Source: Gelidibacter salicanalis (GTDB lineage: Bacteria; Bacteroidota; Bacteroidia; Flavobacteriales; Flavobacteriaceae). Taken from it: a DNA stretch of 64,000 nt. The stretch lies in contig NZ_VORX01000001.1 of the NCBI RefSeq assembly GCF_007997285.1, positions 248,001 to 312,000 of the forward strand, given 5' to 3'. Both the position numbers and the translations under genes were made by a program. Below are positions 1 to 64,000 of the stretch, one piece after another. Position 1 is the stretch's first letter. The number at the start of each line of letters is the position of its first letter. The notes beneath the pieces are model-generated. The model was not told where the DNA came from. It worked only from the letters and a program-made list of their open reading frames with translations, and did not search any database.

Positions 1-581
1 CCATCCCACTATTAAAACAGTTGGAAGTAGAAGCAGACTATCCACAAAACATCATCTATGCCCAATCTAACTTAATGAATGCATATTACCAATTGGAAAA
101 ATATAAGGATGCGGAAAATTATGCTGAGAAAGTATTATCCAATTCTAAGTTAGACAATAAGGTGAAAAGTGATGCTCAGATTATCATTGCCCGTTCAGCC
201 ATAAAAACTGGGAATGAATCTAAAGCAAAATCAGCTTACGCCACGGTTGAAAAAATTGCCACGGGAGCTTTAGCCGCAGAAGCCTTGTACTACAACGCTT
301 ACTTTAAAAACAAAGAAGGGAGTTATGCACAATCTAATACTACAGCGCAACGTTTGGCTAAAGATTTTAGCAGTTATAAATATTATAGTGCCAAAGGTTT
401 GGTGCTGATGGCTAAAAATTTCTATGCGTTAAAAGATGCCTTCCAAGCCACCTATATTTTAGAAAGCGTCATCTCTAACTTTCCGGAATTTAAGGATGTA
501 GTTCAAGAAGCTAGAACACAATTGAGCATCATCAAAGCGGAAGAAGCAAAAACAAATTCATCAATAAATCCTGAAAATTAA
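1..581 (+). CDS. TPR-repeat protein, C-terminal part (5' end outside window)
   Basis: The reading frame is open from the first bases of the window, so the gene begins upstream; the TTG near position 21 is probably an internal Leu codon, not a start. About 190 residues are visible. They are helical and rich in Ala, Lys and Tyr, with the alternation of small and aromatic residues expected of tetratricopeptide repeats (for example the stretches around AENYAEKVL and AEALYYNAYF). The C-terminus is Lys/Glu/Asn-rich. TPR proteins are scaffolds for protein assembly. The gene lies 77 bp upstream of an outer-membrane barrel gene on the same strand, which suggests a shared envelope role, but the specific function is not known. 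Confidence 0.75.
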   Translation, partial: IPLLKQLEVEADYPQNIIYAQSNLMNAYYQLEKYKDAENYAEKVLSNSKLDNKVKSDAQIIIARSAIKTGNESKAKSAYATVEKIATGALAAEALYYNAYFKNKEGSYAQSNTTAQRLAKDFSSYKYYSAKGLVLMAKNFYALKDAFQATYILESVISNFPEFKDVVQEARTQLSIIKAEEAKTNSSINPEN

Positions 582-658
582 ATTGAATAATTCTAAATGT
601 GTTGTAATCACAACTCTAGGAACAAAAATTAGAATTTCGGAATTTAACACTCATACAC

Positions 659-2383
659 ATGCTAAATAAAATCAAATATATTTTTACCCTTGCAGTCGTC
701 ACCAGTGCTGCAACAGTTGCACAAGAACGTACAAAGGATACTTTAGACACTGAAGTGGTTACGGTAGTCAAGGCTTACACGCCTACTGTGGCAGACGCTT
801 TTAAAATTAAGGAAACGCCGGTTTTAGATGATGATACCAATACCACAAAAAAAGAGATCAAGTACAATATTTTCTCAATCCCGGTAGCTTCAACATTTAC
901 GCCTGCCAAAGGAAAAGCGGCAACGGTTAATAAGGCTAAAGCTGTCAAATTGTACGATAATTACGCTTCGTTAGGCTTAGGGACCTATACTTCTATTTTA
1001 GGTGAAGTGTATCTCAACCATGAGCTGGGTAGAGGAGAACACATTGGTGGTTCCTTAACACATCATTCTTCTAGTGGTGGCATTGATGAGGTATTGCTTG
1101 ATGACGATTTTATCGACACCCAGTTGAACGTTAACTACAGCAAAAAACTTCGGGATCTATCTTGGACGGTAGATGCTGGCGGACTTTATCAAAAATTTAA
1201 TTGGTACGGATTGCCTCAGCCTTATTTTAATGCGGCAACCGCTGAAACTATTGATGGCAATCACGCGTTTCACGGTGGAAATGTAGGTGGAAAAGTAAAG
1301 TTACACGACTATTTATTAAAGGATGCTAGTGCGCGTTACAGAAGGTTTGGAGACAACCAAGGCTCTGGGGAAAACCGATTTGTGGTAAAAGCGTCAGCAG
1401 ACTTGCCAATTCAGGATGAATTAATTTCAACAGAAGTGATGGTCGATTATATTAGCGGTTCTTTTGAAAGAGATTTTTATACCAATACTGCCGTAGATTA
1501 TGGCAATGTAGCTTTTGGTATTGCGCCAAGTTATCAGCTTACCCAAGACGATTTAACACTTAATTTAGGAGTCAAATTGGTCTATATGAACGATACTGAA
1601 GCTAGCGATGGTAGCTTCTTTATCTATCCCAACATTACCGCATCCTATCGATTGATTGACGAATTGATGATTGCTTTTGGTGGTCTGGAAGGTGGCTTAA
1701 ACCAAAATTCATATTATGATTTAGCGCAGGTCAATCCGTATGTGTCGCCTACACTTTACATCACACCTACAGACCAAAAATATAAAGGTTATGTTGGTTT
1801 AAAAGGGAAATTGTCCAACAGCATTGGCTATAGCGTAAATGGTGGATATATGAATGAGGCTAATAAAGCCTTATATATGGCAAATCCGGTAGTGATAGGC
1901 GCTACTGAAGATTATCAACATGGGAATTCTTTTGGAGTTGTCTACGATGATGTTAAAACAATTTCTTTTGCCGGCGAAGTAAATGTGGATGTCAACAGAA
2001 ACTTCAAATTAGGAGTTAAAGCAGAATATTTCTCTTATAGTACAGATGCGCAGGCCGAAGCTTGGAATCTTCCGAACCTTAAAGCATCATTATTTTTAGA
2101 TTATCAAATTGACGAAAATTGGTTTGCTGGTGCAGGCTTGTTTTATGTAGGAGAACGCCAGGATCAATACCATGTCACCAATTTTTCTGGACCAATCATG
2201 CAAAAGATGACTTTAGATAGTTATTTCGATGCCAATGCACATGTAGGCTACCGTCTTAATGATCAGCTGTCTTTCTATATTAAGGCTAACAATATTGCCA
2301 ATCAAGAATACCAACGTTGGCTAAACACTCCGGTACAAGGCATACAAGCCTTGGCAGGAGCAACCTACCAATTCGATTTTTAA
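659..2383 (+). CDS. Outer-membrane beta-barrel protein, TonB-dependent-receptor-like, without plug
   Basis: 574 residues with a Sec signal peptide (cleavage probably after residues VAQ, about 21). The mature N-terminus has a TonB-box-like hydrophobic stretch (TEVVTVVKAY). The rest alternates polar and hydrophobic residues with many Tyr, Gly and Asn, and ends in a terminal Phe after an aromatic-rich strand, as expected of an outer-membrane barrel. The last strands (YIKANNIANQEYQ) resemble the end of TonB-dependent receptors. At 574 residues it is shorter than classic receptors (700-1000) and no plug domain is evident, so it may be a barrel that uses a separate partner. The upstream TPR protein is a possible partner. 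Substrate unknown. Confidence 0.75.
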   Translation: MLNKIKYIFTLAVVTSAATVAQERTKDTLDTEVVTVVKAYTPTVADAFKIKETPVLDDDTNTTKKEIKYNIFSIPVASTFTPAKGKAATVNKAKAVKLYDNYASLGLGTYTSILGEVYLNHELGRGEHIGGSLTHHSSSGGIDEVLLDDDFIDTQLNVNYSKKLRDLSWTVDAGGLYQKFNWYGLPQPYFNAATAETIDGNHAFHGGNVGGKVKLHDYLLKDASARYRRFGDNQGSGENRFVVKASADLPIQDELISTEVMVDYISGSFERDFYTNTAVDYGNVAFGIAPSYQLTQDDLTLNLGVKLVYMNDTEASDGSFFIYPNITASYRLIDELMIAFGGLEGGLNQNSYYDLAQVNPYVSPTLYITPTDQKYKGYVGLKGKLSNSIGYSVNGGYMNEANKALYMANPVVIGATEDYQHGNSFGVVYDDVKTISFAGEVNVDVNRNFKLGVKAEYFSYSTDAQAEAWNLPNLKASLFLDYQIDENWFAGAGLFYVGERQDQYHVTNFSGPIMQKMTLDSYFDANAHVGYRLNDQLSFYIKANNIANQEYQRWLNTPVQGIQALAGATYQFDF

Positions 2384-2388
2384 TAACT

Positions 2389-2404
2389 CCCCGCGAGAGC
2401 GGGG
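2389..2404. repeat. GC-rich hairpin just after the barrel gene
   Basis: A perfect 6-bp stem (CCCCGC/GCGGGG) with loop GAGA, followed by ACCTCAT, starts 5 bp after the stop codon. It has no T-run. The motif CCCGC-loop-GCGGG followed by CTCAT is also the core of the tandem repeat near 58.5 kb. Confidence 0.6.
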
Positions 2405-2451
2405 ACCTCATACAAGAATTACAAACGCATGTCAATGCGATATTGTAACAG

Positions 2452-2486
2452 AAAAGCATCCAAAATTTGGATGCTTTTCTTATTTT
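2452..2486 (+). terminator. Rho-independent terminator
   Basis: A perfect 10-bp stem (AAAAGCATCC with GGATGCTTTT, 7-nt loop) is followed by a T-rich run. It would end the transcript of the barrel gene. Confidence 0.8.
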
Positions 2487-2523
2487 TACTTAACAATCAC
2501 TACGAACACTAACCATCTCCAAA

Positions 2524-4140
2524 ATGAAAAAACTAGTTTTATTACTTCTCATCGTCACTATTTTCTCTTGTGAAAACGAAAAGGTAGAAGTCGATTCCAT
2601 CGTCATTAATGCTAATGTCTACACTGTAGATGATGCTTTTGGAAAAGCCGAAGCCTTTGCCGTGAAAGATGGAAAATTTTTAGAGATCGGTAGTTCAGAG
2701 GCCATCCAAGAAAAATATGCATCCGCCAATGTCATCGATGCCAACGGACAAACCATCGTACCGGGCTTTATTGATGCCCATTGCCACTTTTTAGGAATGG
2801 GACTTAACCAACAATCGGTAGATTTAGTGGGCACTAAGAGTTTTGAAGAAATTATTGAGCGCATCAGCACGTTTCAGAATGAAAAAAACCTCGATTTTAT
2901 ATTAGGCCGTGGGTGGGATCAAAATCATTGGGAAGTGAAAGAGTTCCCTAATAAAGCATTATTGGACGAATTATATCCTGACACACCAATTGCTTTAACC
3001 CGTATTGATGGTCACGCCATTTTGGTAAACCAAGCTGCATTAGATCTAGGAAATGTCACTGTGGACAGTAAAGTTGATGGTGGCGAAGTAGTCATCGAAA
3101 ACGGACAATTAACGGGAGTTTTGGTCGATAATGCTGAGAACTTAGTAATGAACCATTGGCCAAAATCATCTCAGCAAGAGATGATCAATGCGCTTTTAGA
3201 TGCCCAAAAAATATGTTTTGATTACGGATTAACGACCGTTGACGACGCTGGTCTTTCTCGACAAGCTATTGAGTTGATTGATAGTTTACAGCAAACAGGA
3301 GATTTGAGTATTCGCGTATATGCGATGGTGTCAGGATCTAAAGAAAATGTTGATTACTACCTGAAAAAAGGGCCTAGCAAAACAGATAAGCTAAACGTGA
3401 GTAGTTTTAAATTCTATGCCGATGGTGCTTTAGGATCACGAGGCGCGATGTTAAGAAAACCTTATATTGACAAGCCAAATCATTTTGGTTTAATGGTAAC
3501 AGATTTAGAAACCTTTAATAATGCGGCACAACGCATTGCCAATTCAGACTTTCAAATGAATACACATGCCATTGGCGACTCTGCCAATCATGCCGTGTTA
3601 AATACCTATAACAAAGTTCTAAAAGACAAGGCAGACAGACGTTGGCGCGTGGAACATGCACAAATTATTTCTCCAGCAGATTTTGAACTGTATAAAACGA
3701 TCATGCCGTCTATACAGCCCACTCATGCGACCTCTGATATGTATTGGGCTGAAGACCGATTAGGATCAGAAAGAGTAAAAGGTGCTTATGCCTACAAGCA
3801 ACTGTTGGATGCCTACGGGAAAGTGGCCTTAGGGACGGATTTTCCGGTGGAACAGGTGAGTCCATTTTTGACCTTTTACGCAGCCGTTGCGCGTCAGGAT
3901 TTAGAAAAGTTTCCTAAAGACGGCTATCAAATGGAGAATGCCTTAACACGAGAAGAAACATTACGAGGGATGACCATTTGGGGAGCGTATTCAAACTTTG
4001 AGGAAAAGGAAAAAGGTAGCATTGAAAAAGGGAAATTCGCAGATTTTATCATCCTTGACAAAGACATCATGACGGTTGAAGTACATGATATTCCCAATAT
4101 TAAAGTTCAGAAGACTTTTGTGGGCGGGGTGAAGCAATAA
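2524..4140 (+). CDS. Amidohydrolase family lipoprotein (YtcJ-like, amidohydrolase 3)
   Basis: 538 residues. The N-terminus is a lipoprotein signal with lipobox Cys16 (IFSC), so the protein is probably periplasmic and membrane-anchored. Metal-dependent hydrolase motifs are in order: DAHCHF (HxH at 86-88), DGHA (162-165), a Lys-containing FKFYADGA (295-302), HAIGD (348-352), RVEHAQ (375-380) and GTDFPVE (437-443). Length and motif order fit the YtcJ/amidohydrolase-3 group, which hydrolyses amide or N-formyl bonds in small molecules; the substrate cannot be read from sequence. The gene is monocistronic, with a terminator upstream and a repeat-rich convergent interval downstream. Confidence 0.9.
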   Translation: MKKLVLLLLIVTIFSCENEKVEVDSIVINANVYTVDDAFGKAEAFAVKDGKFLEIGSSEAIQEKYASANVIDANGQTIVPGFIDAHCHFLGMGLNQQSVDLVGTKSFEEIIERISTFQNEKNLDFILGRGWDQNHWEVKEFPNKALLDELYPDTPIALTRIDGHAILVNQAALDLGNVTVDSKVDGGEVVIENGQLTGVLVDNAENLVMNHWPKSSQQEMINALLDAQKICFDYGLTTVDDAGLSRQAIELIDSLQQTGDLSIRVYAMVSGSKENVDYYLKKGPSKTDKLNVSSFKFYADGALGSRGAMLRKPYIDKPNHFGLMVTDLETFNNAAQRIANSDFQMNTHAIGDSANHAVLNTYNKVLKDKADRRWRVEHAQIISPADFELYKTIMPSIQPTHATSDMYWAEDRLGSERVKGAYAYKQLLDAYGKVALGTDFPVEQVSPFLTFYAAVARQDLEKFPKDGYQMENALTREETLRGMTIWGAYSNFEEKEKGSIEKGKFADFIILDKDIMTVEVHDIPNIKVQKTFVGGVKQ

Positions 4141-4156
4141 TTCAGAGCGATGATTT

Positions 4157-4254
4157 CACAGAGTCACGCAGAGCACCACTGAGTTACACGGAATACCAAT
4201 GTTTAACAAAATTCTCCGTGTAACTCTGTGCATTCTCCGCGCATCTCTGCGCAA
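4157..4254. repeat. Inverted pair of 10-bp-period repeats in a convergent gap
   Basis: The right arm (4214-4254) reads as four near-identical units: CTCCGTGTAA, CTCTGTGCATT, CTCCGCGCAT, CTCTGCGCAA. The left arm (4157-4192) carries the same family in inverse orientation (it contains GAGTTACACGGA). The arms could fold into a long imperfect hairpin between the convergent amidohydrolase and methyltransferase genes and may act as a bidirectional terminator. A relative of the unit lies at 9709-9748. Confidence 0.75.
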
Positions 4255-4258
4255 TAAA

Positions 4259-4954
4259 TTAAAATATCCGCGCCAAATAATCATAATGATCACCCTCCAT
4301 CGCCAATTCGCAAGTTAACCCCACAGATTCGCAAGCGGTGGCCAGCGTTTCAAAATCTAAGTACAACCAGGTAATTAAGGGTTCTGATTCGCCTTTATAA
4401 CTTAATAAGTAATCCAGTTCACCGTAATAATTAGAATGTAAATCTTGCCAATACCCACCGTCGTCGTCCTCATACATGTATTTGATATCTGTAGAATCAA
4501 TCAAAATTTGACCGTTAGGATTTAAAAGTGTTTTAAGATGCTTTAAATAAAGCGGCGTTTTATCCAGTTCCTGAAAAATTCCTGTACCATTCATCATTAA
4601 TAAAATGGTGTCAAACGTTTCTGTTTCGTCTAAAACAGAAATTAACTGGGCGTTTTTTACGCCACGTCTTTTGGACACTTCAATAGCGCCCTTAGACACA
4701 TCAATAGCTTTTACCTCCAAACCTTGTTCTTGCAAATATAAGCTGTGAATGCCGGCACCACACCCCACATCTAAAACTTTTCCCCGGGCCAATTGCAACG
4801 CTTTCTGTTCAAGTTGGGACATGTCTGAGAATTCTCTAAACAGGTAGGTGAGGGGGAGCTCATCATCGTCAGAAATATTGGTAGAGGTAATGATGTCTTC
4901 CGTAAAATTACCGTTAAGGTAATCGAGTAATGCGGTTCCGAAGAGGTCTTTCAT
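4259..4954 (-). CDS. Class I SAM-dependent methyltransferase
   Basis: 231 residues. Motif I (VLDVGCGAG, residues 60-68) is followed by a second acidic motif (VKAIDVS) and a DTILLM-type motif IV, the standard Rossmann-type SAM-binding order. The N-terminal 40 residues are acidic. There is no signal peptide, so it is cytoplasmic. The substrate cannot be inferred; the closest general class is small-molecule or ubiquinone/tellurite-type methyltransferases. It is a single gene, convergent with the amidohydrolase, with about 320 bp of non-coding DNA upstream. Confidence 0.85.
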   Translation of the reverse strand: MKDLFGTALLDYLNGNFTEDIITSTNISDDDELPLTYLFREFSDMSQLEQKALQLARGKVLDVGCGAGIHSLYLQEQGLEVKAIDVSKGAIEVSKRRGVKNAQLISVLDETETFDTILLMMNGTGIFQELDKTPLYLKHLKTLLNPNGQILIDSTDIKYMYEDDDGGYWQDLHSNYYGELDYLLSYKGESEPLITWLYLDFETLATACESVGLTCELAMEGDHYDYLARIF

Positions 4955-5272
4955 TAAAAGTGAGTTTATGTTTCCGCAGTCCCGAAAATCTTAAGATTTA
5001 AGTTATAGCGTACGATGGCATTTCAGGCTATTTGTAATCGCTGTCAAAGATAAGAATAAGCAGAATAAAACCTTGATTGAGATCTTAAATTAAATTATCG
5101 ATACTTTAATAGCCTATAATTTAAAAATAGCGTCAGAGTTGTAATAGAGTTTCCAAATTGGGATTGAAAAAATTAGAGCAAAATCCTTATCTTTCCTTAA
5201 AAATCAGCACAAGCTCTTCTTGGCATAACTTGTGTTGGAAGATGATACTCCGTACAAGTAATAAAGTTTCAA
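4955..5272. other. Gene-free interval between divergent genes
   Basis: About 318 AT-rich bases with no open frame of note. On the plus strand TATCTTTC at 5189-5196 is one mismatch from the Bacteroidota -7 box, with a TTG at 5164-5166 (spacing 22), a possible promoter for the following gene. Confidence 0.5.
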
Positions 5273-6172
5273 ATGAAAAAAATTCTCCTGATTATTATAA
5301 TCACTTTAATAGGCACCAATTCTAGTGTTGCACAAGAATGGATGACCTCGCTCGATGCTGCTAAGCGCATCGCTCTAATTCAGGATAAGCTACTCTTTAT
5401 GGTTTGGGAAGATGCGGCAACCATACCGTATCCAGTAATTGTTAATGATACTGCGGGCAATGAACTTGTTTTTGAAGATCTTTTTGATCATCAGGAAATC
5501 AATAGAATTCTTTGGGAATATTTTGTACCGGTCAAAGTGAGTGAAAACCTTTACGCTGAGCTGTTTGATGACATTAAAGACATCAGAAGTAAAACCTATA
5601 TTGAGCAGTTTGAAGATGATAACATCAAAATCATGGATGTTAATGGGATGATTGTTAATACTTCCAATTCGCCTGAAGCCTTTTTTAATCTGACAGAATT
5701 TATTACGAATTATGCCATCAACACAGCCTATTTAAAAAGTGAACTGGATAATTACTCCCAACGACCAGATTTCAATTCGGCCTACAGACTAGCCTCAAAA
5801 TATTTTGATTACGCCATTTTGGTTGGTAAAGATGTACGGGCCGATGTCATACAAGTAGCAAGCATGTATTTAGATAATGCGGACCGCTTTTTACTGACAA
5901 GCGGGCTACAAGATAAAGCACATTTAAGCCGTAAAATTGAATTATTAAGACTGTCAGAATATCTTATTCAAGATAAACCAAGAAAGGTGTTACGAGCTTT
6001 AAAAAAGTTGGATCTTTCTGAAATAGATGCATCTAACCAGGATTTGCTTTCCTTTTTATATTATACGGCTTATGTTTTAAATAAGGATAAAAAGAATGCT
6101 GAAGCGTGGAAAAGTAAGGTTTCTTCTGTAAATTTGAAAAGAGCAGAATTAATTAGAAACATTAATCTGTAG
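5273..6172 (+). CDS. Secreted thioredoxin-fold-like protein without CXXC
   Basis: 299 residues with a Sec signal peptide (cleavage probably after VAQ, about 21). The mature start (EWMTSLDAAKRIALIQDK) matches the layout of thioredoxin-like proteins, where a Trp/Ala-rich helix precedes the first strand (LLFMVWED). The CXXC that would follow is absent, so oxidoreductase activity is unlikely. The C-terminal half is helical with TPR-like spacing. It lies 4 bp upstream of the sterol-desaturase gene, so the two are probably co-transcribed. Function unknown; a periplasmic binding or scaffold role is possible. Confidence 0.6.
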   Translation: MKKILLIIIITLIGTNSSVAQEWMTSLDAAKRIALIQDKLLFMVWEDAATIPYPVIVNDTAGNELVFEDLFDHQEINRILWEYFVPVKVSENLYAELFDDIKDIRSKTYIEQFEDDNIKIMDVNGMIVNTSNSPEAFFNLTEFITNYAINTAYLKSELDNYSQRPDFNSAYRLASKYFDYAILVGKDVRADVIQVASMYLDNADRFLLTSGLQDKAHLSRKIELLRLSEYLIQDKPRKVLRALKKLDLSEIDASNQDLLSFLYYTAYVLNKDKKNAEAWKSKVSSVNLKRAELIRNINL

Positions 6173-6176
6173 ACTA

Positions 6177-7022
6177 ATGGAAAGCATTATAAACTATTTC
6201 GAAACCATTCCTTCCCTCCACAGAAGCTTGATTCTTGTGGGTGGGATAACGCTGTTCTGGCTTTTGGAAGGTGTTTTGCCACTATTTAAGTTTACCTACA
6301 AGAAATGGAATCATGCGCTTCCAAACATTTTTTTTACGCTGACCACGGTGGGGATTAATTTCGGATTGGCATTTTTATTATTGCACACTGCAGACTGGGT
6401 TAAAATGAATGATTTCGGAATCATCAATTGGTTGCCGGAAATGCCTCTATGGCTGTATGCTTTGTTAGGTGTAATGCTTCTTGATTTTGTGGGAGCCTAT
6501 TTGCCTCACTATGTAGAGCACAAAGTGAAAGTGTTGTGGATGGTGCATTTGGTACATCATACAGATCATAATGTGGATACTACAACGGCCAATAGACATC
6601 ATCCATTAGAAAGTGTGATCCGTTTTGCGTTTACGCTTTTCGGCGTGTTTATCATCGGGACGCCCATTGCTTTGGTGTTTTTATACCAATCCATGTCTCT
6701 AATTGCTACTCAGTTTACCCATGCCAATATTAAAATGCCAAGAAAACTGGATTCAGTAATGAGCTATGTTTTGGTATCTCCAGACATGCATAAGGTGCAT
6801 CATCACTATGTGTTGCCTTATACCGATAGTAATTTCGGCAATATCTTCTCAATATGGGACCGCATGTTTGGAACTTTTATGGTTTTAGATAGAGAAAAGA
6901 TCATCTATGGGGTAGATACGTTTCCGGATGAAGTTGCCAATGGAAACATCGGTGAACTCTTAAAACAACCGTTTCATAAATACAGAAAGCCAACCACTGA
7001 TAGCATTGAAGCGGTGGAATAA
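6177..7022 (+). CDS. Sterol desaturase / fatty acid hydroxylase family membrane protein
   Basis: 281 residues, several hydrophobic membrane segments (about 17-38, 51-71, 90-110, 150-172). The di-iron histidine clusters of the family are present: HYVEH (111-115), HLVHH (124-128), a further HH at 141-142 and HKVHHH (205-210). These enzymes hydroxylate or desaturate lipids with O2. The lipid substrate is not predictable; in flavobacteria, carotenoid, sterol-like or sphingolipid/flexirubin tails are possible. It follows the preceding secreted protein by 4 bp and is probably in one operon with it. Confidence 0.9.
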   Translation: MESIINYFETIPSLHRSLILVGGITLFWLLEGVLPLFKFTYKKWNHALPNIFFTLTTVGINFGLAFLLLHTADWVKMNDFGIINWLPEMPLWLYALLGVMLLDFVGAYLPHYVEHKVKVLWMVHLVHHTDHNVDTTTANRHHPLESVIRFAFTLFGVFIIGTPIALVFLYQSMSLIATQFTHANIKMPRKLDSVMSYVLVSPDMHKVHHHYVLPYTDSNFGNIFSIWDRMFGTFMVLDREKIIYGVDTFPDEVANGNIGELLKQPFHKYRKPTTDSIEAVE

Positions 7023-7037
7023 TTCTTCGGACGCCTT

Positions 7038-8342
7038 TTATGGATATAAGGTATACCGTTTTCTAACGTCCTTAAATTCTTGAAGTCCTTTGGCCCAAGT
7101 CGCTTTTATTTCTTTTTCAGAAAGACCTTGTTCAATTTGTTTTTGAAGTTGTGATGTGCCCGCTAATTTCACAAAAAACGAATTGAAAAATTTGGTTTTA
7201 TTATTTGAATGGGCATAGGCATCAATCACATATACTAAATTAATTCCAGGTTTAACAACAGCTTGGGTCAAATCTCTCCCATAACACATTTTGCCTAACT
7301 GTGGCGGTGCTGTTGCACCAGGTTTAGACTGTGGTGTGAAACGATAATCAAAATGGTTTTTATCTAAATCTGGACTTCCAAAAACTTGAAATTGGGTGTC
7401 GGTGCCACGACCAACGCTGACATTGGTGCCTTCAAAAAAGCATAAGCTCGGGTATAATGCAATGGATTGATCATTTGGTAAATTTGGCGAAGGTTTTATT
7501 GGTAAGCTATAAGGCAGGTCATGTGTGTAATTTTCCATTGAAATGACTGTCAAGTCACACTGAATGCCGTTTTTTAACCATTTTTCGCCGTTGATCATTT
7601 GAGCGTATTCCGCAATTGTCATTCCGTGCGCAATTGGGATAGGGTGCATGCCCACAAAACTGGTATGTGCTTTTTCTAAAATTGGGCCATCTATGTAATG
7701 GCCGTTCGGATTTGGTTTGTCTAAAATCAGTAATGGAATTTTGGCTTCGGCACAGGCTTCCATCACATAATGTAAAGTGGAGATATACGTGTAGAAACGC
7801 ACGCCCACATCTTGAATATCAAAAACCATAATATCCAAACCTTCAAGTTGTGCAGGTTTCGGTTTTTTATTATCACCATATAAAGAGATGATTGGCAACC
7901 TCGTTTTAGGGTCTAAGCCATCTTTAATTTCTTCGCCAGCATCTGCCGTGCCTCTAAATCCGTGTTCTGGAGAAAATACTTTTTTCACATCAATGTTCAA
8001 GCTTAACAATGAATCTACGAGGTGCGTATAAGCAGCGTCTTTATCGTTCTTACGCTTGCTATCTTTAAAAATTACACTCGATTGATTGCCCACAAAGCCC
8101 ACACGTTTACCTTTTAATAATTTTAAGTAATTCTCTGTTCGATTGGCGCCAACTTTTATAGGCTGCTGGCTCAAGTCTGCGGTTAGCGATTCATTTTTTA
8201 TGATCTCCGGCCCATGTTCATCGCTCTTAATACTTCGTTCTGGATACTTAGTACTACTAGCCCCATTCCCACAGGAAATCAAAATCAAAACAAGTCCTAT
8301 TATTATCGGGAAAAACGTATTTTTGAACATCTTTAATCGCAT
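7038..8342 (-). CDS. namZ: DUF1343 lipoprotein, NamZ-type exo-beta-N-acetylmuramidase
   Basis: 434 residues. The N-terminus is a lipoprotein signal with lipobox Cys24 (LISC). Diagnostic DUF1343 segments are present: VGFVGNQSSV, FSPEHGFRG, MVFDIQDVGVRFYTY, LDKPNPNG and EGTNVSVGRGTDTQF. Characterised DUF1343 members release N-acetylmuramic acid from non-reducing ends of peptidoglycan fragments. An alternative start 12 bp inside (Met5, position 8330) is possible. The start is only 8 bp from the divergent permease gene. Together with Mpl further downstream it points to murein turnover. Confidence 0.85.
   Translation of the reverse strand: MRLKMFKNTFFPIIIGLVLILISCGNGASSTKYPERSIKSDEHGPEIIKNESLTADLSQQPIKVGANRTENYLKLLKGKRVGFVGNQSSVIFKDSKRKNDKDAAYTHLVDSLLSLNIDVKKVFSPEHGFRGTADAGEEIKDGLDPKTRLPIISLYGDNKKPKPAQLEGLDIMVFDIQDVGVRFYTYISTLHYVMEACAEAKIPLLILDKPNPNGHYIDGPILEKAHTSFVGMHPIPIAHGMTIAEYAQMINGEKWLKNGIQCDLTVISMENYTHDLPYSLPIKPSPNLPNDQSIALYPSLCFFEGTNVSVGRGTDTQFQVFGSPDLDKNHFDYRFTPQSKPGATAPPQLGKMCYGRDLTQAVVKPGINLVYVIDAYAHSNNKTKFFNSFFVKLAGTSQLQKQIEQGLSEKEIKATWAKGLQEFKDVRKRYTLYP
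8318..8325 (+). promoter_or_regulatory. -7 box for the permease gene, inside namZ
   Basis: TATTTTTG matches TAnnTTTG exactly and lies 26 bp before the TTG start of the permease. It is inside the 5' coding part of the opposite-strand namZ. No clear -33 TTG is seen. Confidence 0.5.
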
Positions 8343-8350
8343 TTTAAATT

Positions 8351-9586
8351 TTGAATTACGAGTTTTTTTTAGCTAAACGTATTATAGGCAGTAAAGCGTA
8401 TAAAAGTAGTGTATCAGCACCAATAATAAAAATTGGTATTACGGCTATTGCTATCGGTATTGTAGTGATGTTGATTGCGATTGCAACAGGAATCGGACTC
8501 CAGCAAAAGATTAGGGATAAGGTGGTGGCTTTTAATGGCCATGTCACCATCAATAATTTTGATAGTAACGCTTCAGACGAATCTGAAATTCCAATCAGTA
8601 AAAATCAAGCTTTCTATCCGGAATTTAAAGATGTGGAAGGCATCAGCCATGTGCAAGCCACAGCTACAAAATTCGGTGTGGTTCGTACAGCAACTGATTT
8701 TGAAGGTGTCGTGCTTAAAGGTGTGGGCTCCGACTATGATTGGCGCTATTTTCGAGAGTTTTTGACCGAAGGCCGATTACCGGATTATTCAGGTGAGATG
8801 AGCAATGAAGTGCTAATTTCAGAATACTTGGCCAACCGTTTGCAATTCAAGTTGGGTGATAATTTTCAGACCGTTTTTAAGAAAGAAAGCATTGATCAGA
8901 TGCCGTTTTTAAGGGCATTCGAAATTGTCGGTATCTATAATTCAGGTTTTAAAGAATTGGACGAAAAGTTCGTGATGGGTGATATTCGTCATGTACAACG
9001 ACTCAATAAATGGGATGAAAATCAGGTCGGCAATTTTGAAGTTTTTATTGACGATTTCAATCAAATTGAATTAAAAGGAATGGAAATCTACGATACCATT
9101 CCGTCCGACTTAGATGCGATTACCGTAGAGCAAAAATATGTGTCCATTTTTGAATGGATCAGCATTTTTGATAACAATACTTATGGTATTATCGGGATTA
9201 TGATTCTCGTTGCGGGAATTAATATGATTACGGCCTTATTGGTTTTAATTTTGGAACGTACCCAAATGATTGGGATTCTCAAAGCCTTAGGAAGTAATAA
9301 TTGGAGCATCAGAAAAGTATTCCTCTACAACGCCACCTATTTAATTGGGTTGGGTTTATTTTGGGGCAACTTAATCGGGTTGGGACTGTTGTTTGCTCAA
9401 AAATATTTTGGATTGGTTCCGCTAAATCCTGATGTGTATTATGTGTCAGAAGCCCCAGTTTACATTAGCCTCGATTATATTTTATTGCTCAACTTAGGAA
9501 CCTTCGTGGTTTGCTTGCTGATGCTTTTAATTCCGTCAGTGATCATTACTAAAATATCTCCCGTTAAGGCGATGCGGTTTGATTAG
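8351..9586 (+). CDS. ABC transporter permease, LolC/LolE-FtsX type
   Basis: 411 residues with one N-terminal membrane segment (about 24-50), a large periplasmic domain (about 55-270) and three C-terminal membrane segments (about 276-302, 322-350, 376-400). This is the LolC/E-MacB-FtsX topology. The N-terminus (NYEFFLAKRII, then SAPIIKIGI) is typical of flavobacterial lipoprotein-releasing permeases. The start is TTG: no in-frame ATG precedes the conserved N-terminus. No ATPase gene is adjacent, so the LolD-like partner must be encoded elsewhere. Role inferred: lipoprotein release from the inner membrane. Confidence 0.85.
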   Translation: MNYEFFLAKRIIGSKAYKSSVSAPIIKIGITAIAIGIVVMLIAIATGIGLQQKIRDKVVAFNGHVTINNFDSNASDESEIPISKNQAFYPEFKDVEGISHVQATATKFGVVRTATDFEGVVLKGVGSDYDWRYFREFLTEGRLPDYSGEMSNEVLISEYLANRLQFKLGDNFQTVFKKESIDQMPFLRAFEIVGIYNSGFKELDEKFVMGDIRHVQRLNKWDENQVGNFEVFIDDFNQIELKGMEIYDTIPSDLDAITVEQKYVSIFEWISIFDNNTYGIIGIMILVAGINMITALLVLILERTQMIGILKALGSNNWSIRKVFLYNATYLIGLGLFWGNLIGLGLLFAQKYFGLVPLNPDVYYVSEAPVYISLDYILLLNLGTFVVCLLMLLIPSVIITKISPVKAMRFD

Positions 9587-9587
9587 T

Positions 9588-9748
9588 TTTCAGTCCTCAG
9601 TTTTCAGTTGGCAGTAGCTCATTAAAGAAATAATAAATTCTCCCGCGGATTTCGCAGATTTGCGCAGGTCTTTATTCTTTCAAGTTGATGAAACTTATGT
9701 AAGAACAGCTTTGTGGAACTTTGTGCACCTTCGTGCAACTTTGTGGAA
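9588..9748. repeat. Mosaic of 10-bp-type short repeats
   Basis: Three families follow each other. 9588-9615 has CAGT repeated at about 10-bp steps (TTTTCAGTCC, TCAGTTTTCAG, TTGGCAGT). 9643-9669 has GCGGATTT, GCAGATTT and GCGCAGG. 9709-9748 has four contiguous 10-mers: CTTTGTGGAA, CTTTGTGCAC, CTTCGTGCAA, CTTTGTGGAA. No gene is present. Confidence 0.8.
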
Positions 9749-9843
9749 CAGTGTTTAATTATGCAACATCACGCCCCTTCAAAAATCAATTTCTTCAATA
9801 AATCTCTGTACACTTCCCAATTTATTAAATCAAAAAATCCCCT

Positions 9844-9851
9844 TACCTTTG
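9844..9851 (+). promoter_or_regulatory. -7 box for the cysteine synthase gene
   Basis: TACCTTTG matches TAnnTTTG. It is 10 bp before the first ATG (9862) and 19 bp before the second (9871). The short leader favours the second ATG. Confidence 0.5.
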
Positions 9852-9861
9852 AAGTCTTAAA

Positions 9862-10851
9862 ATGAAACAGATGCAATACGCAGAAAATATACTTGAAACC
9901 ATTGGGAACACCCCATTGATAAAACTAAATAAATTGACCAAAGACTTACCGTGTTTGGTGTTGGCAAAATACGAGACTTTCAATCCGGGGAATTCTGTAA
10001 AAGATAGAATGGCCGTTAAAATGATTGAAGATGCTGAAGCGCAAGGTCTCTTAAAACCAGGAGGGACCATCATTGAAGGGACTTCAGGAAACACGGGAAT
10101 GGGATTGGCATTAGTTGCTATTGTTAAAGGTTACAAATGTATTTTTGTGCTTTCCGATAAACAATCTAAAGAAAAAATGGATATCCTTCGTGCTGTCGGT
10201 GCAGAGGTGATCGTTTGTCCGACAGATGTGGAACCAACAGATCCGAGAAGTTATTATTCAGTGTCTAAACGCTTGGGAGAAGAGACGCCAAATTCTTGGT
10301 ATGTGAATCAGTACGATAACCTAAGCAATACAAAAGCACATTACGAAAGCACAGGGCCTGAAATTTGGAAGCAAACGGATGGAAAAATTACTCATTTTGT
10401 GGTTGGTGTTGGAACTGGAGGCACCATTTCAGGTGTTGGGAAATATTTAAAAGAACAAAATCCAGACGTAAAAATTTGGGGAATTGATACCTATGGTAGC
10501 GTCTTTAAAAAATACCACGAAACGGGTATTTTTGACGAGAATGAAATCTATCCATACGTCACGGAAGGGATTGGCGAGGATATTCTCCCTAAAAATGTCA
10601 ATTTTGATATCATCGACGGATTTACCAAAGTAACCGACAAGGATGCTGCCGTTTACACACAATTATTAGCGAAAGAAGAAGGCATGTTTTTAGGGAATTC
10701 TGCTGGAGCCGCAATTAAAGGGTTGTTGCAATTGAAAGAGCATTTTACAAAAGATGATGTGGTGGTGGTATTATTCCATGATCATGGCAGTCGTTATGTA
10801 GGAAAGATGTTCAATGATGAGTGGATGAAGAAGATGGGGTATATCGATTAG
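9862..10851 (+). CDS. PLP-dependent cysteine synthase / cystathionine beta-synthase family
   Basis: 329 residues. Fold-type II PLP motifs: NPGNSVKDR with the catalytic Lys (about residue 47), the substrate loop TSGNTGMG, and the phosphate-binding loop GTGGTISG. The segment DPRSYYSVSKRL and the overall length without a CBS regulatory domain resemble the catalytic core of cystathionine beta-synthase, so O-acetylserine sulfhydrylase and CBS-type activity are both possible. It has no signal peptide. The start is either 9862 or 9871 (MQYAENI). A perfect bidirectional terminator separates it from the convergent A2M gene. Confidence 0.9.
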   Translation: MKQMQYAENILETIGNTPLIKLNKLTKDLPCLVLAKYETFNPGNSVKDRMAVKMIEDAEAQGLLKPGGTIIEGTSGNTGMGLALVAIVKGYKCIFVLSDKQSKEKMDILRAVGAEVIVCPTDVEPTDPRSYYSVSKRLGEETPNSWYVNQYDNLSNTKAHYESTGPEIWKQTDGKITHFVVGVGTGGTISGVGKYLKEQNPDVKIWGIDTYGSVFKKYHETGIFDENEIYPYVTEGIGEDILPKNVNFDIIDGFTKVTDKDAAVYTQLLAKEEGMFLGNSAGAAIKGLLQLKEHFTKDDVVVVLFHDHGSRYVGKMFNDEWMKKMGYID

Positions 10852-10857
10852 GTTTAT

Positions 10858-10899
10858 AGAATTAAGACCGCTTCGCTGTTAGAATAGAGAATTGAGACT
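10858..10899. repeat. 42-bp dispersed repeat, copy A
   Basis: 37 of 42 positions match a second copy at 38313-38354. The core is GACCGCTNCGCTGTTAGAAT. Each copy is framed by two short direct repeats (AGAATYAAGAC type). It begins 6 bp after the stop codon. Confidence 0.8.
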
Positions 10900-10936
10900 T
10901 TTTATTTTGGAGTTGAAGGGAGCTGAGGTATAATTT

Positions 10937-10977
10937 AAAAAAAGCGTCATGAAAATTAATTTCATGACGCTTTTTTT
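10937..10977. terminator. Bidirectional terminator
   Basis: A perfect 18-bp stem (A-run, GCGTCATGAAA, loop ATTAA, then TTTCATGACGC and T-run) lies between convergent genes and gives a U-run on both strands. Confidence 0.9.
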
Positions 10978-10994
10978 TAAAGTTTAAAGTATGA

Positions 10995-13900
10995 TTATTT
11001 CACCTGTACACGAACACCTTCACTATGGCTGGTGAATTCAGGAGCATACATACTTTGGATGGTGGTAATTCCGTTGCTCATGTTTCCTTTGTTATTCACG
11101 CGTAAGTCATACTCAAAAACATAAATGCCTTTTGGCAAATAATCGAAGAAGAAATTTGTAGCAGCATCTTTAGTACTTTCATAATAGCCTAATCCATCTT
11201 GATATTTGTAAGAGGAGACCACATTGATTGGTTCAAAACCGGCTGCACGCATATCCTTCATATGAATAAATTCCATATCTCTGTCGCTTCGTAGTTCGAT
11301 GCGTACGCGAACCAAATCGCCAACTTTTAATGCTGTTTCATAGGTAATTTCAGAAATTTTTTCGCCTGTATCCGTATTGGTTTTTAAGAACAATTTCTTT
11401 TGTAATCGCAAAGGCGTTTCCGCAAATGTGATCTTGTCTAAATCCTCAAAATACTGCCAATACAATCCGCCCCAAGCAATGCCGTCACCCTTTTTAGTCA
11501 GCGTAACGTCTGCCATTTCTGGTTGTATTTCAGAGCCGCTCCAAGAAGTTTTGTAATATCCAGTTCCAGCTTCTACCTTTACATTCTCTAGTCTTGATGG
11601 CTCAATATTCTTACCGCCTAAGGTCACCTCAACTTGTTCTGTCACGCTTAACCAATCGCTTCCCTGTAGCAATAGAGCATATACGGCTTCAGTAGTCGCT
11701 TTGGTGGTGTTCCAACTATTAGTCTGCTTGTTTTTAAGCAACCATATTTTTAAATTATCGATTGTTTTGGTGTCATTTTGAATCTCTGAAAACGCTTCAA
11801 TCATAAGCGCTTGCGTTTCCACTGGCGCTTGGTACCAGAACCAAGACGGTTGATTTTCTTTCCAATACATGCCCAATTCGTCAGACGTAATACTGTTTTC
11901 TTTTAGGGATTTTAAAATACTTCCAGCAGTTTTAGAATCTTTGAAGCGGTGCGATACTAGTGCCATTAATCCTTTGGCGTATAAGGATTGTTTCAACCAA
12001 TACTTTTCAATTTGAGTTTGGTAATATTTTGTAATGGTTTCTACATCTTTAGATTTTGGAATATCCGTAAAAAAGCTGCGCATATATAAATAATGCAATT
12101 GGGTGTAGCTCAAATGATCTTTCGTTAAGTCAACTTTTTTATCATATTTACGAAGGTCTTTATATTCCTCAACAAATTCAGCATCTAAATAGGCGATTGC
12201 TTTTTTAATCACGGCATCATTAAGCCCTTCGACTGCGCTCAGGGTGACGTCTAACTGTTTTAAATGTCCAAATCCAGTAATAATTTGTTGGGTGATAAAT
12301 CGATTTGGGCGTCCGCCTTCAAACCAAGCCCAAGCCCCATTATTCATTTGACTGTTTTGAAGTTTGCGCTGCGCAGCTTGCAATTCATTGCTCATTTTAT
12401 TCATGTCGAACAATAGTGCCATACGCTTCTTTTGTTCTGTTTCTGATTGTGCATCCCTGAGCCAAGGTGTTTCCGAAATCAAGATACCTTTCAGATCGGC
12501 ATTCTTTTCCAAATTGCTCAGCAGTGCATCCGTTGAAGCCCACTGATCAAATACCTCCTTGATTCTCGGATTGCTGTTGGCAATATGGCTCGCCAAGGCA
12601 TTGGCGTAAAATCTGCTGAACGTTTGCTCATTATTATCATATGGATATTCCATCAAATAAGGCAGCGCCTGAACAGCATACCACGCCGGATTGGATGTCA
12701 TCTCCAAAGTCAGTTTATGGTTTTTAAGTGTGGAAGAGGTGTTCGACTTTAATTTGTCTAAAATGAAGGTTCGCGTTTCATTGGAGCGAATCCACATTGG
12801 CAACGTTTCGGTCACTAACATTCTGTTCGATAGGACAGGAAGTACATTTTGCTCACCATCACTAAAATCGGCAGACTTAGCGATGATTTTGTATTGCACC
12901 GCATCCACATCGTCAGGAATGGTCAAACTCCACGTTAAATCGGTATTGCCTTTTGCATCCACAGAAAAGGATTTGCGATTATCGGCATTATTGAGTTTTG
13001 CATCAATTGCTTGTCCAGTAATGGCATCAAATAGCTGTAAAACCGCTTCACCAGATAACTGTTGTTTCGTCAGATTCGCAATTTTAGTGCTGATAGAAAT
13101 ATCGTCCCCATGACGTAAAAAACGCGGGGCATTAGGAATGACCATCATTTCTTTTTGGGTAACTGTTTCTAAAGTGGTGGTTCCACTCTCTAAACCTTTT
13201 GTGTGCGCAAGCAATTGCAATTTCCATTTGGTCAATGCCTCAGGAGTGGTAAAGCTGAACGTAACATTGCCTTCAGCATCCGTTTGTAGCTGAGGGTAGA
13301 AAAACGCGGTTTCTTGTAGATTTTTACGGATGGTAACGGATTCTAGATTCTCTTTATGTGCAGTTGCTAATTCTTCATTTTCAGAGGTTGTAGACCCAAC
13401 GGTTTTGCTTTTAAGTTGCGTCCCAAAACCAGCAACAACCACTTCTTCTAATTCTGCATCGGCTTGTTCTTCGACCATTTCATTTTGAACCATTCGTACT
13501 CCAGACGCATTGCCTCTTAACATAATTGACATATTCCTGTTATTACCAAAATTGAATCCAAACCAATTCCATTGGTCATAATTTTGATGAGGGAAATTGA
13601 CATTGCTGTTTGGTAGATACACGTAAAAATTAGTGTTTCCAAAGCTTTTCAGGGCTTGTCTTTTAGAGTTGCTATAATAAATAGGTTGGTGCAGCGGACT
13701 AAATTGCCATTGGTGCGGCGTGAATTGGTCTAAAGACATGTCGTACATGCTCGCCAACAACTCAGCACTCACTTTATCACCTTGAGGACCTTTGATATTA
13801 AAACTCCAGGTTTCATTACTTCCCGGTTCTAACTTGTCTCTAAAGGTCTTGGTTTCTATGGTTAATTCTGATTTTGGATATGGCACAGAAATGGTTTTTG

Positions 13901-16900
13901 TGCCCGATTCAAAACTATTAAAAGCTGCAAAACTGTAATGAATTGCGAATCCGCCCAAATCTTCCTCAGTTACCGGAACAGCAATTGTTTTTTTGTTGTT
14001 GCTCAAAGGAATCAAATAGGTTTTAATGATGTTCTGATTTTTTTCAACATCAACCGTAACCATCACGTCGTCAGCCGCACTGCCAAACGTTATAATCACG
14101 TTTTGTCCTTTCGTGTATGAGGATTGGTCAGTGGTTACACTAAATAATTGATGATCAGGCAGTGTTTTGTCCTCTGGACTGAATACAAATGTCTGCGCTT
14201 CATCTTTTACCAACTGGCCAAATCTATCTTTGCTTTCTAAAACGACCACATAATTCCCGGAATCCCATTTTTTTATAGTGCCTAAGTCGATGGTTTTTGA
14301 CTTGGAAGTATCAAAATTAACTTCAAATACAAGGGCGCCTTTCTCCCAAGTATTTAGGTTGTGTTCATCTTGATACGCTTCATGCGGAAATAGTTTTTTA
14401 AACTCTTCACGTGATAATGCTGGATAATCTGGTGCTGCCCAAGGACGAGGTCTTAAAACTTCATTTGGAGCCTTGAGTTTGTAAATTTTGACAGTTCCTG
14501 TGGCGGGCACAAATTCGCCATTTAAATTTTTTGTAGTTAAGGTCAGTTGATGGTCTTTTTTGGTTTTGTCCAATTGATCATCAATACTAACCGTAGCTAA
14601 AAGCGCATGGTAGCCTACGTTGACGATGCTGGTAGCACTTCTTGTTTCGCCATTGAGATCCGTAACGTCAGCGGTAATTTCATAATTGAAGAACGGCAGA
14701 TTGGCTTTATCCACGCTTTCATCAGGAATGGCTTTAAAGTTGATCTTAAAATTCCCATCTTTATCAGTGGTTGTTTCACCGTGGGCAATTTCTTGTGGTT
14801 GACTGTTAAAATAAGGTCTGGACCAATAATACCAACGTGGGTATTGCACTTTTCTATGCACGCGATACACCACTTTAGCATCTGTGATGGAGCTTCCGGC
14901 ATAAGCCAACGCTTTGCCCTTTATTGAAATAGAATCATGGACTTTAAAGGTTTCTGTGATGGGATTAAACGTCGTTTCAAATTTTGGTCGCTTGTATTCT
15001 TCAACTGAAAAATTGGTAGAGCCTGTACCGCCAGCCAACATAATTATTGAATAATTACCGTTCAGGCCGTCGTTTGGCAAGATAAATTCGCCAGAAACAG
15101 ATCCATATTCATTGGTTTTAAGGTTCATTTCCTTCACCAATTCGCCATTAACATTCTTTAAACTAAGTTTCGCCTCTTGATTTGCATAAACGACCGTTTT
15201 TCCGTTTTCAGTTTTCGTTGCAATCCCTTTAAAATAGACGGTTTGTCCTGGTCTATAAATGCTCCTGTCTGTAAATACAAAAGGCCTGTACGTTATCTTT
15301 GCCTCGTCGTCAGTGTCGTTATAATACCCGTTAGTGTAATGATCCTTAAAAAATGCAACGTCCCCATTATAATTGACGGCGATATCCATATTATAATAAC
15401 GATTCTTTGTAGTGGTCAAGGTGAATTCACCATTTGAATTCGTTACAAAGTCCTCCGTTTTAAAACTGTTATTATAATTTTCTTGATACTTAATGCTCAC
15501 TTTTGCGCCAACTAAAGGGTGGGCGTTGGTTCTATTTATGAGTTGAAATAATTCTTTCTCCGCACCTGATTTGGTTACTAAAGCAACATTGCTGACTTGT
15601 ATGACATCAAACCCGTAAAATGAATCATCAGATTCTTCAGGTGTTGCTACAATTAAATAGAGACCATTTGGTAATTTAGGAATGACGATTTCCGTGCTGT
15701 GTTGTTGGTAATCTTGCTCGTCTTTCAACTCATTCTGCCATTCTTCCGTGCTTTTTAATGTTTTAATAAAGGCAAGACGTTCGTCTTTTCTGTAAGTTTT
15801 ATTAAAGCGATCTAATTCAGTTGCTGTGAGTTTAATGGCTTTGAATGCTACACTTTTCAGATTAGAGTAACGCATCAACATCAAATTGTGGGTTTGGATA
15901 GGAATATTCTTTTCAACGGTCAGTTGAAGTGTAGGCTTAAGAATGAGTTGTCTTAAAATGGCACATTTTTCAGCCCCTTTACTTTTAGGGAATTGCTTGA
16001 GTACCGCATCACATAACGCTAATGCTTCTTTAAGGTTCCATCGGTCTGCATCTATTTCAGATGGAGAACGATCATCCTGATGTGATGCCATTGTGTTTTT
16101 GTAATACGCCAGTGACGCAATTTCAAAATTAAAAAGTGCTGATACCTCATGGTTTTTATAGGTTTCAGCAGCTTTTTTAAGCGATTTCAAATAAATGGCG
16201 TCCTTTTTGGCTAAAGTGCTGTTGGTTTTTACGAATTGCAGTCGCTTTATGTCCACATCGGCAAGTGCTTGTGATTCATTATCTTTTAAATGAAAATCAA
16301 TCAGATTTTGATAGATTTTAAGCGCTTTTAATTGTAAAGATGTCGAATCTTGATGAGTAATTTTTAATTCAGAAAAAGTTTTGGCATCTGCTAAAAATTC
16401 AAGAGCATCAATGGTGAATTTATAGGCAGGTTGAGTAATCATAATTTCATCGGTTTGGTAAAATTCCAAAGCATTATGACTTAAAAAATCAAAAAGTGTA
16501 GATCGGAAAACTTTTGATTCTTTCTCTAAGTGTAACAAGTCGTCAAAATTAGATAACGCTGTTTTTTGCAGCTGTTCCTCATGTTGAAGTGAATTTTCAT
16601 AATGACAATCAATTTCTTGGAAGAGGGTTTTTAAATCCCAAGTTCTGAAATCGTCTGCATTGACCTTCTCTTCTGTTTGGGTCCGATTATAAAATCGGTA
16701 GCGATTATTCTGGAAATACTGCCAGTAGAGATTGGCGAGCATATTTTCTAAAATGTTCTTAGTTGGGGTTTTACTTTTTGCAATTTGTGATTTAAAATCG
16801 TTAACCACTTTAAGTTGTGCATCTTCTTCTAAAATGAGTGCATACTTACTTTTGTATAGTAAACTCTTTACGTTTTGCGTCGTAGTTTTTTCGACAACCG

Positions 16901-17063
16901 CCATTTTGGAAATCTGCTCAACAACTTCCAAAGCCGATTTTGGCAAGCCTTCCTTCTCAAAATTCTCAACTTTTTTCCATAAATTTTCATATGAATTGGA
17001 TTGCGCTTGCGTAACGGTAGAAAATAAAAGGATTACGAAAACTGTCATAATGTGTTTGATCAT
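10995..17063 (-). CDS. Alpha-2-macroglobulin family protein, very large, no thioester Cys
   Basis: 2022 residues with a Sec signal peptide (cleavage after TQAQ, about 21). A helical N-terminal third (about 30-400) is followed by the MG2 region (RSIYRPGQTVYFKG, about 590-680), a bait-like region, the A2M domain (about 1255-1345, containing TPEALTKWKLQLLA) and the C-terminal helical thioester-like domain (about 1440-1750). The thioester site reads NNEQ (1477-1480), so the Cys of CxEQ is lost and covalent trapping is not expected. An insert at about 1204-1222 (LEEVVVAGFGTQLKSKTVG) looks like the first strand of a SusC-type TonB plug. Inferred role: periplasmic or surface protease inhibitor or scaffold. 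Confidence 0.9.
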   Translation of the reverse strand: MIKHIMTVFVILLFSTVTQAQSNSYENLWKKVENFEKEGLPKSALEVVEQISKMAVVEKTTTQNVKSLLYKSKYALILEEDAQLKVVNDFKSQIAKSKTPTKNILENMLANLYWQYFQNNRYRFYNRTQTEEKVNADDFRTWDLKTLFQEIDCHYENSLQHEEQLQKTALSNFDDLLHLEKESKVFRSTLFDFLSHNALEFYQTDEIMITQPAYKFTIDALEFLADAKTFSELKITHQDSTSLQLKALKIYQNLIDFHLKDNESQALADVDIKRLQFVKTNSTLAKKDAIYLKSLKKAAETYKNHEVSALFNFEIASLAYYKNTMASHQDDRSPSEIDADRWNLKEALALCDAVLKQFPKSKGAEKCAILRQLILKPTLQLTVEKNIPIQTHNLMLMRYSNLKSVAFKAIKLTATELDRFNKTYRKDERLAFIKTLKSTEEWQNELKDEQDYQQHSTEIVIPKLPNGLYLIVATPEESDDSFYGFDVIQVSNVALVTKSGAEKELFQLINRTNAHPLVGAKVSIKYQENYNNSFKTEDFVTNSNGEFTLTTTKNRYYNMDIAVNYNGDVAFFKDHYTNGYYNDTDDEAKITYRPFVFTDRSIYRPGQTVYFKGIATKTENGKTVVYANQEAKLSLKNVNGELVKEMNLKTNEYGSVSGEFILPNDGLNGNYSIIMLAGGTGSTNFSVEEYKRPKFETTFNPITETFKVHDSISIKGKALAYAGSSITDAKVVYRVHRKVQYPRWYYWSRPYFNSQPQEIAHGETTTDKDGNFKINFKAIPDESVDKANLPFFNYEITADVTDLNGETRSATSIVNVGYHALLATVSIDDQLDKTKKDHQLTLTTKNLNGEFVPATGTVKIYKLKAPNEVLRPRPWAAPDYPALSREEFKKLFPHEAYQDEHNLNTWEKGALVFEVNFDTSKSKTIDLGTIKKWDSGNYVVVLESKDRFGQLVKDEAQTFVFSPEDKTLPDHQLFSVTTDQSSYTKGQNVIITFGSAADDVMVTVDVEKNQNIIKTYLIPLSNNKKTIAVPVTEEDLGGFAIHYSFAAFNSFESGTKTISVPYPKSELTIETKTFRDKLEPGSNETWSFNIKGPQGDKVSAELLASMYDMSLDQFTPHQWQFSPLHQPIYYSNSKRQALKSFGNTNFYVYLPNSNVNFPHQNYDQWNWFGFNFGNNRNMSIMLRGNASGVRMVQNEMVEEQADAELEEVVVAGFGTQLKSKTVGSTTSENEELATAHKENLESVTIRKNLQETAFFYPQLQTDAEGNVTFSFTTPEALTKWKLQLLAHTKGLESGTTTLETVTQKEMMVIPNAPRFLRHGDDISISTKIANLTKQQLSGEAVLQLFDAITGQAIDAKLNNADNRKSFSVDAKGNTDLTWSLTIPDDVDAVQYKIIAKSADFSDGEQNVLPVLSNRMLVTETLPMWIRSNETRTFILDKLKSNTSSTLKNHKLTLEMTSNPAWYAVQALPYLMEYPYDNNEQTFSRFYANALASHIANSNPRIKEVFDQWASTDALLSNLEKNADLKGILISETPWLRDAQSETEQKKRMALLFDMNKMSNELQAAQRKLQNSQMNNGAWAWFEGGRPNRFITQQIITGFGHLKQLDVTLSAVEGLNDAVIKKAIAYLDAEFVEEYKDLRKYDKKVDLTKDHLSYTQLHYLYMRSFFTDIPKSKDVETITKYYQTQIEKYWLKQSLYAKGLMALVSHRFKDSKTAGSILKSLKENSITSDELGMYWKENQPSWFWYQAPVETQALMIEAFSEIQNDTKTIDNLKIWLLKNKQTNSWNTTKATTEAVYALLLQGSDWLSVTEQVEVTLGGKNIEPSRLENVKVEAGTGYYKTSWSGSEIQPEMADVTLTKKGDGIAWGGLYWQYFEDLDKITFAETPLRLQKKLFLKTNTDTGEKISEITYETALKVGDLVRVRIELRSDRDMEFIHMKDMRAAGFEPINVVSSYKYQDGLGYYESTKDAATNFFFDYLPKGIYVFEYDLRVNNKGNMSNGITTIQSMYAPEFTSHSEGVRVQVK

Positions 17064-17193
17064 ATTATTGAATTTAGTTCTTGAATTGCATTTTTAGTCT
17101 ATCGCTTTTAATAAATGTTGTATGCGATTTACTCAGGGTTGTTCGAGTGAAGTTAACAAATTTCGAAGTTAACTTTTCTTGTTTTTTTACAAT

Positions 17194-17227
17194 TTGCAAA
17201 AACAATACCACAAGTTCCCTATTTTTG
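17194..17227 (+). promoter_or_regulatory. Promoter of the TPR gene
   Basis: TATTTTTG at 17220-17227 is an exact TAnnTTTG box, with TTG at 17194-17196 (spacing 23). It sits 17 bp before the ATG at 17245, which excludes upstream starts. Confidence 0.65.
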
Positions 17228-17244
17228 AATTCACAAACTTTCAT

Positions 17245-18198
17245 ATGAAATTATCACTCGCTTTCTTTTTTATGTCAATAGTAGCTTTAGGTCAGGCCGA
17301 GTTTAAAAAAACGGAACAATTGTTCGTATCGAATCAATTTGGTAAAGCAGAAAATCTGATGGTTTCTTATGTAAAAGACCATCCAAATGATGAAAAGGGG
17401 ATAGAATTATTGGGTGACGCGTATGGGCATCAGAAAAAATGGGATGATGCCATTGATAGTTATAAGAAATTGGTGGAGATGAGCCCAAAAACCGCTAATT
17501 ACCATTATAAGTACGGTGGAGCCTTAGGGATGAAAGCCTTGTCTGTTAGTAAAATTCAAGCTTTAGGCATTATTGGCGATGTGAAAGACGCTTTTACGAC
17601 AGCGGCCGAATTAGATCCAAAACATATTGAAACGCGATGGGCATTGGTAAAATTATACATGCAGCTCCCGGGAATTATTGGGGGAAGTAAGAGTAAAGCT
17701 CTGAGTTATGCAGATGAATTACAAGACATTTCTAAGGTAGATGGTTTATTAGCGAAGGGTTATATCTATGAATACGACAAGGATTTTAACGCTGCAGAAA
17801 AGTACTATAAACTTGCCATTACAGAAGGAGGTTCTTTGCATTGCTATGAGCAGTTGACCAATTTATATGAAGCAAAAAAGCAACCAGAATTAATGATTTC
17901 CACTATGGAGGCAGCCTTTAATAAGCATAAATCGAATGCGTTAAATTATCAAATTGGGAAAGTTGTGGCAGATTATAAAATTCAATTGGATAAAGGTGAG
18001 ATGCATCTTCAACACTATCTTGAGAATTATGAAAAGGAAGATGGAATTTCAAAATCGTGGGCTAATTACCGTTTGGCGCAAATCTACAAACTTCAAAAAA
18101 ATAAAGCAGAGGCCTTAAAATATATCGATTTAGTTATTGGCGAATCACCAAGAGCCGATGCGTTTAAGAAAGAACGCGTTGCGATATTGAAACTTTAA
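17245..18198 (+). CDS. Secreted TPR-repeat protein
   Basis: 317 residues from the ATG at 17245, chosen because it begins a signal peptide (MKLSLAFFFMS, cleavage near ALGQA) and follows a promoter box. At least four TPR-like helical pairs are visible (GDAYGHQKKWDDAIDSYKKL; AKGYIYEYDKDFNAAEKYY; ANYRLAQIYKLQKNKAEAL). It probably acts in the periplasm as a protein-interaction scaffold. It is divergent from the A2M gene and monocistronic. No specific function can be assigned. Confidence 0.8.
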   Translation: MKLSLAFFFMSIVALGQAEFKKTEQLFVSNQFGKAENLMVSYVKDHPNDEKGIELLGDAYGHQKKWDDAIDSYKKLVEMSPKTANYHYKYGGALGMKALSVSKIQALGIIGDVKDAFTTAAELDPKHIETRWALVKLYMQLPGIIGGSKSKALSYADELQDISKVDGLLAKGYIYEYDKDFNAAEKYYKLAITEGGSLHCYEQLTNLYEAKKQPELMISTMEAAFNKHKSNALNYQIGKVVADYKIQLDKGEMHLQHYLENYEKEDGISKSWANYRLAQIYKLQKNKAEALKYIDLVIGESPRADAFKKERVAILKL

Positions 18199-18312
18199 AG
18201 TTTTTTTCAAAAGTTTATTATGTTATTGATTGTACGTAAAATCTAATAAATTATGACGTAAAGCTCACTTGCTTCATCTATAAAATCATTCGTCATTTTG
18301 CATCAAAAAAAC

Positions 18313-18320
18313 TATCTTTG
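18313..18320 (+). promoter_or_regulatory. -7 box of mpl
   Basis: TATCTTTG matches TAnnTTTG, 19 bp before the ATG. The preceding TTTTGCATCAAAA (18297-18309) is almost identical to the DNA at the same place before trxB. Confidence 0.6.
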
Positions 18321-18339
18321 AGCCTTTCAAAATTTAACT

Positions 18340-19695
18340 ATGAACGTACATTTTATAGCTATTGGAGGCAGTGCCATGCACAATCTTGCCATAGCATTAC
18401 ACAATAAAGGGGAACAGGTTACGGGGAGTGATGATGAGATTTACGAACCTTCAAAATCGAGATTAAAAGTCAAGGGATTATTGCCTGAAAACTTCGGTTG
18501 GTTTCCTGAAAAAATTAATACAGATTTAGATGCCATTGTTTTGGGAATGCATGCTAAAGCTGATAATCCTGAGCTCTTAAAAGCGCAGGAGTTAGGCTTG
18601 AAAATCTACAGTTATCCAGAATTTTTATACGAGCAATCCAGACATAAAACCCGAGTAGTCATTGGCGGAAGCCACGGTAAAACGACCATTACGTCCATGA
18701 TTTTACATGTGATGGATTACCATGACCGAGATGTGGATTATATGGTGGGCGCACAGTTGGACGGATTTGATGTGATGGTAAAATTGACTGACGATAACGA
18801 TTTTATCGTTTTAGAAGGTGATGAATATTTAAGTTCCCCAATTGATAGACGACCAAAATTTCATTTATACCAACCAAATATTGCCTTATTGAGCGGTATT
18901 GCCTGGGATCATATTAATGTGTTTCCTACGTATGACGACTATGTTGAGCAGTTTAAAATCTTTGTAGACAGTATTGTCAACGGAGGAAGTATTACTTACA
19001 ATGAAGAAGATTTAGAGGTAAAACGAGTGGTGGAGGCTTCCGAAAATACCATTAGAAAATTACCATATCACACGCCGAAATACACGGTAGGGGAAGGCGA
19101 AACGCTACTGGAAACCCCAGAAGGTCCATTGCCAATTGAAGTGTTTGGAAAACATAATCTGAATAATCTTGCGGGAGCCAAATGGATTTGCCAACATATG
19201 GGGGTGGACGAAGATGATTTTTATGAAGCCATTGCCAGTTTTAAAGGGGCGAGCAAACGTTTGGAAAAAATAGGAGAGGGCAGTACAAGTATTGCGTTTA
19301 AAGATTTTGCGCATTCGCCGAGTAAAGTAAAGGCTACAACAAATGCTGTAAAAGAGCAGTTTCCAAACCGAACTGTCGTAGCGTGTTTAGAGTTGCATAC
19401 CTATAGCAGTTTGAATGCGGAGTTTTTAAAAGAATATAAAGGGACACTTGATGCTGCTGATGTTGCAGTGGTGTTCTATTCGCCGCATGCGGTTGAAATC
19501 AAAAAACTAAAAGAAGTTACACAAGAGCAAATCGCTACAGCTTTTGAGCGTGATGATTTGATCATCTACACCAATCCTGACGATTTTAAAAACTTCCTGT
19601 TTTCACAGGATTTTGATAACAAAGCCTTGTTGTTAATGAGTTCCGGAACCTATGGTGGATTAGATTTTGATGATGTTAAAAATATGATGGTTTAA
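18340..19695 (+). CDS. mpl: UDP-N-acetylmuramate:murein tripeptide ligase Mpl
   Basis: 451 residues, the usual Mpl length. The N-terminal Rossmann part begins HFIAIGGSAMHNLA; the ATP-binding loop is GGSHGKTT (109-116); VLEGDEYLSS and a central HINVFPTYDDY match the Mur ligase fold, and the C-terminal domain has FAHSPSKVKATTNAV. Mpl attaches the recycled tripeptide L-Ala-gamma-D-Glu-meso-DAP to UDP-MurNAc in the cytoplasm. The GSHGKTT variant and the FGWFPE region separate it from MurC. It is a single gene with its own terminator; the NamZ-like muramidase in this window would feed the same recycling route. Confidence 0.9.
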   Translation: MNVHFIAIGGSAMHNLAIALHNKGEQVTGSDDEIYEPSKSRLKVKGLLPENFGWFPEKINTDLDAIVLGMHAKADNPELLKAQELGLKIYSYPEFLYEQSRHKTRVVIGGSHGKTTITSMILHVMDYHDRDVDYMVGAQLDGFDVMVKLTDDNDFIVLEGDEYLSSPIDRRPKFHLYQPNIALLSGIAWDHINVFPTYDDYVEQFKIFVDSIVNGGSITYNEEDLEVKRVVEASENTIRKLPYHTPKYTVGEGETLLETPEGPLPIEVFGKHNLNNLAGAKWICQHMGVDEDDFYEAIASFKGASKRLEKIGEGSTSIAFKDFAHSPSKVKATTNAVKEQFPNRTVVACLELHTYSSLNAEFLKEYKGTLDAADVAVVFYSPHAVEIKKLKEVTQEQIATAFERDDLIIYTNPDDFKNFLFSQDFDNKALLLMSSGTYGGLDFDDVKNMMV

Positions 19696-19733
19696 GCCAA
19701 TAGCGCTTTCAAACTAGAAATTATGGAATACAA

Positions 19734-19765
19734 AAAAAGCCATCTACAGAAGTAAATGGCTTTTT
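19734..19765. terminator. Terminator after mpl
   Basis: A 10-bp stem (AAAAAGCCAT/ATGGCTTTTT) with a 12-nt loop lies between the convergent mpl and the FKBP gene and can serve both. Confidence 0.8.
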
Positions 19766-19783
19766 ATATGATTTCTTGGGATC

Positions 19784-20212
19784 TTATTTAATCTCAACCA
19801 ATTCTAAGTCGAAAACTAAATCCTGACCCGCTAATGGGTGATTTCCATCAACCACAATATGATCATCTTTTACATCAACCACTCTAAATTGGTGTTCTGT
19901 CCCATCAGGGCCTTTCGATGCTAAGCCCATACCAACCTCTGGTTTGACATCTTGAGGTAATTGTTCCTTTTGTACGTGATGAAATAATTCTTGCTGAACA
20001 TCACCATAAGCTTCTTCTTTAGCTATTTCAACAGTTTTTTTGTCGTTCACTTTCATATCAAGAATGGCGTTTTCAAAACCAGGGATCAATTTACCTTCAC
20101 CAATAGTAATTTCTAATGGCTCACGTTCTAGTGAACTGTCAAAAACTTGTCCGTTAGTTAATTTTCCTGTATAATGCACTTTTACCGTATCGTTATTCTT
20201 TACTTGACTCAT
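19784..20212 (-). CDS. FKBP-type peptidyl-prolyl isomerase, SlyD-like
   Basis: 142 residues, cytoplasmic (no signal). The FKBP part shows VHYTGKLTNGQVFDSS and PLEITIGEGKLIPGFE. An insert-in-flap domain follows (about 70-120), then the SlyD-type end VDGNHPLAGQDLVFDLELV. It lacks the His/Cys-rich metal-binding tail of E. coli SlyD. The family couples prolyl isomerisation with holdase activity. A good promoter sits 29 bp upstream. Convergent with mpl. Confidence 0.92.
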   Translation of the reverse strand: MSQVKNNDTVKVHYTGKLTNGQVFDSSLEREPLEITIGEGKLIPGFENAILDMKVNDKKTVEIAKEEAYGDVQQELFHHVQKEQLPQDVKPEVGMGLASKGPDGTEHQFRVVDVKDDHIVVDGNHPLAGQDLVFDLELVEIK

Positions 20213-20240
20213 AAATCCTTTTTAATGTTATTATAAGGTA

Positions 20241-20270
20241 CAAAATTATGATTTATATAGTGACTGCCAA
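20241..20270 (-). promoter_or_regulatory. Promoter of the SlyD-like gene
   Basis: On the minus strand TTG (20270-20268), 19 bp, then TAATTTTG (20248-20241), an exact Bacteroidota housekeeping promoter. Confidence 0.7.
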
Positions 20271-20301
20271 GACTTTGACCGATTAATCGGGTATAATTAA
20301 G

Positions 20302-20350
20302 AAAAGCTTAACGTAAAGCTCTAATTTGAGAGTATTAGTGTTAAGCTTTT
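20302..20350 (-). terminator. Terminator of the S9 peptidase operon
   Basis: An 11-bp stem (AAAAGCTTAAC/GTTAAGCTTTT) with a 27-nt loop lies downstream of the minus-strand peptidase genes. The inner loop may form a second short stem. Confidence 0.6.
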
Positions 20351-20407
20351 TTAATATTTAATTTAAAACTCTTTATTTAAAAGATATGCCTCTAATACTT
20401 GAGATAA

Positions 20408-22492
20408 TTACTCTAAAATCAAATGCTGAATAAAAAACTCCATCATTCGGTTAAAGTTGACCGCAGTATGACCTTGGTCAGGACCCACTTGCACTTCAAA
20501 ACTCTTCTCAGCCTTTTGTAACGCTTGGATTAATTGCAGAGAATTTGACGGGTGGACATTGTTATCGTTGGTACCGTAAAATATCATTAATTCTCCTTTT
20601 AAATCGTTAGCATAATTCATCAAACTTGAAGCTTCATAACCTTTCAAATTATTCTCAATGAGGTTCATGTAACGCTCCGTGTAGATATTGTCGTAATTTC
20701 TCCAATCGGTTACAGCAGAATTGGCGACCGCCGCATGGTAAACATCTGGGAATCTTAACAAACTCATCGCTGCAACAGTCCCACCATAAGACGTGCCGAA
20801 TACACCAACTCTAGTCGTGTCAAAATATGGGCGATTGTATAGCGATTTGATACCAGCAGCAAAATCGTCCATTTCAACAATACCTAAATTACCGTATAAT
20901 TTGTCGAGCATTTTTTTGCCACGTCCACCCACATTTCTACCGTCAATATTGACCACTAAAAAGCCAAACTCGGTAATAGCATTTGGAAACTGAAAGGTTT
21001 CTCTAAAGGCGTTTACTCCGGGGCCTCCGTAGTTGCTTAATAGTAATGGATATTTTTTTGAAGGGTCAAAATTTGATGGAAAATGAATCATCCCGTGTAA
21101 TTGGGTTTCGCCATCCGCAGATGTAAATTCGAAGACTTCTACAGTTTTGAAACCTAATTCCTTAAATTTGGTCAAGTCGGTTTTTATAAGTTCTTTCTTA
21201 ATATTTCCGCTATCGTCCACAAGTCGCATAACAGGAGGGGAGTTGTGGGTTTGGGCAATATCAATAAAATGTTTGCCACTTGGTGATAAATTAACTGTAT
21301 GATTATAGGCAGGATCTGTTAATCGTACATCATTTGTTCCATCAAAATTAACACGGTGTAGCTGTAATTTCATGTGGTTGTCGCCACTTGCTGCCATATA
21401 GTACACTTGCTTTTTAGCTTCATCAACCTCAACAATGCGCTGAACTTCAAAATTATGATTGGTTAATTGATTGACTAAAGTGCCATTAAAATTGTAGAGG
21501 TAATAGTTTTTAAATCCGCTTCTTTCCGATGCCCATATAAAATGCTCTTTGTCTTTTAGCTTATAGATTTCTGGCGAATTCTCTGTAAAACTTGGCAGCC
21601 ATTCTTCTCTAACAATAACTCTGGTGTTGCCAGTTTCAGGGTTGGCGGCTTTAAACTCCATAATGTCTTGCTTTCTATTGGTACTGTGAAAAAGCAATTC
21701 TTTACCATCTGGAGACCATTCGATATCATATAAATAAGTACCAAGTTCGCCATCGTTAAACGGTTTACCGTTACGTGTATCGAGCGTGATGGTTTTTTTG
21801 GTGTCTAAATCGTACACCATTAAATCCACTGGTAGATTTTTAGCACCCACTTTAGGATAGGCTTCAACTTCTAGCGAATCTTGGATTTTTGTTTGATGGT
21901 AGAGCACATAATACATCTGAGCATCCTTCTCATCAAATTTATAGAAAGCTACTTTTTTACTGTCTGGAGACCACCACATAGCGGTGTTTTGACCGAGCTC
22001 TTCACCATATACCCAAGTTGCAATCCCGTATTTTATTAGATTTTCAGTAGTACCATCTTCAGTAATGGCGACAACATTGGAGCCATCAGGATTACTGAGG
22101 TACATGTTTCTATTCTTCGTAAACGCCTTTAAGGTGGAGTCTGGCGAAATTGCTGAGGCATATTGCCTTCCTCTATCTGGTCTTTGCTGTCGGTTATTTG
22201 ATCTTGGTTTAGGTTTATACGCTCCTGATTTGACGACTTTGTTTTTTCTGACATCAAAGGTATGAACCATATCACCCTCCTGATATGTAAAACTTTTACC
22301 GTCATCACTCCACACCACATTTGACGAGATTCTTGGCACCGAACTATATAATTGTGGCGCCATTTTTTGATACTGATCGTATCCTGGCATACTCTTGATT
22401 TTTCCTTGAGCGTAACTTGCATTGACCGACACCATTGCTGATAATGTCAGTATGCACAAAGGAATGTATGTTTTAAATAGATTAAATTTCAT
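20408..22492 (-). CDS. S9B dipeptidyl peptidase IV-like protease, secreted
   Basis: 694 residues with a Sec signal peptide (cleavage near ASYAQG, about 29). A DPP IV beta-propeller (about 60-430; SPDSKKVAFYKFDE, WSPDGKELLFHS) precedes an alpha/beta hydrolase domain. The catalytic residues are Ser568 in GTSYGG, Asp643 in GTNDNNVHP and His675 in DQGHT. The EELGQNTAMWWSPDS region resembles the Glu motif that fixes the substrate N-terminus in DPP IV. It would remove N-terminal dipeptides in the periplasm. It lies 89 bp after a second S9 peptidase gene and is probably co-transcribed. Confidence 0.92.
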   Translation of the reverse strand: MKFNLFKTYIPLCILTLSAMVSVNASYAQGKIKSMPGYDQYQKMAPQLYSSVPRISSNVVWSDDGKSFTYQEGDMVHTFDVRKNKVVKSGAYKPKPRSNNRQQRPDRGRQYASAISPDSTLKAFTKNRNMYLSNPDGSNVVAITEDGTTENLIKYGIATWVYGEELGQNTAMWWSPDSKKVAFYKFDEKDAQMYYVLYHQTKIQDSLEVEAYPKVGAKNLPVDLMVYDLDTKKTITLDTRNGKPFNDGELGTYLYDIEWSPDGKELLFHSTNRKQDIMEFKAANPETGNTRVIVREEWLPSFTENSPEIYKLKDKEHFIWASERSGFKNYYLYNFNGTLVNQLTNHNFEVQRIVEVDEAKKQVYYMAASGDNHMKLQLHRVNFDGTNDVRLTDPAYNHTVNLSPSGKHFIDIAQTHNSPPVMRLVDDSGNIKKELIKTDLTKFKELGFKTVEVFEFTSADGETQLHGMIHFPSNFDPSKKYPLLLSNYGGPGVNAFRETFQFPNAITEFGFLVVNIDGRNVGGRGKKMLDKLYGNLGIVEMDDFAAGIKSLYNRPYFDTTRVGVFGTSYGGTVAAMSLLRFPDVYHAAVANSAVTDWRNYDNIYTERYMNLIENNLKGYEASSLMNYANDLKGELMIFYGTNDNNVHPSNSLQLIQALQKAEKSFEVQVGPDQGHTAVNFNRMMEFFIQHLILE

Positions 22493-22581
22493 GTATTTTA
22501 TTTTAGAAGTTTACAAGAATTAGGACCTCTGGGCAATTAGAATGAACAAAGAGCCAAGAGTCAAGATGTTTAGTTTGTCCC

Positions 22582-24489
22582 TTATAAGGTTTCCTTCAAC
22601 CATTTGAAGAATTCATTTTGCCATACCAAAGCGTTTTGCGGTTTTAGCACCCAGTGATTTTCCTCAGGGAAATACAGCAATTTACTTTTGATGCCTAATA
22701 ATTGTGCGGCTTGATATGCGCTTAAGCTTTGTTCAATTGGCACACGGTAATCTTTCCCACCCTGAATGATCAACATAGGCGTGTCCCATTTAGAAACATT
22801 GGTAATCGGATTGAATTCGTTGTATACTTTTTGAGCGGTCATATTATCTTTATCCCAATACGGGCCACCAAAATCGTGGTTCACAAAAAACAATTCTTCT
22901 GTGGTGCCATACATCGTTCTAGTATCAAAAACCCCATCATGAGAAATGAACGTTTTAAAACGTTTGTTGTGAATGCCTGCTAAATAAAACACAGAGTAAC
23001 CACCATAGCTTGCGCCAACAGCACCCAAACGATCTTTATCCACATACGGCTCTTTGGCAACATCATCAATGGCTGATAGGTAATCGTCCATCACTTGGCC
23101 GCCCCAATCCTTGCTAATCGCCTCATTCCATTCCACACCATGGCCGGGCATCCCGCGACGGTTAGGCGCCACGACGATATAACCTTGAGAGGCCATTAAT
23201 TGGAAATTCCAACGGTAAGAATAAAATTGTGATAGGGCTGATTGCGGTCCGCCTTGTGCATACAACAAGGTTGGATATTTCTTAGTAGCATCAAAATTTG
23301 GAGGCAGTATTACCCAAACTAACATTTGCTTTCCATCGGTAGTAGTTACATAGCGCTTTTCAACTTTCGGCAAATCAATACCGTTGTATAATTCTTGATT
23401 GATGTTGGTTAGGGCTTTAAAGTTGCTGCTCTTTAAGTTAAAACTAAAAATTTCAGCGGCATGATTCATATCGGTCCGTGTCACCAATAGCGAATGATCT
23501 TTTTGGGCAATGATACTGGTGACATCAAATTGACCTTCAGAAAGTTGCTCGACAACCGGAGCGATACGTTTTTTACCAGGATAATTCACTTTAAAAAGTT
23601 GAACAGTGCCGTCAACAGGTGCAGTGAAATAAATTTCGTTACCATCTTTGCTCCATAAAAAACTGTTCACGGTGCCATCCCATCGCTCGGTTAAGTTTTG
23701 TTTGATGCCATTATGCAATACTACAATGTCGTTTTTGTCTGCTTCATAACCATCAGTTTTCATTTGTAACCATGCCAAAGCGGCTTGTGAGGAAAAAGCT
23801 GGATGGGTATCATAGCCTTTATTGTTTTCCGTGATATTTATAGTAGACTTAGTCTCGAGATTATATTTGTAAATATCTGTATTGGTGCTCGTCGCATAAG
23901 CCTTACCCTTTAATTTCTTACTCACATAATAGATGTCTTTACTGTCTGGAGACCAAATGTAATCCTCATCGCCACCAAAAGGACGCTGTGGCGTGTGGTG
24001 GGGTTCATTTGGCATAAGGTCTGTGCCATCTTCATCTTCCGCACCAACTTTTTTGTAAAATACATGGTTGTACTTGCCGTCTTGCCAAGTATCCCAATGA
24101 CGAATATCGAGATCTGAATAAATGTAAACATCAGATTTTTCCAATTCTTTGTAAACGTCGCTGCCTTTAATGTTTTCAATGGCCACTTCTTCATGATATA
24201 AAACGTAGTTACCATCAGGAGACACGTTTTTATCCTTTGCTTTAAGTTCATCTTTATGTATTTCAACTAAGTCGCCGCCATCTACGGGTAGCTTATAAAA
24301 TTTAGAATCGAAGTCGTTTTCCTGAATGTTCGGCGTTTTTACCTCTAGAAAGATGGTCGAACCTGTTTTGTCGAGGCCCTTAACGCTGAGGCGTTCAACT
24401 TTCCATAATAATTCAGGGGACATTGTTCGTTGCGCATGCACGGCGCTACCACTTACTATTAAACTCATAATTAGGAGTACCTTTTTCAT
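22582..24489 (-). CDS. S9C-type prolyl oligopeptidase / acylaminoacyl-peptidase, secreted
   Basis: 635 residues with a Sec signal peptide (cleavage near AVHAQ, about 20). A beta-propeller (about 40-370) precedes the peptidase S9 domain. The catalytic residues are Ser494 in GASYGGYS, Asp580 in GGKDYRVP and His612 in ENHWVL. The order and length fit the acylaminoacyl/dipeptidyl-peptidase 5-like group rather than DPP IV. It is first in a two-gene unit with the DPP IV-like gene, together suited to digesting oligopeptides in the periplasm. Confidence 0.92.
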   Translation of the reverse strand: MKKVLLIMSLIVSGSAVHAQRTMSPELLWKVERLSVKGLDKTGSTIFLEVKTPNIQENDFDSKFYKLPVDGGDLVEIHKDELKAKDKNVSPDGNYVLYHEEVAIENIKGSDVYKELEKSDVYIYSDLDIRHWDTWQDGKYNHVFYKKVGAEDEDGTDLMPNEPHHTPQRPFGGDEDYIWSPDSKDIYYVSKKLKGKAYATSTNTDIYKYNLETKSTINITENNKGYDTHPAFSSQAALAWLQMKTDGYEADKNDIVVLHNGIKQNLTERWDGTVNSFLWSKDGNEIYFTAPVDGTVQLFKVNYPGKKRIAPVVEQLSEGQFDVTSIIAQKDHSLLVTRTDMNHAAEIFSFNLKSSNFKALTNINQELYNGIDLPKVEKRYVTTTDGKQMLVWVILPPNFDATKKYPTLLYAQGGPQSALSQFYSYRWNFQLMASQGYIVVAPNRRGMPGHGVEWNEAISKDWGGQVMDDYLSAIDDVAKEPYVDKDRLGAVGASYGGYSVFYLAGIHNKRFKTFISHDGVFDTRTMYGTTEELFFVNHDFGGPYWDKDNMTAQKVYNEFNPITNVSKWDTPMLIIQGGKDYRVPIEQSLSAYQAAQLLGIKSKLLYFPEENHWVLKPQNALVWQNEFFKWLKETL

Positions 24490-24713
24490 AATTGATTTGT
24501 TTATTGGAATGTATATCTGAATAAATTCATTATTTTTTGTTTGAAATAATGAGTGTATCCTAAAGGTGCTAAATTTATAAAATTCCTTTGAGATGGGGGA
24601 GTGAACCTTTGTTTATTACTCTGACAAATGCCTTTTGAGAGCATTACAGTGTGCAATTGGGAGATTCACAACATTATGATCGTAAATTATTTTGAAAAAG
24701 AGTGTTGAAGGCG

Positions 24714-25226
24714 TTATTCAATTTCAACACCATCAGTTGTAAATGAAAAAGATTTATTTCCTAATCCACCAACCATGACGGCCTGAAATATGGGATTAAG
24801 TTTTTCGCTGCCGTACCATTCAATAACAAAGTTGGCTCCTGAACCACCCGTATCATCGTCCTGATCAACCACATATTCAATAGTTTCAAAAGTATTTAAG
24901 TAAATAGGGGCATCGATATACTTTCGAACTAACTTTCCTTCCGTATTGTAATAATCGAGACGACTGATATAAAGGGTGTCCGTTTCACTGGTATTGTGAA
25001 TGCTCAAGGTGGAGGTCAACAAAGTTCTTTCATTGCGGGTACGCTGGTAGATGTCAGAATAGACCGGCACATAAACTTTCTTGGTTTTGGTGCCAATGGC
25101 TGGCATCTTCGCACTGTTGAAGTGATGTTCCGTAGAAATCGTTTCGCTTTTTTCGTAAGGCTTCTTAGTCTCACAACTCGTCATGATGCTGCATATGAGC
25201 GTTAAAATAATTAGAGAATATTTCAT
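24714..25226 (-). CDS. DUF3124 lipoprotein
   Basis: 170 residues with lipobox Cys18 (MTSC). The body matches the DUF3124 layout: VYVPVYSDIYQ, LTSTLSIHNTS, ISRLDYYNTEGKLVRKY, GGSGANFVIEWYG and AVMVGGLGNKSFSFTTDG. The function of DUF3124 is not known; it is a secreted all-beta protein. It is monocistronic, flanked by intergenic repeats towards the tRNA. Confidence 0.85.
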   Translation of the reverse strand: MKYSLIILTLICSIMTSCETKKPYEKSETISTEHHFNSAKMPAIGTKTKKVYVPVYSDIYQRTRNERTLLTSTLSIHNTSETDTLYISRLDYYNTEGKLVRKYIDAPIYLNTFETIEYVVDQDDDTGGSGANFVIEWYGSEKLNPIFQAVMVGGLGNKSFSFTTDGVEIE

Positions 25227-25368
25227 AGGATGGAGATGTCTGAGCGTGAGTATCCTGCTTGTCTAACAAATATAACAAGATTTAGGTAGTGATAACAGAA
25301 ATATATTTGATATGTTTTTATCCGATCTGGTATATTTTTTTAAAGATTTCACGGATTTGTGAACGAAT

Positions 25369-25412
25369 AAAAAAAGCTCAAGAAATCTCATGATTTATTA
25401 GGCTATTAATTT
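25369..25412. repeat. Degenerate second copy of the tRNA-Pro terminator
   Basis: The sequence follows the 25562-25600 terminator closely; both contain AAATCTCATGATTT and TTAGGCT. The stem is imperfect here. Confidence 0.6.
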
Positions 25413-25504
25413 TTTGTCATGTCGAATGGAATGAGACATCACATCATTTTTTTACCATAGAGCCTCCACGGTCATGGGATTCCTCCTAACTTCGAAATGA
25501 CAAA
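25413..25504. repeat. Dispersed-type inverted repeat element
   Basis: TTTGTCATGTCGAA (25413-25426) and its near-perfect inverse complement (25491-25504, one mismatch) frame about 64 bp. The right side read on the minus strand, GTCATTTCGAAGTTAGGAGG, resembles common Bacteroidota intergenic repeats. Confidence 0.6.
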
Positions 25505-25563
25505 TTGGAATGGAATGATCCGAAGTCTACATGCGCAACTGGATTGGCAGCGCCACAAATGAA

Positions 25564-25599
25564 AAAAGCCTAACAAATCTCATGATTTGTTAGGCTTTT
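25564..25599 (-). terminator. Terminator of tRNA-Pro
   Basis: A 16-bp perfect stem with loop TCAT, directly downstream of the tRNA on the minus strand and ending in a T-run. Confidence 0.85.
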
Positions 25600-25601
25600 A
25601 G

Positions 25602-25679
25602 TGGTCGGGGTGGCAGGATTCGAACCTGCGACCTCCGCGTCCCAAACGCGGCGCGATAACCGGGCTACGCTACACCCCG
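25602..25679 (-). tRNA. tRNA-Pro (anticodon TGG)
   Basis: The minus strand folds as a cloverleaf: acceptor stem CGGGGTG/CACCCCG with discriminator A and an encoded CCA, T-loop GGTTCGAATCC and anticodon loop TTTGGGA, giving anticodon TGG (25642-25644). The mature body is 25605-25679. Confidence 0.97.
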
Positions 25680-25787
25680 AAGTGGTTATCTTTGTTTCGA
25701 CTCCTGGAAATCGAGGTGCAAATATATGATTTTTCTTTAAATTGTAACAAATTTTATTTCTAAATTTATAGATTAATCTCTAACAGT

Positions 25788-26894
25788 ATGAAAATCAAAA
25801 ATTACGTCTTAGTATTAATGGCATTTGTGGGCATCAGTTCATGTGCTCAAGATAAAAACCCAGTGAACACCAACCATGGTTTTGAAATGGTAGTACCTGA
25901 GCTTTCCAATCCTTGGGGGTTTGTTTTTTTGCCTGATAATTCAATGTTGATAAATGAAAAAGAAGGCAAGATCATTCATTTTAAAGAGGGTAAAAAAACC
26001 CTTGTAGAAGGCGTCCCAGAAGTTTACAATAGAGGGCAAGGTGGTTTACTTGATATAGCCCTTCATCCTAATTATAAAGAAAACGGGTGGATATATCTGA
26101 CCTACGCTTCATCAGAGGGCGAAGATGAAGGTGGGAATACTGCCTTAATGCGGGCTAAACTAGAAAATAATGTACTCGTAAATAAGGAAGTCCTTTATAA
26201 AGCCACTCCGAATACTACTAAAGGACAACATTTTGGCTCTCGAATTGTGTTTGATAACGAGGGCTATTTGTATTTTACTGTTGGAGATCGTGGAAATCGT
26301 GACGAAAATCCACAGGATATCACTAGAGATGGCGGCAAGGTGTATCGCTTAAATTCGGATGGGTCAATTCCTAATGATAATCCATTTGTAAATGACGCCG
26401 TTGCCAAACAGGCCATTTATTCGTACGGCCATCGGAATCCTCAGGGCATGGTGTTGCATCACGACACCGGCGACATTTGGACGCATGAGCACGGTCCAAA
26501 GGGAGGAGATGAAATTAACATTATTAAAAAAGCAGCCAATTACGGATGGCCAATTATCAGTTATGGCGTCAATTATGTTGGTACCAAATTTACGGACATT
26601 ACTGAAAAGGAAGGCATGGAACAGCCTTTGCATTATTGGGATCCTTCCATTGCACCTAGTGGCATGGCTTTTATTACAAGTGACAATTATCCAGGCTGGA
26701 AAGGTGATCTATTAGTGGGTTCCCTAAAATTCCTATATGTTAATAAAATAGTGTTAAAAGATGGGAAAGTAGTAAAGGAAGAACGTCTGTTAGATGGCTT
26801 GGGTCGTGTCAGATCAATAAACCAAGGTCCTGATGGCTTTATTTATGTTGGTATTGAAAATAAAGGCATTGTTAAAATTCTACCTAAAAACTAA
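25788..26894 (+). CDS. PQQ-dependent sugar dehydrogenase lipoprotein (glucose/sorbosone type)
   Basis: 368 residues with lipobox Cys19 (ISSC). The beta-propeller family signatures are present: ELSNPWGFVFLPDN, GGLLDIALHPNY, GSRIVFDNEGYLYFTVGDRG, YSYGHRNPQGM, HEHGPKGGDEIN and APSGMAF. These soluble PQQ aldose dehydrogenases oxidise sugars in the periplasm. The stop codon overlaps by 1 nt the ATG of a cytochrome c gene, which suggests translational coupling and that the cytochrome is its electron acceptor. Confidence 0.9.
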   Translation: MKIKNYVLVLMAFVGISSCAQDKNPVNTNHGFEMVVPELSNPWGFVFLPDNSMLINEKEGKIIHFKEGKKTLVEGVPEVYNRGQGGLLDIALHPNYKENGWIYLTYASSEGEDEGGNTALMRAKLENNVLVNKEVLYKATPNTTKGQHFGSRIVFDNEGYLYFTVGDRGNRDENPQDITRDGGKVYRLNSDGSIPNDNPFVNDAVAKQAIYSYGHRNPQGMVLHHDTGDIWTHEHGPKGGDEINIIKKAANYGWPIISYGVNYVGTKFTDITEKEGMEQPLHYWDPSIAPSGMAFITSDNYPGWKGDLLVGSLKFLYVNKIVLKDGKVVKEERLLDGLGRVRSINQGPDGFIYVGIENKGIVKILPKN

Positions 26895-27301
26895 TGAAAA
26901 GAATGATTGCAATATATGTATTTTTAAGTGTGATGCTCTCTTGCAAATCGAGCCCACAACAAACACCAGAATTAAAAGAAAGTATGGCGAGAGGCGCTAT
27001 GGTTTATGAGGATTTTTGTATGAATTGCCACATGCCCAATGGCGAAGGCGTGCCCAATGCATTTCCGCCCTTAGCATCTGCGGATTATTTGATGAATAAA
27101 CGTCTGGAAAGCATAAGAGCTGTAAAATATGGTTTGTCAGGAGAAATCACCGTAAACGGCCAAATCTATAACAGTACAATGGCAGCTCTAGGGCTTTCAG
27201 ATGTTGAAGTGGCAGACGTAATGAATTACGTTTTAAACTCCTGGGGAAATGCTGATGGGAAAATTGTTACGCCCTCTGAAGTTTCTAAAATTGAGCCCTA
27301 G
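26894..27301 (+). CDS. Class I c-type cytochrome lipoprotein
   Basis: 135 residues with lipobox Cys17 (MLSC). One haem c site, CMNCH at 42-46, and a probable axial Met96 in NSTMAALG. The order and length fit small monohaem cytochromes c. The start overlaps the stop of the preceding sugar dehydrogenase (TAATG), so the pair forms a dehydrogenase/electron-carrier unit in the periplasm. No oxidase gene is adjacent. Confidence 0.92.
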   Translation: MKRMIAIYVFLSVMLSCKSSPQQTPELKESMARGAMVYEDFCMNCHMPNGEGVPNAFPPLASADYLMNKRLESIRAVKYGLSGEITVNGQIYNSTMAALGLSDVEVADVMNYVLNSWGNADGKIVTPSEVSKIEP

Positions 27302-27319
27302 TAGTTCTCAATAAATGGT

Positions 27320-27327
27320 TATTTTTG
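27320..27327 (+). promoter_or_regulatory. -7 box of the udk operon
   Basis: TATTTTTG matches TAnnTTTG, 23 bp before the udk ATG. The nearest TTG (27291-27293) is 26 bp away, slightly long. Confidence 0.55.
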
Positions 27328-27350
27328 CCCTGTAATGTAAAAAACAAAGG

Positions 27351-27959
27351 ATGCTGATTATAGGAATAGCCGGGGGTACAGGATGTGGAAAAACGACCGT
27401 TGTCAATCAAATTTTAAAAGAATTGCCAGAAGGTGAAGTGGGGGTGATTTCTCAAGATTCTTATTATAAAGATACGACGCATTTAAGTTTTGATGAGCGG
27501 GTAAAAATCAATTTTGACCATCCACGTTCTATCGATTTTGAATTGTTGGAACGTCATCTGAAAGATTTAAAAGAAGGCAAGGATATTCATCAACCCGTAT
27601 ACTCCTTTATCAAACATAATAGAACTGGAGATACTATCCTGACGCATCCGCGAAAAGTGATGATTGTTGAAGGTATTTTGATATTGACCAATCCCGAATT
27701 ACGCAAAATGATGGACATTAAAATTTTTGTTCATGCTGACAGTGACGAACGGTTGATTAGACGTTTAAAACGTGATATTTCTGAGCGCGGCCGAGATTTA
27801 GATGAAGTTTTAGCACGCTATCAGAATACGTTAAAGCCCATGCACCAACAATTTATTGAACCGATGAAAGAGTATGCTGATATTATCATCCCCAACAATA
27901 AATACAATACCGTTGCAGTTGATATCGTAAAATCCATCATTAACCAACGCTTAGTTTAA
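27351..27959 (+). CDS. udk: Uridine kinase
   Basis: 202 residues. The P-loop GGTGCGKTT (8-16), the DSYYKD motif, NFDHPRSIDFELL, QPVYSFIKHNRT and the LID Arg-rich segment (DERLIRRLKRDISERGRD) are all family hallmarks. It phosphorylates uridine and cytidine in pyrimidine salvage. First gene of a compact unit with the FtsB-like gene (1 bp gap) and methylmalonyl-CoA mutase. Confidence 0.93.
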   Translation: MLIIGIAGGTGCGKTTVVNQILKELPEGEVGVISQDSYYKDTTHLSFDERVKINFDHPRSIDFELLERHLKDLKEGKDIHQPVYSFIKHNRTGDTILTHPRKVMIVEGILILTNPELRKMMDIKIFVHADSDERLIRRLKRDISERGRDLDEVLARYQNTLKPMHQQFIEPMKEYADIIIPNNKYNTVAVDIVKSIINQRLV

Positions 27960-27960
27960 G

Positions 27961-28284
27961 TTGAAAATTAAAAAGAAATATCTGAAGTTCTTTAAGAACA
28001 TGTACGTGCTCATATTTATAGTGTTCGGCGTATGGATGCTGTTTTTTGATGCTAACTCGTATCTGATTCATCATGAGTTGAATTCAGAAATGAACGATTT
28101 GGAAGATGAGCGCGATTATTATAAGAAAGAAATTTTGAAAGATAAAAAAGCCATAAAAGCCATAAGCACGGAAGAAGGTTTGGAACGTTTAGCGCGAGAA
28201 AAGTATTATATGAAAAGAGAGAATGAAGAAATTTATATTATTGAATATGAAGATAGTATAACAAGCCAGAAGGATTATGAGTAA
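27961..28284 (+). CDS. FtsB/DivIC-type septum formation initiator
   Basis: 107 residues. A short basic N-terminus is followed by one membrane segment (about 15-32) and a charged coiled coil (about 38-60), then the family end LERLAREKYYMKRENEEIYIIE. This is the FtsB/DivIC layout in which the periplasmic coiled coil pairs with FtsL during division. The start is TTG, 1 bp after the udk stop. The end overlaps mutA by 8 nt. Confidence 0.85.
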   Translation: MKIKKKYLKFFKNMYVLIFIVFGVWMLFFDANSYLIHHELNSEMNDLEDERDYYKKEILKDKKAIKAISTEEGLERLAREKYYMKRENEEIYIIEYEDSITSQKDYE

Positions 28285-29647
28285 GACGCTATTTGATGAA
28301 TTTTCTGAAGCCTCCTCCAAAGAGTGGAAGCAGCTTATTCAATATGATTTGAACGGCGAAGATTATAATGAAACCCTGGTTTGGAAAACGGATGAAGGCA
28401 TTCACGTAAAGCCATTTTATCACGCCGATGAGTTTGGAAAACGTCCAGAAGTATCCAGCACGAAAGCCACGGAATGGCAGATATGCCAAGCCATCTTTGT
28501 AGCCAATGTCGAAAAATCCAATTTAAAAGCGGTTAATGCTATTGAGCGAGGTGCGGAAAGTATACTATTTATTCTACCCTCAGAACATATAGAAATTAAA
28601 GATCTTTTGGTCAATATTAATCTGAGTAAAATTACAATACATATTGAATGTCAGTTCCTGTCAGAAGCATTTGTCAAACAATTCGATGGTATTCCAAGTA
28701 AAGAAAATATCATCATTCATACTGATATTATTGGGAATCTTACCAAAACAGGGAATTGGTTAAGTAATTTAAAAGCAGACCATACAGAATTTGATGCGAT
28801 CATTAAACACACCAATTCGTTTTCAGTCAATCTCAATACTTACCAAAATGCTGGGGCCACGATGGTGCAGCAGTTGTCCTATGCCTTAGCCCATGCTAAT
28901 GAGTATTTAAATCATTTGGATTCCGGTCTCACTACTGCGGCAAAAGAATCTTTTAAAGTGATTTTCAATGTTTCCGTAGGCACGAATTATTTCTTTGAAA
29001 TTGCAAAACTCCGTGCCCTAAGGAAGCTTTGGAGTTCTTTAGCTGATGCTAACGGAATTAATACTGAATGTTTGATTTTTGTGAAGCCCACAAGGCGCAA
29101 TAAAACGTTGTACGATTATAATACCAACATGTTGCGTACCACTACGGAATGTATGAGCGCAATCTTTGGTGGTGCAAATACGATTTGTAATGCCCCTTAC
29201 GACGCTATTTATCATAAGGATAACGAATTCTCTGAGCGCATCGCAAGAAATCAATTGTTGGTCCTTAAGCACGAAAGCTACTTTGATAAAGTTAATAATC
29301 CTGCAGATGGGGCGTATTATATAGAAAGTCTAACCGATCAACTAGCGGAGAAATCTTTAGCCTTATTTAAGGATATTGAAGCCAACGGCGGATTTCTTTA
29401 TCAGTTAAAAGAAGGCATTATTCAAAAGAAAATTAAGGAAAGTGCCGCTAAAGAACAGGAACATTTTGATAAAGCCGAATTGATTTTGTTGGGTACCAAC
29501 AAACATCCTAATGTCAATGATAAAATGGCCCATGAATTGGAACTGTATCCTTTCGTCAAGAAAAATCCTATAAAAACATTATTAGAGCCTATAATTGAAA
29601 AACGTTTGGCAGAAGCTGTTGAACAAAAACGATTGGATGATGAGTAG
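28277..29647 (+). CDS. mutA: Methylmalonyl-CoA mutase, small (beta) subunit
   Basis: 456 residues. The TIM-barrel part is visible from about 40 to 400 ([81 protein letters not shown]). The B12-binding-like C-terminal domain of longer MutA proteins is missing, so this is the short form. The small subunit is non-catalytic and stabilises MutB. It overlaps the upstream gene by ATGAGTAA and the downstream gene by ATGAGTAG, so all three are likely translationally coupled. Confidence 0.92.
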
Positions 29648-31763
29648 AAAGAATGTGCAACATATCGTTTTAAAGCATAAAGAAAAAATTGTTAAGCATC
29701 AAGAATCTGAACCTTTTAAGACGGCCGAAGATATTGATATCCAGTCTACTTATTCCAAAGCGGATTTAGACCAATTAGAACATCTTAATTTTATTGCCGG
29801 TTTGGCACCAAACCTTCGCGGGCCTTATTCTACCATGTATGTGCGTAGACCATGGACGATTCGCCAATATGCTGGATTTTCAACGGCTGAAGAAAGTAAT
29901 GCGTTCTACAGACGAAATTTGGCGGCAGGCCAAAAAGGACTGTCCGTAGCTTTTGATTTGGCAACTCATCGCGGTTATGATTCTGATCACCCGCGTGTGG
30001 TGGGCGATGTTGGTAAAGCAGGAGTAGCCATCGATTCTGTAGAGGATATGAAGTTGCTTTTTGATCAAATTCCACTAGATAAGATGTCCGTATCTATGAC
30101 CATGAATGGTGCGGTTTTGCCTATTATGGCCTTTTATATTGTAGCCGCTGAAGAACAAGGGGTGAAGCCTGAGCAATTGGCAGGTACTATTCAGAATGAT
30201 ATTTTAAAGGAGTTCATGGTGCGGAATACTTACATCTATCCGCCAACACCCTCCATGAAAATCATTTCGGATATTTTCGAATATTCGAGTAAAAACATGC
30301 CAAAATTCAACAGTATCAGTATTTCAGGGTATCACATGCAAGAAGCAGGTGCTACAGCTGATATTGAATTGGCATATACCCTTGCTGACGGTCTTGAATA
30401 TATTAGAAAAGGACTCGATGCAGGGATGGATATTGATACATTTGCTCCACGATTATCCTTTTTCTGGGCCATAGGCATGAATCATTTTATGGAAATCGCT
30501 AAAATGCGTGCCGCGCGTATGTTGTGGGCGAAATTAGTGAAGCAATTCAACCCCAAAAACGATAAATCACTGTCATTACGTACCCATTGTCAAACCTCCG
30601 GATGGAGTTTAACGGAACAAGACCCGTTTAATAACGTGGCCAGAACCACTATTGAAGCTGCTGCAGCAGCCTTCGGCGGGACACAGAGTTTACATACCAA
30701 CGCCTTGGATGAGGCGATTGCCTTGCCAACCGATTTTTCAGCAAGAATAGCGAGAAATACCCAACTGTTTCTACAACAGGAAACCCACATCACCAAAACC
30801 GTCGATCCGTGGGCAGGAAGCTATTATGTGGAAAAATTGACCCACGACATCGCAAAAAAGGCGTGGGAACTGATTGAAGAGGTTGAAGAATTGGGAGGCA
30901 TGACCAAAGCGATTGAAGCAGGAATTCCTAAATTACGTATTGAAGAAGCGGCAGCGCGCAAACAAGCACGTATTGATTCTTCCCAAGATATCATTGTGGG
31001 CGTTAACAAATACCGTTTGGATAAAGAAGATCCTATCTCAACCTTAGAAGTCGATAATCAAACCGTGAGACTCTCACAAATAGAACGTTTAAACAGGATT
31101 AAGTCAGAGCGTAATGCGGCTAAAGTGACCGCAGCATTATCAAAATTAACAGAAATTGCCCGTACGGGTGAGGGTAATTTATTAGCTTTAGCTGTAGAAG
31201 CTGCCCGAGAACGTGCTACATTAGGTGAAATTAGCGATGCGTTAGAGGACGTTTTCGGAAGATATAAAGCTCAGATAAAATCATTTTCAGGCGTGTATAG
31301 CAAAGAAATAAAAGACGACAGCTCCTTTAAAAGAGCACGAGAACTGGCCGATAAATTTGCGGAACAAGATGGGCGTAGACCTCGAATCATGATCGCAAAA
31401 ATGGGACAGGATGGTCACGATAGAGGCGCGAAAGTTGTAGCTACAGGCTACGCTGATGTGGGATTTGATGTTGATATCGGTCCCTTATTCCAAACGCCTA
31501 AAGAAGCCGCAAAACAGGCTGTAGAAAATGATGTGCATATTTTAGGCGTATCATCATTGGCAGCAGGTCATAAAACCTTGGTGCCTCAGGTCATCGAAGA
31601 ACTCAAAAATTATGGTCGGGAGGATATTATGGTCATCGTTGGTGGCGTCATTCCGAAACAAGATTATCAATATTTATTTGATGCAGGTGCCATAGCTGTT
31701 TTCGGTCCCGGAACACGCATTAGTGATGCCGCGATTCAGATCTTGGAAATTCTAATAGATTAG
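29640..31763 (+). CDS. mutB: Methylmalonyl-CoA mutase, large (alpha) subunit
   Basis: 707 residues from the ATG at 29640, chosen because its 8-nt overlap copies the preceding junction. The catalytic barrel (about 35-530; [54 protein letters not shown]) is followed by the cobalamin domain with DGHDRG (591-596) carrying the lower-ligand His593, then SSLAAGH and GGVIP. It interconverts methylmalonyl-CoA and succinyl-CoA for propionate and branched-chain metabolism. No MeaB chaperone or epimerase gene lies nearby. Confidence 0.95.
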
Positions 31764-31852
31764 CTTTATATAACGTATACATTAATCCGTGTTCGATTTC
31801 AGACTACCGCAAGGATATATGAACGAAATAATCCGCCCTAAAAACTTCAAAT

Positions 31853-33418
31853 TTGTTCACTAGAGAAGCAGGATTACAGCAATTAGCGAAATGTAGTGAT
31901 TGGGATGTGATTATTATTGGAGGCGGAGCAACCGGACTCGGTGTCGCCGTTGATAGTGCATCGCGCGGCTATAAAACTTTACTTTTAGAACAGTCTGATT
32001 TTGCAAAAGGCACATCCAGCAGAAGTACCAAACTTATTCATGGAGGCGTTCGGTATTTGGCTCAAGGCAATATTGACTTGGTTAGGGAAGCACTTTATGA
32101 AAGGGGGTTGTTGCTGAAAAATGCATCACACCTCGTAAAAAACCAATCGTTTATCATCCCTGCCTATCGATGGTGGGACGCCTTCTTCTATACTTTCGGA
32201 TTAAAACTATACGATTTCTTTTCAGGTAAACTCAGTTTTGGAAAGGTGTTACGCCTAAATAAAACAGAGATGGCCTCCCGCCTTCCGACAATAAAAACCG
32301 AGAAACTCAAGGGTGGCGTAGTATACGCAGACGGACAGTTTGACGATGCTCGATTGGCTATTAATCTCGCCCAAACGGCTATTGAACATGGCGCAACGGT
32401 ATTAAACTATGTTCAGGTCAATGGATTGCAGAAAGCTATTAATGGTAAAATTACAGGAGTTTCGGCGGTTGATGTTGAATCTAAAAACATCTATGTCTTA
32501 AAGGCCAAAGTTATTGTAAATGCCACAGGCGTTTTTACAGATGTTGTGCTTCAGATGGACAATCCGGAAGCAAAAAATATAATAAGGCCAAGTCAAGGTA
32601 TCCACCTCGTCTTCGACCGTTCAATTTTACCCGGAAAAGAGGCAATCATGATTCCGAAAACAGTGGACGGCAGAGTTCTGTTTTTAGTGCCGTGGCATCA
32701 GAGAGTGGTGGTAGGGACCACAGACACGCTCGTGCAACGTCATAGCTTAGAACCTGAACCTCTAGATAATGAGGTTGACTTTGTTCTGTCAACATTAAAT
32801 ACGTATTTAAAGAAGCCCGTTACAAAATCGGATGTGCTGAGTCAATTTGCGGGCTTAAGACCCTTAGCGGCACCTAAAGATGGGTCGGAAAAGACAAAGG
32901 AAATTTCACGAAGCCATAAAATAATGGTAGCTCCATCTGGTTTGATCACCATTACGGGAGGGAAGTGGACGACGTACCGGCGCATGGCGCAAGACACCAT
33001 CGATAAAGCTATTGCTCTCGAAAGATTGCCAAAGAAAGCGTGTCGAACAACATCGCTGTTAATCCATGGTGCTGATGGTTCTGCGGAAGATTCTAATCAC
33101 CTTTATGTATACGGCACAGATCAGGTTTTTATTGAAAATTTGATCTTAGATTTTCCGGAATTGGGTGAAAAATTACACCCGCGTTTGGAATTCCTAAAGG
33201 CAGAAGTGGTTTGGGCCGTACAAAATGAAATGGCCAGAACCGTGGAAGATGTTTTGTCTAGACGTGTGAGAATTTTAGTCTTGGACGCCCAGGCGGCCTA
33301 TGCTATTGCGCCGGAAGTTGCAGCATTGATGGCGACGTATTTACATAAGGATGTGCATTGGCAACAATCGCAAGTTGAAACATTTAGGAAGATTGCGCAA
33401 CGGTATATCTTAAAATAA
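31853..33418 (+). CDS. glpD: Glycerol-3-phosphate dehydrogenase (FAD)
   Basis: 521 residues. The FAD-binding loop is at IIGGGATGLG (21-30), followed by GTSSRSTKLIHGGVRYL, a diagnostic GlpD motif, and later GLRPLAAPKDGS and TGGKWTTYRRMAQDT. The C-terminal domain follows to residue 521. It oxidises glycerol-3-phosphate to dihydroxyacetone phosphate and feeds quinones at the inner membrane. TTG is the only start that precedes the FAD motif in frame. No glycerol kinase or transporter is adjacent. Confidence 0.93.
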   Translation: MFTREAGLQQLAKCSDWDVIIIGGGATGLGVAVDSASRGYKTLLLEQSDFAKGTSSRSTKLIHGGVRYLAQGNIDLVREALYERGLLLKNASHLVKNQSFIIPAYRWWDAFFYTFGLKLYDFFSGKLSFGKVLRLNKTEMASRLPTIKTEKLKGGVVYADGQFDDARLAINLAQTAIEHGATVLNYVQVNGLQKAINGKITGVSAVDVESKNIYVLKAKVIVNATGVFTDVVLQMDNPEAKNIIRPSQGIHLVFDRSILPGKEAIMIPKTVDGRVLFLVPWHQRVVVGTTDTLVQRHSLEPEPLDNEVDFVLSTLNTYLKKPVTKSDVLSQFAGLRPLAAPKDGSEKTKEISRSHKIMVAPSGLITITGGKWTTYRRMAQDTIDKAIALERLPKKACRTTSLLIHGADGSAEDSNHLYVYGTDQVFIENLILDFPELGEKLHPRLEFLKAEVVWAVQNEMARTVEDVLSRRVRILVLDAQAAYAIAPEVAALMATYLHKDVHWQQSQVETFRKIAQRYILK

Positions 33419-33438
33419 ATTTTATTGGCCTTGATAAG

Positions 33439-33903
33439 TTACTCGATACGTTTGTAGTTTTCAGAATAAATGCGATTGCCCAAATCATCAACTTCAATTT
33501 GGCTAAACTTATCTTTTTCTAAATGAAGCTCATAAGTGAATTCTTTTCTCTCTTCAATAATTTTTTTCATCATTTCAGAACCGTATTCCAAGGTTTCATT
33601 GAGCTCATTATTATTGTGATTATAATCACCATAACCAAACCATTCCGTAGAATCTTGAGGCACGTTTTTGCTCCACATCACCTTGTGATCGGTATACATT
33701 TTAACTTGTCTAAATCCGTTGTTGGTCTGGAACGAATCGGCAATTTTATTGTCAACATAATTATAATAGCCAACCATTTCCCATGTCCCATTTAATTTCA
33801 TGGCCTGATCTTTAGTAGCGGTCTCAGCGTTTGGAACTATTTTTTTTTGCTCATCACAAGCGTAAAAAGTAAGTAATACTAGTAATAAAAATGAAAGTTT
33901 CAT
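33439..33903 (-). CDS. Lipocalin-like lipoprotein, hypothetical
   Basis: 154 residues with lipobox Cys16 (FYAC). The mature part starts LNGTWEMVGYYNY, the GxW signature of lipocalin-like proteins, and continues with beta-strands (RQVKMYTDHKVMWSK, FTYELHLEKDKFSQ). A small ligand-binding or environment-sensing role is typical but unproved. It is convergent with glpD and stands alone. Confidence 0.65.
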   Translation of the reverse strand: MKLSFLLLVLLTFYACDEQKKIVPNAETATKDQAMKLNGTWEMVGYYNYVDNKIADSFQTNNGFRQVKMYTDHKVMWSKNVPQDSTEWFGYGDYNHNNNELNETLEYGSEMMKKIIEERKEFTYELHLEKDKFSQIEVDDLGNRIYSENYKRIE

Positions 33904-34108
33904 AGCGCTAAAGTTTTGATTATTAATACAAAGTCTTTCTAATTTACAAAAAAACGAGCACTTCTCTCAATTATATTTGACTTAACTGCGCTATGAAACT
34001 TTATCTTAAAATTTACTTTAGTGGGTGATGATGGTTGGAAAATGAACGGAAAACAGATATAGCTTTCGTTTCATTTTGAATAGCTTGCTATCAATTATCC
34101 TCAACGCC

Positions 34109-34261
34109 TTAAAACCAATCAAAATAAAAACCCGATACAATCACTCCTGCCACTAATATAACTAGTACAATTGCCACGAACAGCGTGGTGGATTTGGTGG
34201 TGTCATCTTTTTGAAAAATGTAATCTTTGGTCTTTTCGTTTTCTTCTTTAATAAAACTCAT
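34109..34261 (-). CDS. Small single-span membrane protein (50 residues)
   Basis: 50 residues from the ATG at 34261, 10 bp after the stop of the aldehyde dehydrogenase. The N-terminal half is charged (KEENEKTKDYIFQKDD) and the C-terminal half is one membrane helix (TLFVAIVLVILVAGVIVSGF) ending FDWF. A longer open frame extending upstream runs through the aldehyde dehydrogenase out of phase and is not credible. Function unknown; co-transcription with the dehydrogenase is likely. Confidence 0.6.
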   Translation of the reverse strand: MSFIKEENEKTKDYIFQKDDTTKSTTLFVAIVLVILVAGVIVSGFYFDWF

Positions 34262-34271
34262 AGGTGAGGTG

Positions 34272-35636
34272 TTAGTGATTAATAAAAACTGTTTTTCTGT
34301 TGACAAACTCATGGATGCCTTCTTTGGAAAGTTCTCTGCCATATCCTGAAGCTTTTGTGCCGCCAAAAGGAAGGCGGGAATCTGATTTAACCAGTTCATT
34401 CACAAAATAAGCACCGTCTGCAACTGTGGAGATATATTGATGCGCAGTATCCATAGATTGTGTAAACACCATTGTGCCTAGTCCAAATCGAGTTTCTGCG
34501 GCCATTTGAAATGCTTCTTCAACATCTTTCACCTTCATTATTGGAGCAACTGGCCCAAAAGTTTCCTCTTTAAAAACAGGCATGTCTTTAGTGATATTGG
34601 TAAGAATGGTAGGTTCAAAATAGGCATTATTCTTTTTGTTCCCCACGATGAGTTTTGCGCCCATAGCAATAGAATCGTCCACTTGTTTTTTAAGGGTGTC
34701 AGCCCCGTTAGTTCTAGCCAGGGTTCCAAATGTGGTTTCTGGCTTTAAGGGATCGTCATGTTTTAATGCTGCTACTTGTTTCTTAAATCGTTTCAGGAAA
34801 TCATCGTAAATGCCTTCCGTTACGATAAATCGTTTAGCCGCAATACAACTTTGTCCGGCGTTTTGCATTCTGGCATTTACTATAGTATCCATATAGGTGT
34901 CCAAATCAGCATCATCCAAAACGATACAAGCGTTGTTGCCCCCAAGTTCCAATACTGTTTTCTTTAAGTTTTGCCCTGCCGTAGCGGCTATTTTTCTGCC
35001 GGCTTTTTCACTCCCAGTCAAGGTAAGTGCTTTAATTTTGTCATTACTGATCAAGTTTTCAATCGCGTCATGTCCGGCCAAAATAGTTGTAAAACATCCT
35101 TTGGGGTAACCCGCTTTTTCAAAAAGAGCTTCTATGGCCATGCCACAACCGGTTACGTTAGCGGCGTGCTTTAAAATTGCAGTGTTTCCGGCAGTTATGG
35201 TAGGTATGGCAAAACGGAACACTTGCCAAAAGGGATAGTTCCAGGGCATGATGGCTAAAATCGTCCCTAAAGGATCATAACTAATAAAGCTTTCAGAAGC
35301 ATCTGTTTCTATCAATTCGTCCGCTAAAAAATCGTCCGCATTGGTCGCGTAAAAGTCGCATACCGTTAGGCACTTTTCAATTTCTGCAATACTTTGGGTA
35401 ATAGGCTTGCCCATTTCATTGGTCATAAGTTCTGCCAACTCCTGTTTGTCATCTTCCAAGATTTGTGCGAGATTCATTAACAATCTGCAACGTTCTTTTA
35501 TAGACGTTTGACGCCACTTATAAAAACGTGCATCGGCGGTGTTTAGAATTTTGTTTAAGTCTTTTGAAGTGTGCATATCATACTCTTTAATCAGCTTATG
35601 ACTGTAGGGATTAGTAGTTATAATCGTATTTTTCAT
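34272..35636 (-). CDS. NAD(P)-dependent aldehyde dehydrogenase, succinate-semialdehyde type
   Basis: 454 residues from the ATG at 35636 (MKNTIITTNPYS); the longer frame starts in AT-rich leader DNA. Motifs: MPWNYPFWQV, the cofactor loop TGSEKAGR, the catalytic Glu230 in LELGGN and Cys264 in GQSCIA, and the C-terminal PFGGTKASGYGREL. The length and PFGGTKASGYGREL end match the GabD/YneI-like group of succinate-semialdehyde dehydrogenases. The neighbouring small genes suggest it is part of a stress-related region. Confidence 0.9.
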   Translation of the reverse strand: MKNTIITTNPYSHKLIKEYDMHTSKDLNKILNTADARFYKWRQTSIKERCRLLMNLAQILEDDKQELAELMTNEMGKPITQSIAEIEKCLTVCDFYATNADDFLADELIETDASESFISYDPLGTILAIMPWNYPFWQVFRFAIPTITAGNTAILKHAANVTGCGMAIEALFEKAGYPKGCFTTILAGHDAIENLISNDKIKALTLTGSEKAGRKIAATAGQNLKKTVLELGGNNACIVLDDADLDTYMDTIVNARMQNAGQSCIAAKRFIVTEGIYDDFLKRFKKQVAALKHDDPLKPETTFGTLARTNGADTLKKQVDDSIAMGAKLIVGNKKNNAYFEPTILTNITKDMPVFKEETFGPVAPIMKVKDVEEAFQMAAETRFGLGTMVFTQSMDTAHQYISTVADGAYFVNELVKSDSRLPFGGTKASGYGRELSKEGIHEFVNRKTVFINH

Positions 35637-35871
35637 AATAAGAGTGATTTTTGTTAAATTGGTCCTAAATGTGTTGAATATTTTGGATAGCGCGTATAAA
35701 TTTACTATACTAAATTCTGTTTTCAACTAAATTATAAGAATTAATCAAGGCTTGCAAACTCTGCTGTGTAATAGTTAAACATTTATCTTTTTGAGATAAC
35801 AAAGATTGATATATACTTGTAGATTTGTTGAAACAATAAATAATTATTAACATTTTAAAATAATCAATATT

Positions 35872-36240
35872 ATGGGAAATAATAGTAGTAGTAACACGCT
35901 TATCGGCATTTTAGCCGGTACTGCAATTGGAGCAACATTGGGAATTTTATTTGCACCGGACAAAGGAATTAATACAAGACAAAGAATATCTGATGAGGCC
36001 ATATCCGCAAAGGATAGATTGGCTGAAAGTGCTTTGGCAGCAAAAGATAGCTTAGCTACTAAAGCTTCTCACTTAAGAGATAATCTAGTCGATACTGTAA
36101 GTACGAAAAAGTTAACTTTAGATGAAAAAGTAGAATCTATTGTTTCTGATACAAGCCATAAAGCTGAAGATGTTATCACGACATTGGAGAATAAATTGGC
36201 GGCATTAAAAGATAAAAATAAGAAATTTCAAAAATTCTAA
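35872..36240 (+). CDS. YtxH-domain stress protein
   Basis: 122 residues. A Ser/Asn start is followed by one Gly/Ala-rich membrane segment (LIGILAGTAIGATLGILFAP, about 10-29) and the YtxH-typical PDKG, then a long Lys/Asp/Ala helical tail with repeated AKDRLAESALAAKDSLATKA. YtxH proteins are general-stress proteins in Bacillus; the mechanism is unknown. First gene of a three-gene unit with gaps of 9 and 3 bp. Confidence 0.85.
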   Translation: MGNNSSSNTLIGILAGTAIGATLGILFAPDKGINTRQRISDEAISAKDRLAESALAAKDSLATKASHLRDNLVDTVSTKKLTLDEKVESIVSDTSHKAEDVITTLENKLAALKDKNKKFQKF

Positions 36241-36249
36241 ATTGATCTT

Positions 36250-36597
36250 ATGAATGTTTTTGAATCTATAAATAATACATCCAATAAAGCGACAGATATT
36301 GGAGAACAATACCTTGATAAGACTAAAAAGTATTATAAGTTAAAAGTTTTTCAACATCTTTCCTATGCAATTAGTATGTTAGGAAAAGCGATTATTATTG
36401 GCGCTGTATTATTTATAGGTTTAATTTTTTTAGCGGTTGCCTCAGCTATCGCAATTGGCAATCTTTTAGGCAATGTGGCCTTGGGATACCTCGTTGTAGG
36501 CGGTGCTTTTATAATAGTTTCTTTCATAATTTATAAAACTAGGCATCTTATTGACAGCGCGATCATTAAAAAAATTCAATCCAAAATATTTAAATAA
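36250..36597 (+). CDS. Holin-X-like (superfamily III) membrane protein
   Basis: 115 residues with two hydrophobic segments (about 48-72 and 77-97), an amphipathic start and a basic tail. The profile fits the putative actinobacterial holin-X / phage-holin family, found often beside YtxH genes in non-phage contexts. There are no other phage genes here, so lysis is not the likely role; an envelope-stress or membrane-organising role is inferred. Middle gene of the three-gene unit. Confidence 0.7.
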   Translation: MNVFESINNTSNKATDIGEQYLDKTKKYYKLKVFQHLSYAISMLGKAIIIGAVLFIGLIFLAVASAIAIGNLLGNVALGYLVVGGAFIIVSFIIYKTRHLIDSAIIKKIQSKIFK

Positions 36598-36600
36598 GTT

Positions 36601-36804
36601 ATGAAGACCTACCAATCTTTTGATGAAATTGAGTACGACTTAGATAAGCTTAAGCTTGAGCGGCAAATTGCCTGGGAAGAACTAAAAGGTATCAAACATG
36701 AATTTCAAGAAGATATGAAACCTCTAAACTGGGTGAGTACAGGATTGAAATTTGCGGGGCAATATGGTGTTTTTGTTATTCTTAAAAAGTTTTTCAGAAC
36801 ATAG
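36601..36804 (+). CDS. Small conserved protein of the YtxH operon
   Basis: 67 residues, cytoplasmic N-terminus with acidic and basic helical heptads (FDEIEYDLDKLKLERQIAWE) and a weakly hydrophobic C-terminus (GLKFAGQYGVFVILKKFF). It looks like the short third partner (DUF6327-like) seen after YtxH and holin-X genes in this family. It starts 3 bp after the preceding stop. Function unknown. Confidence 0.65.
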   Translation: MKTYQSFDEIEYDLDKLKLERQIAWEELKGIKHEFQEDMKPLNWVSTGLKFAGQYGVFVILKKFFRT

Positions 36805-36814
36805 ACAGCTTATT

Positions 36815-37855
36815 TTAATTGGGTTCTTTCTCTTCATTTAATAAAATTATTTTCTTTTTAAATTCATTTGGGGTCATTTCATATGTTTCCTTAAATATTT
36901 TTGAGAAATAACTTCTACTTGTAAAACCAATGGTATACACTATCTGAGATATATTTAAATCAGTGGTGTTCATTAATTCCCTTGCGGCCTCCAGCCGTAC
37001 ATGTTTTATATACTCTGCAACGGTCCGCGCATATAAAAATTTAAAACCTTCTTGCAATTTCGCTTGCGAAAGTCCACATTCTCTTGATATTTTTTCTAAA
37101 TTATAATTGAGAGAGGGTTCTGTCAAGATTTTTTCCGCATAAGATTTTACCTTTTTCAATTCAGATTTTAACAGCATATGCGGGATAGGGTCGTTGTTTT
37201 CAAATCGCTCATGCCGAGCAATGTGCATCGCCAATAATTGATACACCTCACCTTCTATCTGTAATATCCGAATTATTCCTTCTGCTTTCAAATCTCTCAA
37301 AGATTTCACACGATCCTCCATTCTTAGATGGATTGGACTATAATAGGCATAGGTAGTCTCATGATGCTGATCAACAAAAACTTCGTATAATTTTTTATTG
37401 AGTTCTGTCAATTGAGTATTTCTCTTTTGGACAAATTCTTTTCGGATAATGCGAATGCTATTAAATATAAGATGTTTGTCTTTTTGTAGTAAAGTAAAAT
37501 GTTGGATGTTTTTCTCGGCGACAAGGATGGAAGAATGATATTGTTCAATGGTGTGGAATTCTTTCTGATTTTCAAACCTGTGTTTAAAATTTCCAAGGGA
37601 ACAATAGCTAAAGTGTATAGGGTTGTAATTTTTGTGATTGTCAACAAATAATATATCTTCAAAAAAAATGGCATCAAATTCAACCAAATTAACACCCCAA
37701 TCAAAATTAATACATCTGATGCAACCTTTTGCAATGTCATTGTCAAAGCGCAAGGTCAATTCACCACAATGTTCGTGTAGATCGCCGCCTAACAAATCTT
37801 GTATCTGCAATAAGGCTCCTTCTGAACTTTCGGCATTAATTGTGATTTCAATCAT
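36815..37855 (-). CDS. AraC-family transcriptional regulator
   Basis: 346 residues from the ATG at 37855 (MIEITINAESSEG); upstream in-frame residues are a leader unlike the family. The C-terminal 100 residues hold the two HTH motifs: LEKISRECGLSQAKLQEGFK and the second, ISQIVYTIGFTSRSYFSKIF, then the family end YEMTPNEFKKK. The N-terminal two thirds (about 1-240) is a sensor part without a recognisable cupin. It is convergent with the YtxH operon (10 bp between stops), which it or its neighbours may control; that is inference. Confidence 0.9.
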   Translation of the reverse strand: MIEITINAESSEGALLQIQDLLGGDLHEHCGELTLRFDNDIAKGCIRCINFDWGVNLVEFDAIFFEDILFVDNHKNYNPIHFSYCSLGNFKHRFENQKEFHTIEQYHSSILVAEKNIQHFTLLQKDKHLIFNSIRIIRKEFVQKRNTQLTELNKKLYEVFVDQHHETTYAYYSPIHLRMEDRVKSLRDLKAEGIIRILQIEGEVYQLLAMHIARHERFENNDPIPHMLLKSELKKVKSYAEKILTEPSLNYNLEKISRECGLSQAKLQEGFKFLYARTVAEYIKHVRLEAARELMNTTDLNISQIVYTIGFTSRSYFSKIFKETYEMTPNEFKKKIILLNEEKEPN

Positions 37856-38105
37856 AACACTCTTTACATAAGTTAAAAAATTAGTGTTTAAAGACTTGAA
37901 ATTATTGAGATTAGGAAGTTTTCTAGAAATTAAATATACCACTATTAATAAAAACATACTAACTTTTTGTTGATTAGAGGTGGTTCTGCCTTATCTACAT
38001 CCAACATGAATAAACTATCGGTTCAAATTGATCGTGGAATACAGTTAACTATTTCTCGGATAGAGAACTCAGTGACTGTTTAATAAGTTTAATTTAGCAG
38101 TATAC

Positions 38106-38185
38106 AAAGAGTTTAATACTCTTTACACTGGTTGGTTAGTTAGGAAGATGACCTCAGCACACTACAAATAGCTGAGGTTTTCTTT
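38106..38185 (+). ncRNA. Possible small RNA ending at an orphan terminator
   Basis: A hairpin AAAGAG-TTTAATA-CTCTTT (38106-38124) is followed by a terminator (38151-38185). No open frame lies between the AraC gene and this terminator on the plus strand. A weak -7 box (TAAGTTTA) precedes it. The 5' end is not known. Confidence 0.3.
38151..38185 (+). terminator. Orphan terminator
   Basis: The stem is ACCTCAGC/GCTGAGGT with a 12-nt loop and a T-rich tail (TTTTCTTTT). The nearest plus-strand gene upstream ends more than 1.3 kb away. Confidence 0.75.
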
Positions 38186-38296
38186 TGTCTTGTAGTCAAC
38201 ATTTTAGATTTAATTTCTGACTTACGGCTATCCTTTATTCAATCTTAAACGTTATGTCCACTTCTATATATCACTTTCTTAAAACTAGTATTAAAT

Positions 38297-38519
38297 CATT
38301 GTTGTCCGAAAAAGAATCAAGACCGCTGCGCTGTTAGAATAAAGAATCAAGACTTGTTTGCAACTAACTGACAAACAACGATCATTTAAATTAAAATCGC
38401 ACATTCCCTCTCGGTAGAAACATTTTCTAAAATGCAAGGTCTCATTTCGGAAATCTTCTAATGTCCCTTGCTTTAAATGAGTTTGTTAATTTATTATTTA
38501 TTTTTATCGGACACTAATG
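38297..38519. mobile_element. MITE-like element with inverted ends and 9-bp target duplication
   Basis: The ends are CATTGTTGTCCGAAAAA (left) and, inverted, CATTAGTGTCCGATAAAAA (right); 11 of the first 13 positions agree. Directly outside each end lies the 9-bp repeat GTATTAAAT (38288-38296 and 38520-38528). The 223-bp interior has no gene. A 9-bp duplication fits an IS4-type source, but no transposase is present. It contains copy B of the 42-bp dispersed repeat. Confidence 0.7.
38313..38354. repeat. 42-bp dispersed repeat, copy B
   Basis: Matches 10858-10899 at 37 of 42 positions and lies inside the MITE-like element, next to its left end. Confidence 0.8.
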
Positions 38520-38697
38520 GTATTAAATATATAGTCTTGAATCGTTATTCAATATTGGATAAACATGAAAATCCTCAATAAAAATAATTAAAAGTTAATA
38601 TTTTGTTAGTAAACTGATTGGGTCAATTTATTTAGGAATTGCACTAATTGGGAGGCCAAATGATCTGTAGTTTTATATAAACTAAAACATATAAATT

Positions 38698-39147
38698 ATG
38701 AGCGATTACACAGATAAATTAGGAAACAGATTAAATGATTTATTAGAAAAAAATTATGATGCTGAAAGTGGTTTTAAAAAAGCAGCGGAAAACGCTAAAC
38801 ACGCAGGTTTAAAATCTTATTTTTCAAATAAAGCGCAAGAGCGTTACAATTTCGGTCACCAAATAAAATCGGAATTGCGTAATTTTGGTCAAGAACCTGA
38901 CGAGAGTGGAAGTGTTGCAGGAGCTGCGCATCGCACCTGGATGGAAGTTAAATCATGGTTCTCTGCAGATGATGACGAATCAATGCTTGAAGAAGCTATT
39001 AGGGGAGAAAAAGCTTCTGTGGATGAATACAGAGAAGTTCTATCTGAAATAACTATTCCAAATTCTACAAAACAATTACTAGAGACTCAAAAAACGACTA
39101 TCGAGCAAGGGTTGAACAATATCAAACGTTTGGAAGATTTAAGATAA
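38698..39147 (+). CDS. PA2169-type four-helix-bundle protein (DUF2383)
   Basis: 149 residues, all helical. The start (LNDLLEKNYDAESGFKKAAE) and the rest (YFSNKAQERYNFGHQIKSEL, AIRGEKASVDEYREVL) are typical of the PA2169/DUF2383 ferritin-like family, whose Glu/His pattern resembles a degenerate di-iron site. Members are linked to stress responses; the biochemical role is unknown. It is monocistronic with a strong terminator. Confidence 0.85.
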   Translation: MSDYTDKLGNRLNDLLEKNYDAESGFKKAAENAKHAGLKSYFSNKAQERYNFGHQIKSELRNFGQEPDESGSVAGAAHRTWMEVKSWFSADDDESMLEEAIRGEKASVDEYREVLSEITIPNSTKQLLETQKTTIEQGLNNIKRLEDLR

Positions 39148-39166
39148 GATCTTAAATATTTCATTG

Positions 39167-39197
39167 AAAAGGACACTTGTAATGAGTGTCCTTTTTT
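39167..39197 (+). terminator. Terminator after the DUF2383 gene
   Basis: An 11-bp stem (AAAAGGACACT/AGTGTCCTTTT) with a 7-nt loop and a T-run. Confidence 0.85.
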
Positions 39198-39317
39198 GTT
39201 ATCACTTCTACTCTTAAAAGAAGTTTTTAGAGCGAAATTATTTGGGTTAGCAATTGCATCATTCAAGTCAAATTTAGCAAGCCATTTTGATTTACTTAGA
39301 GTTTTAGATACATCACA

Positions 39318-39955
39318 ATGTTTTACAAGATTTCCAACATCGCCAATAAAGATAGTATTGAAAGAAAATTTCAGGTCTCCTTTCAATTCCCAAATCTTTA
39401 TGAACCCAAAAAATTAATAGAAGGTTTGAAGGAGTCTACTGTCGCGGTTATTACAAACGCAGAACCCGATAAAGTAACCTATGCCATTTGGGGATTGCTT
39501 CCAGAAAACTTTGAAGACAATTGGAGCGTATTCCAGGATGTGTTCAACACTTAAATGTGAGTATGGAAACGCTACAAAGTGGTAATAAGATTTATACTAA
39601 TGCTCTCAAACAGCGTCGATGCGTAGTGTTAAGTACAGGATTTTATACAACCTTATTGTCAGATGGTTCTGTAGAACGCTGTCTAGTTCATCTTCCAAAT
39701 TTTGAACCCTTTCCTATAGCTGCTATCTATAATGAGTTGACCGATGGTTTTATCACATGTTCACTGGTGTTAATTCCATCTAATGATTCTTTTAAAAACA
39801 TCCCGAATCTTTCGGAATTAAAACCGCTAGTTTTAAATGATAAAGAATTAAAACAGTGGTTGGACACCTCAACCCCCCTCTGCGGAATCAATAAAATATA
39901 TGAAAAACATCATTCGCTGGATTTTGTTTTTGAAGTTGAACCCAGTGTGGTTTAA
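39318..39955 (+). pseudogene. SRAP (YedK/HMCES)-like gene, frameshifted and lacking catalytic residues
   Basis: Two overlapping frames, 39318-39554 and about 39545-39955, together read as one SRAP-like protein of about 212 residues (WGLLPENFEDNW, NVSMET, RRCVVLSTGFY). They are joined if one base is added near 39550, where the first frame hits TAA. It may be a real 1-bp deletion, a sequencing error or a slip site. Independent of that, the start is MFYK not MCGR, so the catalytic Cys2 is missing; GFYEW is GFYTT, so the Glu is missing; and the HxRMP His is replaced. Only the Asn of NARAET (NVSMET) survives. It would not cross-link abasic DNA. Confidence 0.6.
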
Positions 39956-40088
39956 GGATTTATAGAGTTTGAAATTACGTTGATATTTGGCACAATGTTA
40001 TGAGTTAAAGTCTTTTTTGATAGGGTTAAGTCTTAAGTACCTTGGGGTTGTACCTTTATATTATAATTAACTTTTAAAACTTAAAACT

Positions 40089-40250
40089 ATGTTACGTTGG
40101 ACTATTATTTTTATTGTCATTGCTATAATCGCCGCAATCTTAGGATTTGGAGGAATTGCAGGAGCGTCAGCAGGTATAGCTAAAATAATCTTTTTTATTT
40201 TTATAGTCCTGTTCATTTTATCTCTATTGAGAGGTGGATTAAAAAAATAA
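40089..40250 (+). CDS. DUF1328 small membrane protein
   Basis: 53 residues with two hydrophobic helices split by a short Gly/Ala/Ser turn ([14 protein letters not shown]), ending in RGGLKK. It begins [12 protein letters not shown], the standard DUF1328/YtjA pattern of small stress-induced membrane peptides. It is followed 35 bp later by a small lipoprotein gene on the same strand, probably one transcript. Confidence 0.85.
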
Positions 40251-40285
40251 AACTATCTTTATTAACTAAAACCAAAATTTAAATT

Positions 40286-40453
40286 ATGAAAAAACTAATG
40301 ATGACTTTTGCGGTTCTGTTTTCTTTAGGAACTGCAATGACAACTTTTACAAGTTGTAGAGAAACAAATAAAACGGATGTTGAAAGAGCAGCTGATGATG
40401 TTGGAGACGCAGTTGAAGATGCGGCTGACGACGTTGGAGACGCTTTAAATTAA
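40286..40453 (+). CDS. Small acidic lipoprotein with internal repeat
   Basis: 55 residues. A lipoprotein-type start with Cys24 (TSC) is followed by a short linker and an acidic helical repeat: AADDVGDAVEDAADDVGDAL, two copies of an 8-10 residue unit. The style resembles entericidin-like stress peptides, but no family can be named. It lies between the DUF1328 gene and a strong terminator. Confidence 0.7.
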   Translation: MKKLMMTFAVLFSLGTAMTTFTSCRETNKTDVERAADDVGDAVEDAADDVGDALN

Positions 40454-40480
40454 TAAATGTAAATTTACATTTTATAAAGA

Positions 40481-40506
40481 AAGGCCATCATTTAAATGAT
40501 GGCCTT
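40481..40506. terminator. Bidirectional terminator
   Basis: A perfect 26-bp palindrome (AAGGCCATCATTT and its complement) between convergent genes, followed by T-run and preceded by A-run. Confidence 0.85.
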
Positions 40507-40510
40507 TTTA

Positions 40511-40906
40511 TTATTCTACATTTTTACTATCGGGTTCAAGATACTTCACAAAATCTGCAGGAGATGTCAGCTGCACGTATTTGTGGCCAATAATCGCAAT
40601 TGGAGTGGTGAGAACTTCAGGCTGCTTATCGAGAATTTTTAACCAATCCTCTGATTCTAAATCTACATTTTCTCCATAATTTTTCACAAAATCAGGGTGT
40701 TCTTTATTAATAAGATCTGAAATAGAAAGTCCTAAACCCTCTGCCAGTTCCGTCCATTGAGTGCCGGTTACTTTAGTTTTCGAAATGTCAATTGCCAATA
40801 CTTTTTTTTCAGAAGCTGACACATATGCATGTATTTGCTTTCCAATTGAATTTTCAGAATGAAAGTATAATTTTATTTCATTTTCGTCTGTTGAAATCAC
40901 GCCCAT
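40511..40906 (-). CDS. ArsC/Spx-like thioredoxin-fold protein without redox Cys
   Basis: 131 residues. The body resembles arsenate-reductase-like proteins (LAIDISKTKVTGTQWTELAE, PIAIIGHKYVQLTSPADFVKYL), with the C-terminal TPIAIIGHKYVQL corresponding to the RPI strand of ArsC. The N-terminal Cys of ArsC is absent, and no Cys remains anywhere, so it is not an arsenate reductase. The role is unknown. Confidence 0.55.
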   Translation of the reverse strand: MGVISTDENEIKLYFHSENSIGKQIHAYVSASEKKVLAIDISKTKVTGTQWTELAEGLGLSISDLINKEHPDFVKNYGENVDLESEDWLKILDKQPEVLTTPIAIIGHKYVQLTSPADFVKYLEPDSKNVE

Positions 40907-41111
40907 TAAATTTAAAAATTAAAAACTATTTATTAGTAATTCGTATTTTGGTGCCTGCCAATCCCTTATAAAATATGATATTCTCAATTTAAGATAGCAG
41001 GATATACCAAGAATTAAATATATAAAAAAAAGACGAGAAAAAGCATTGCCAAAACCAATTGTTAAATAATAAGTTTTAATGATAATACCGAATGTTTTGC
41101 GTCAAAATCTC

Positions 41112-41119
41112 TATTTTTG
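41112..41119 (+). promoter_or_regulatory. -7 box of trxB
   Basis: TATTTTTG matches TAnnTTTG and lies downstream of the first possible ATG (41079). The real start is therefore at 41145. TTTTGCGTCAAAA precedes it, as at mpl. Confidence 0.65.
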
Positions 41120-41144
41120 TAAAGTTCAATATTTAAATTATATT

Positions 41145-42125
41145 ATGTCAGATTCAATCGAGAAAGTAAAATGCCTAATTATAGGATCAGGACCAGCGGG
41201 CTATACGGCTGCTATTTATGCTGCTAGAGCAAACATGTTTCCTGTTCTCTACCAAGGAGCACAACCAGGGGGTCAATTGACAACCACAAATGATGTTGAA
41301 AATTTCCCAGGGTATCCAGACGGTATTACCGGACCGGAAATGATGATTGAGTTGCAAAAACAAGCTGAACGTTTTGGTACTGATGTTAGAGACGGTTGGA
41401 TTACTAAAGTTGATTTTTCAGGTGATGTTCATAAAGTATGGGTACAAGACACAAAGGAGATCCATTGTGAAACCGTAATTATTTCTACAGGAGCTTCTGC
41501 GAAATATTTAGGAATTCCATCAGAACAAAAATATTTACAATTAGGGGGCGGTGTTTCTGCTTGTGCGGTATGCGACGGTTTCTTCTATAGAAATCACGAT
41601 GTGGTTATTGTTGGTGCAGGCGATTCTGCATGTGAAGAAGCACATTACTTATCTAAACTATGTAAGAAAGTGACAATGTTGGTTAGACGTGATGAGTTTA
41701 GAGCCTCTCAAATTATGCAAGCGCGAGTAAAAAATACAAAAAACATTGAGATTTTATTTAATACGGATACAGAAGAAGTATTAGGTGATGGACAATTGGT
41801 AACTGGTGTTAGAGTGAGAAACAATGTAACTGGAGAAGTTAGCGAAATTCCTGCAACCGGATTTTTTGTCGCTATTGGACATAAACCAAATACTGATATT
41901 TTTAAAGATTTTTTAAAATTAGACGAAACGGGGTATATTATCAATATCCCAGGAACTACAAAAACAAATATTGAGGGTGTTTTTGTATCAGGCGATGCTG
42001 CTGACCATGTTTACAGACAAGCGGTTACTGCTGCAGGAACTGGATGTATGGCGGCATTGGATGCGGAGCGTTACCTAGCTGCAATCGATTCCACATTTGA
42101 AGTGAATACCGCTACAAATTACTAA
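41145..42125 (+). CDS. trxB: Thioredoxin-disulfide reductase
   Basis: 326 residues from the ATG at 41145 (MSDSIEKVKC), chosen because a longer frame would begin upstream of the promoter box. The FAD loop is GSGPAG (15-20), the redox centre CAVC (140-143), and the NADPH-binding site VIVGAGDSACEEA. The C-terminal ATG/GD motif (VSGDAADHVYRQA) completes the fold. It reduces thioredoxin with NADPH. It is convergent with the PoxB-like gene. Confidence 0.96.
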   Translation: MSDSIEKVKCLIIGSGPAGYTAAIYAARANMFPVLYQGAQPGGQLTTTNDVENFPGYPDGITGPEMMIELQKQAERFGTDVRDGWITKVDFSGDVHKVWVQDTKEIHCETVIISTGASAKYLGIPSEQKYLQLGGGVSACAVCDGFFYRNHDVVIVGAGDSACEEAHYLSKLCKKVTMLVRRDEFRASQIMQARVKNTKNIEILFNTDTEEVLGDGQLVTGVRVRNNVTGEVSEIPATGFFVAIGHKPNTDIFKDFLKLDETGYIINIPGTTKTNIEGVFVSGDAADHVYRQAVTAAGTGCMAALDAERYLAAIDSTFEVNTATNY

Positions 42126-42153
42126 ATACCATGTATTAATTTACAGAATATTG

Positions 42154-42187
42154 AAAGCCGTCTCAAAACTAATTGAAACGGCTTTTT
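42154..42187 (+). terminator. Terminator of trxB
   Basis: An 8-bp stem (AAAGCCGT/ACGGCTTT) is followed by a T-run. Confidence 0.8.
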
Positions 42188-42198
42188 TTATGATTTTC

Positions 42199-42218
42199 TC
42201 TCGGACAGCTGTCCGAGA
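42199..42218. repeat. Perfect 20-bp palindrome
   Basis: TCTCGGACAG and its inverse complement meet without a loop, between the convergent trxB and PoxB-like genes. No gene starts here, so an operator role is not obvious. Confidence 0.7.
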
Positions 42219-42370
42219 ATGGTTCTCAAATATTCAACTCTCAGATAGGTTGTATAAGTATTGAGACACATTCTTTTTGATTTATAAAAATTTTAATTTT
42301 TGCAGGTAAGATCGATTTTTTTAGTTTCAGATTTATATGGCAATCCTATTCTCTGGAGAGCTGCTAAGAC

Positions 42371-44110
42371 TTAAAATAATTCTTTCAAATATTTAAAATT
42401 AGATTTTGCTTTATCGATCACATCAGCAGCCTGACCATTCAACATTAGTTTCCCCATTGTGGTCGCAAAACCTTTTACCTGATCAAATTCTAATTTGGGC
42501 GGCATGGCCAAAGCATCAGGATCTGTAAAAATATTGACTAAAGCGGGGCCATTGTGGGCCAAAGCTTGTTGGATGGTGTCTTTCACGTTTTCACAAGCAT
42601 CAACATTCCATGCTTTGATATCCATAGCTTCTGCGACTTTAGCAAAATCAGGATTTTTCATTTCAGTTTGCCATTCTGGATAACCGGCAACCTGCATTTC
42701 CAATTTTACCATGCCTAAGGAGCGGTTGTTGAAAATAATTATTTTGACCGGGATATTATACTGACTTATGGTCATCAAATCGCCCAGTAGCATGCTGATA
42801 CCGCCATCTCCACAAAGCGCTATAACTTGACGGTCTGGCCTGGAGAGTCCCGCACCGATGGCCATAGGCATCGCATTGGCCATTGAACCATGATTGAATG
42901 AACCTGTAAGATAGCGGTTGCGCTTACCTTTAATGTATCGGGCGGCCCAAACCGCTGACATGCCAGTATCTACTGTAAAAATAGCATCGTCTGATGCGAT
43001 CTCGTCAATTACTGAGGCTACAAATTCTGGATGGATAAATTTATCCTTTGATTTTTCATCCACATAAGATCTATATTTCTCCTCCTGGTCGTCGTGTAAT
43101 TTTCGCATGTTCTTTAGGAATGCGTCGTCTGATTTAGCCTCCAATAAGGGTAATAAAGCTTCTAAAGTGTCTTTAATACTCCCAGCATAACCGTAATCAA
43201 CCTTAGCGCGGCGGCCTATGCGTTCTGGTTTATGATCAATTTGAATGATGGTATTTTTTTCTGGTAAAAAGGCCGTATAAGGAAAGTCGGTGCCTAATAA
43301 AATGACCAGATCTGCTTCGTGCATGGCTTTAAAACCTGATTTACTGCCCAATAGTCCGTTGAGACCAATGGCGTAAGGGTTACTAATTTTATCAAAGAAA
43401 ATTTTACCCCTGAAACTGTAGCCCATAGGCGCATTAAGTTTTTCAGAAAGTTGCATCGCTTCTTGCTGCGCATCCTTACAACCATAGCCACAAAATAACA
43501 TTACTTTTTCGTGTGAGTTGATGACTTCAGTCAACTCAGCCAACTCGGCGTTGGCGGGAATCATTCGAGATTTCGTGTAATAATTGGTGTGAGAAGTTGG
43601 AATGTCTTCAGCTTCAGCTTCAGACACATCGCCGGGCAAGCCTACCACAGCTACGCCTTTCTTCTCGATGGCGTGTTGAATTGCAGTTTGAAAAGCCTGG
43701 GCAGCTTGCTGAGGCGTACTGGCCATTACACAATATGTACTGCAATCATCAAACAATTTAACCACATTGGTTTCCTGAAAATTATCCACTCCCATCTTAT
43801 CAGTGTTAATGGTCGTGGCAATGGCAATAACGGGATTTCCTGATTTGTTGGCGTCATATAACCCATTGATTAAATGGACGTGTCCAGGACCAGAACTGCC
43901 CATACAACAGCCAATGCCGTCGAGCTCTGCATCCATTGAGGCTGCGTAAGCACCCGCTTCTTCGTGCCGTACGTGAATCCATTCTAATCTGCCATCTCTT
44001 CTAACGGCGTCATTAATAGGATTTAAACTGTCTCCGGTAACGGCGTATAATCGTTTGACTCCCGCATTTACTAAATTTTCTACTAATAAGTCTGCTACAG
44101 TTTTTGCCAT
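42371..44110 (-). CDS. poxB: Pyruvate dehydrogenase (quinone) / pyruvate oxidase, PoxB type
   Basis: 579 residues. The thiamine diphosphate enzyme pattern is complete: catalytic Glu50/51 in HEEAGAYAAS, the CMGSSGPGHVHLING segment, a FAD-type middle domain (about 190-330), and the ThDP motif GDGG (434-437) with NNRSLG. The length and YAVTGDSLNPINDA start match E. coli PoxB and related oxidases. It decarboxylates pyruvate to acetate, passing electrons to quinones. It is convergent with trxB and monocistronic. Confidence 0.9.
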   Translation of the reverse strand: MAKTVADLLVENLVNAGVKRLYAVTGDSLNPINDAVRRDGRLEWIHVRHEEAGAYAASMDAELDGIGCCMGSSGPGHVHLINGLYDANKSGNPVIAIATTINTDKMGVDNFQETNVVKLFDDCSTYCVMASTPQQAAQAFQTAIQHAIEKKGVAVVGLPGDVSEAEAEDIPTSHTNYYTKSRMIPANAELAELTEVINSHEKVMLFCGYGCKDAQQEAMQLSEKLNAPMGYSFRGKIFFDKISNPYAIGLNGLLGSKSGFKAMHEADLVILLGTDFPYTAFLPEKNTIIQIDHKPERIGRRAKVDYGYAGSIKDTLEALLPLLEAKSDDAFLKNMRKLHDDQEEKYRSYVDEKSKDKFIHPEFVASVIDEIASDDAIFTVDTGMSAVWAARYIKGKRNRYLTGSFNHGSMANAMPMAIGAGLSRPDRQVIALCGDGGISMLLGDLMTISQYNIPVKIIIFNNRSLGMVKLEMQVAGYPEWQTEMKNPDFAKVAEAMDIKAWNVDACENVKDTIQQALAHNGPALVNIFTDPDALAMPPKLEFDQVKGFATTMGKLMLNGQAADVIDKAKSNFKYLKELF

Positions 44111-44394
44111 GATCTATGCTTTTCTTTTAAAGATAAGGGAAAAAATTATTTTTTGTTAAAACAGCCTTAATTATGTGCTCTCTACAAGGGAAAGCGCATA
44201 GCATATTAAACGTAGAAGCGCAAACAATTTAAAATTATGTGGAACACAATAAAAAAGTGAAGAAGGGAAATAGCTAAAAGGAGCGCTCATCACAAAAATT
44301 AATTATGCGCTTCTTTAGAATCTATAAAAGAAATCGGGTGTGTGGTAATTATTGTTTTAAAATGACGGATAGTTATTCTACATGCGAATTGAAG

Positions 44395-45228
44395 TTATTC
44401 TTTCATCTGAAGTTTAACTGAGCCTTCAAATTTTGGCAAGGTGATTTTGGGATTATTGTAAAGATACACTTCACTATTCCCTGTAGCAGCTATCGTCACA
44501 GAATCATTCACGCGAATGGTTGCAGAACTGCCCATATCCGCAGTTATGTTACAAGTGTTCGTTAAGAATTCTTTGCCGTTAAATGACGACGAATTGTCTA
44601 CGCGTAACTCCGTGTTGGACAATGTGCCTTCCAAATTGGCGGTAGCGCGTTGGTACATGTCAATCTTGGCAGTTTTGGCATTGAGCAGGGCTTCCATCTT
44701 CACATTATCATTTAATATGATTACCGCGTTTGTGGCATTGACATTTAATTTCACTTTAGCTTTGTCTGACGCCGTGTAATTAAACTCATTGGTTTTAATA
44801 TTTAGGTATGCGCGAGATGATCCAGAGGTTTTTAAGCTGGTGTTTTTCATCTCCAAAGATGTTAAGGATCTTATCTCCCCGTCGTCCAACACTTCAATGG
44901 CTTCCAATCCATCTGAATAATTAACTTTAATATTCATGCGTCGGCTAGAGGTAATGCGCTTGCTGGTTTTAAAGGTGAGAGTTCCGTCAACAACATCAAA
45001 GAGAATATACTCATGAAGATTGCTATCGGTTTCAATTTCAACTGAAGGTTTACTATTGTAGATAATTTCAACTGAAAAATCTTCGCCTACAACAATTTTG
45101 TTAAACGGATCAATGTAGGTTTGTTTAATGGTCACATTTCTATCGCCTTTAATTTTCTCATCGTCTTGAGCGGAGGTGTAGGCGGTAAAACTAAATACCA
45201 TTAAAAGTGTAAAAATGATTTTATTCAT
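44395..45228 (-). CDS. GIN (DUF2807) domain secreted protein
   Basis: 277 residues with a Sec signal peptide (cleavage near YTSAQ, about 20). The GIN pattern is clear: YIDPFNKIVVGEDFSVEII, IETDSNLHEYI and later repeats of short beta-strand turns rich in Ser and Asn. DUF2807 proteins form right-handed beta-helices and are linked to envelope stress or adhesion. It has its own -7 box, so it is transcribed apart from the second GIN gene. Confidence 0.85.
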   Translation of the reverse strand: MNKIIFTLLMVFSFTAYTSAQDDEKIKGDRNVTIKQTYIDPFNKIVVGEDFSVEIIYNSKPSVEIETDSNLHEYILFDVVDGTLTFKTSKRITSSRRMNIKVNYSDGLEAIEVLDDGEIRSLTSLEMKNTSLKTSGSSRAYLNIKTNEFNYTASDKAKVKLNVNATNAVIILNDNVKMEALLNAKTAKIDMYQRATANLEGTLSNTELRVDNSSSFNGKEFLTNTCNITADMGSSATIRVNDSVTIAATGNSEVYLYNNPKITLPKFEGSVKLQMKE

Positions 45229-45254
45229 TCTAACGATTTAAAAGGTTATACTAA

Positions 45255-45262
45255 CAAATATA
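45255..45262 (-). promoter_or_regulatory. -7 box of the GIN gene
   Basis: TATATTTG on the minus strand matches TAnnTTTG, 26 bp before the ATG. Confidence 0.5.
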
Positions 45263-45265
45263 AAC

Positions 45266-45306
45266 AAAAACCATCCCAAACTTTTAAGAAGCTTTGAAAT
45301 GGTTTT
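45266..45306 (-). terminator. Terminator after the GIN lipoprotein gene
   Basis: AAAACCAT and ATGGTTTT pair around an inner CAAA/TTTG match. It separates the two GIN genes. Confidence 0.5.
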
Positions 45307-45340
45307 AAAACTCAATATATGTGAGTCGTTGCAAGGGCTA

Positions 45341-46063
45341 TTATTGCGGTGTTATATGTCCAGAAACACCTGCGGATTTCTTAATTTTTTGTGGATTGCC
45401 CGAGTATCGAATGTCCCCACCACTTGCCGCATTTGCAATTAATTCTTTTGAAACATTTACCATAATATCAGCCCCTGAAGTGGCTTTTGTTTGCGCGAAT
45501 ACTATCTTCAGACCTTCTGCCTGAATAGTGCTTCCGCTTGATGCTTGGGCTAGAAACTTATCTGCATTTCCTTTCAATGTTACTGTGCTACCACTGGAAG
45601 TAGAACAGGTTAGAGCTGTTGTATTCAAATTGAGGTCCATCGCGCTACCACTTGATGTGCGCAGCTCTAGCAATGGTTGAGAAATGGTTTGTGTTCCGTA
45701 TATCGAACTGCCACTGGCAGCGCTAATCTTGTTAAGGTTTTTAAAACTGACCGTAACGTTCTTTACGGCATGAGAGCTGATGTTTTCTTTTGGGTAAATT
45801 TTAAGGATATTATTTTCAATTGTGGTGATGATGAAGTTATGTAAATTTTCGTCAGCTTCTACTGAGATGCTCTCTGAAGTTGTTTGAGTTAGGAATACGT
45901 TAAGGCCACCGCTCACTTCAATCTGATTAAATTCTCGATCTACTGTACCTTCTTTAATTTCCACGTTGCCATTGCCGCTCATACCTGTATTAAAATTAAC
46001 ATTACAGGAAAAAAGACTGAGACTCAGAATGGAGGTAATGATGATTTTGATTAATGTACTCAT
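45341..46063 (-). CDS. GIN (DUF2807) domain lipoprotein
   Basis: 240 residues with lipobox Cys20 (LFSC). The mature part has the GIN signature FNQIEVSGGLNVFLTQ, then SVEADENLHNFI and repeated Ser/Gly turns (AASGSSIYGTQ, STSSGSTVTLKG, ATSGADIMVNV). It forms a beta-helix anchored in the membrane. It ends the PadR-PspC-GIN unit and lies 44 bp after the PspC gene, probably co-transcribed. Confidence 0.9.
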   Translation of the reverse strand: MSTLIKIIITSILSLSLFSCNVNFNTGMSGNGNVEIKEGTVDREFNQIEVSGGLNVFLTQTTSESISVEADENLHNFIITTIENNILKIYPKENISSHAVKNVTVSFKNLNKISAASGSSIYGTQTISQPLLELRTSSGSAMDLNLNTTALTCSTSSGSTVTLKGNADKFLAQASSGSTIQAEGLKIVFAQTKATSGADIMVNVSKELIANAASGGDIRYSGNPQKIKKSAGVSGHITPQ

Positions 46064-46107
46064 GATTGATGGTTTTTAGTTGGTTGAATTTGATTGTTGA
46101 TGATGAC

Positions 46108-47859
46108 TTATTGATCGTCGGTAGTAATTTGAATACCATCTCCGTCAATTTTTACCTTTACACGATCTGTAGAGGACTTGATGCCGTCTTGATTTATTTC
46201 AATAGATGTGGTATCACTTTTTATCCGGATTCCACTTTCATCAATCCTAATTTCAGAACTGTCGTTAGTTTTGAAATCCTCAGGACAATCCAGGCAGTTG
46301 ATGTCATTATCCACAACCTGTAAAAAATGGCCTTTTAAGTTTTCATCTTTTGACCTTGAAGTGAAATAATGATTTTTATGAAAGGAATGCGTATTCTTGT
46401 CGGCGTATAGAACTGTACCTTCTGGAATGAATAAAGTGACTTCAACTTCTTGATCTCTAAATTTATTCACAAATGCCGTAGTTAAAAAGCCATCCAGCTC
46501 CAATTGATTGTTAACTATTGAATACTTATAATTGATTTTTTCCGCTCTACTTTTAGCATTTTGATAAGTGTTGCCTCTAGAGCTCTTGTCAATCCTAATG
46601 GAAGCGACAGTATCTTTGGTGGATTTTAAGATCAGCTCAACATCTGTTAAATATAGTAGTTTGTTATCGTTCTCATCATAAATAGGACGCCATTGGCTGC
46701 TGTTGCGGCCAAATTGCTTGCTGTAAGTATTATTGTGCGCCATGCTGATATACAAAGTGTCTCTAGCGGTAATATTTATATTCTCCGTTTGTTGCACCAT
46801 GGCGTCTTCAGTATATTCACTAGCCTGCTTCACGCCAATAACCATCAATCCAATAAGTGATATTAGCCACAATCCGAACAAGGTGAATTTGGCAATTGCA
46901 CCAATAGATTTCAAATTGTTGACCAATATCTTCAATCCTAAATAGAACAGGAAGAAAAACGGAATGCCGATCGCAAATAAGAGCATCAACGACATGAGCC
47001 AGATAGGTACATTTGCAGTGTTGGTTGCTTCAAGAAAGTCTATCCCTGGAATTTCTATAACGTCAGCAACACCCACCGAAAAGAATGCAATAATTAAACC
47101 TATTAGCGTACTTACGCCAATAACGATGAGCATGACGCCTATAAATTTGGCAAAGATTTTAAAGATGAACATGATTACATCTCCCAAGGCATCAAAAAAG
47201 GTTTTGGAGCTCGATTTTATTCTGTTGCCTTGTTTGGGCAAATCCATGTTTTTCACCGCTTCAGAGACATTATCGAATCCGTCTTTAATCTTTTTTTCGA
47301 TGTTACTGATGTTCACGGGTTCTCCAGTCATGGTCAGTTTTTCTGCCGTCGTTCGTGCTTCTGGCACCAAAATCCAAAACAAGATATAAATAAGGATTAA
47401 AGTACCGCCAGAACCTAGGGCCAATAGAATCCAAAGCAAACGCATCCATATGGCATCTACTCCTAAATAATGACCTAAACCCGAAGACACACCTCCTATA
47501 TAGGAATTATCAGTATCCCGGAAAAGTTTTTTGGAAAATGAACTTTGATTTTTCTTTTGATAGGTTTTTTCAGGTTCATCTTCAAAAATTTCATCGTCAA
47601 CTAAATAATCTTCCGGTTGTCCCATGATTGAAATGACCGCGTCAACTTCTTGAATCCGAATAACCTGTTTGTCGTTTTTAACACGCTCGTTAAAAAGTTC
47701 AGCAATACGCGCTTCAATGTCTGCGATAATTTCAGAGCGCCCTTGAGAATCTGTAAATGAACGTTTGATGGCCTCCAAATAGCGTTGCAATTTTAAATAG
47801 GCATCTTCGTCAATGTGAAAAAATACACCTGCTAAATTTATGTTGACTGTCTTATTCAT
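46108..47859 (-). CDS. PspC-domain membrane protein
   Basis: 583 residues. A helical N-terminal domain (1-95; FHIDEDAYLKLQRYLEAIKR, RIAELFNERV) precedes the PspC domain (about 109-168; SYIGGVSSGLGHYLGVDAIW) and then further membrane helices (about 235-270, 285-320, 325-350). The C-terminal part (about 370-583) is a periplasmic beta-rich domain ending with repeated DGI/GIQI strands. PspC proteins are envelope-stress effectors. It overlaps PadR by 8 nt (ATGAATAA), so its translation follows PadR. Confidence 0.88.
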   Translation of the reverse strand: MNKTVNINLAGVFFHIDEDAYLKLQRYLEAIKRSFTDSQGRSEIIADIEARIAELFNERVKNDKQVIRIQEVDAVISIMGQPEDYLVDDEIFEDEPEKTYQKKNQSSFSKKLFRDTDNSYIGGVSSGLGHYLGVDAIWMRLLWILLALGSGGTLILIYILFWILVPEARTTAEKLTMTGEPVNISNIEKKIKDGFDNVSEAVKNMDLPKQGNRIKSSSKTFFDALGDVIMFIFKIFAKFIGVMLIVIGVSTLIGLIIAFFSVGVADVIEIPGIDFLEATNTANVPIWLMSLMLLFAIGIPFFFLFYLGLKILVNNLKSIGAIAKFTLFGLWLISLIGLMVIGVKQASEYTEDAMVQQTENINITARDTLYISMAHNNTYSKQFGRNSSQWRPIYDENDNKLLYLTDVELILKSTKDTVASIRIDKSSRGNTYQNAKSRAEKINYKYSIVNNQLELDGFLTTAFVNKFRDQEVEVTLFIPEGTVLYADKNTHSFHKNHYFTSRSKDENLKGHFLQVVDNDINCLDCPEDFKTNDSSEIRIDESGIRIKSDTTSIEINQDGIKSSTDRVKVKIDGDGIQITTDDQ

Positions 47860-48196
47860 TTTTAGATTTTTTTGTGTTGGTTACTAAGTTGACGGCGTTT
47901 TGTAGTTCACTCCAAGTCGTATTTAATTCGGTTAAGAATAATTTTCCGGTATCGGTTAAACCATAGTATTTACGGGGTGGTCCGGAAGTGGATTCTTCCC
48001 ATCTGTAATTTAAAAGGCCAGCATTTTTTAGCCTGGTCAGTAGTGGATAAATGGTGCCCTCCACTACAAGCATTTTTGCGTCTTTTAGGGTTTCTAGAAT
48101 TTCGGCTACATAGGCATCTTCGTCTTTTAGGACAGAGAGTATGCAATATTCCAGGACACCTTTGCGCATTTGTGCTTTAGTATTTTCAATTTTCAT
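47852..48196 (-). CDS. PadR-family transcriptional regulator
   Basis: 114 residues. The winged helix shows ILSVLKDEDAYVAEILETL and EGTIYPLLTRLKNAGLL, then RKYYGLTDTGK, which are family hallmarks. It is the first gene of the PadR-PspC-GIN unit and probably represses its own operon, as PadR proteins often do. Palindromic DNA lies upstream. Confidence 0.93.
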   Translation of the reverse strand: MKIENTKAQMRKGVLEYCILSVLKDEDAYVAEILETLKDAKMLVVEGTIYPLLTRLKNAGLLNYRWEESTSGPPRKYYGLTDTGKLFLTELNTTWSELQNAVNLVTNTKKSKNE

Positions 48197-48339
48197 AAGT
48201 CTCTTCTATTATTTTTAATCAGATGTTCATTTGCTACCCAAGGGCTGGACAGATGCTGAGTTTGTTTAAGGTTGTTTGACCGTGTTTTTGTCATGTCAGA
48301 GTTATTTTTAATTAAACTGTTCGTTTTTTGATTGTGTCC

Positions 48340-48382
48340 AATGGACCATTGATGATTTGATTGATGACCACAACTGTTGTGG
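48340..48382. promoter_or_regulatory. Two palindromes upstream of padR
   Basis: CAATGGACCATTG (48340-48352) and CCACAACTGTTGTGG (48368-48382) lie between the padR start and the end of the DUF4870 gene. Either may be an operator; the second may also end the DUF4870 transcript. Confidence 0.35.
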
Positions 48383-48392
48383 CTGATGAAAG

Positions 48393-48797
48393 TTATTTTA
48401 AAAAATTTATGGTAAGCGGATATTTGTAAAACTCGCCATCTCTAGCTTTTAAACTCGCCACCACAATAAAAACCAATTCGAGTATGAACCCTATAACGGC
48501 AATTAATATGATAACGAAAACGGATAGGAGGAGCGGGGTAAAGTTGAGCAAATTGTAATTCATACCATCCAATTCAGTAAAATCTAAAAGGTTTACAGGA
48601 CCCAGTGCATTAAACAATACTAGCGGAATAGTGATGGCTGCTAAAACAACGGCATATAAGAAGACGCTGATTTGAAAATTAATGGCTTGTTTCCCGTGTG
48701 CATCTATAAACTCCGATTTATCTTTAGTCGTCATCCATAAAATGATGGGTCCAAGAAAATTCCCAAACGGAATTATGAATCTAGAAAAGGTGGACAA
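48393..48797 (-). CDS. DUF4870 membrane protein
   Basis: 134 residues with three hydrophobic segments (about 10-22, 40-65, 88-115). The DUF4870 features are visible: GNFLGPIILWMTTKDKSEFIDAHGKQAINFQ, and the end LKARDGEFYKYPLTINF. The start is TTG; no in-frame ATG precedes the conserved part. The function is unknown; it lies upstream of the PadR-PspC unit on the same strand. Confidence 0.85.
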   Translation of the reverse strand: MSTFSRFIIPFGNFLGPIILWMTTKDKSEFIDAHGKQAINFQISVFLYAVVLAAITIPLVLFNALGPVNLLDFTELDGMNYNLLNFTPLLLSVFVIILIAVIGFILELVFIVVASLKARDGEFYKYPLTINFLK

Positions 48798-48982
48798 GTG
48801 AATACATGTTGCGATATTTTTTGGTGTTGGCTGATCATAATTTATATGTATATAATAGTGGCTTATGCAAATATATATCTAAAGAAAGGTACTATGCAAA
48901 GGATAGTAGTGTAATTTAACATAAATTTAACAAATTGGTGTTTCAGATAATTTCAATAATTTAGCAGAACTAAAACTTGATA

Positions 48983-49438
48983 ATGACACTTTCACCCAGA
49001 AAATTGAATGCTTTTTTAAGCTTTAAACTACCATCGGCCTATTTATGTGGGGTGAGAACTACTTATATTGACGACCAACAGTGTAAGGTCAGTGTTAAGC
49101 ACCGATGGATCAATCAAAACCCTTTTAACTCTATGTTTTGGGCCGTCCAGGGCATGGCAGCTGAATTGACCACTGGGGCGTTAATGATGTCTAAAATTAA
49201 AGCTAGCGGGAAACCAATTTCAATGCTAGTGGCCAATAATAACTGTTCCTTTACCAAAAAGGCAACAGGGCGTATCAATTTTATTTGCACGGAAGGGCCT
49301 AAAATAGATGCAGCAATTCGTGCTGCCATCGCTACAGGAGAAGGACAGACCATTTGGATGAATTCCGTTGGGACTAATGCCGAAGGGGTTGAGGTGTCGA
49401 ATTTTAATTTTGAGTGGACCATTAAATTAAGAATTTAG
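48983..49438 (+). CDS. DUF4442 hotdog-fold protein
   Basis: 151 residues from the ATG at 48983. The hotdog-thioesterase-like pattern is visible: NPFNSMFWAVQGMAAELTTG and NCSFTKKATGRINFIC, then TIWMNSVGTNAEGVEV. DUF4442 proteins are related to acyl-CoA thioesterases such as YiiD; the substrate is unknown. It stands alone, 104 bp before the AIM24-like gene. Confidence 0.85.
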   Translation: MTLSPRKLNAFLSFKLPSAYLCGVRTTYIDDQQCKVSVKHRWINQNPFNSMFWAVQGMAAELTTGALMMSKIKASGKPISMLVANNNCSFTKKATGRINFICTEGPKIDAAIRAAIATGEGQTIWMNSVGTNAEGVEVSNFNFEWTIKLRI

Positions 49439-49542
49439 AGAGAATTTCTTATAAAATGAAAGCTTTTCTTTACGCCAATTGTAACAATTTTAAAAAACAG
49501 CCTACGTATAGATTAGAATAATAAACAATAAACTATTGACAT

Positions 49543-50343
49543 ATGAGAGCACACGAAATTGATTATAGGATTTACGGCGAAGAAATGCAGTATGTCGAAA
49601 TTGAACTCGATCCACAAGAAGGCGTAGTTGCTGAAGCGGGAAGTTTTATGATGATGGATGATGGGATAATGATGGAAACCATTTTTGGAGATGGCTCTGA
49701 ACAGACAAAAGGTTTTTTGGGCTCAATATTAGGTGCTGGTAAACGCATTTTGACCGGAGAAAGTTTGTTTATGACCGCATTCTACAATGTCCTCTCGGGC
49801 AAGCGCAACGTGTCATTTGCATCACCTTATCCTGGAAAGATCATCCCCATTGATCTCACTGAATTTAGAGGTAAATTTATCTGTCAAAAAGACGCTTTTT
49901 TATGTGCGGCCAAAGGCGTGAGTGTAGGGATAGAATTTTCCAAAAAATTAGGACGTGGTTTTTTTGGAGGAGAAGGCTTTATCATGCAAAAGTTGGAAGG
50001 CGACGGAATGGCATTCGTACACGCCGGTGGGACGATGGCCAAGAAAGAGCTCCAAGCAGGAGAAATTTTACGTGTAGATACGGGATGTTTGGTAGGTTTT
50101 ACTCAAGATGTCGACTACGATATCGAATTTATTGGAGGCATTAAAAACAAGGTTTTTGGAGGTGAAGGGTTGTTCTATGCAAAATTACAAGGTCCCGGAA
50201 CTGTTTTTATTCAGTCGTTGCCGTTCAGTAGATTAGCGGCTCGTGTTTGGGCAAGTGCGCCACAGGGCGGTGGTAAGGCTAGAGGTGAAGGCAGCGTCCT
50301 TGGCGGGCTCGGCAATATCTTGGATGGTGATAACCGTTTTTAG
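49543..50343 (+). CDS. TIGR00266 / AIM24-family protein
   Basis: 266 residues. The beta-sandwich family pattern is clear: [40 protein letters not shown] and [11 protein letters not shown], with repeated Gly-Phe turns ([10 protein letters not shown]). AIM24-like proteins are widespread in bacteria and act in tail-anchored or membrane-linked stress roles, not well defined. There is no signal peptide. It is 135 bp upstream of a small conserved gene. Confidence 0.92.
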
Positions 50344-50478
50344 TGCAAAAAATATACTATTTGTTAAAGTAGCTCTAGTAGGTGGTGCATGTCATTTATT
50401 TTTACTAAATTTAGTCAACTTAAAAACTACGCCTATTATTCACCTCTACTTATTAATCATAACCTAAACTAAATAATA

Positions 50479-50679
50479 ATGGCAAGAGCAATGTTTGAGT
50501 ACACTAAAACTGTACTAAGCAAAGTCAGTTTTGATCCTGCGTTGTTCTGTAGAGAAGTTCAAAAAGCTATTCAACGTTTGTTACCTTATGAACTTGAAGA
50601 GCTAAAGGTATTTATCAAAACTTTAATACTACAGAATCCCGATTTAAACCAGTGTTTAATTTATTTAAAAACTGAGTAA
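50479..50679 (+). CDS. Small conserved hypothetical protein
   Basis: 66 residues, helical, with Leu/Ile-rich face (LFCREVQKAIQRLLPYELEELK) and two Cys. It starts 12 bp after an in-phase stop, in a short AT-rich leader, and is closed by a strong terminator. The conservation is suggested only by its clean codon use and spacing. Function unknown. Confidence 0.65.
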   Translation: MARAMFEYTKTVLSKVSFDPALFCREVQKAIQRLLPYELEELKVFIKTLILQNPDLNQCLIYLKTE

Positions 50680-50680
50680 T

Positions 50681-50709
50681 AAAAAAGCGACCAACCGGTC
50701 GCTTTTTTT
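50681..50709. terminator. Bidirectional terminator
   Basis: A 12-bp stem (AAAAAAGCGACC/GGTCGCTTTTTT) with loop AACC between convergent genes. Confidence 0.9.
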
Positions 50710-51646
50710 ATTTTGCTAAGGGACTAATAATTTTTACATTTTGAAACGCTATGGCGCCTCTAATAATTCCGGAGATGACGTTGTGGAGTGCATCAATGAT
50801 TTGCATTTTCAATTCGCTTTTATGGTAGATAATACTCACTTCTCGTGCGGGCGTTGGCTCATTAAAGTGGTGTAAATTATTGGTTAATTTATCGCTGAGT
50901 TCAAGCGTGTGTAAATAAGGTAGTAAAGTCATTCCTAAACCTTCGTTAGACAACTTTATAAGGGTTTCGATACTCCCGCTTTCCAATTGAAAACTCTCAT
51001 TGGTCTGATCCTTAAACGCTTTACAGAGGTTGATCACCCCATCTCTGAAACAATGGCCATCTTCTAATAATAACATGTCGTCAATTTCAAGATCTGACAC
51101 ATCTATGGTCTTCTTGTTGTACAGACGATGGTGCTCAGGGATATAGCCTACAAAAGGCTCGTAATATAACACCCGTTCTTTAATGTTATCGCTTTCTAAA
51201 GGGGTCGCGGCAATGGCGGCATCTAAATGACCGTCTCTAATGCGTTCAATAATATCTTCCGTTGTCAATTCTTCAATTTTTAGCTTGACTTTAGGATATT
51301 TTTTAATGAATGCTTTTAAGAACATCGGTAATAGCGTAGGCATAACCGTAGGAATAATTCCAATCCTGAATTCGCCACCTATAAATCCTTTTTGTTGATC
51401 CACGATATCCTGAATACGCTCCGATTCATTTACGATATTACGGGCTTGGTGCACAATTTTACGACCTACCTCAGTTAATTCAATTGGTTTCTTGCTCCGG
51501 TCAAAAATGAGAACGCTTAATTCTTCTTCTAGTTTTTGTATCTGCGTACTTAAGGTGGGTTGGGTTACGAAACACTTTTCCGCCGCTTTGGTAAAATTCT
51601 TATGTTCAGCAATGGCTAAAACATAAGTTAATTGTGTTATGGTCAT
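50708..51646 (-). CDS. oxyR: OxyR-type LysR regulator
   Basis: 312 residues. The HTH is at about 1-60 (LTYVLAIAEHKNFTKAAEKC, TLSTQIQKLEEEL). The sensor domain holds Cys199 and Cys208 in GHCFRDGVINLC, the same numbering and spacing as the peroxide-sensing pair of E. coli OxyR. It therefore should sense H2O2 by forming a disulfide. It is divergent from dps, a classic OxyR target, and the interval between them has candidate operator repeats. Confidence 0.94.
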   Translation of the reverse strand: MTITQLTYVLAIAEHKNFTKAAEKCFVTQPTLSTQIQKLEEELSVLIFDRSKKPIELTEVGRKIVHQARNIVNESERIQDIVDQQKGFIGGEFRIGIIPTVMPTLLPMFLKAFIKKYPKVKLKIEELTTEDIIERIRDGHLDAAIAATPLESDNIKERVLYYEPFVGYIPEHHRLYNKKTIDVSDLEIDDMLLLEDGHCFRDGVINLCKAFKDQTNESFQLESGSIETLIKLSNEGLGMTLLPYLHTLELSDKLTNNLHHFNEPTPAREVSIIYHKSELKMQIIDALHNVISGIIRGAIAFQNVKIISPLAK

Positions 51647-51660
51647 GGTTATTCATTTAA

Positions 51661-51697
51661 ACTATAAAAATATAAAAACTATCTATAAAAACTATAG
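51661..51697. promoter_or_regulatory. Candidate OxyR operator between oxyR and dps
   Basis: The DNA contains repeated CTAT/ATAG tetranucleotides: CTATAAAAA near 51662, CTATCTATAAAAACTATAG at 51679-51697. The CTAT/ATAG half-site resembles the E. coli OxyR motif ATAG...CTAT. Confidence 0.45.
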
Positions 51698-51699
51698 TC

Positions 51700-51726
51700 T
51701 TGCGCGTTAATTAAAGCCTAAATTTG
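51700..51726 (+). promoter_or_regulatory. Promoter of dps
   Basis: TTG (51700-51702), 16 bp, then TAAATTTG (51719-51726), an exact -7 box. It is 25 bp before the ATG, directly next to the candidate operator. Confidence 0.65.
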
Positions 51727-51751
51727 AATTAACCCAAAAAAGAATAAGAAG

Positions 51752-52231
51752 ATGACATTAAATACGATTGGTTTAGATGCCAAAAAAGCAAAGGAATTGT
51801 CGAAAGACTTGAATGAATTGTTAGCTGATTTTCAAGTGTACTATCAGAACCTGAGAGGCATTCATTGGAATATTAAAGGAAAGCGCTTCTTTGATTTACA
51901 CGTTAAATTTGAAGAGCTCTATACGGATGCGAATATAAAAGTAGATGAAATAGCGGAGCGCATTTTGACATTAGGAGAAACGCCTTTACATACTTTTGAA
52001 GATTATAGTAAGATAGCTAAGGTTAAAGTTGGGAAAAATATATCTCAAGATGAAAAAGCAGTCGAATTAATTGTCGATTCTTTATCAGAATTACTTAAAA
52101 TTGAGCGGATGATTTTGGATAAGGCCGCTGAAACTGGAGATGAAGGTACCAATGCTATGATGAGCGATTTTATTACTGAACAGGAGAAAACGGTCTGGAT
52201 GATGAAAGCTTGGTTAGGCGAAACGGTTTAA
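51752..52231 (+). CDS. dps: Dps, DNA-binding ferritin-like protein
   Basis: 159 residues. The Dps ferroxidase motif is clear: His38 in GIHWN, His50, and the DANIKVDEIAERI segment (59-71) with Asp and Glu ligands. The 12-mer stores iron with H2O2 and protects DNA. A Lys-rich N-terminus (KKAKELSKDLNE) may help DNA contact. It is divergent from oxyR and ends at its own terminator. Confidence 0.95.
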   Translation: MTLNTIGLDAKKAKELSKDLNELLADFQVYYQNLRGIHWNIKGKRFFDLHVKFEELYTDANIKVDEIAERILTLGETPLHTFEDYSKIAKVKVGKNISQDEKAVELIVDSLSELLKIERMILDKAAETGDEGTNAMMSDFITEQEKTVWMMKAWLGETV

Positions 52232-52261
52232 GTTGAAAAATAAATTACAATATACTATTAA

Positions 52262-52287
52262 GAAGAGGACTGGTGTCCTCTTTTTTT
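52262..52287 (+). terminator. Terminator of dps
   Basis: An 8-bp stem (AAGAGGAC/GTCCTCTT) with loop TGGT is followed by a T-run. Confidence 0.85.
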
Positions 52288-52418
52288 ATGTGCCTATCAT
52301 TAATAGTTCTCATACTTATCTTGTTCGCCAGAAATAGTAATTGAATTGATTGTTTAAATAGCAATTTGGTGCAGAATTCCTGGAATGTTTAATTAATGGC
52401 GCATTTCTAATAATTGTA

Positions 52419-53750
52419 TTAAAGCAAACCTCTCGATTTAATCTCTAGATATTTATTAATGGTATCAATGGTTAAATTTTCGGGCGTGGTCAGTATTGAA
52501 TACATACCGTATTTCTTCAATTCTTGGCCGATTAGTCGTTTTTCAAAAGCAAATTTTTCTGCGATTACTTTATCATAAACCTGCTGAACTGTGCTAGCCT
52601 TATGGTCTACAATCGCATTCAGTTCTGTGTTTTTGAAAAAGATGACCACCATGAGATGGTTCTTGTTAATGGCTTTTAAATAAGGTAGTTGACGGTTAAG
52701 ACTGTCTAAAGTTTCAAAGTTGGTATAAAGAAGAATCAGGCTGCGTTGGGTAATGTGCCGCTTCAAATGAGCGTACAAGCGGCTGAAGTCACTTTCAAAA
52801 TAATCGGTTTTTACATTGTAAAGAGACTCCAAAATCAACCGCATTTGTGAACTTCGACGTTGGGCTATGACTCTATTTTCTACATGTTTTGAAAACGTTA
52901 GCATTCCTGCTTTATCGTGTTTTTTTAGTGCAATATTACTGATGACTAAGGTCGCATTTATGGCGTAATCTAATAGACTTAAACCATCAAAAGGCATCTT
53001 CATGACGCGGCCTGTATCAATTATAGAATAGATGGATTGTGATTTTTCGTCCTGAAACTGATTCACCATTACACTATTTTTCTTTGCCGTCGCCTTCCAA
53101 TTAATAGTGCGTAAATCATCACCCAGCACATAATCCTTAATTTGCTCAAACTCCATCGTATGCCCAATTCTTCGGATTTTCTTCACGCCATAATCCTGTA
53201 AATTATGGTTGATGTTTAACAACTCAAATTTTCGCAGTTGCTTAAAGCTAGGGTAGGTGGGCACCATTGCATCAGCATCAAATGTAAAACGTTTGGCGAC
53301 TAAACCTAGTTTTGAGGATGCATAAATGTTCAGATGTCCAAAATGATATTCGCCACGTTGTGTCGGTCTTAATTGGTAGGTTAAATTGTGTTCCTGTTTA
53401 GGAGGAATGCTTAGCCTGATTTTAAAATCCCGCATTTGAAATTGTACAGGCACTTCATCAATCACCGTGATGTCCATTAGAAATGGATAGAAGTTCTTAA
53501 GGGTAACTTCCACCTGGTTCGCATCGCCGTTTGAAAATTTCTCCGGTAACACCCGTTGTCCACTAATCTTGGCTTTTCCTGAAAATACCATGATCATATC
53601 AACCATTACTAGTGCCAATGCCAGCATTAATAAGAGTTGAGCCACGACAAATAGTGCCGGCACAAAATAGCTGAACACGAAGAGGGCTATAATGCACAAG
53701 CCACTATAAAAAAAACGGGGCTGTATGTAAAAGGCTTTAAAGAAATTCAA
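52419..53750 (-). CDS. DUF58-domain protein (vWA-like)
   Basis: 443 residues. Two membrane segments (about 14-55) precede a beta domain (about 60-170), and the DUF58 core (GDDLRTINWKATAKKNSVMV, about 208-228) followed by a vWA-like part (QSIYSIIDTGRVMKMPF). It is the last gene of the SpoIIM-DUF4129-DUF4350-MoxR-DUF58 unit. In the MoxR systems the DUF58/vWA protein is the client or effector of the MoxR AAA ATPase. The precise client is unknown. Confidence 0.9.
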   Translation of the reverse strand: MNFFKAFYIQPRFFYSGLCIIALFVFSYFVPALFVVAQLLLMLALALVMVDMIMVFSGKAKISGQRVLPEKFSNGDANQVEVTLKNFYPFLMDITVIDEVPVQFQMRDFKIRLSIPPKQEHNLTYQLRPTQRGEYHFGHLNIYASSKLGLVAKRFTFDADAMVPTYPSFKQLRKFELLNINHNLQDYGVKKIRRIGHTMEFEQIKDYVLGDDLRTINWKATAKKNSVMVNQFQDEKSQSIYSIIDTGRVMKMPFDGLSLLDYAINATLVISNIALKKHDKAGMLTFSKHVENRVIAQRRSSQMRLILESLYNVKTDYFESDFSRLYAHLKRHITQRSLILLYTNFETLDSLNRQLPYLKAINKNHLMVVIFFKNTELNAIVDHKASTVQQVYDKVIAEKFAFEKRLIGQELKKYGMYSILTTPENLTIDTINKYLEIKSRGLL

Positions 53751-53761
53751 GGCTCGTAAGT

Positions 53762-54814
53762 TTATCTAGGAATTTCTACGGTTTCAATAATCTGTTTTAT
53801 GACATCTGTGCTCGTTATACCTTCCATTTCACGTTCAGGTGTAACGATAACGCGATGGTGTAATACCGGAATGGCCGCACGCTTGATATCTTCTGGGGTT
53901 ACGAAATCGCGGCCTGCCATAGCCGCAAAAGCCTTACTGGCTTTCAGAATAGCGATCGACGCTCGTGGTGAAGCTCCTAAATATAAGAATGGGTTATTTC
54001 GGGTTGCGACAATTATATCGGCTATATATTTTAGCAAATGTACCTCCACTAACACTTGAGTGACCAATGCTTGATAGCTGATAATTTGTTCAGCGGTTAA
54101 AAACGGCGTAATGGCATCTGTCTTTTCGCGGTTTTCAAGTTGTTGTTCCCGTACTAGAATCTCTATTTCCTCTTCCACATTAGGGTATTCGACCACGATT
54201 TTGAATAAAAACCGATCCAATTGCGCTTCTGGCAAACGGTAAGTGCCTTCTTGTTCAATAGGGTTTTGGGTGGCTAAGACCATAAATGGCGACTCTAACT
54301 TATAGTAATTACCGTCAATAGTAATCTGTTGTTCTTCCATCACTTCAAAGAGTGCGGCTTGTGTTTTTGCTGGAGCACGGTTAATTTCGTCAATCAAAAT
54401 CATTTGACTGAAAATAGGACCTTTTTTAAATTCAAATTCGGTGGATTTTAGATTAAACACCGAAGTTCCTAAAATATCACTTGGCATTAGATCTGGCGTA
54501 AATTGTATTCTACTATAGCCGACGCTTAAAGATTTGGCCATTAATTTAGCCGTAATGGTCTTGGCAACGCCAGGCACGCCTTCAATTAAGGAGTGGCCTT
54601 TGGCCAATAAGGATGCTAAAAGCATGTCGATCATGTCCGTTTGCCCAACAATTACTTTGCCTATTTCCTGCTTGAGGTTTTGCACGTTCAGTTGTAATTC
54701 CGAAAGATCCAAACGGTTGGTAAAGGTCAAATCTTGGGTGTTATCCTCTTGAGTTATATCAAGACTTGGCGTATGCGTGGTTTGTCCTTCTAAATTTTGT
54801 TCGTGTGTTTCCAT
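53762..54814 (-). CDS. MoxR-family AAA ATPase
   Basis: 350 residues from the ATG at 54814 (METHEQN), because the upstream Met would overlap the preceding gene. Walker A is GVPGVAKT (79-86), Walker B ILIDEINR (139-146), and the family-typical ATQNPIEQEGTYRLPEAQLDRF and GASPRASIAILKA follow. MoxR ATPases remodel or insert metal-type cofactors with vWA partners. Gap to the DUF4350 gene 4 bp, to the DUF58 gene 11 bp. Confidence 0.93.
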   Translation of the reverse strand: METHEQNLEGQTTHTPSLDITQEDNTQDLTFTNRLDLSELQLNVQNLKQEIGKVIVGQTDMIDMLLASLLAKGHSLIEGVPGVAKTITAKLMAKSLSVGYSRIQFTPDLMPSDILGTSVFNLKSTEFEFKKGPIFSQMILIDEINRAPAKTQAALFEVMEEQQITIDGNYYKLESPFMVLATQNPIEQEGTYRLPEAQLDRFLFKIVVEYPNVEEEIEILVREQQLENREKTDAITPFLTAEQIISYQALVTQVLVEVHLLKYIADIIVATRNNPFLYLGASPRASIAILKASKAFAAMAGRDFVTPEDIKRAAIPVLHHRVIVTPEREMEGITSTDVIKQIIETVEIPR

Positions 54815-54818
54815 ATAT

Positions 54819-56024
54819 TTATGAATAATATTCTTCAATATGTTTATTGAGTTTCAGAAGATTTTCCTCAAAAAACTCATTTTTTGTCCGTAACCAGGTG
54901 ATGAAAGTAATGGTTTTATCTACGGTTTCTTTTTTCTTTCCAGACTTTTGAGAGAGTTTAAGGATAAACGCTTCATTTAAAACGGTGGTGTCCAAATTGT
55001 AGTCTGATCGTATTTTTTCTAAAAAGTAGGTGATTTTCTTATCAATCAGATTTTTATGATCTTCAGTTTCATAATACAAATTGGAGATGGTCTTTACGAA
55101 ATTTACAGTCGTGTTTTCTAGGGGTTTCACTATAGGAATAACCCGTTGGCGCCTTTTCGCATTAAAGATCATGAACAACAAGGTTAGAAAAATGGTGAGA
55201 TACCAAGCCCATTTAAAGGCAGGCTGTTCTAAAAACCAACTCAGCTGCGATTTTTCCTCAGCAGCGCCATACGGCGAATTAAAATACTTGGTATAGGAAT
55301 CAAAATAAATGGTGGCGTCCGGCAAATAGGAGAGCGCTCCCTCGGTGTAGCGATAGCGCTGATCTTTTAAAATATTATAATTGGTGAAAATTTTCGGTTC
55401 TAAATGCAAATAGATACTACCACCTTCAAACGGAATTTCTATAAAATTAACCAACTCCTCGTCGCCTTCTAAAAATCCTAAACTCGTGAAGTCTTCATTT
55501 CCAATTTTCGAAAAATAACTAGAACTCTCAATTTTATCGATGTTGGTAGTTTTAGATTTTAAGCCCGCATCACTAAAGCTCATGGTGCTGATGCTGTCTT
55601 TATTTTTGATGACCTCTATAGTCAGGTGTAAAGTGTCCATGAGTTTTTGAGGAAAACTGTAGTCTGACAAGAATAACGTGTTGCCCTGACCTGCGAAAAT
55701 CAGAAGTTCTTCAACATCTGCATCATCTAAATAATCTGAATTGCCAATTAAAATATAATTGCCTTCCGCAATATGCTCGCCATTACCCTCTTCTGAATTC
55801 GCATAAAAATAGGTGTATGGAGTATAGTAAATAGTTTTGAGTTTTTGATCCTTAAAGAGTTTGGGTAATTCTTTATAAAACACACTAACACCATAAGGTT
55901 TATGGCTTTTTTCATTAAAACTCTCGGTCCAATCTACCGGAGGATTGGTATTATAATCGATGGTTACAGCTAAAGCAATGATGGCGGTAACAATAATGAG
56001 GATGATGATGACCAGTTTTTTCAT
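54819..56024 (-). CDS. DUF4350-type membrane protein
   Basis: 401 residues. An N-terminal membrane helix (about 4-21) precedes a large extracytoplasmic domain (about 25-270), a second membrane helix (FKWAWYLTIFLTLLFMIFNA, about 271-290) and a cytoplasmic helical domain to the end. The GNSDYLDDADVEELLIFAGQG segment is typical of DUF4350, a GATase-like fold. It starts by ATGA overlap with DUF4129 and is part of the MoxR unit. Function unknown. Confidence 0.8.
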   Translation of the reverse strand: MKKLVIIILIIVTAIIALAVTIDYNTNPPVDWTESFNEKSHKPYGVSVFYKELPKLFKDQKLKTIYYTPYTYFYANSEEGNGEHIAEGNYILIGNSDYLDDADVEELLIFAGQGNTLFLSDYSFPQKLMDTLHLTIEVIKNKDSISTMSFSDAGLKSKTTNIDKIESSSYFSKIGNEDFTSLGFLEGDEELVNFIEIPFEGGSIYLHLEPKIFTNYNILKDQRYRYTEGALSYLPDATIYFDSYTKYFNSPYGAAEEKSQLSWFLEQPAFKWAWYLTIFLTLLFMIFNAKRRQRVIPIVKPLENTTVNFVKTISNLYYETEDHKNLIDKKITYFLEKIRSDYNLDTTVLNEAFILKLSQKSGKKKETVDKTITFITWLRTKNEFFEENLLKLNKHIEEYYS

Positions 56025-56743
56025 GAGTTCACCTTTTTAATAAGTTGAACAAATTGCTGTTTTGCCACTTGGTATTGTTCCGCATTTAGCGCAAATTCAC
56101 CGTACCAGGTATAATTATAAATGTAAGAGGTGTAGGCAAAATCTTTACTGAATTTTTGAGACGCCATAGCGTATAGGTAGTCCTCATTGGTTTTATCCTC
56201 TGCGTAGGTTATAAAGTTTTTTAGTGTTAAGTGTTTAAGAACTAACATATAATAGTACCTGACCGCCAATCTGTAATCATTGGTGTTTTCGGCACTTTCT
56301 ATGAGAGCTTTAATATCAGTATGCGCTATATTTTCAACAGAAAACTCCGTTGGATGAATTAATTTGGAATTAGTCTTGGTAGAAAATAGTCGGCTACTGC
56401 CATTATTTAAAAGCGTATAGATTAGATAGCCAACTGCCATGATAAGAATGCCAATGAGGAGCCAATTATATACATTAAAATTAAAATTAAATCCATCAGC
56501 TTCATCTTCTACAACGTAGGGCTGCTCTTCTGAATAATCAGCGTTTTGGTGTTGCTGTGAGGCGGGACGGGATTTTGCAATGCCATCATAATTATACTTT
56601 CTTCCCGAATAAGATTCCTTAAATTTTTGATTAAAACGACGCTCGTTAATAGGTTGTTGTACAGCGTATTTAGTCCGTGCCGATGTGTTCGCGTGGAGCA
56701 AAGAACCAAGAACTATAAAAATAAGGGTCAGGTTAAATTTCAT
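56021..56743 (-). CDS. DUF4129-like membrane protein
   Basis: 240 residues. A signal-type start (LTLIFIVLGSLLHANTSA) is followed by a charged linker, one membrane helix (FNVYNWLLIGILIMAVGYLIY, about 95-112) and a cytoplasmic helical domain (about 130-240; YRLAVRYYYMLVLKHLTLK). The topology is that of the short C-terminal DUF4129 proteins found beside MoxR loci. It overlaps the DUF4350 gene by 4 nt and abuts the SpoIIM gene. Confidence 0.75.
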   Translation of the reverse strand: MKFNLTLIFIVLGSLLHANTSARTKYAVQQPINERRFNQKFKESYSGRKYNYDGIAKSRPASQQHQNADYSEEQPYVVEDEADGFNFNFNVYNWLLIGILIMAVGYLIYTLLNNGSSRLFSTKTNSKLIHPTEFSVENIAHTDIKALIESAENTNDYRLAVRYYYMLVLKHLTLKNFITYAEDKTNEDYLYAMASQKFSKDFAYTSYIYNYTWYGEFALNAEQYQVAKQQFVQLIKKVNS

Positions 56744-57724
56744 CTAAATGAAGGGCATCAATTCTGCTTTCAATTTTTTCTTTACAATACAAGGGTATAC
56801 CAGATAATAGTAACTGATCATTCCTAAAGTGACTAAGATAATCCCAACGGAAATCATTTTTGGCATTTCTTGAGAATATCTTGTGATAAACCCTTCTAGG
56901 AATCCAGCGAAAAAAGTGAAGGGAAAGGTACTGATGACAATTTTAATTCCCGTTTTGGCACCTTGTTTAAATGAGGCAAATCGTGAATAAGTTCCGGGAA
57001 AAAGAATGCTCGCTCCTAGAATTAGTCCCGCTGCGGCTTCGATTACAATGGCGAAAACTTCCATCGATCCGTGGATCCAAATGCCTCGGACACTTTCCCA
57101 AAAGACATTTTTTTCGTAAAAGAAATATTGAAAAGAGCCCAGCATGATACAATTTTTGAATAAAATATAAACGGTGCCCAATCCACCAAAAACGCCCATA
57201 ACAAAGGTGATAATGCCCACCCGTAAATTATTTACGGTAATGCCAATAAAACTCCCCCAATTACTTCCACTTTTATAGACCGCCACGGGATTGCCCGCCT
57301 CAATATTCTCTAAAGTCATATTGACATATTCATCGCCTAAAATGGAGCGTACAAACTCTCCGTCATTAGCAGCAGAAATGACGCCAATCGTGGTAAATAC
57401 TGTAAAAATGGCAAAGGCGATATATACAAACTGCCGGTATTGGTACATGATTAATGGCACTTCAGTTTTCCAGAATTCAACAATTCTGTTGCTATCTTCA
57501 CGTTTGGTCTTGTAAATCTTTTGAAAAGCTTTGGCCGCTAATTGATTTAAGTAGGTAATTATTTTACTTTTGGGGTAGTAGGTTTGTGCGTAGGATAAAT
57601 CGTTAATCAGTTGGATATATTGAGAAGCGAGTTCGTCCGGATTTTTAAAGTCATTGTTGAAAATAGCGGATTCAAAATTTAGCCATTTTTCCTTATTTTG
57701 CTTAATAAACGCCACCTCTCTCAT
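56744..57724 (-). CDS. SpoIIM-like (stage II sporulation protein M family) membrane protein
   Basis: 326 residues with five or six hydrophobic segments from about 95 on, and the family-type AGNPVAVYKSGSNWGSFIGITVNNLRVGI and WIHGSMEVFAIVIEAAAGLILG. In non-sporulating Bacteroidota the domain is linked to MoxR loci and not to sporulation. It is the first gene of the unit and is divergent from the RDD gene (24 bp between starts). Confidence 0.9.
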   Translation of the reverse strand: MREVAFIKQNKEKWLNFESAIFNNDFKNPDELASQYIQLINDLSYAQTYYPKSKIITYLNQLAAKAFQKIYKTKREDSNRIVEFWKTEVPLIMYQYRQFVYIAFAIFTVFTTIGVISAANDGEFVRSILGDEYVNMTLENIEAGNPVAVYKSGSNWGSFIGITVNNLRVGIITFVMGVFGGLGTVYILFKNCIMLGSFQYFFYEKNVFWESVRGIWIHGSMEVFAIVIEAAAGLILGASILFPGTYSRFASFKQGAKTGIKIVISTFPFTFFAGFLEGFITRYSQEMPKMISVGIILVTLGMISYYYLVYPCIVKKKLKAELMPFI

Positions 57725-57748
57725 ACAGTTGTTAAATTAAAATATAAA

Positions 57749-58465
57749 ATGGCAGAGTTACAAATTAACACCACTCAAAATGTGAAAATAAATTTTACGA
57801 CCGCAGGAGCTGGTGAGCGTTTGTTGGCATTCATAATTGATACGCTGATTAAACTAGGCTATTTGGCGCTTTTAAACATGACGGTAGGCGCATTTCAGAA
57901 TATGGACCAATGGTCTCAAATAGGCATTAATACGGTGTTAGGGCTGCCCGTGGTGTTTTACACGCTGGCTTTAGAGTCTGTAATGGAAGGGCAAACCATT
58001 GGTAAGCGGTTGATGAATATAAAGGTGGTAAAAATTGATGGCTACCAAGCATCACTTGCAGATTATGTAGTACGTTGGTTTTTCAGAATTGTCGATATCT
58101 ACATTTTAGGGTTAGGCTTTTTTGTGATCATTTTTAGTAAGAGATCCCAGAGATTGGGTGATATGGCGGCAGGGACTTCGGTGATTCTTTTAAAGGACAA
58201 GGTCAATATCAGTCACACCATTTTAGAGGAATTGGACGATGATTTTAAACCGACTTACCCGACGGTCATTAAGTTGTCCGACAATGATGCACGAATTATA
58301 AAGGAAACGTTTACCGCGGCAAAATCATCCAACGATTATCAAACCTTAATTAAATTACGCGCTAAAATCACAGAGGTAATAGGCGTAGAGGCGATCAATG
58401 GAAACGACATTCAATTTATCGACACCATTTTAAAAGATTATAATTATTACACTCAAAGAATGTAA
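57749..58465 (+). CDS. RDD-family membrane protein
   Basis: 238 residues from the ATG at 57749 (MAELQINTTQN). The RDD motifs are GERLLAFIIDTLIK (start of helix 1), a second helix (VLGLPVVFYTLALESVMEGQ), IGKRLMNIKVVK and YVVRWFFRIVD, and the third helix at VDIYILGLGFFVIIF. A cytoplasmic helical tail follows (about 150-238). It is divergent from the SpoIIM gene and fits as the sixth member of the MoxR locus. The 81-bp tandem repeat array begins 23 bp downstream. Confidence 0.9.
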   Translation: MAELQINTTQNVKINFTTAGAGERLLAFIIDTLIKLGYLALLNMTVGAFQNMDQWSQIGINTVLGLPVVFYTLALESVMEGQTIGKRLMNIKVVKIDGYQASLADYVVRWFFRIVDIYILGLGFFVIIFSKRSQRLGDMAAGTSVILLKDKVNISHTILEELDDDFKPTYPTVIKLSDNDARIIKETFTAAKSSNDYQTLIKLRAKITEVIGVEAINGNDIQFIDTILKDYNYYTQRM

Positions 58466-58474
58466 GCAGCGAAC

Positions 58475-58499
58475 CATATTTTCCTTTTCGGAAAATATG
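58475..58499. other. Hairpin at the start of the repeat array
   Basis: A perfect 10-bp stem (CATATTTTCC/GGAAAATATG) with a 5-nt loop, 9 bp after the RDD stop. Its right arm is the first repeat unit's start, so only unit 1 has this extra stem. Confidence 0.65.
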
Positions 58500-58935
58500 T
58501 GTGAGTCGCTTATCCCGCTGTTTAGCGGGATCTCATCATATAATCATCTAATTAAATAAATCTATATATCGGAAAATATGTGTGAGTCGCTTATCCCGCT
58601 GTTTAGCGGGATCTCATCATCTGATTACATAATTTAATAGATTTATATTTCGGAAAATATGTGTGAGTCGCTTATCCCGCTGTTTAGCGGGATCTCATCA
58701 CATAAATATTTAATCAATTAGATTTATATTTCGGAAAATATGTGTGAGTCGCTTATCCCGCTATTCAGCGGGATCTCATCACATATATCCTGATTTAATA
58801 ATCATATATTTCAAATATATGTGAATCGCTTATCCCGCTTTTTTAGCAGGATCTTAAGAATATAATTTATATTTCGTTAAGAAAGTCTAATAGATGTGAG
58901 CAGTTCATCTCGCTGTACAGTGGAATCTCATTTCA
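58489..58935. repeat. Tandem array of an 81-bp repeat, about six units, each with a hairpin
   Basis: Units begin at 58489, 58570, 58651 and 58732, exactly 81 bp apart. A shorter fifth (about 58812) and a degenerate sixth (about 58875) follow. Each unit has a conserved 50-bp core: CGGAAAATATGTGTGAGTCG, then CTTATCCCGCT, a 4-nt loop and AGCGGGATCTCATCA. A variable AT-rich part of about 31 bp follows. The core folds as ATCCCGCT/AGCGGGAT. Copy 4 changes only the loop. Copies 5 and 6 decay. No cas genes are near. Confidence 0.9.
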
Positions 58936-59399
58936 TAAGTTGCCGATATTTCAGGGAAAGCTTTTCACAAAACTTCTACCAGTCGTTTTGAATGTTGGTA
59001 TGGTCTAATTTGATTGTTAATTGCTTTAGAATATCATAAGTGAAGAAAGAGAGAAACGTAAAAATTTTTATACATCCCATAATGGTGAATTGCAATAAAG
59101 CTGCTCTCATTAGATTGGTGTATATACCCCTCAAACGACTTTCTAGGTTGACTTATTTTTCTAATATTTAAATTTTAATAGTTTAAGTTTAACTTGAAAA
59201 TATGCTTATAATTGTTTAGTTACAAGAACAATGTGTAATTTTGTTTTAAATAAAATCTTGGATTAATATTGTGAAATTGAACTTACTAAACCAATATCCA
59301 AAACCCACTCTTTCCATTTCTCCCGACATTTCTCCCATTAAAGTTTAAATTGATCTTAGGGCTTCCTATCTTTGGCCGCTGAACTTTTTACGATAATTT
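58936..59399. other. Gene-free interval
   Basis: 464 AT-rich bases without a credible open frame. TATCTTTG at 59367-59374 is an exact -7 box for the downstream channel gene, 25 bp before its ATG. I see nothing else. Confidence 0.6.
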
Positions 59400-60005
59400 A
59401 TGTTTCTACAAACCATAGACATTCTTGGGACCATTGCTTTCGCCATTTCTGGTGTATCCATAGCCATGGATAAAAAAATGGATGCCTTTGGTGTTCTGAT
59501 CATTGCTTTTGTGACCTCGGTTGGTGGTGGTACCATGCGAGATGTGCTGATTGGGGTGACTCCAGTAGCCTGGATGACGAACATGACCTATGTATACGTG
59601 ATTTTTGCTGCCACTATTTTTACGGTTATTTTTCGCCGGAAAATTAATTATTTAAGAACCTCTTTATTTCTATTTGACACGATTGGGATCGCCCTGTATA
59701 CAGTTGTGGGTATTCAGAAAGGGCTGGCCATAGGTCTGCATCCCATCATTTGTATTTCCTTAGGGACCATGACCGCGTGTTTTGGAGGTGTGCTCAGGGA
59801 TATGTTATGTAATGAAATCCCGGTGATTTTTAGAAAAGAAATTTACGCTACAGCCTGTATTTTGGGAGGTGTTGCTTACTTTGTGTTGAGTCAGTTCCCG
59901 ATTGAGGATAATGTGATATTTATGGTTGCCGGTTCTGTAGTGATCACTGTACGCTTAATTGCGGTAAAATTCAAAATTAGTTTGCCGAGCCTTTATAAAG
60001 CATAA
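59400..60005 (+). CDS. TRIC-family / UPF0126 membrane protein (YicG-like)
   Basis: 201 residues with six or seven hydrophobic segments in two repeats. Each half has the conserved GGG/GG-xx-RD turn: SVGGGTMRDVLIG (40-52) and FGGVLRDMLCNE (about 128-139). The duplication is typical of prokaryotic TRIC-type cation channels. It stands alone, between the repeat-containing interval and a terminator. Confidence 0.92.
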   Translation: MFLQTIDILGTIAFAISGVSIAMDKKMDAFGVLIIAFVTSVGGGTMRDVLIGVTPVAWMTNMTYVYVIFAATIFTVIFRRKINYLRTSLFLFDTIGIALYTVVGIQKGLAIGLHPIICISLGTMTACFGGVLRDMLCNEIPVIFRKEIYATACILGGVAYFVLSQFPIEDNVIFMVAGSVVITVRLIAVKFKISLPSLYKA

Positions 60006-60006
60006 A

Positions 60007-60034
60007 AAAATGCCACGGATAAACGTGGCATTTT
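60007..60034. terminator. Bidirectional terminator
   Basis: An 11-bp stem (AAAATGCCACG/CGTGGCATTTT) with a 6-nt loop between convergent genes. Confidence 0.85.
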
Positions 60035-60054
60035 AAAATAAAAGAAAGTTTTAA

Positions 60055-62214
60055 TTATTTTTTCGGAACTGGAAAGCCGCGATCTTTCATTAAAGCTTCA
60101 ATTTTAGCATCACGACCTCTAAATAAGCGATACGCTTCTGCAGGATCCATAGAGTTTCTAGGTGCAAACAAATAGTTAACTAATTTCTTAGCAACATCTG
60201 CATCATAAAAACCGCCCGGAGCTTCTTTAAATGCTTCTGACGCATCACTGGTCAATACATCAGCCCACATATACCCGTAGTAGGCCGTTGCATATCCTTC
60301 ACCAGAAAACACGTGTCCAAACTGTGGCGTTCTGTGACGCATCACCAATTCTTTTGGCATATTCAGTTCTTTTAAGGTTTCCCGTTCAAATTTGTCAATA
60401 TCAATATTCTCAGGATCCGCTAAATGCAATTTCATGTCGATTAATGCGGATGCCAAGTATTCAGTGGTACCAAAACCTTGATTAAATGTCGATGCTTTTT
60501 TGATTTTCTCAACCAATGCAGCAGGAATAGGTTCTCCAGTTTTATAATGTACCAAAAATTGATTGATCACTTCATCTGTAGACAACCAGCGCTCTAATAA
60601 TTGCGATTGGAATTCCGTGTAATCTCTTACGCCTCCATTTAAGGTAGGATATTTTACGTTAGACGAGAAGAAGTGGAGTGCATGTCCAAACTCATGGAAA
60701 AAGGTTGTAGCGTCATCCCAAGATACTAAAACAGGCTCGCCAGGAGCTGGTTTTACAAAGTTAGAGTTGTTGGAAGCTAATACAGTTTCAGGGCCATCAT
60801 AAGTGGTGTGGCTTCTGTAGGTTGTTGCCCAAGCGCCAGAGCGTTTTCCTTCGCGAGCAAATGGGTCTAAATACCATAAGCCAATATGTTTACCTGAATC
60901 TTTATCAGTCACTTCCCAAACTTTCACATCGTCGTGGAACACAGGAACCGAGCCTTCAGCAACAGGCGTAAATTCATAATTAAATAGGCGACCAGCCGTA
61001 TAAAATAAGGCTTGGGTCAATTTGTCTAGTTGAAGGTATTGTTTTACTTCTTCGCTGTCTAGATCATATTTTTTCTGACGTACTTTTTCAGCGTAGTAGC
61101 GATAGTCCCAAGGTTCAATGGTGATGTTATCGCCATTAGCATTTGCTACAGCTTGCATGTCAGCCACTTCTTCCTTAACTCTTGCAATAGCCGCAGGCCA
61201 AACCGCCATCATTAAATCCATGGCATTTTCTGGCGTTTTCGCCATTCTGTCTTGCAAGCGCCATTCAGCGTAATTATCGTAACCCATTAATCCTACACGC
61301 TCTTTACGTAGTTTCAGAATTTGGGCAATTAACTCATTGTTATCAAATTCGTCGCCGTTATCGCCACGAGAGTAGTAGTTGTTCCATACTTTTTTTCGCA
61401 ATTCACGTTCCGTAGAATAGGTTAAAAATGGATCCATGGAAGATCGGGTATTGGTAATGGCGTATTTGCCGTCTTGACCTTTATCCGAAGCTATCTTTGC
61501 TGCAGATTTAGTAAAAGATTCTGAGAGACCTCCCAATTGATCTTCATTCAGATACGTTACATAGTTTTCTTCATCATGCAAAACATTGTTGGAGAACTTT
61601 GTGTAGATGGAAGATAGTTCCTTATTGATTTCGGCATAACGTTTCTTTTTCTCAGCATCTAAATTAGCGCCGTTCATTTCAAAGCTCTTGTAAGTTAAGT
61701 CAACAACACGCTGTTGGTCATCTTCTAAAGACGTGGTTTGTGACGCATCATAAACCGCTTTAATTCTTTGGAACAGCTTCTCGTTTTGAGAAATTTTAGA
61801 ATTGTAGTCTGATAGTTTAGGAGCTAATTCTGTTTGGATGTCTCTAAATTCAGGAGATGACATGTTGCTGCTTAAGATACCGTAGTAGGTAAACACGCGG
61901 TCAAGTTCTTTGCCAGAGCGCTCCATAGCGGCAATAGTGTTTTCAAATGTAGGAGGTTCTGGGTTGTTGGCAATTTTTTCAATGTCCTTCAAGCCGAGTT
62001 CCATGCCTCTTTCTACAGCTTCCTTCACATCTTTGACGTTCATTTTGTCAAAAGCCGGAACGCCATCAAAAGGACCGGTCCATTCTTGCAGCAGAATGTT
62101 TTCGTTTTTCGCCATAGTGTCTTGTTTTTTTTCGTCGTCCTTACAACTGGTCGTAAAGGCAATTAGCGCACATAAACTCAAGGTTTTAATGTGTCTGAAA
62201 TTGTGTTTTGTCAT
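60055..62214 (-). CDS. M3-family metallopeptidase lipoprotein (oligopeptidase A / Dcp-like)
   Basis: 719 residues with lipobox Cys24 (TTSC). The zinc site HEFGH is at 507-511 (FFHEFGHALHFF), followed by the ETPS-type region of the M3 family (EFQSQLLERWL) with the third ligand Glu. The N-terminal helical cap (about 40-460) is normal. The length and YTEFQSQLLERW fit the Dcp/OpdA group, which cleaves dipeptides from short peptides. It would work in the periplasm with the S9 peptidases. Confidence 0.93.
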   Translation of the reverse strand: MTKHNFRHIKTLSLCALIAFTTSCKDDEKKQDTMAKNENILLQEWTGPFDGVPAFDKMNVKDVKEAVERGMELGLKDIEKIANNPEPPTFENTIAAMERSGKELDRVFTYYGILSSNMSSPEFRDIQTELAPKLSDYNSKISQNEKLFQRIKAVYDASQTTSLEDDQQRVVDLTYKSFEMNGANLDAEKKKRYAEINKELSSIYTKFSNNVLHDEENYVTYLNEDQLGGLSESFTKSAAKIASDKGQDGKYAITNTRSSMDPFLTYSTERELRKKVWNNYYSRGDNGDEFDNNELIAQILKLRKERVGLMGYDNYAEWRLQDRMAKTPENAMDLMMAVWPAAIARVKEEVADMQAVANANGDNITIEPWDYRYYAEKVRQKKYDLDSEEVKQYLQLDKLTQALFYTAGRLFNYEFTPVAEGSVPVFHDDVKVWEVTDKDSGKHIGLWYLDPFAREGKRSGAWATTYRSHTTYDGPETVLASNNSNFVKPAPGEPVLVSWDDATTFFHEFGHALHFFSSNVKYPTLNGGVRDYTEFQSQLLERWLSTDEVINQFLVHYKTGEPIPAALVEKIKKASTFNQGFGTTEYLASALIDMKLHLADPENIDIDKFERETLKELNMPKELVMRHRTPQFGHVFSGEGYATAYYGYMWADVLTSDASEAFKEAPGGFYDADVAKKLVNYLFAPRNSMDPAEAYRLFRGRDAKIEALMKDRGFPVPKK

Positions 62215-62275
62215 TGGTTATAGTGTTGATTTTTAAAGTTTCCAAGATATTGAATTAAAGACTGAAATTTCTTAA

Positions 62276-62983
62276 TTAATCTATAATTTCCACGTTCCTG
62301 ATGTAGATGTTATGTAATGGCCATTCAGAACCATCTGTTTCCTGGGAAGCTATGGTGTCTACAACGTCCATCCCTTCTGTAACGCGGCCAAAAACAGTAT
62401 AGTCACCATCTAAATGATGGGCGCCTCCAGGCTTCTGAACGATGAAAAACTGATAAGGAGAAGCTAGTTTATATGGGTTTTCTATCTCGCTGCTCGGCAT
62501 ACTCACGACGCCGCGGTCATGTTGAAATCCGCGATTGGTATCCGTAGGAAGTAGATATTGTCCTATTTTTTGGCGTCGCTCAGCAATCGACATGTCGTCA
62601 CTACTGCCGCCTTGAATGATGAAATTATTAACAATACGGTAGAATTGAGTATTGTTAAAATATTTTTGCTTGGTTAAAAAGATAAAATTGGCACGGTGAA
62701 ACTTGGTTTCGTTAAATAGCAAAATATCAATGGTTCCAAAATCGGTAGTAATGCGCACCTTATTCTCTTTGTGTTCCTTCTCGAACTCTAGAAAGAAGTC
62801 CATCGCGTTTTTATCGGTGAGTTTTGGGTATTGGCGTTCAGGCTTTTTGTCTGACTTTTTTGCGGCCTGAGAAGTCTGGGTAGCTAAGGAATCTGATGGT
62901 GAATTGTTTACTTTTTGACGGGATTGTTTATCTTCACAATTAAGAAAAATGAAAAAAACGCCAATGCACATTAAAATTCTCAT
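62276..62983 (-). CDS. Cyclophilin-type peptidyl-prolyl isomerase, lipoprotein
   Basis: 235 residues with a short hydrophobic start and Cys16 (FLNC, a weak lipobox). After a Lys/Ser-rich linker (20-50) the cyclophilin domain runs from about 75: ITTDFGTIDILLF, NFIFLTKQKYFNNTQFYRIV, NFIIQGGSSDD, FQHDRGVVSM, QFFIVQKPG and YTVFGRVTEGMDVVDTIA. It assists folding in the periplasm. Its promoter lies inside the divergent Nudix gene. Confidence 0.92.
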   Translation of the reverse strand: MRILMCIGVFFIFLNCEDKQSRQKVNNSPSDSLATQTSQAAKKSDKKPERQYPKLTDKNAMDFFLEFEKEHKENKVRITTDFGTIDILLFNETKFHRANFIFLTKQKYFNNTQFYRIVNNFIIQGGSSDDMSIAERRQKIGQYLLPTDTNRGFQHDRGVVSMPSSEIENPYKLASPYQFFIVQKPGGAHHLDGDYTVFGRVTEGMDVVDTIASQETDGSEWPLHNIYIRNVEIID

Positions 62984-62989
62984 GACTAA

Positions 62990-63631
62990 ATGAATTTTGA
63001 AACATTTTTAAAATCTATTTCAAAAATAGAACATATTCCACTTCCCGGCCAAGAATCGCAGTTTAAAATGTCCCCGCCGTACCGTAATATATTGATTAGG
63101 CAGCAAGAAGAAGCTATGAAAACAGCCAAGCAGGCAGGGGTGATGGCTTTATTTTATCCAGATAGAGAACAGAATACAAAGTTGATGTTAATCTTGAGAA
63201 AAACCTACAGAGGGGTGCATTCGGCACAGGTAGGTTTTCCTGGCGGTAAACTGGAAGCTGACGATCCATCCATCGAATACGCGGCTTTACGAGAAACATT
63301 TGAAGAAGTTGGTGTGCCATTAGGAATGATAACCGTATTAAAACAAATGACAAGTTTATATATTCCACCCAGTAATTTTACGGTATATCCTTTTTTAGGC
63401 ATCGCTAAGGAGACGCCTACATTTCTTAAACAAGACGATGAAGTTGAAGATCTTATTGAAGTGAATTTCAGAGACTTCATTAACGATAATCATGTAACGT
63501 CACAAATGATAATGACCTCTTTGAAGCAACAAGTTGAGGTGCCTGTCTTTAAATTAAACGGACATACGGTGTGGGGCGCCACGGCCATGATGTTGAGCGA
63601 AATAAAAGACTTGTTAAAAACTGTGCTCTAA
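62990..63631 (+). CDS. Nudix hydrolase, CoA pyrophosphatase-like (NudL)
   Basis: 213 residues. The Nudix box GGKLEADDPSIEYAALRETF continuing to EEVGV (85-109) is complete with the Glu pattern. The LRKTYRGVHSAQVGFPG start matches the CoA pyrophosphatase group, which cleaves CoA to 4'-phosphopantetheine and 3',5'-ADP. Cytoplasmic. The start is 6 bp from that of the divergent cyclophilin gene. Confidence 0.92.
   Translation: MNFETFLKSISKIEHIPLPGQESQFKMSPPYRNILIRQQEEAMKTAKQAGVMALFYPDREQNTKLMLILRKTYRGVHSAQVGFPGGKLEADDPSIEYAALRETFEEVGVPLGMITVLKQMTSLYIPPSNFTVYPFLGIAKETPTFLKQDDEVEDLIEVNFRDFINDNHVTSQMIMTSLKQQVEVPVFKLNGHTVWGATAMMLSEIKDLLKTVL
63021..63052 (-). promoter_or_regulatory. Promoter of the cyclophilin gene, inside the Nudix gene
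   Basis: On the minus strand TTG (63052-63050), 21 bp, then TATTTTTG (63028-63021), an exact match. It is 37 bp before the cyclophilin ATG and wholly inside the Nudix coding sequence. Confidence 0.7.
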
Positions 63632-63720
63632 GTGACGGTTTTTATTAAATTTGTTTTCTAGAATCTGCTGAAAAGGCCTTTGTAATGCTGTCAGCAAATC
63701 ATAATTCATAAAAAGAAATA

Positions 63721-64000
63721 ATGGGATTATTTAAGAAAAACCCTTTTGGACATATACTTTTCGTGAAAAAATGGCTCATCCGTATCTTGGGTGCCTTAAC
63801 GCATAGGCGTTTTAGAGGTTTTAACGAACTTCAAATAGACGGTTCTGAAATCATTAAGAATTTGCCGGACACCAATGTGCTCTTCATTTCCAATCATCAG
63901 ACTTATTTTGCTGATGTTGTGGCGATGTTTCACGTGTTCAATGCGAGTTTAAGTGATCGGGATGACAACATCAAAAATATTGGCTACCTGTGGAATCCGA
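63721..64000 (+). CDS. plsC: 1-acyl-sn-glycerol-3-phosphate acyltransferase, 5' part (3' end outside window)
   Basis: The first 93 codons of a reading frame that continues past the window end. The acyltransferase motif I, NHQTYFAD (HxxxxD), is at about residues 57-64, preceded by TNVLFIS. The start (MGLFKKNPFGHILFVKKW) has a basic/hydrophobic membrane-facing helix. PlsC makes phosphatidic acid from lysophosphatidic acid at the inner membrane. The motif supports the call, but without the rest a lyso-ornithine-lipid acyltransferase remains possible. Confidence 0.85.
   Translation, partial: MGLFKKNPFGHILFVKKWLIRILGALTHRRFRGFNELQIDGSEIIKNLPDTNVLFISNHQTYFADVVAMFHVFNASLSDRDDNIKNIGYLWNP

Follow-up and report, generated by a model that had tools for sequence, protein, structure and literature searches.

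Results

The array starts on the stop codon of an RDD-family gene

The window (the whole 64-kb stretch of DNA that we analyzed) contains a tandem array of hairpin units directly behind a gene for an RDD-family membrane protein, and Pfam names the neighboring genes as RDD, SpoIIM, Gly_transporter and peptidase M3 (Table 1). TRF placed an array of period 81 at 58488–58854 (4.6 copies, score 473). The preliminary description had reported four units exactly 81 bp apart followed by two decayed units, and this agrees with the TRF result, with the comparison of units, and with matches of model R1 to decayed units 5 and 6 at 58793–58854 and 58894–58928. The core is nearly invariant and the linker drifts, as had also been reported: in six pairwise comparisons of units 1–4, the core differs at 0–2 of 50 positions and the linker at 9–21 of 31, and among units 1–3 any two linkers differ at only 9 of the 31 positions. 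The claim that copy 4 is altered in its hairpin loop only is correct as well; its core is changed solely at two bases in the SL2 loop, which reads ATTC instead of GTTT.

Table 1. Coordinates of the array and its flanking genes within the window. Energies are in kcal/mol.
Feature	Position	Strand	Basis or property
RDD-family membrane protein gene	57749–58465	+	ORF; Pfam PF06271, E 3.4e-22; start codon picked by eye
RDD stop codon TAA, outer three SL1 pairs with TTA 58510–58512	58463–58465	+	Sequence
SL1 of unit 1, complete; internal loop AGCGA/GAGTC (tandem G.A), variable tip	58463–58512	+	R2 match 58463–58513, fold, covariation
SL2 of unit 1, ATCCCGCT-GTTT-AGCGGGAT	58512–58531	+	Folds; R1 match 58460–58533
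Tandem unit 1 in the register of the preliminary description (SL1 3′ arm, SL2, linker)	58489–58569	+	TRF, unit comparison
Tandem unit 2	58570–58650	+	SL1 3′ arm: –21.8 with unit-1 5′ arm, –14.1 with local upstream sequence
Tandem unit 3	58651–58731	+	SL1 3′ arm: –21.8 with unit-1 arm, –11.0 locally
Tandem unit 4, SL2 loop ATTC	58732–58812	+	SL1 3′ arm: –21.8 with unit-1 arm, –15.7 locally
Decayed unit 5	58813–58875	+	SL1 3′ arm: –10.1 with unit-1 arm, –14.5 locally
Decayed unit 6	58876–58945	+	R1 match 58894–58928
Gly_transporter-family gene, downstream, outside the element	59400–60005	+	Pfam PF03458

The left edge, which had been placed at 58489, lies further upstream. The array adjoins the RDD gene end without a gap and unit 1 reaches left to 58463, the TAA of RDD; the sequence ATGTAAGCAGCGAACCATATTTTCCTTTTCGGAAAATATGTGTGAGTCGCTTATCCCGC... 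opens with the last codon and the stop codon of this gene (ATG TAA). Taken from 58463, unit 1 folds as a longer SL1 followed by SL2 (–32.1 kcal/mol, z –6.2, with 0 of 200 shuffles as good). The repeated module consists of the SL1 3′ arm, SL2 and the linker, and the original SL1 5′ arm is confined to unit 1. When later units are folded alone in the earlier register, ATGTGTGAG pairs with CTCATCACAT around SL2, a local fold that is an alternative to arm exchange with unit 1. We found no ORF of at least 60 aa inside the array, a relaxed search for SL1 on both strands of the window gave 58463 as the sole match, and tRNA was the sole family in an Rfam 15 scan of the window, with none covering the array.

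A hairpin at 2389 had been proposed as a relative of the array. At 2389–2413 of the window, just past an apparent gene end, there is an SL2-like hairpin (CCCCGC-GAGA-GCGGGG, then ACCTCAT). The SL2-like stem is indeed common to both sites, but SL1 is absent from this one and R1 gives no match there at E ≤ 1.

SL1 embeds the stop codon and is supported by covariation

The first bases of SL1 are the stop codon and the last are its complement (TAAGC...GCTTA; UAAGC/GCUUA). Its internal loop is conserved and carries tandem G.A (AGNGA/GANUC), its tip changes in sequence while pairing is kept, and SL2 usually comes next. Among 13 first units, 7 of 24 pairs are changed on both sides; alignment A2 left out the RDD locus of genome G005 (SL2 decayed), the IcmF locus of G002 (another hairpin inserted) and G006 (contig end). 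For a wider view, we scanned 84,980 species genomes with the pattern AGCAGAGARCCN{10,40}GNGYGAATCGCT, which does not contain any stop codon, and obtained at least 112 stretches with at least 121 elements; the phyla of 121 elements were assigned by hand from the titles of their records, and some MAGs carry doubtful labels (L115, L188). The covariation set comprised 48 SL1 sequences from three phyla, 44 of them a seeded draw from the pattern matches listed (tips of at most 24 nt) and 4 added by hand. In this set, 97.9% of cells are paired, 13 of 16 pairs are changed on both sides, and the covariation score is 0.436 as compared to 0.132 (sd 0.012) for shuffled alignments, with 0 of 500 shuffles as high and slid controls at or below 0.120.

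The stem also tells which strand folds. Among 106 unique pattern matches listed, SL1 pair 11/41 is A-U in 68, G-C in 35, G-U in 3 and A-C in 0. Single mismatches in the pattern matches listed are G.T/T.G in 15 cases, A.C/C.A in 1 and others in 11 for SL1 stem tips, and G.T/T.G in 5 and A.C/C.A in 2 for SL2. This excess of G.T over A.C suggests that the sense strand folds, as RNA or as single-stranded DNA. These data bear on the idea that the array is a tandem, operator-like set of DNA-binding sites or is CRISPR-like, as a conserved core with drifting linkers might suggest. However, the linkers in the window are homologous and alike, not unique spacers between identical repeats (the likeness to CRISPR had already been called superficial), some loci consist of no more than one or two units, and covariation with changing stem sequence argues for a fold rather than a duplex site; we find either version extremely unlikely.

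To describe the outer pairs, we used the 82 loci that match our expression, which allows crossed combinations, out of a hand-made list of 90 whose model-derived rows lean to structure: the stop codon and its partner are TAA/TTA in 76 and TGA/TCA in 6, and all five P1 pairs are present in 80 of the 82. In the Bacteroidota pattern matches listed, where these bases are free, TA..TA occurs in 44 and TG..CA in 3 of 47 unique sequences. The outer pairs are less strict in Firmicutes (TG..TA 4, TA..CA 1 and AA..TA 1 of 54 unique matches listed). A hairpin that contains and follows a stop codon could be a recoding signal that promotes reading through; however, TAA and TGA are both in use, and the SL1 tip varies from 15 to 32 nt among the Bacteroidota pattern matches listed, so that the reading frame downstream of the stop is not maintained. 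We therefore regard readthrough as hardly credible. Of the elements listed, a crude script test detected SL2 in 38 of the 48 from Bacteroidota, 35 of the 68 from Firmicutes and 1 of the 5 from Synergistota. By eye, the SL2 of Firmicutes and of some flavobacteria have a TGA...GAA head in common.

Further arrays in the genome and genus vary in unit number

In the same genome, 12 units of 85 bp each form a second array behind a fused methylmalonyl-CoA mutase/MeaB gene, which we take to be IcmF-type; it starts with ATGTAAGCAGCGAACCA, like the RDD array. A third array lies behind a CMD-family gene with a TGA stop, and its repeated later units have, by eye, a new 5′ stretch GAGCGAT opposite ATCGCTC. 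First-unit matches occur in 9 of 9 genus genomes examined, own genome included, and complete first units at RDD and IcmF amount to 15 loci in 8 genomes, the ninth genome (G006) reaching a contig end. Unit number ranges from 1 to 12 across species and loci by a crude split. Outside the genus of the window, 13 R2-positive Flavobacteriaceae genomes have at least two matches within 150 bp; in G227, up to eight 69-bp units lie behind IcmF with the junction ATCTC-AGAGAACC, and the later units are without TAAGC. The preliminary description, which had called for a search of the core in the genome and its relatives, thus understated the case when it spoke of an expanded intergenic hairpin family: the core is neither confined to this locus nor uniform in copy number between species, since it stands at two further gene ends in the genome and in all nine genus genomes with a variable number of units, and SL1 is found in other phyla.

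Because the repeated module brings only a 3′ arm, we calculated the pairing of later arms with the unit-1 5′ arm. For 37 later units in 16 genus loci (in two G002 loci, no later units were found because of inserts), an energy of –12 kcal/mol or below is reached by 31 of the 37 SL1 3′ arms with the unit-1 5′ arm and by 6 with local upstream sequence, 3 of these 6 being in the window array. In the window, units 2–4 pair better with unit 1 than locally, and unit 5 shows the reverse. Mean pairing energy is –18.0 kcal/mol within the own array (36 arms), –15.6 with the arm at the other gene of the same genome and –11.7 with other genomes, identical arms excluded. One 5′ arm on a stop codon could pair with most 3′ arms of its array and with those of other element-bearing mRNAs in the cell, and the array might then serve as a lid, switchable or acting in trans, for the stop codons of a small regulon; we think this improbable, and common descent with homogenization predicts the same trend from own to same-genome to foreign arms.

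Several other hairpins were seen in these genomes. A hairpin of a second class, TTAGTGAAAC...GTTGAACTAAT, which has SL2 (ATCCCGC..GCGGGATC) in common with the array and is partly in tandem, occurs in the own genome at L053 C18:492697, L062 C21:149342, L063 C15:158565, L067 C8:31953, L072 C18:373342, L006 C19:182937 and L017 C20:259269-259554; in the copies tested, no ORF ends exactly at its start, the one in L072 ending 4 nt away. In G002 (L031, L039, L019), SL1 and SL2 are separated by a CCTGAGC..AGCCGAAGGG or CCTCAGC..GTCGAAGGG hairpin that is similar to SL2 in other genera. At L007 8914-9014, a small Cys-rich frame (metallothionein-like by eye) lies behind the IcmF array and is followed by a sigma-70-family gene.

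Bacteroidota elements sit on the stop codons of a few gene families

For 47 of the 48 Bacteroidota elements listed, the start coincides exactly with the stop codon that ends an ORF at least 60 codons long. In L136, the 48th, an earlier stop precedes the duplicated dnaK end on which the element lies. Judged by their C termini, the 47 matches listed belong to IcmF (25), RDD (12), DnaK (7), CMD (2) and a peptidyl-prolyl isomerase (1), five families of which one member each was confirmed by Pfam. Model R2 gave a similar picture. In a prior test of 70 loci, 9 had no match to the expression and 2 had short frames only, and match starts were then tested directly: 64 of 69 examined matches (28 of 30 and 36 of 39) begin on the stop of such an ORF. 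The five exceptions are L240, 4 nt behind the dnaK stop, L244, after a duplicated element start, L292, an inner unit, and L293 and L295, on duplicated dnaK ends. Counted once per gene and genome, the 80 Flavobacteriaceae loci comprise RDD 25, IcmF 24, DnaK 14, CMD 6, isomerase 5, SDF symporter 5 and SodA 1, with Pfam searches of examples. Flavobacteriaceae elements thus lie in sense orientation at the stops of a small set of genes.

Among 299 Flavobacteriaceae genomes from 236 genera, model R2 finds SL1 in 66, which belong to 52 genera, with 1–8 matches per positive genome, and R1 finds the element in 34 of 149 genomes of the family; the E-values of both models rest on a shortened calibration. 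A draw of 395 Bacteroidota genomes, whose own share of Flavobacteriaceae is unstated, gave 11 positives at E ≤ 1e-4, all of them Flavobacteriaceae. By eye, the last dnaK codons and the stop are duplicated in L136, L293 and L295 on either side of a CCTGAGC..GTCGAAGG-like hairpin, with the element on the second copy, a layout like a target duplication beside a hairpin insert.

The dnaK loci also bear on transcription termination. At 12 of 14 of them, a terminator-like hairpin with a T-run lies at most 260 nt behind the element, which places the element inside the predicted message; in a stricter scan of three dnaK loci, a site on the gene strand was found only in L097. The array between RDD and the next gene might itself be a set of terminators or attenuators, because its GC-rich SL2 hairpins come right behind the gene end and because, at dnaK locus L238, SL2 with its T-rich tail scores as terminator-like. 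However, we found no terminator-like site in 58300–59450 of the window, where the hairpins are without a T-run, and the site behind the element at the 12 dnaK loci is separate and longer. A terminator array is thus very unlikely.

Conservation probably reflects more than vertical descent

Within the genus, identity over the 71 nt from the stop codon on is 86% for RDD (21 pairs) and 88% for IcmF (15 pairs), as compared to 55% and 54% at upstream third codon positions and 60% for both genes in the next 200 nt, which include later units. The element is not imposed by the protein end. IcmF is present in 81 of 110 Flavobacteriaceae genomes and 81 of 81 proteins end in GGQYRRNM, with or without the element. 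A simple test found element signatures at 13 of the 81 IcmF genes (L366 and L369 have 5′ remnants only), and by eye there are three more diverged elements (L345, L384, L395), while the other 65 are unrelated after the stop; the element is therefore an addition to the IcmF gene end that a minority of genomes carry.

To ask how the copies are related, we compared loci on the hand-made list of 90, in which many of the 31 same-genome pairs come from the genus of the window. The distance between SL1 tips is 0.338 within a genome and 0.352 within a gene across genera, against a background of 0.424. For SL2, the distance is 0.336 within a genome versus 0.434 and 0.440, meaning that SL2 are alike only within genomes. 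For SL1 tips and SL2 alike, 1 of 2000 permutations gave a within-genome distance as low. This within-genome likeness suggests that homogenization or re-insertion within genomes plays a part, and some of the conservation may thus be due to gene conversion or re-insertion. As the test gave both signals, we adopt neither purely vertical nor purely concerted descent.

In Firmicutes, SL1 behaves as a dispersed repeat

Outside Bacteroidota, SL1 coincides with an ORF stop codon in 4 of 68 Firmicutes and 2 of 5 Synergistota elements listed. R2 matches at E 0.001, with 150 candidates scored per genome, number 110 in Clostridium sp. OS1-26, 89 in C. magnum, 38 in C. neonatale, 26 in C. carboxidivorans and 23 in C. 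bovifaecis, and there are 13 in Sporomusa silvacetica, 9 in Acetobacterium dehalogenans and 6 in each of two Synergistaceae. Thus, the trait of a dispersed, high-copy palindrome is seen in the five Clostridium genomes, in contrast to the few matches per positive Flavobacteriaceae genome. Rfam scans of 12 Firmicutes and Synergistota loci found tRNA, rRNA, a cobalamin riboswitch and a group II intron, none over the element; since tRNAs and rRNAs lie beside the elements, we rejected the idea that Firmicutes SL1 is itself a tRNA or riboswitch. In the six loci with tRNA or rRNA beside the element (L119, L129, L132, L143, L163, L182), the element is codirectional with those genes, and for 45 Firmicutes elements listed with an ORF of at least 100 codons within 600 nt upstream, the ORF is on the same strand in 32 and on the opposite strand in 13. 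Among viral contigs, 1 stretch has the pattern; this SL1 copy (L219 6186-6226, an IMG/VR contig) lies within an apparent coding region.

Some Firmicutes copies are composite. In 9 of the 68 Firmicutes elements listed, SL1 lies directly behind a partial tRNA that comprises the 5′ acceptor strand and the D arm, to about GGTA, a composite that recalls SINEs; the tRNA heads in L124, L132, L147, L164, L172, L182 and L194 resemble complete nearby genes for tRNA Lys, Thr, Phe and Arg, and a tenth flag, in L167, looks spurious. A Clostridium hairpin of about 125 nt (ATCCAGGGACGTAGC...GTCATCGGATAA) has SL1 in its loop in L118, L120, L128, L141, L205 and L214, and L137 has a 72-nt copy without SL1. We rejected L137 as a clean empty site because it is not a simple uninterrupted version.

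These data bring in the main rival to a function in mRNA, a selfish hairpin repeat of the REP or MITE kind copied by some enzyme that recognizes single-stranded hairpins. Such a repeat would land where it does little harm (after genes, in tRNA/rRNA spacers), its TA-rich end would happen to supply a stop codon, and tandem arrays would be functionless by-products. The Clostridium copy numbers and the copies beside tRNA and rRNA genes, the tRNA-head composites, the duplicated dnaK ends beside a related hairpin, the patchy presence at the same IcmF site and the within-genome similarity all fit this. However, free insertion does not explain why nearly all Bacteroidota elements listed lie at stops, in sense and in five gene families, the conservation exceeds that of third codon positions, and a clean empty site was looked for in the Clostridium composite and not found. 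Y1_Tnp was sought in the own genome and 13 others; at 30 loci examined out of 42 matches in 10 genomes, with flanks of at most 1.5 kb and some cut by contig ends, no SL1 was found beside it, and 3 of 13 genomes searched have SL1 copies yet are without Y1_Tnp. We therefore rejected mobilization by a RAYT. Overall, we consider a selfish repeat possible but doubtful as an account of the array, and both readings can hold in different hosts. The one Y1_Tnp match in the own genome is a 128-aa frame; a different palindrome, GACCTCACAGG..CCTGTGAGGT, stands on either side of this Y1_Tnp-like gene (L048 1270-1300 and 1892-1922). The REP foot GT[AG]G occurs within 10 nt 5′ of 1 of 106 unique SL1 copies listed, and C[TC]AC within 10 nt 3′ of 3 of the 106.

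Discussion

A stop-codon hairpin that may act in mRNA

We give a somewhat better than even chance to the reading that the array arose when a conserved two-hairpin element, which embeds a stop codon and most likely works in mRNA, expanded in tandem. This reading is based on the placement of 47 of 48 Bacteroidota matches listed at stop codons, in sense orientation and in five gene families, on covariation of the stop codon and stem with the wobble asymmetry expected of a folding sense strand, on conservation above that of third codon positions, and on the terminator-like sites behind the element at most dnaK loci. An origin as the 3′ end of the RDD transcript had been suggested before; position, orientation, wobble asymmetry and the dnaK terminators are consistent with it as far as sequence can tell.

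Several observations point the other way. In Firmicutes, SL1 is high in copy number and rarely on stops, as expected of a mobile repeat, and its outer pairs are looser; SL2 is rarer in Firmicutes and Synergistota; SL1 tips and, above all, SL2 are alike within genomes; the wobble asymmetry fits one-strand single-stranded DNA equally well; about 65 of the 81 IcmF orthologues do without the element; and later units are able to fold alone.

If the element does act in mRNA, it would be transcribed and fold in the cell. After the last ribosome leaves, SL1 would close over the stop codon and keep nucleases away from the end of the frame, perhaps with the G.A loop bound by a protein; alternatively, the element might affect termination. 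Tandem duplication of the SL1 3′ arm and SL2 would supply more hairpins and more 3′ arms, most of which could pair with the 5′ arm of unit 1, and unit number would drift as in any tandem repeat. According to a review of 3′UTRs, the surroundings of stop codons are enriched in RNase E sites and mRNA becomes open to exonucleases when 3′ hairpins are lost (PMC7821165), statements that give the shielding idea precedent, not proof. If this reading is true, an RNA whose stem takes in the stop codon has been retained, with compensatory substitutions, at few gene ends across one bacterial family, and the role of a structure exactly at the stop codon is testable by editing a single stem in one organism. 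As the same hairpin is a dispersed repeat in unrelated phyla, it asks whether REP-like repeats get domesticated for mRNA control.

Comparison with known systems

We found no Rfam family that covers the SL1 element: in sub-threshold scans of 19 loci and L121, nothing came near the gathering score of any family. The Flavo-1 RNA motif, a structured RNA of Flavobacteriaceae reported in 5′ transcribed regions (PMC9723704), gave no match at E ≤ 5 in the 19 loci. A literature search by sequence string and terms in the open-access subset did not find the element, and the string matches listed concern unrelated subjects.

An intrinsic terminator ends in a U-run, which the hairpins in the window lack, although SL2 at L238 has a T-rich tail. 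Kink-turns have tandem sheared G.A beside an asymmetric 3-nt bulge; compared by sequence only, SL1 has the conserved tandem G.A but a loop with five positions per strand. BOX and ERIC are modular repeat elements with a variable number of inner modules, intergenic and near gene ends, and our element is like them in its modular, intergenic, gene-end layout. Protective or regulatory mRNA hairpins in 3′UTRs (PMC7821165) likewise lie at the 3′ end of coding sequences; in contrast, our element is a single conserved structure found again at several genes that are not related to one another, and the stop codon itself is part of it. REP and BIME sequences with their RAYT (PMC6006769; PMC3733652) resemble the element as small extragenic palindromes, of which there are many per Clostridium genome, often after genes and sometimes in tandem. 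Unlike them, SL1 has a conserved internal loop, carries a stop codon in its stem, and occurs in few copies at fixed genes of Flavobacteriaceae.
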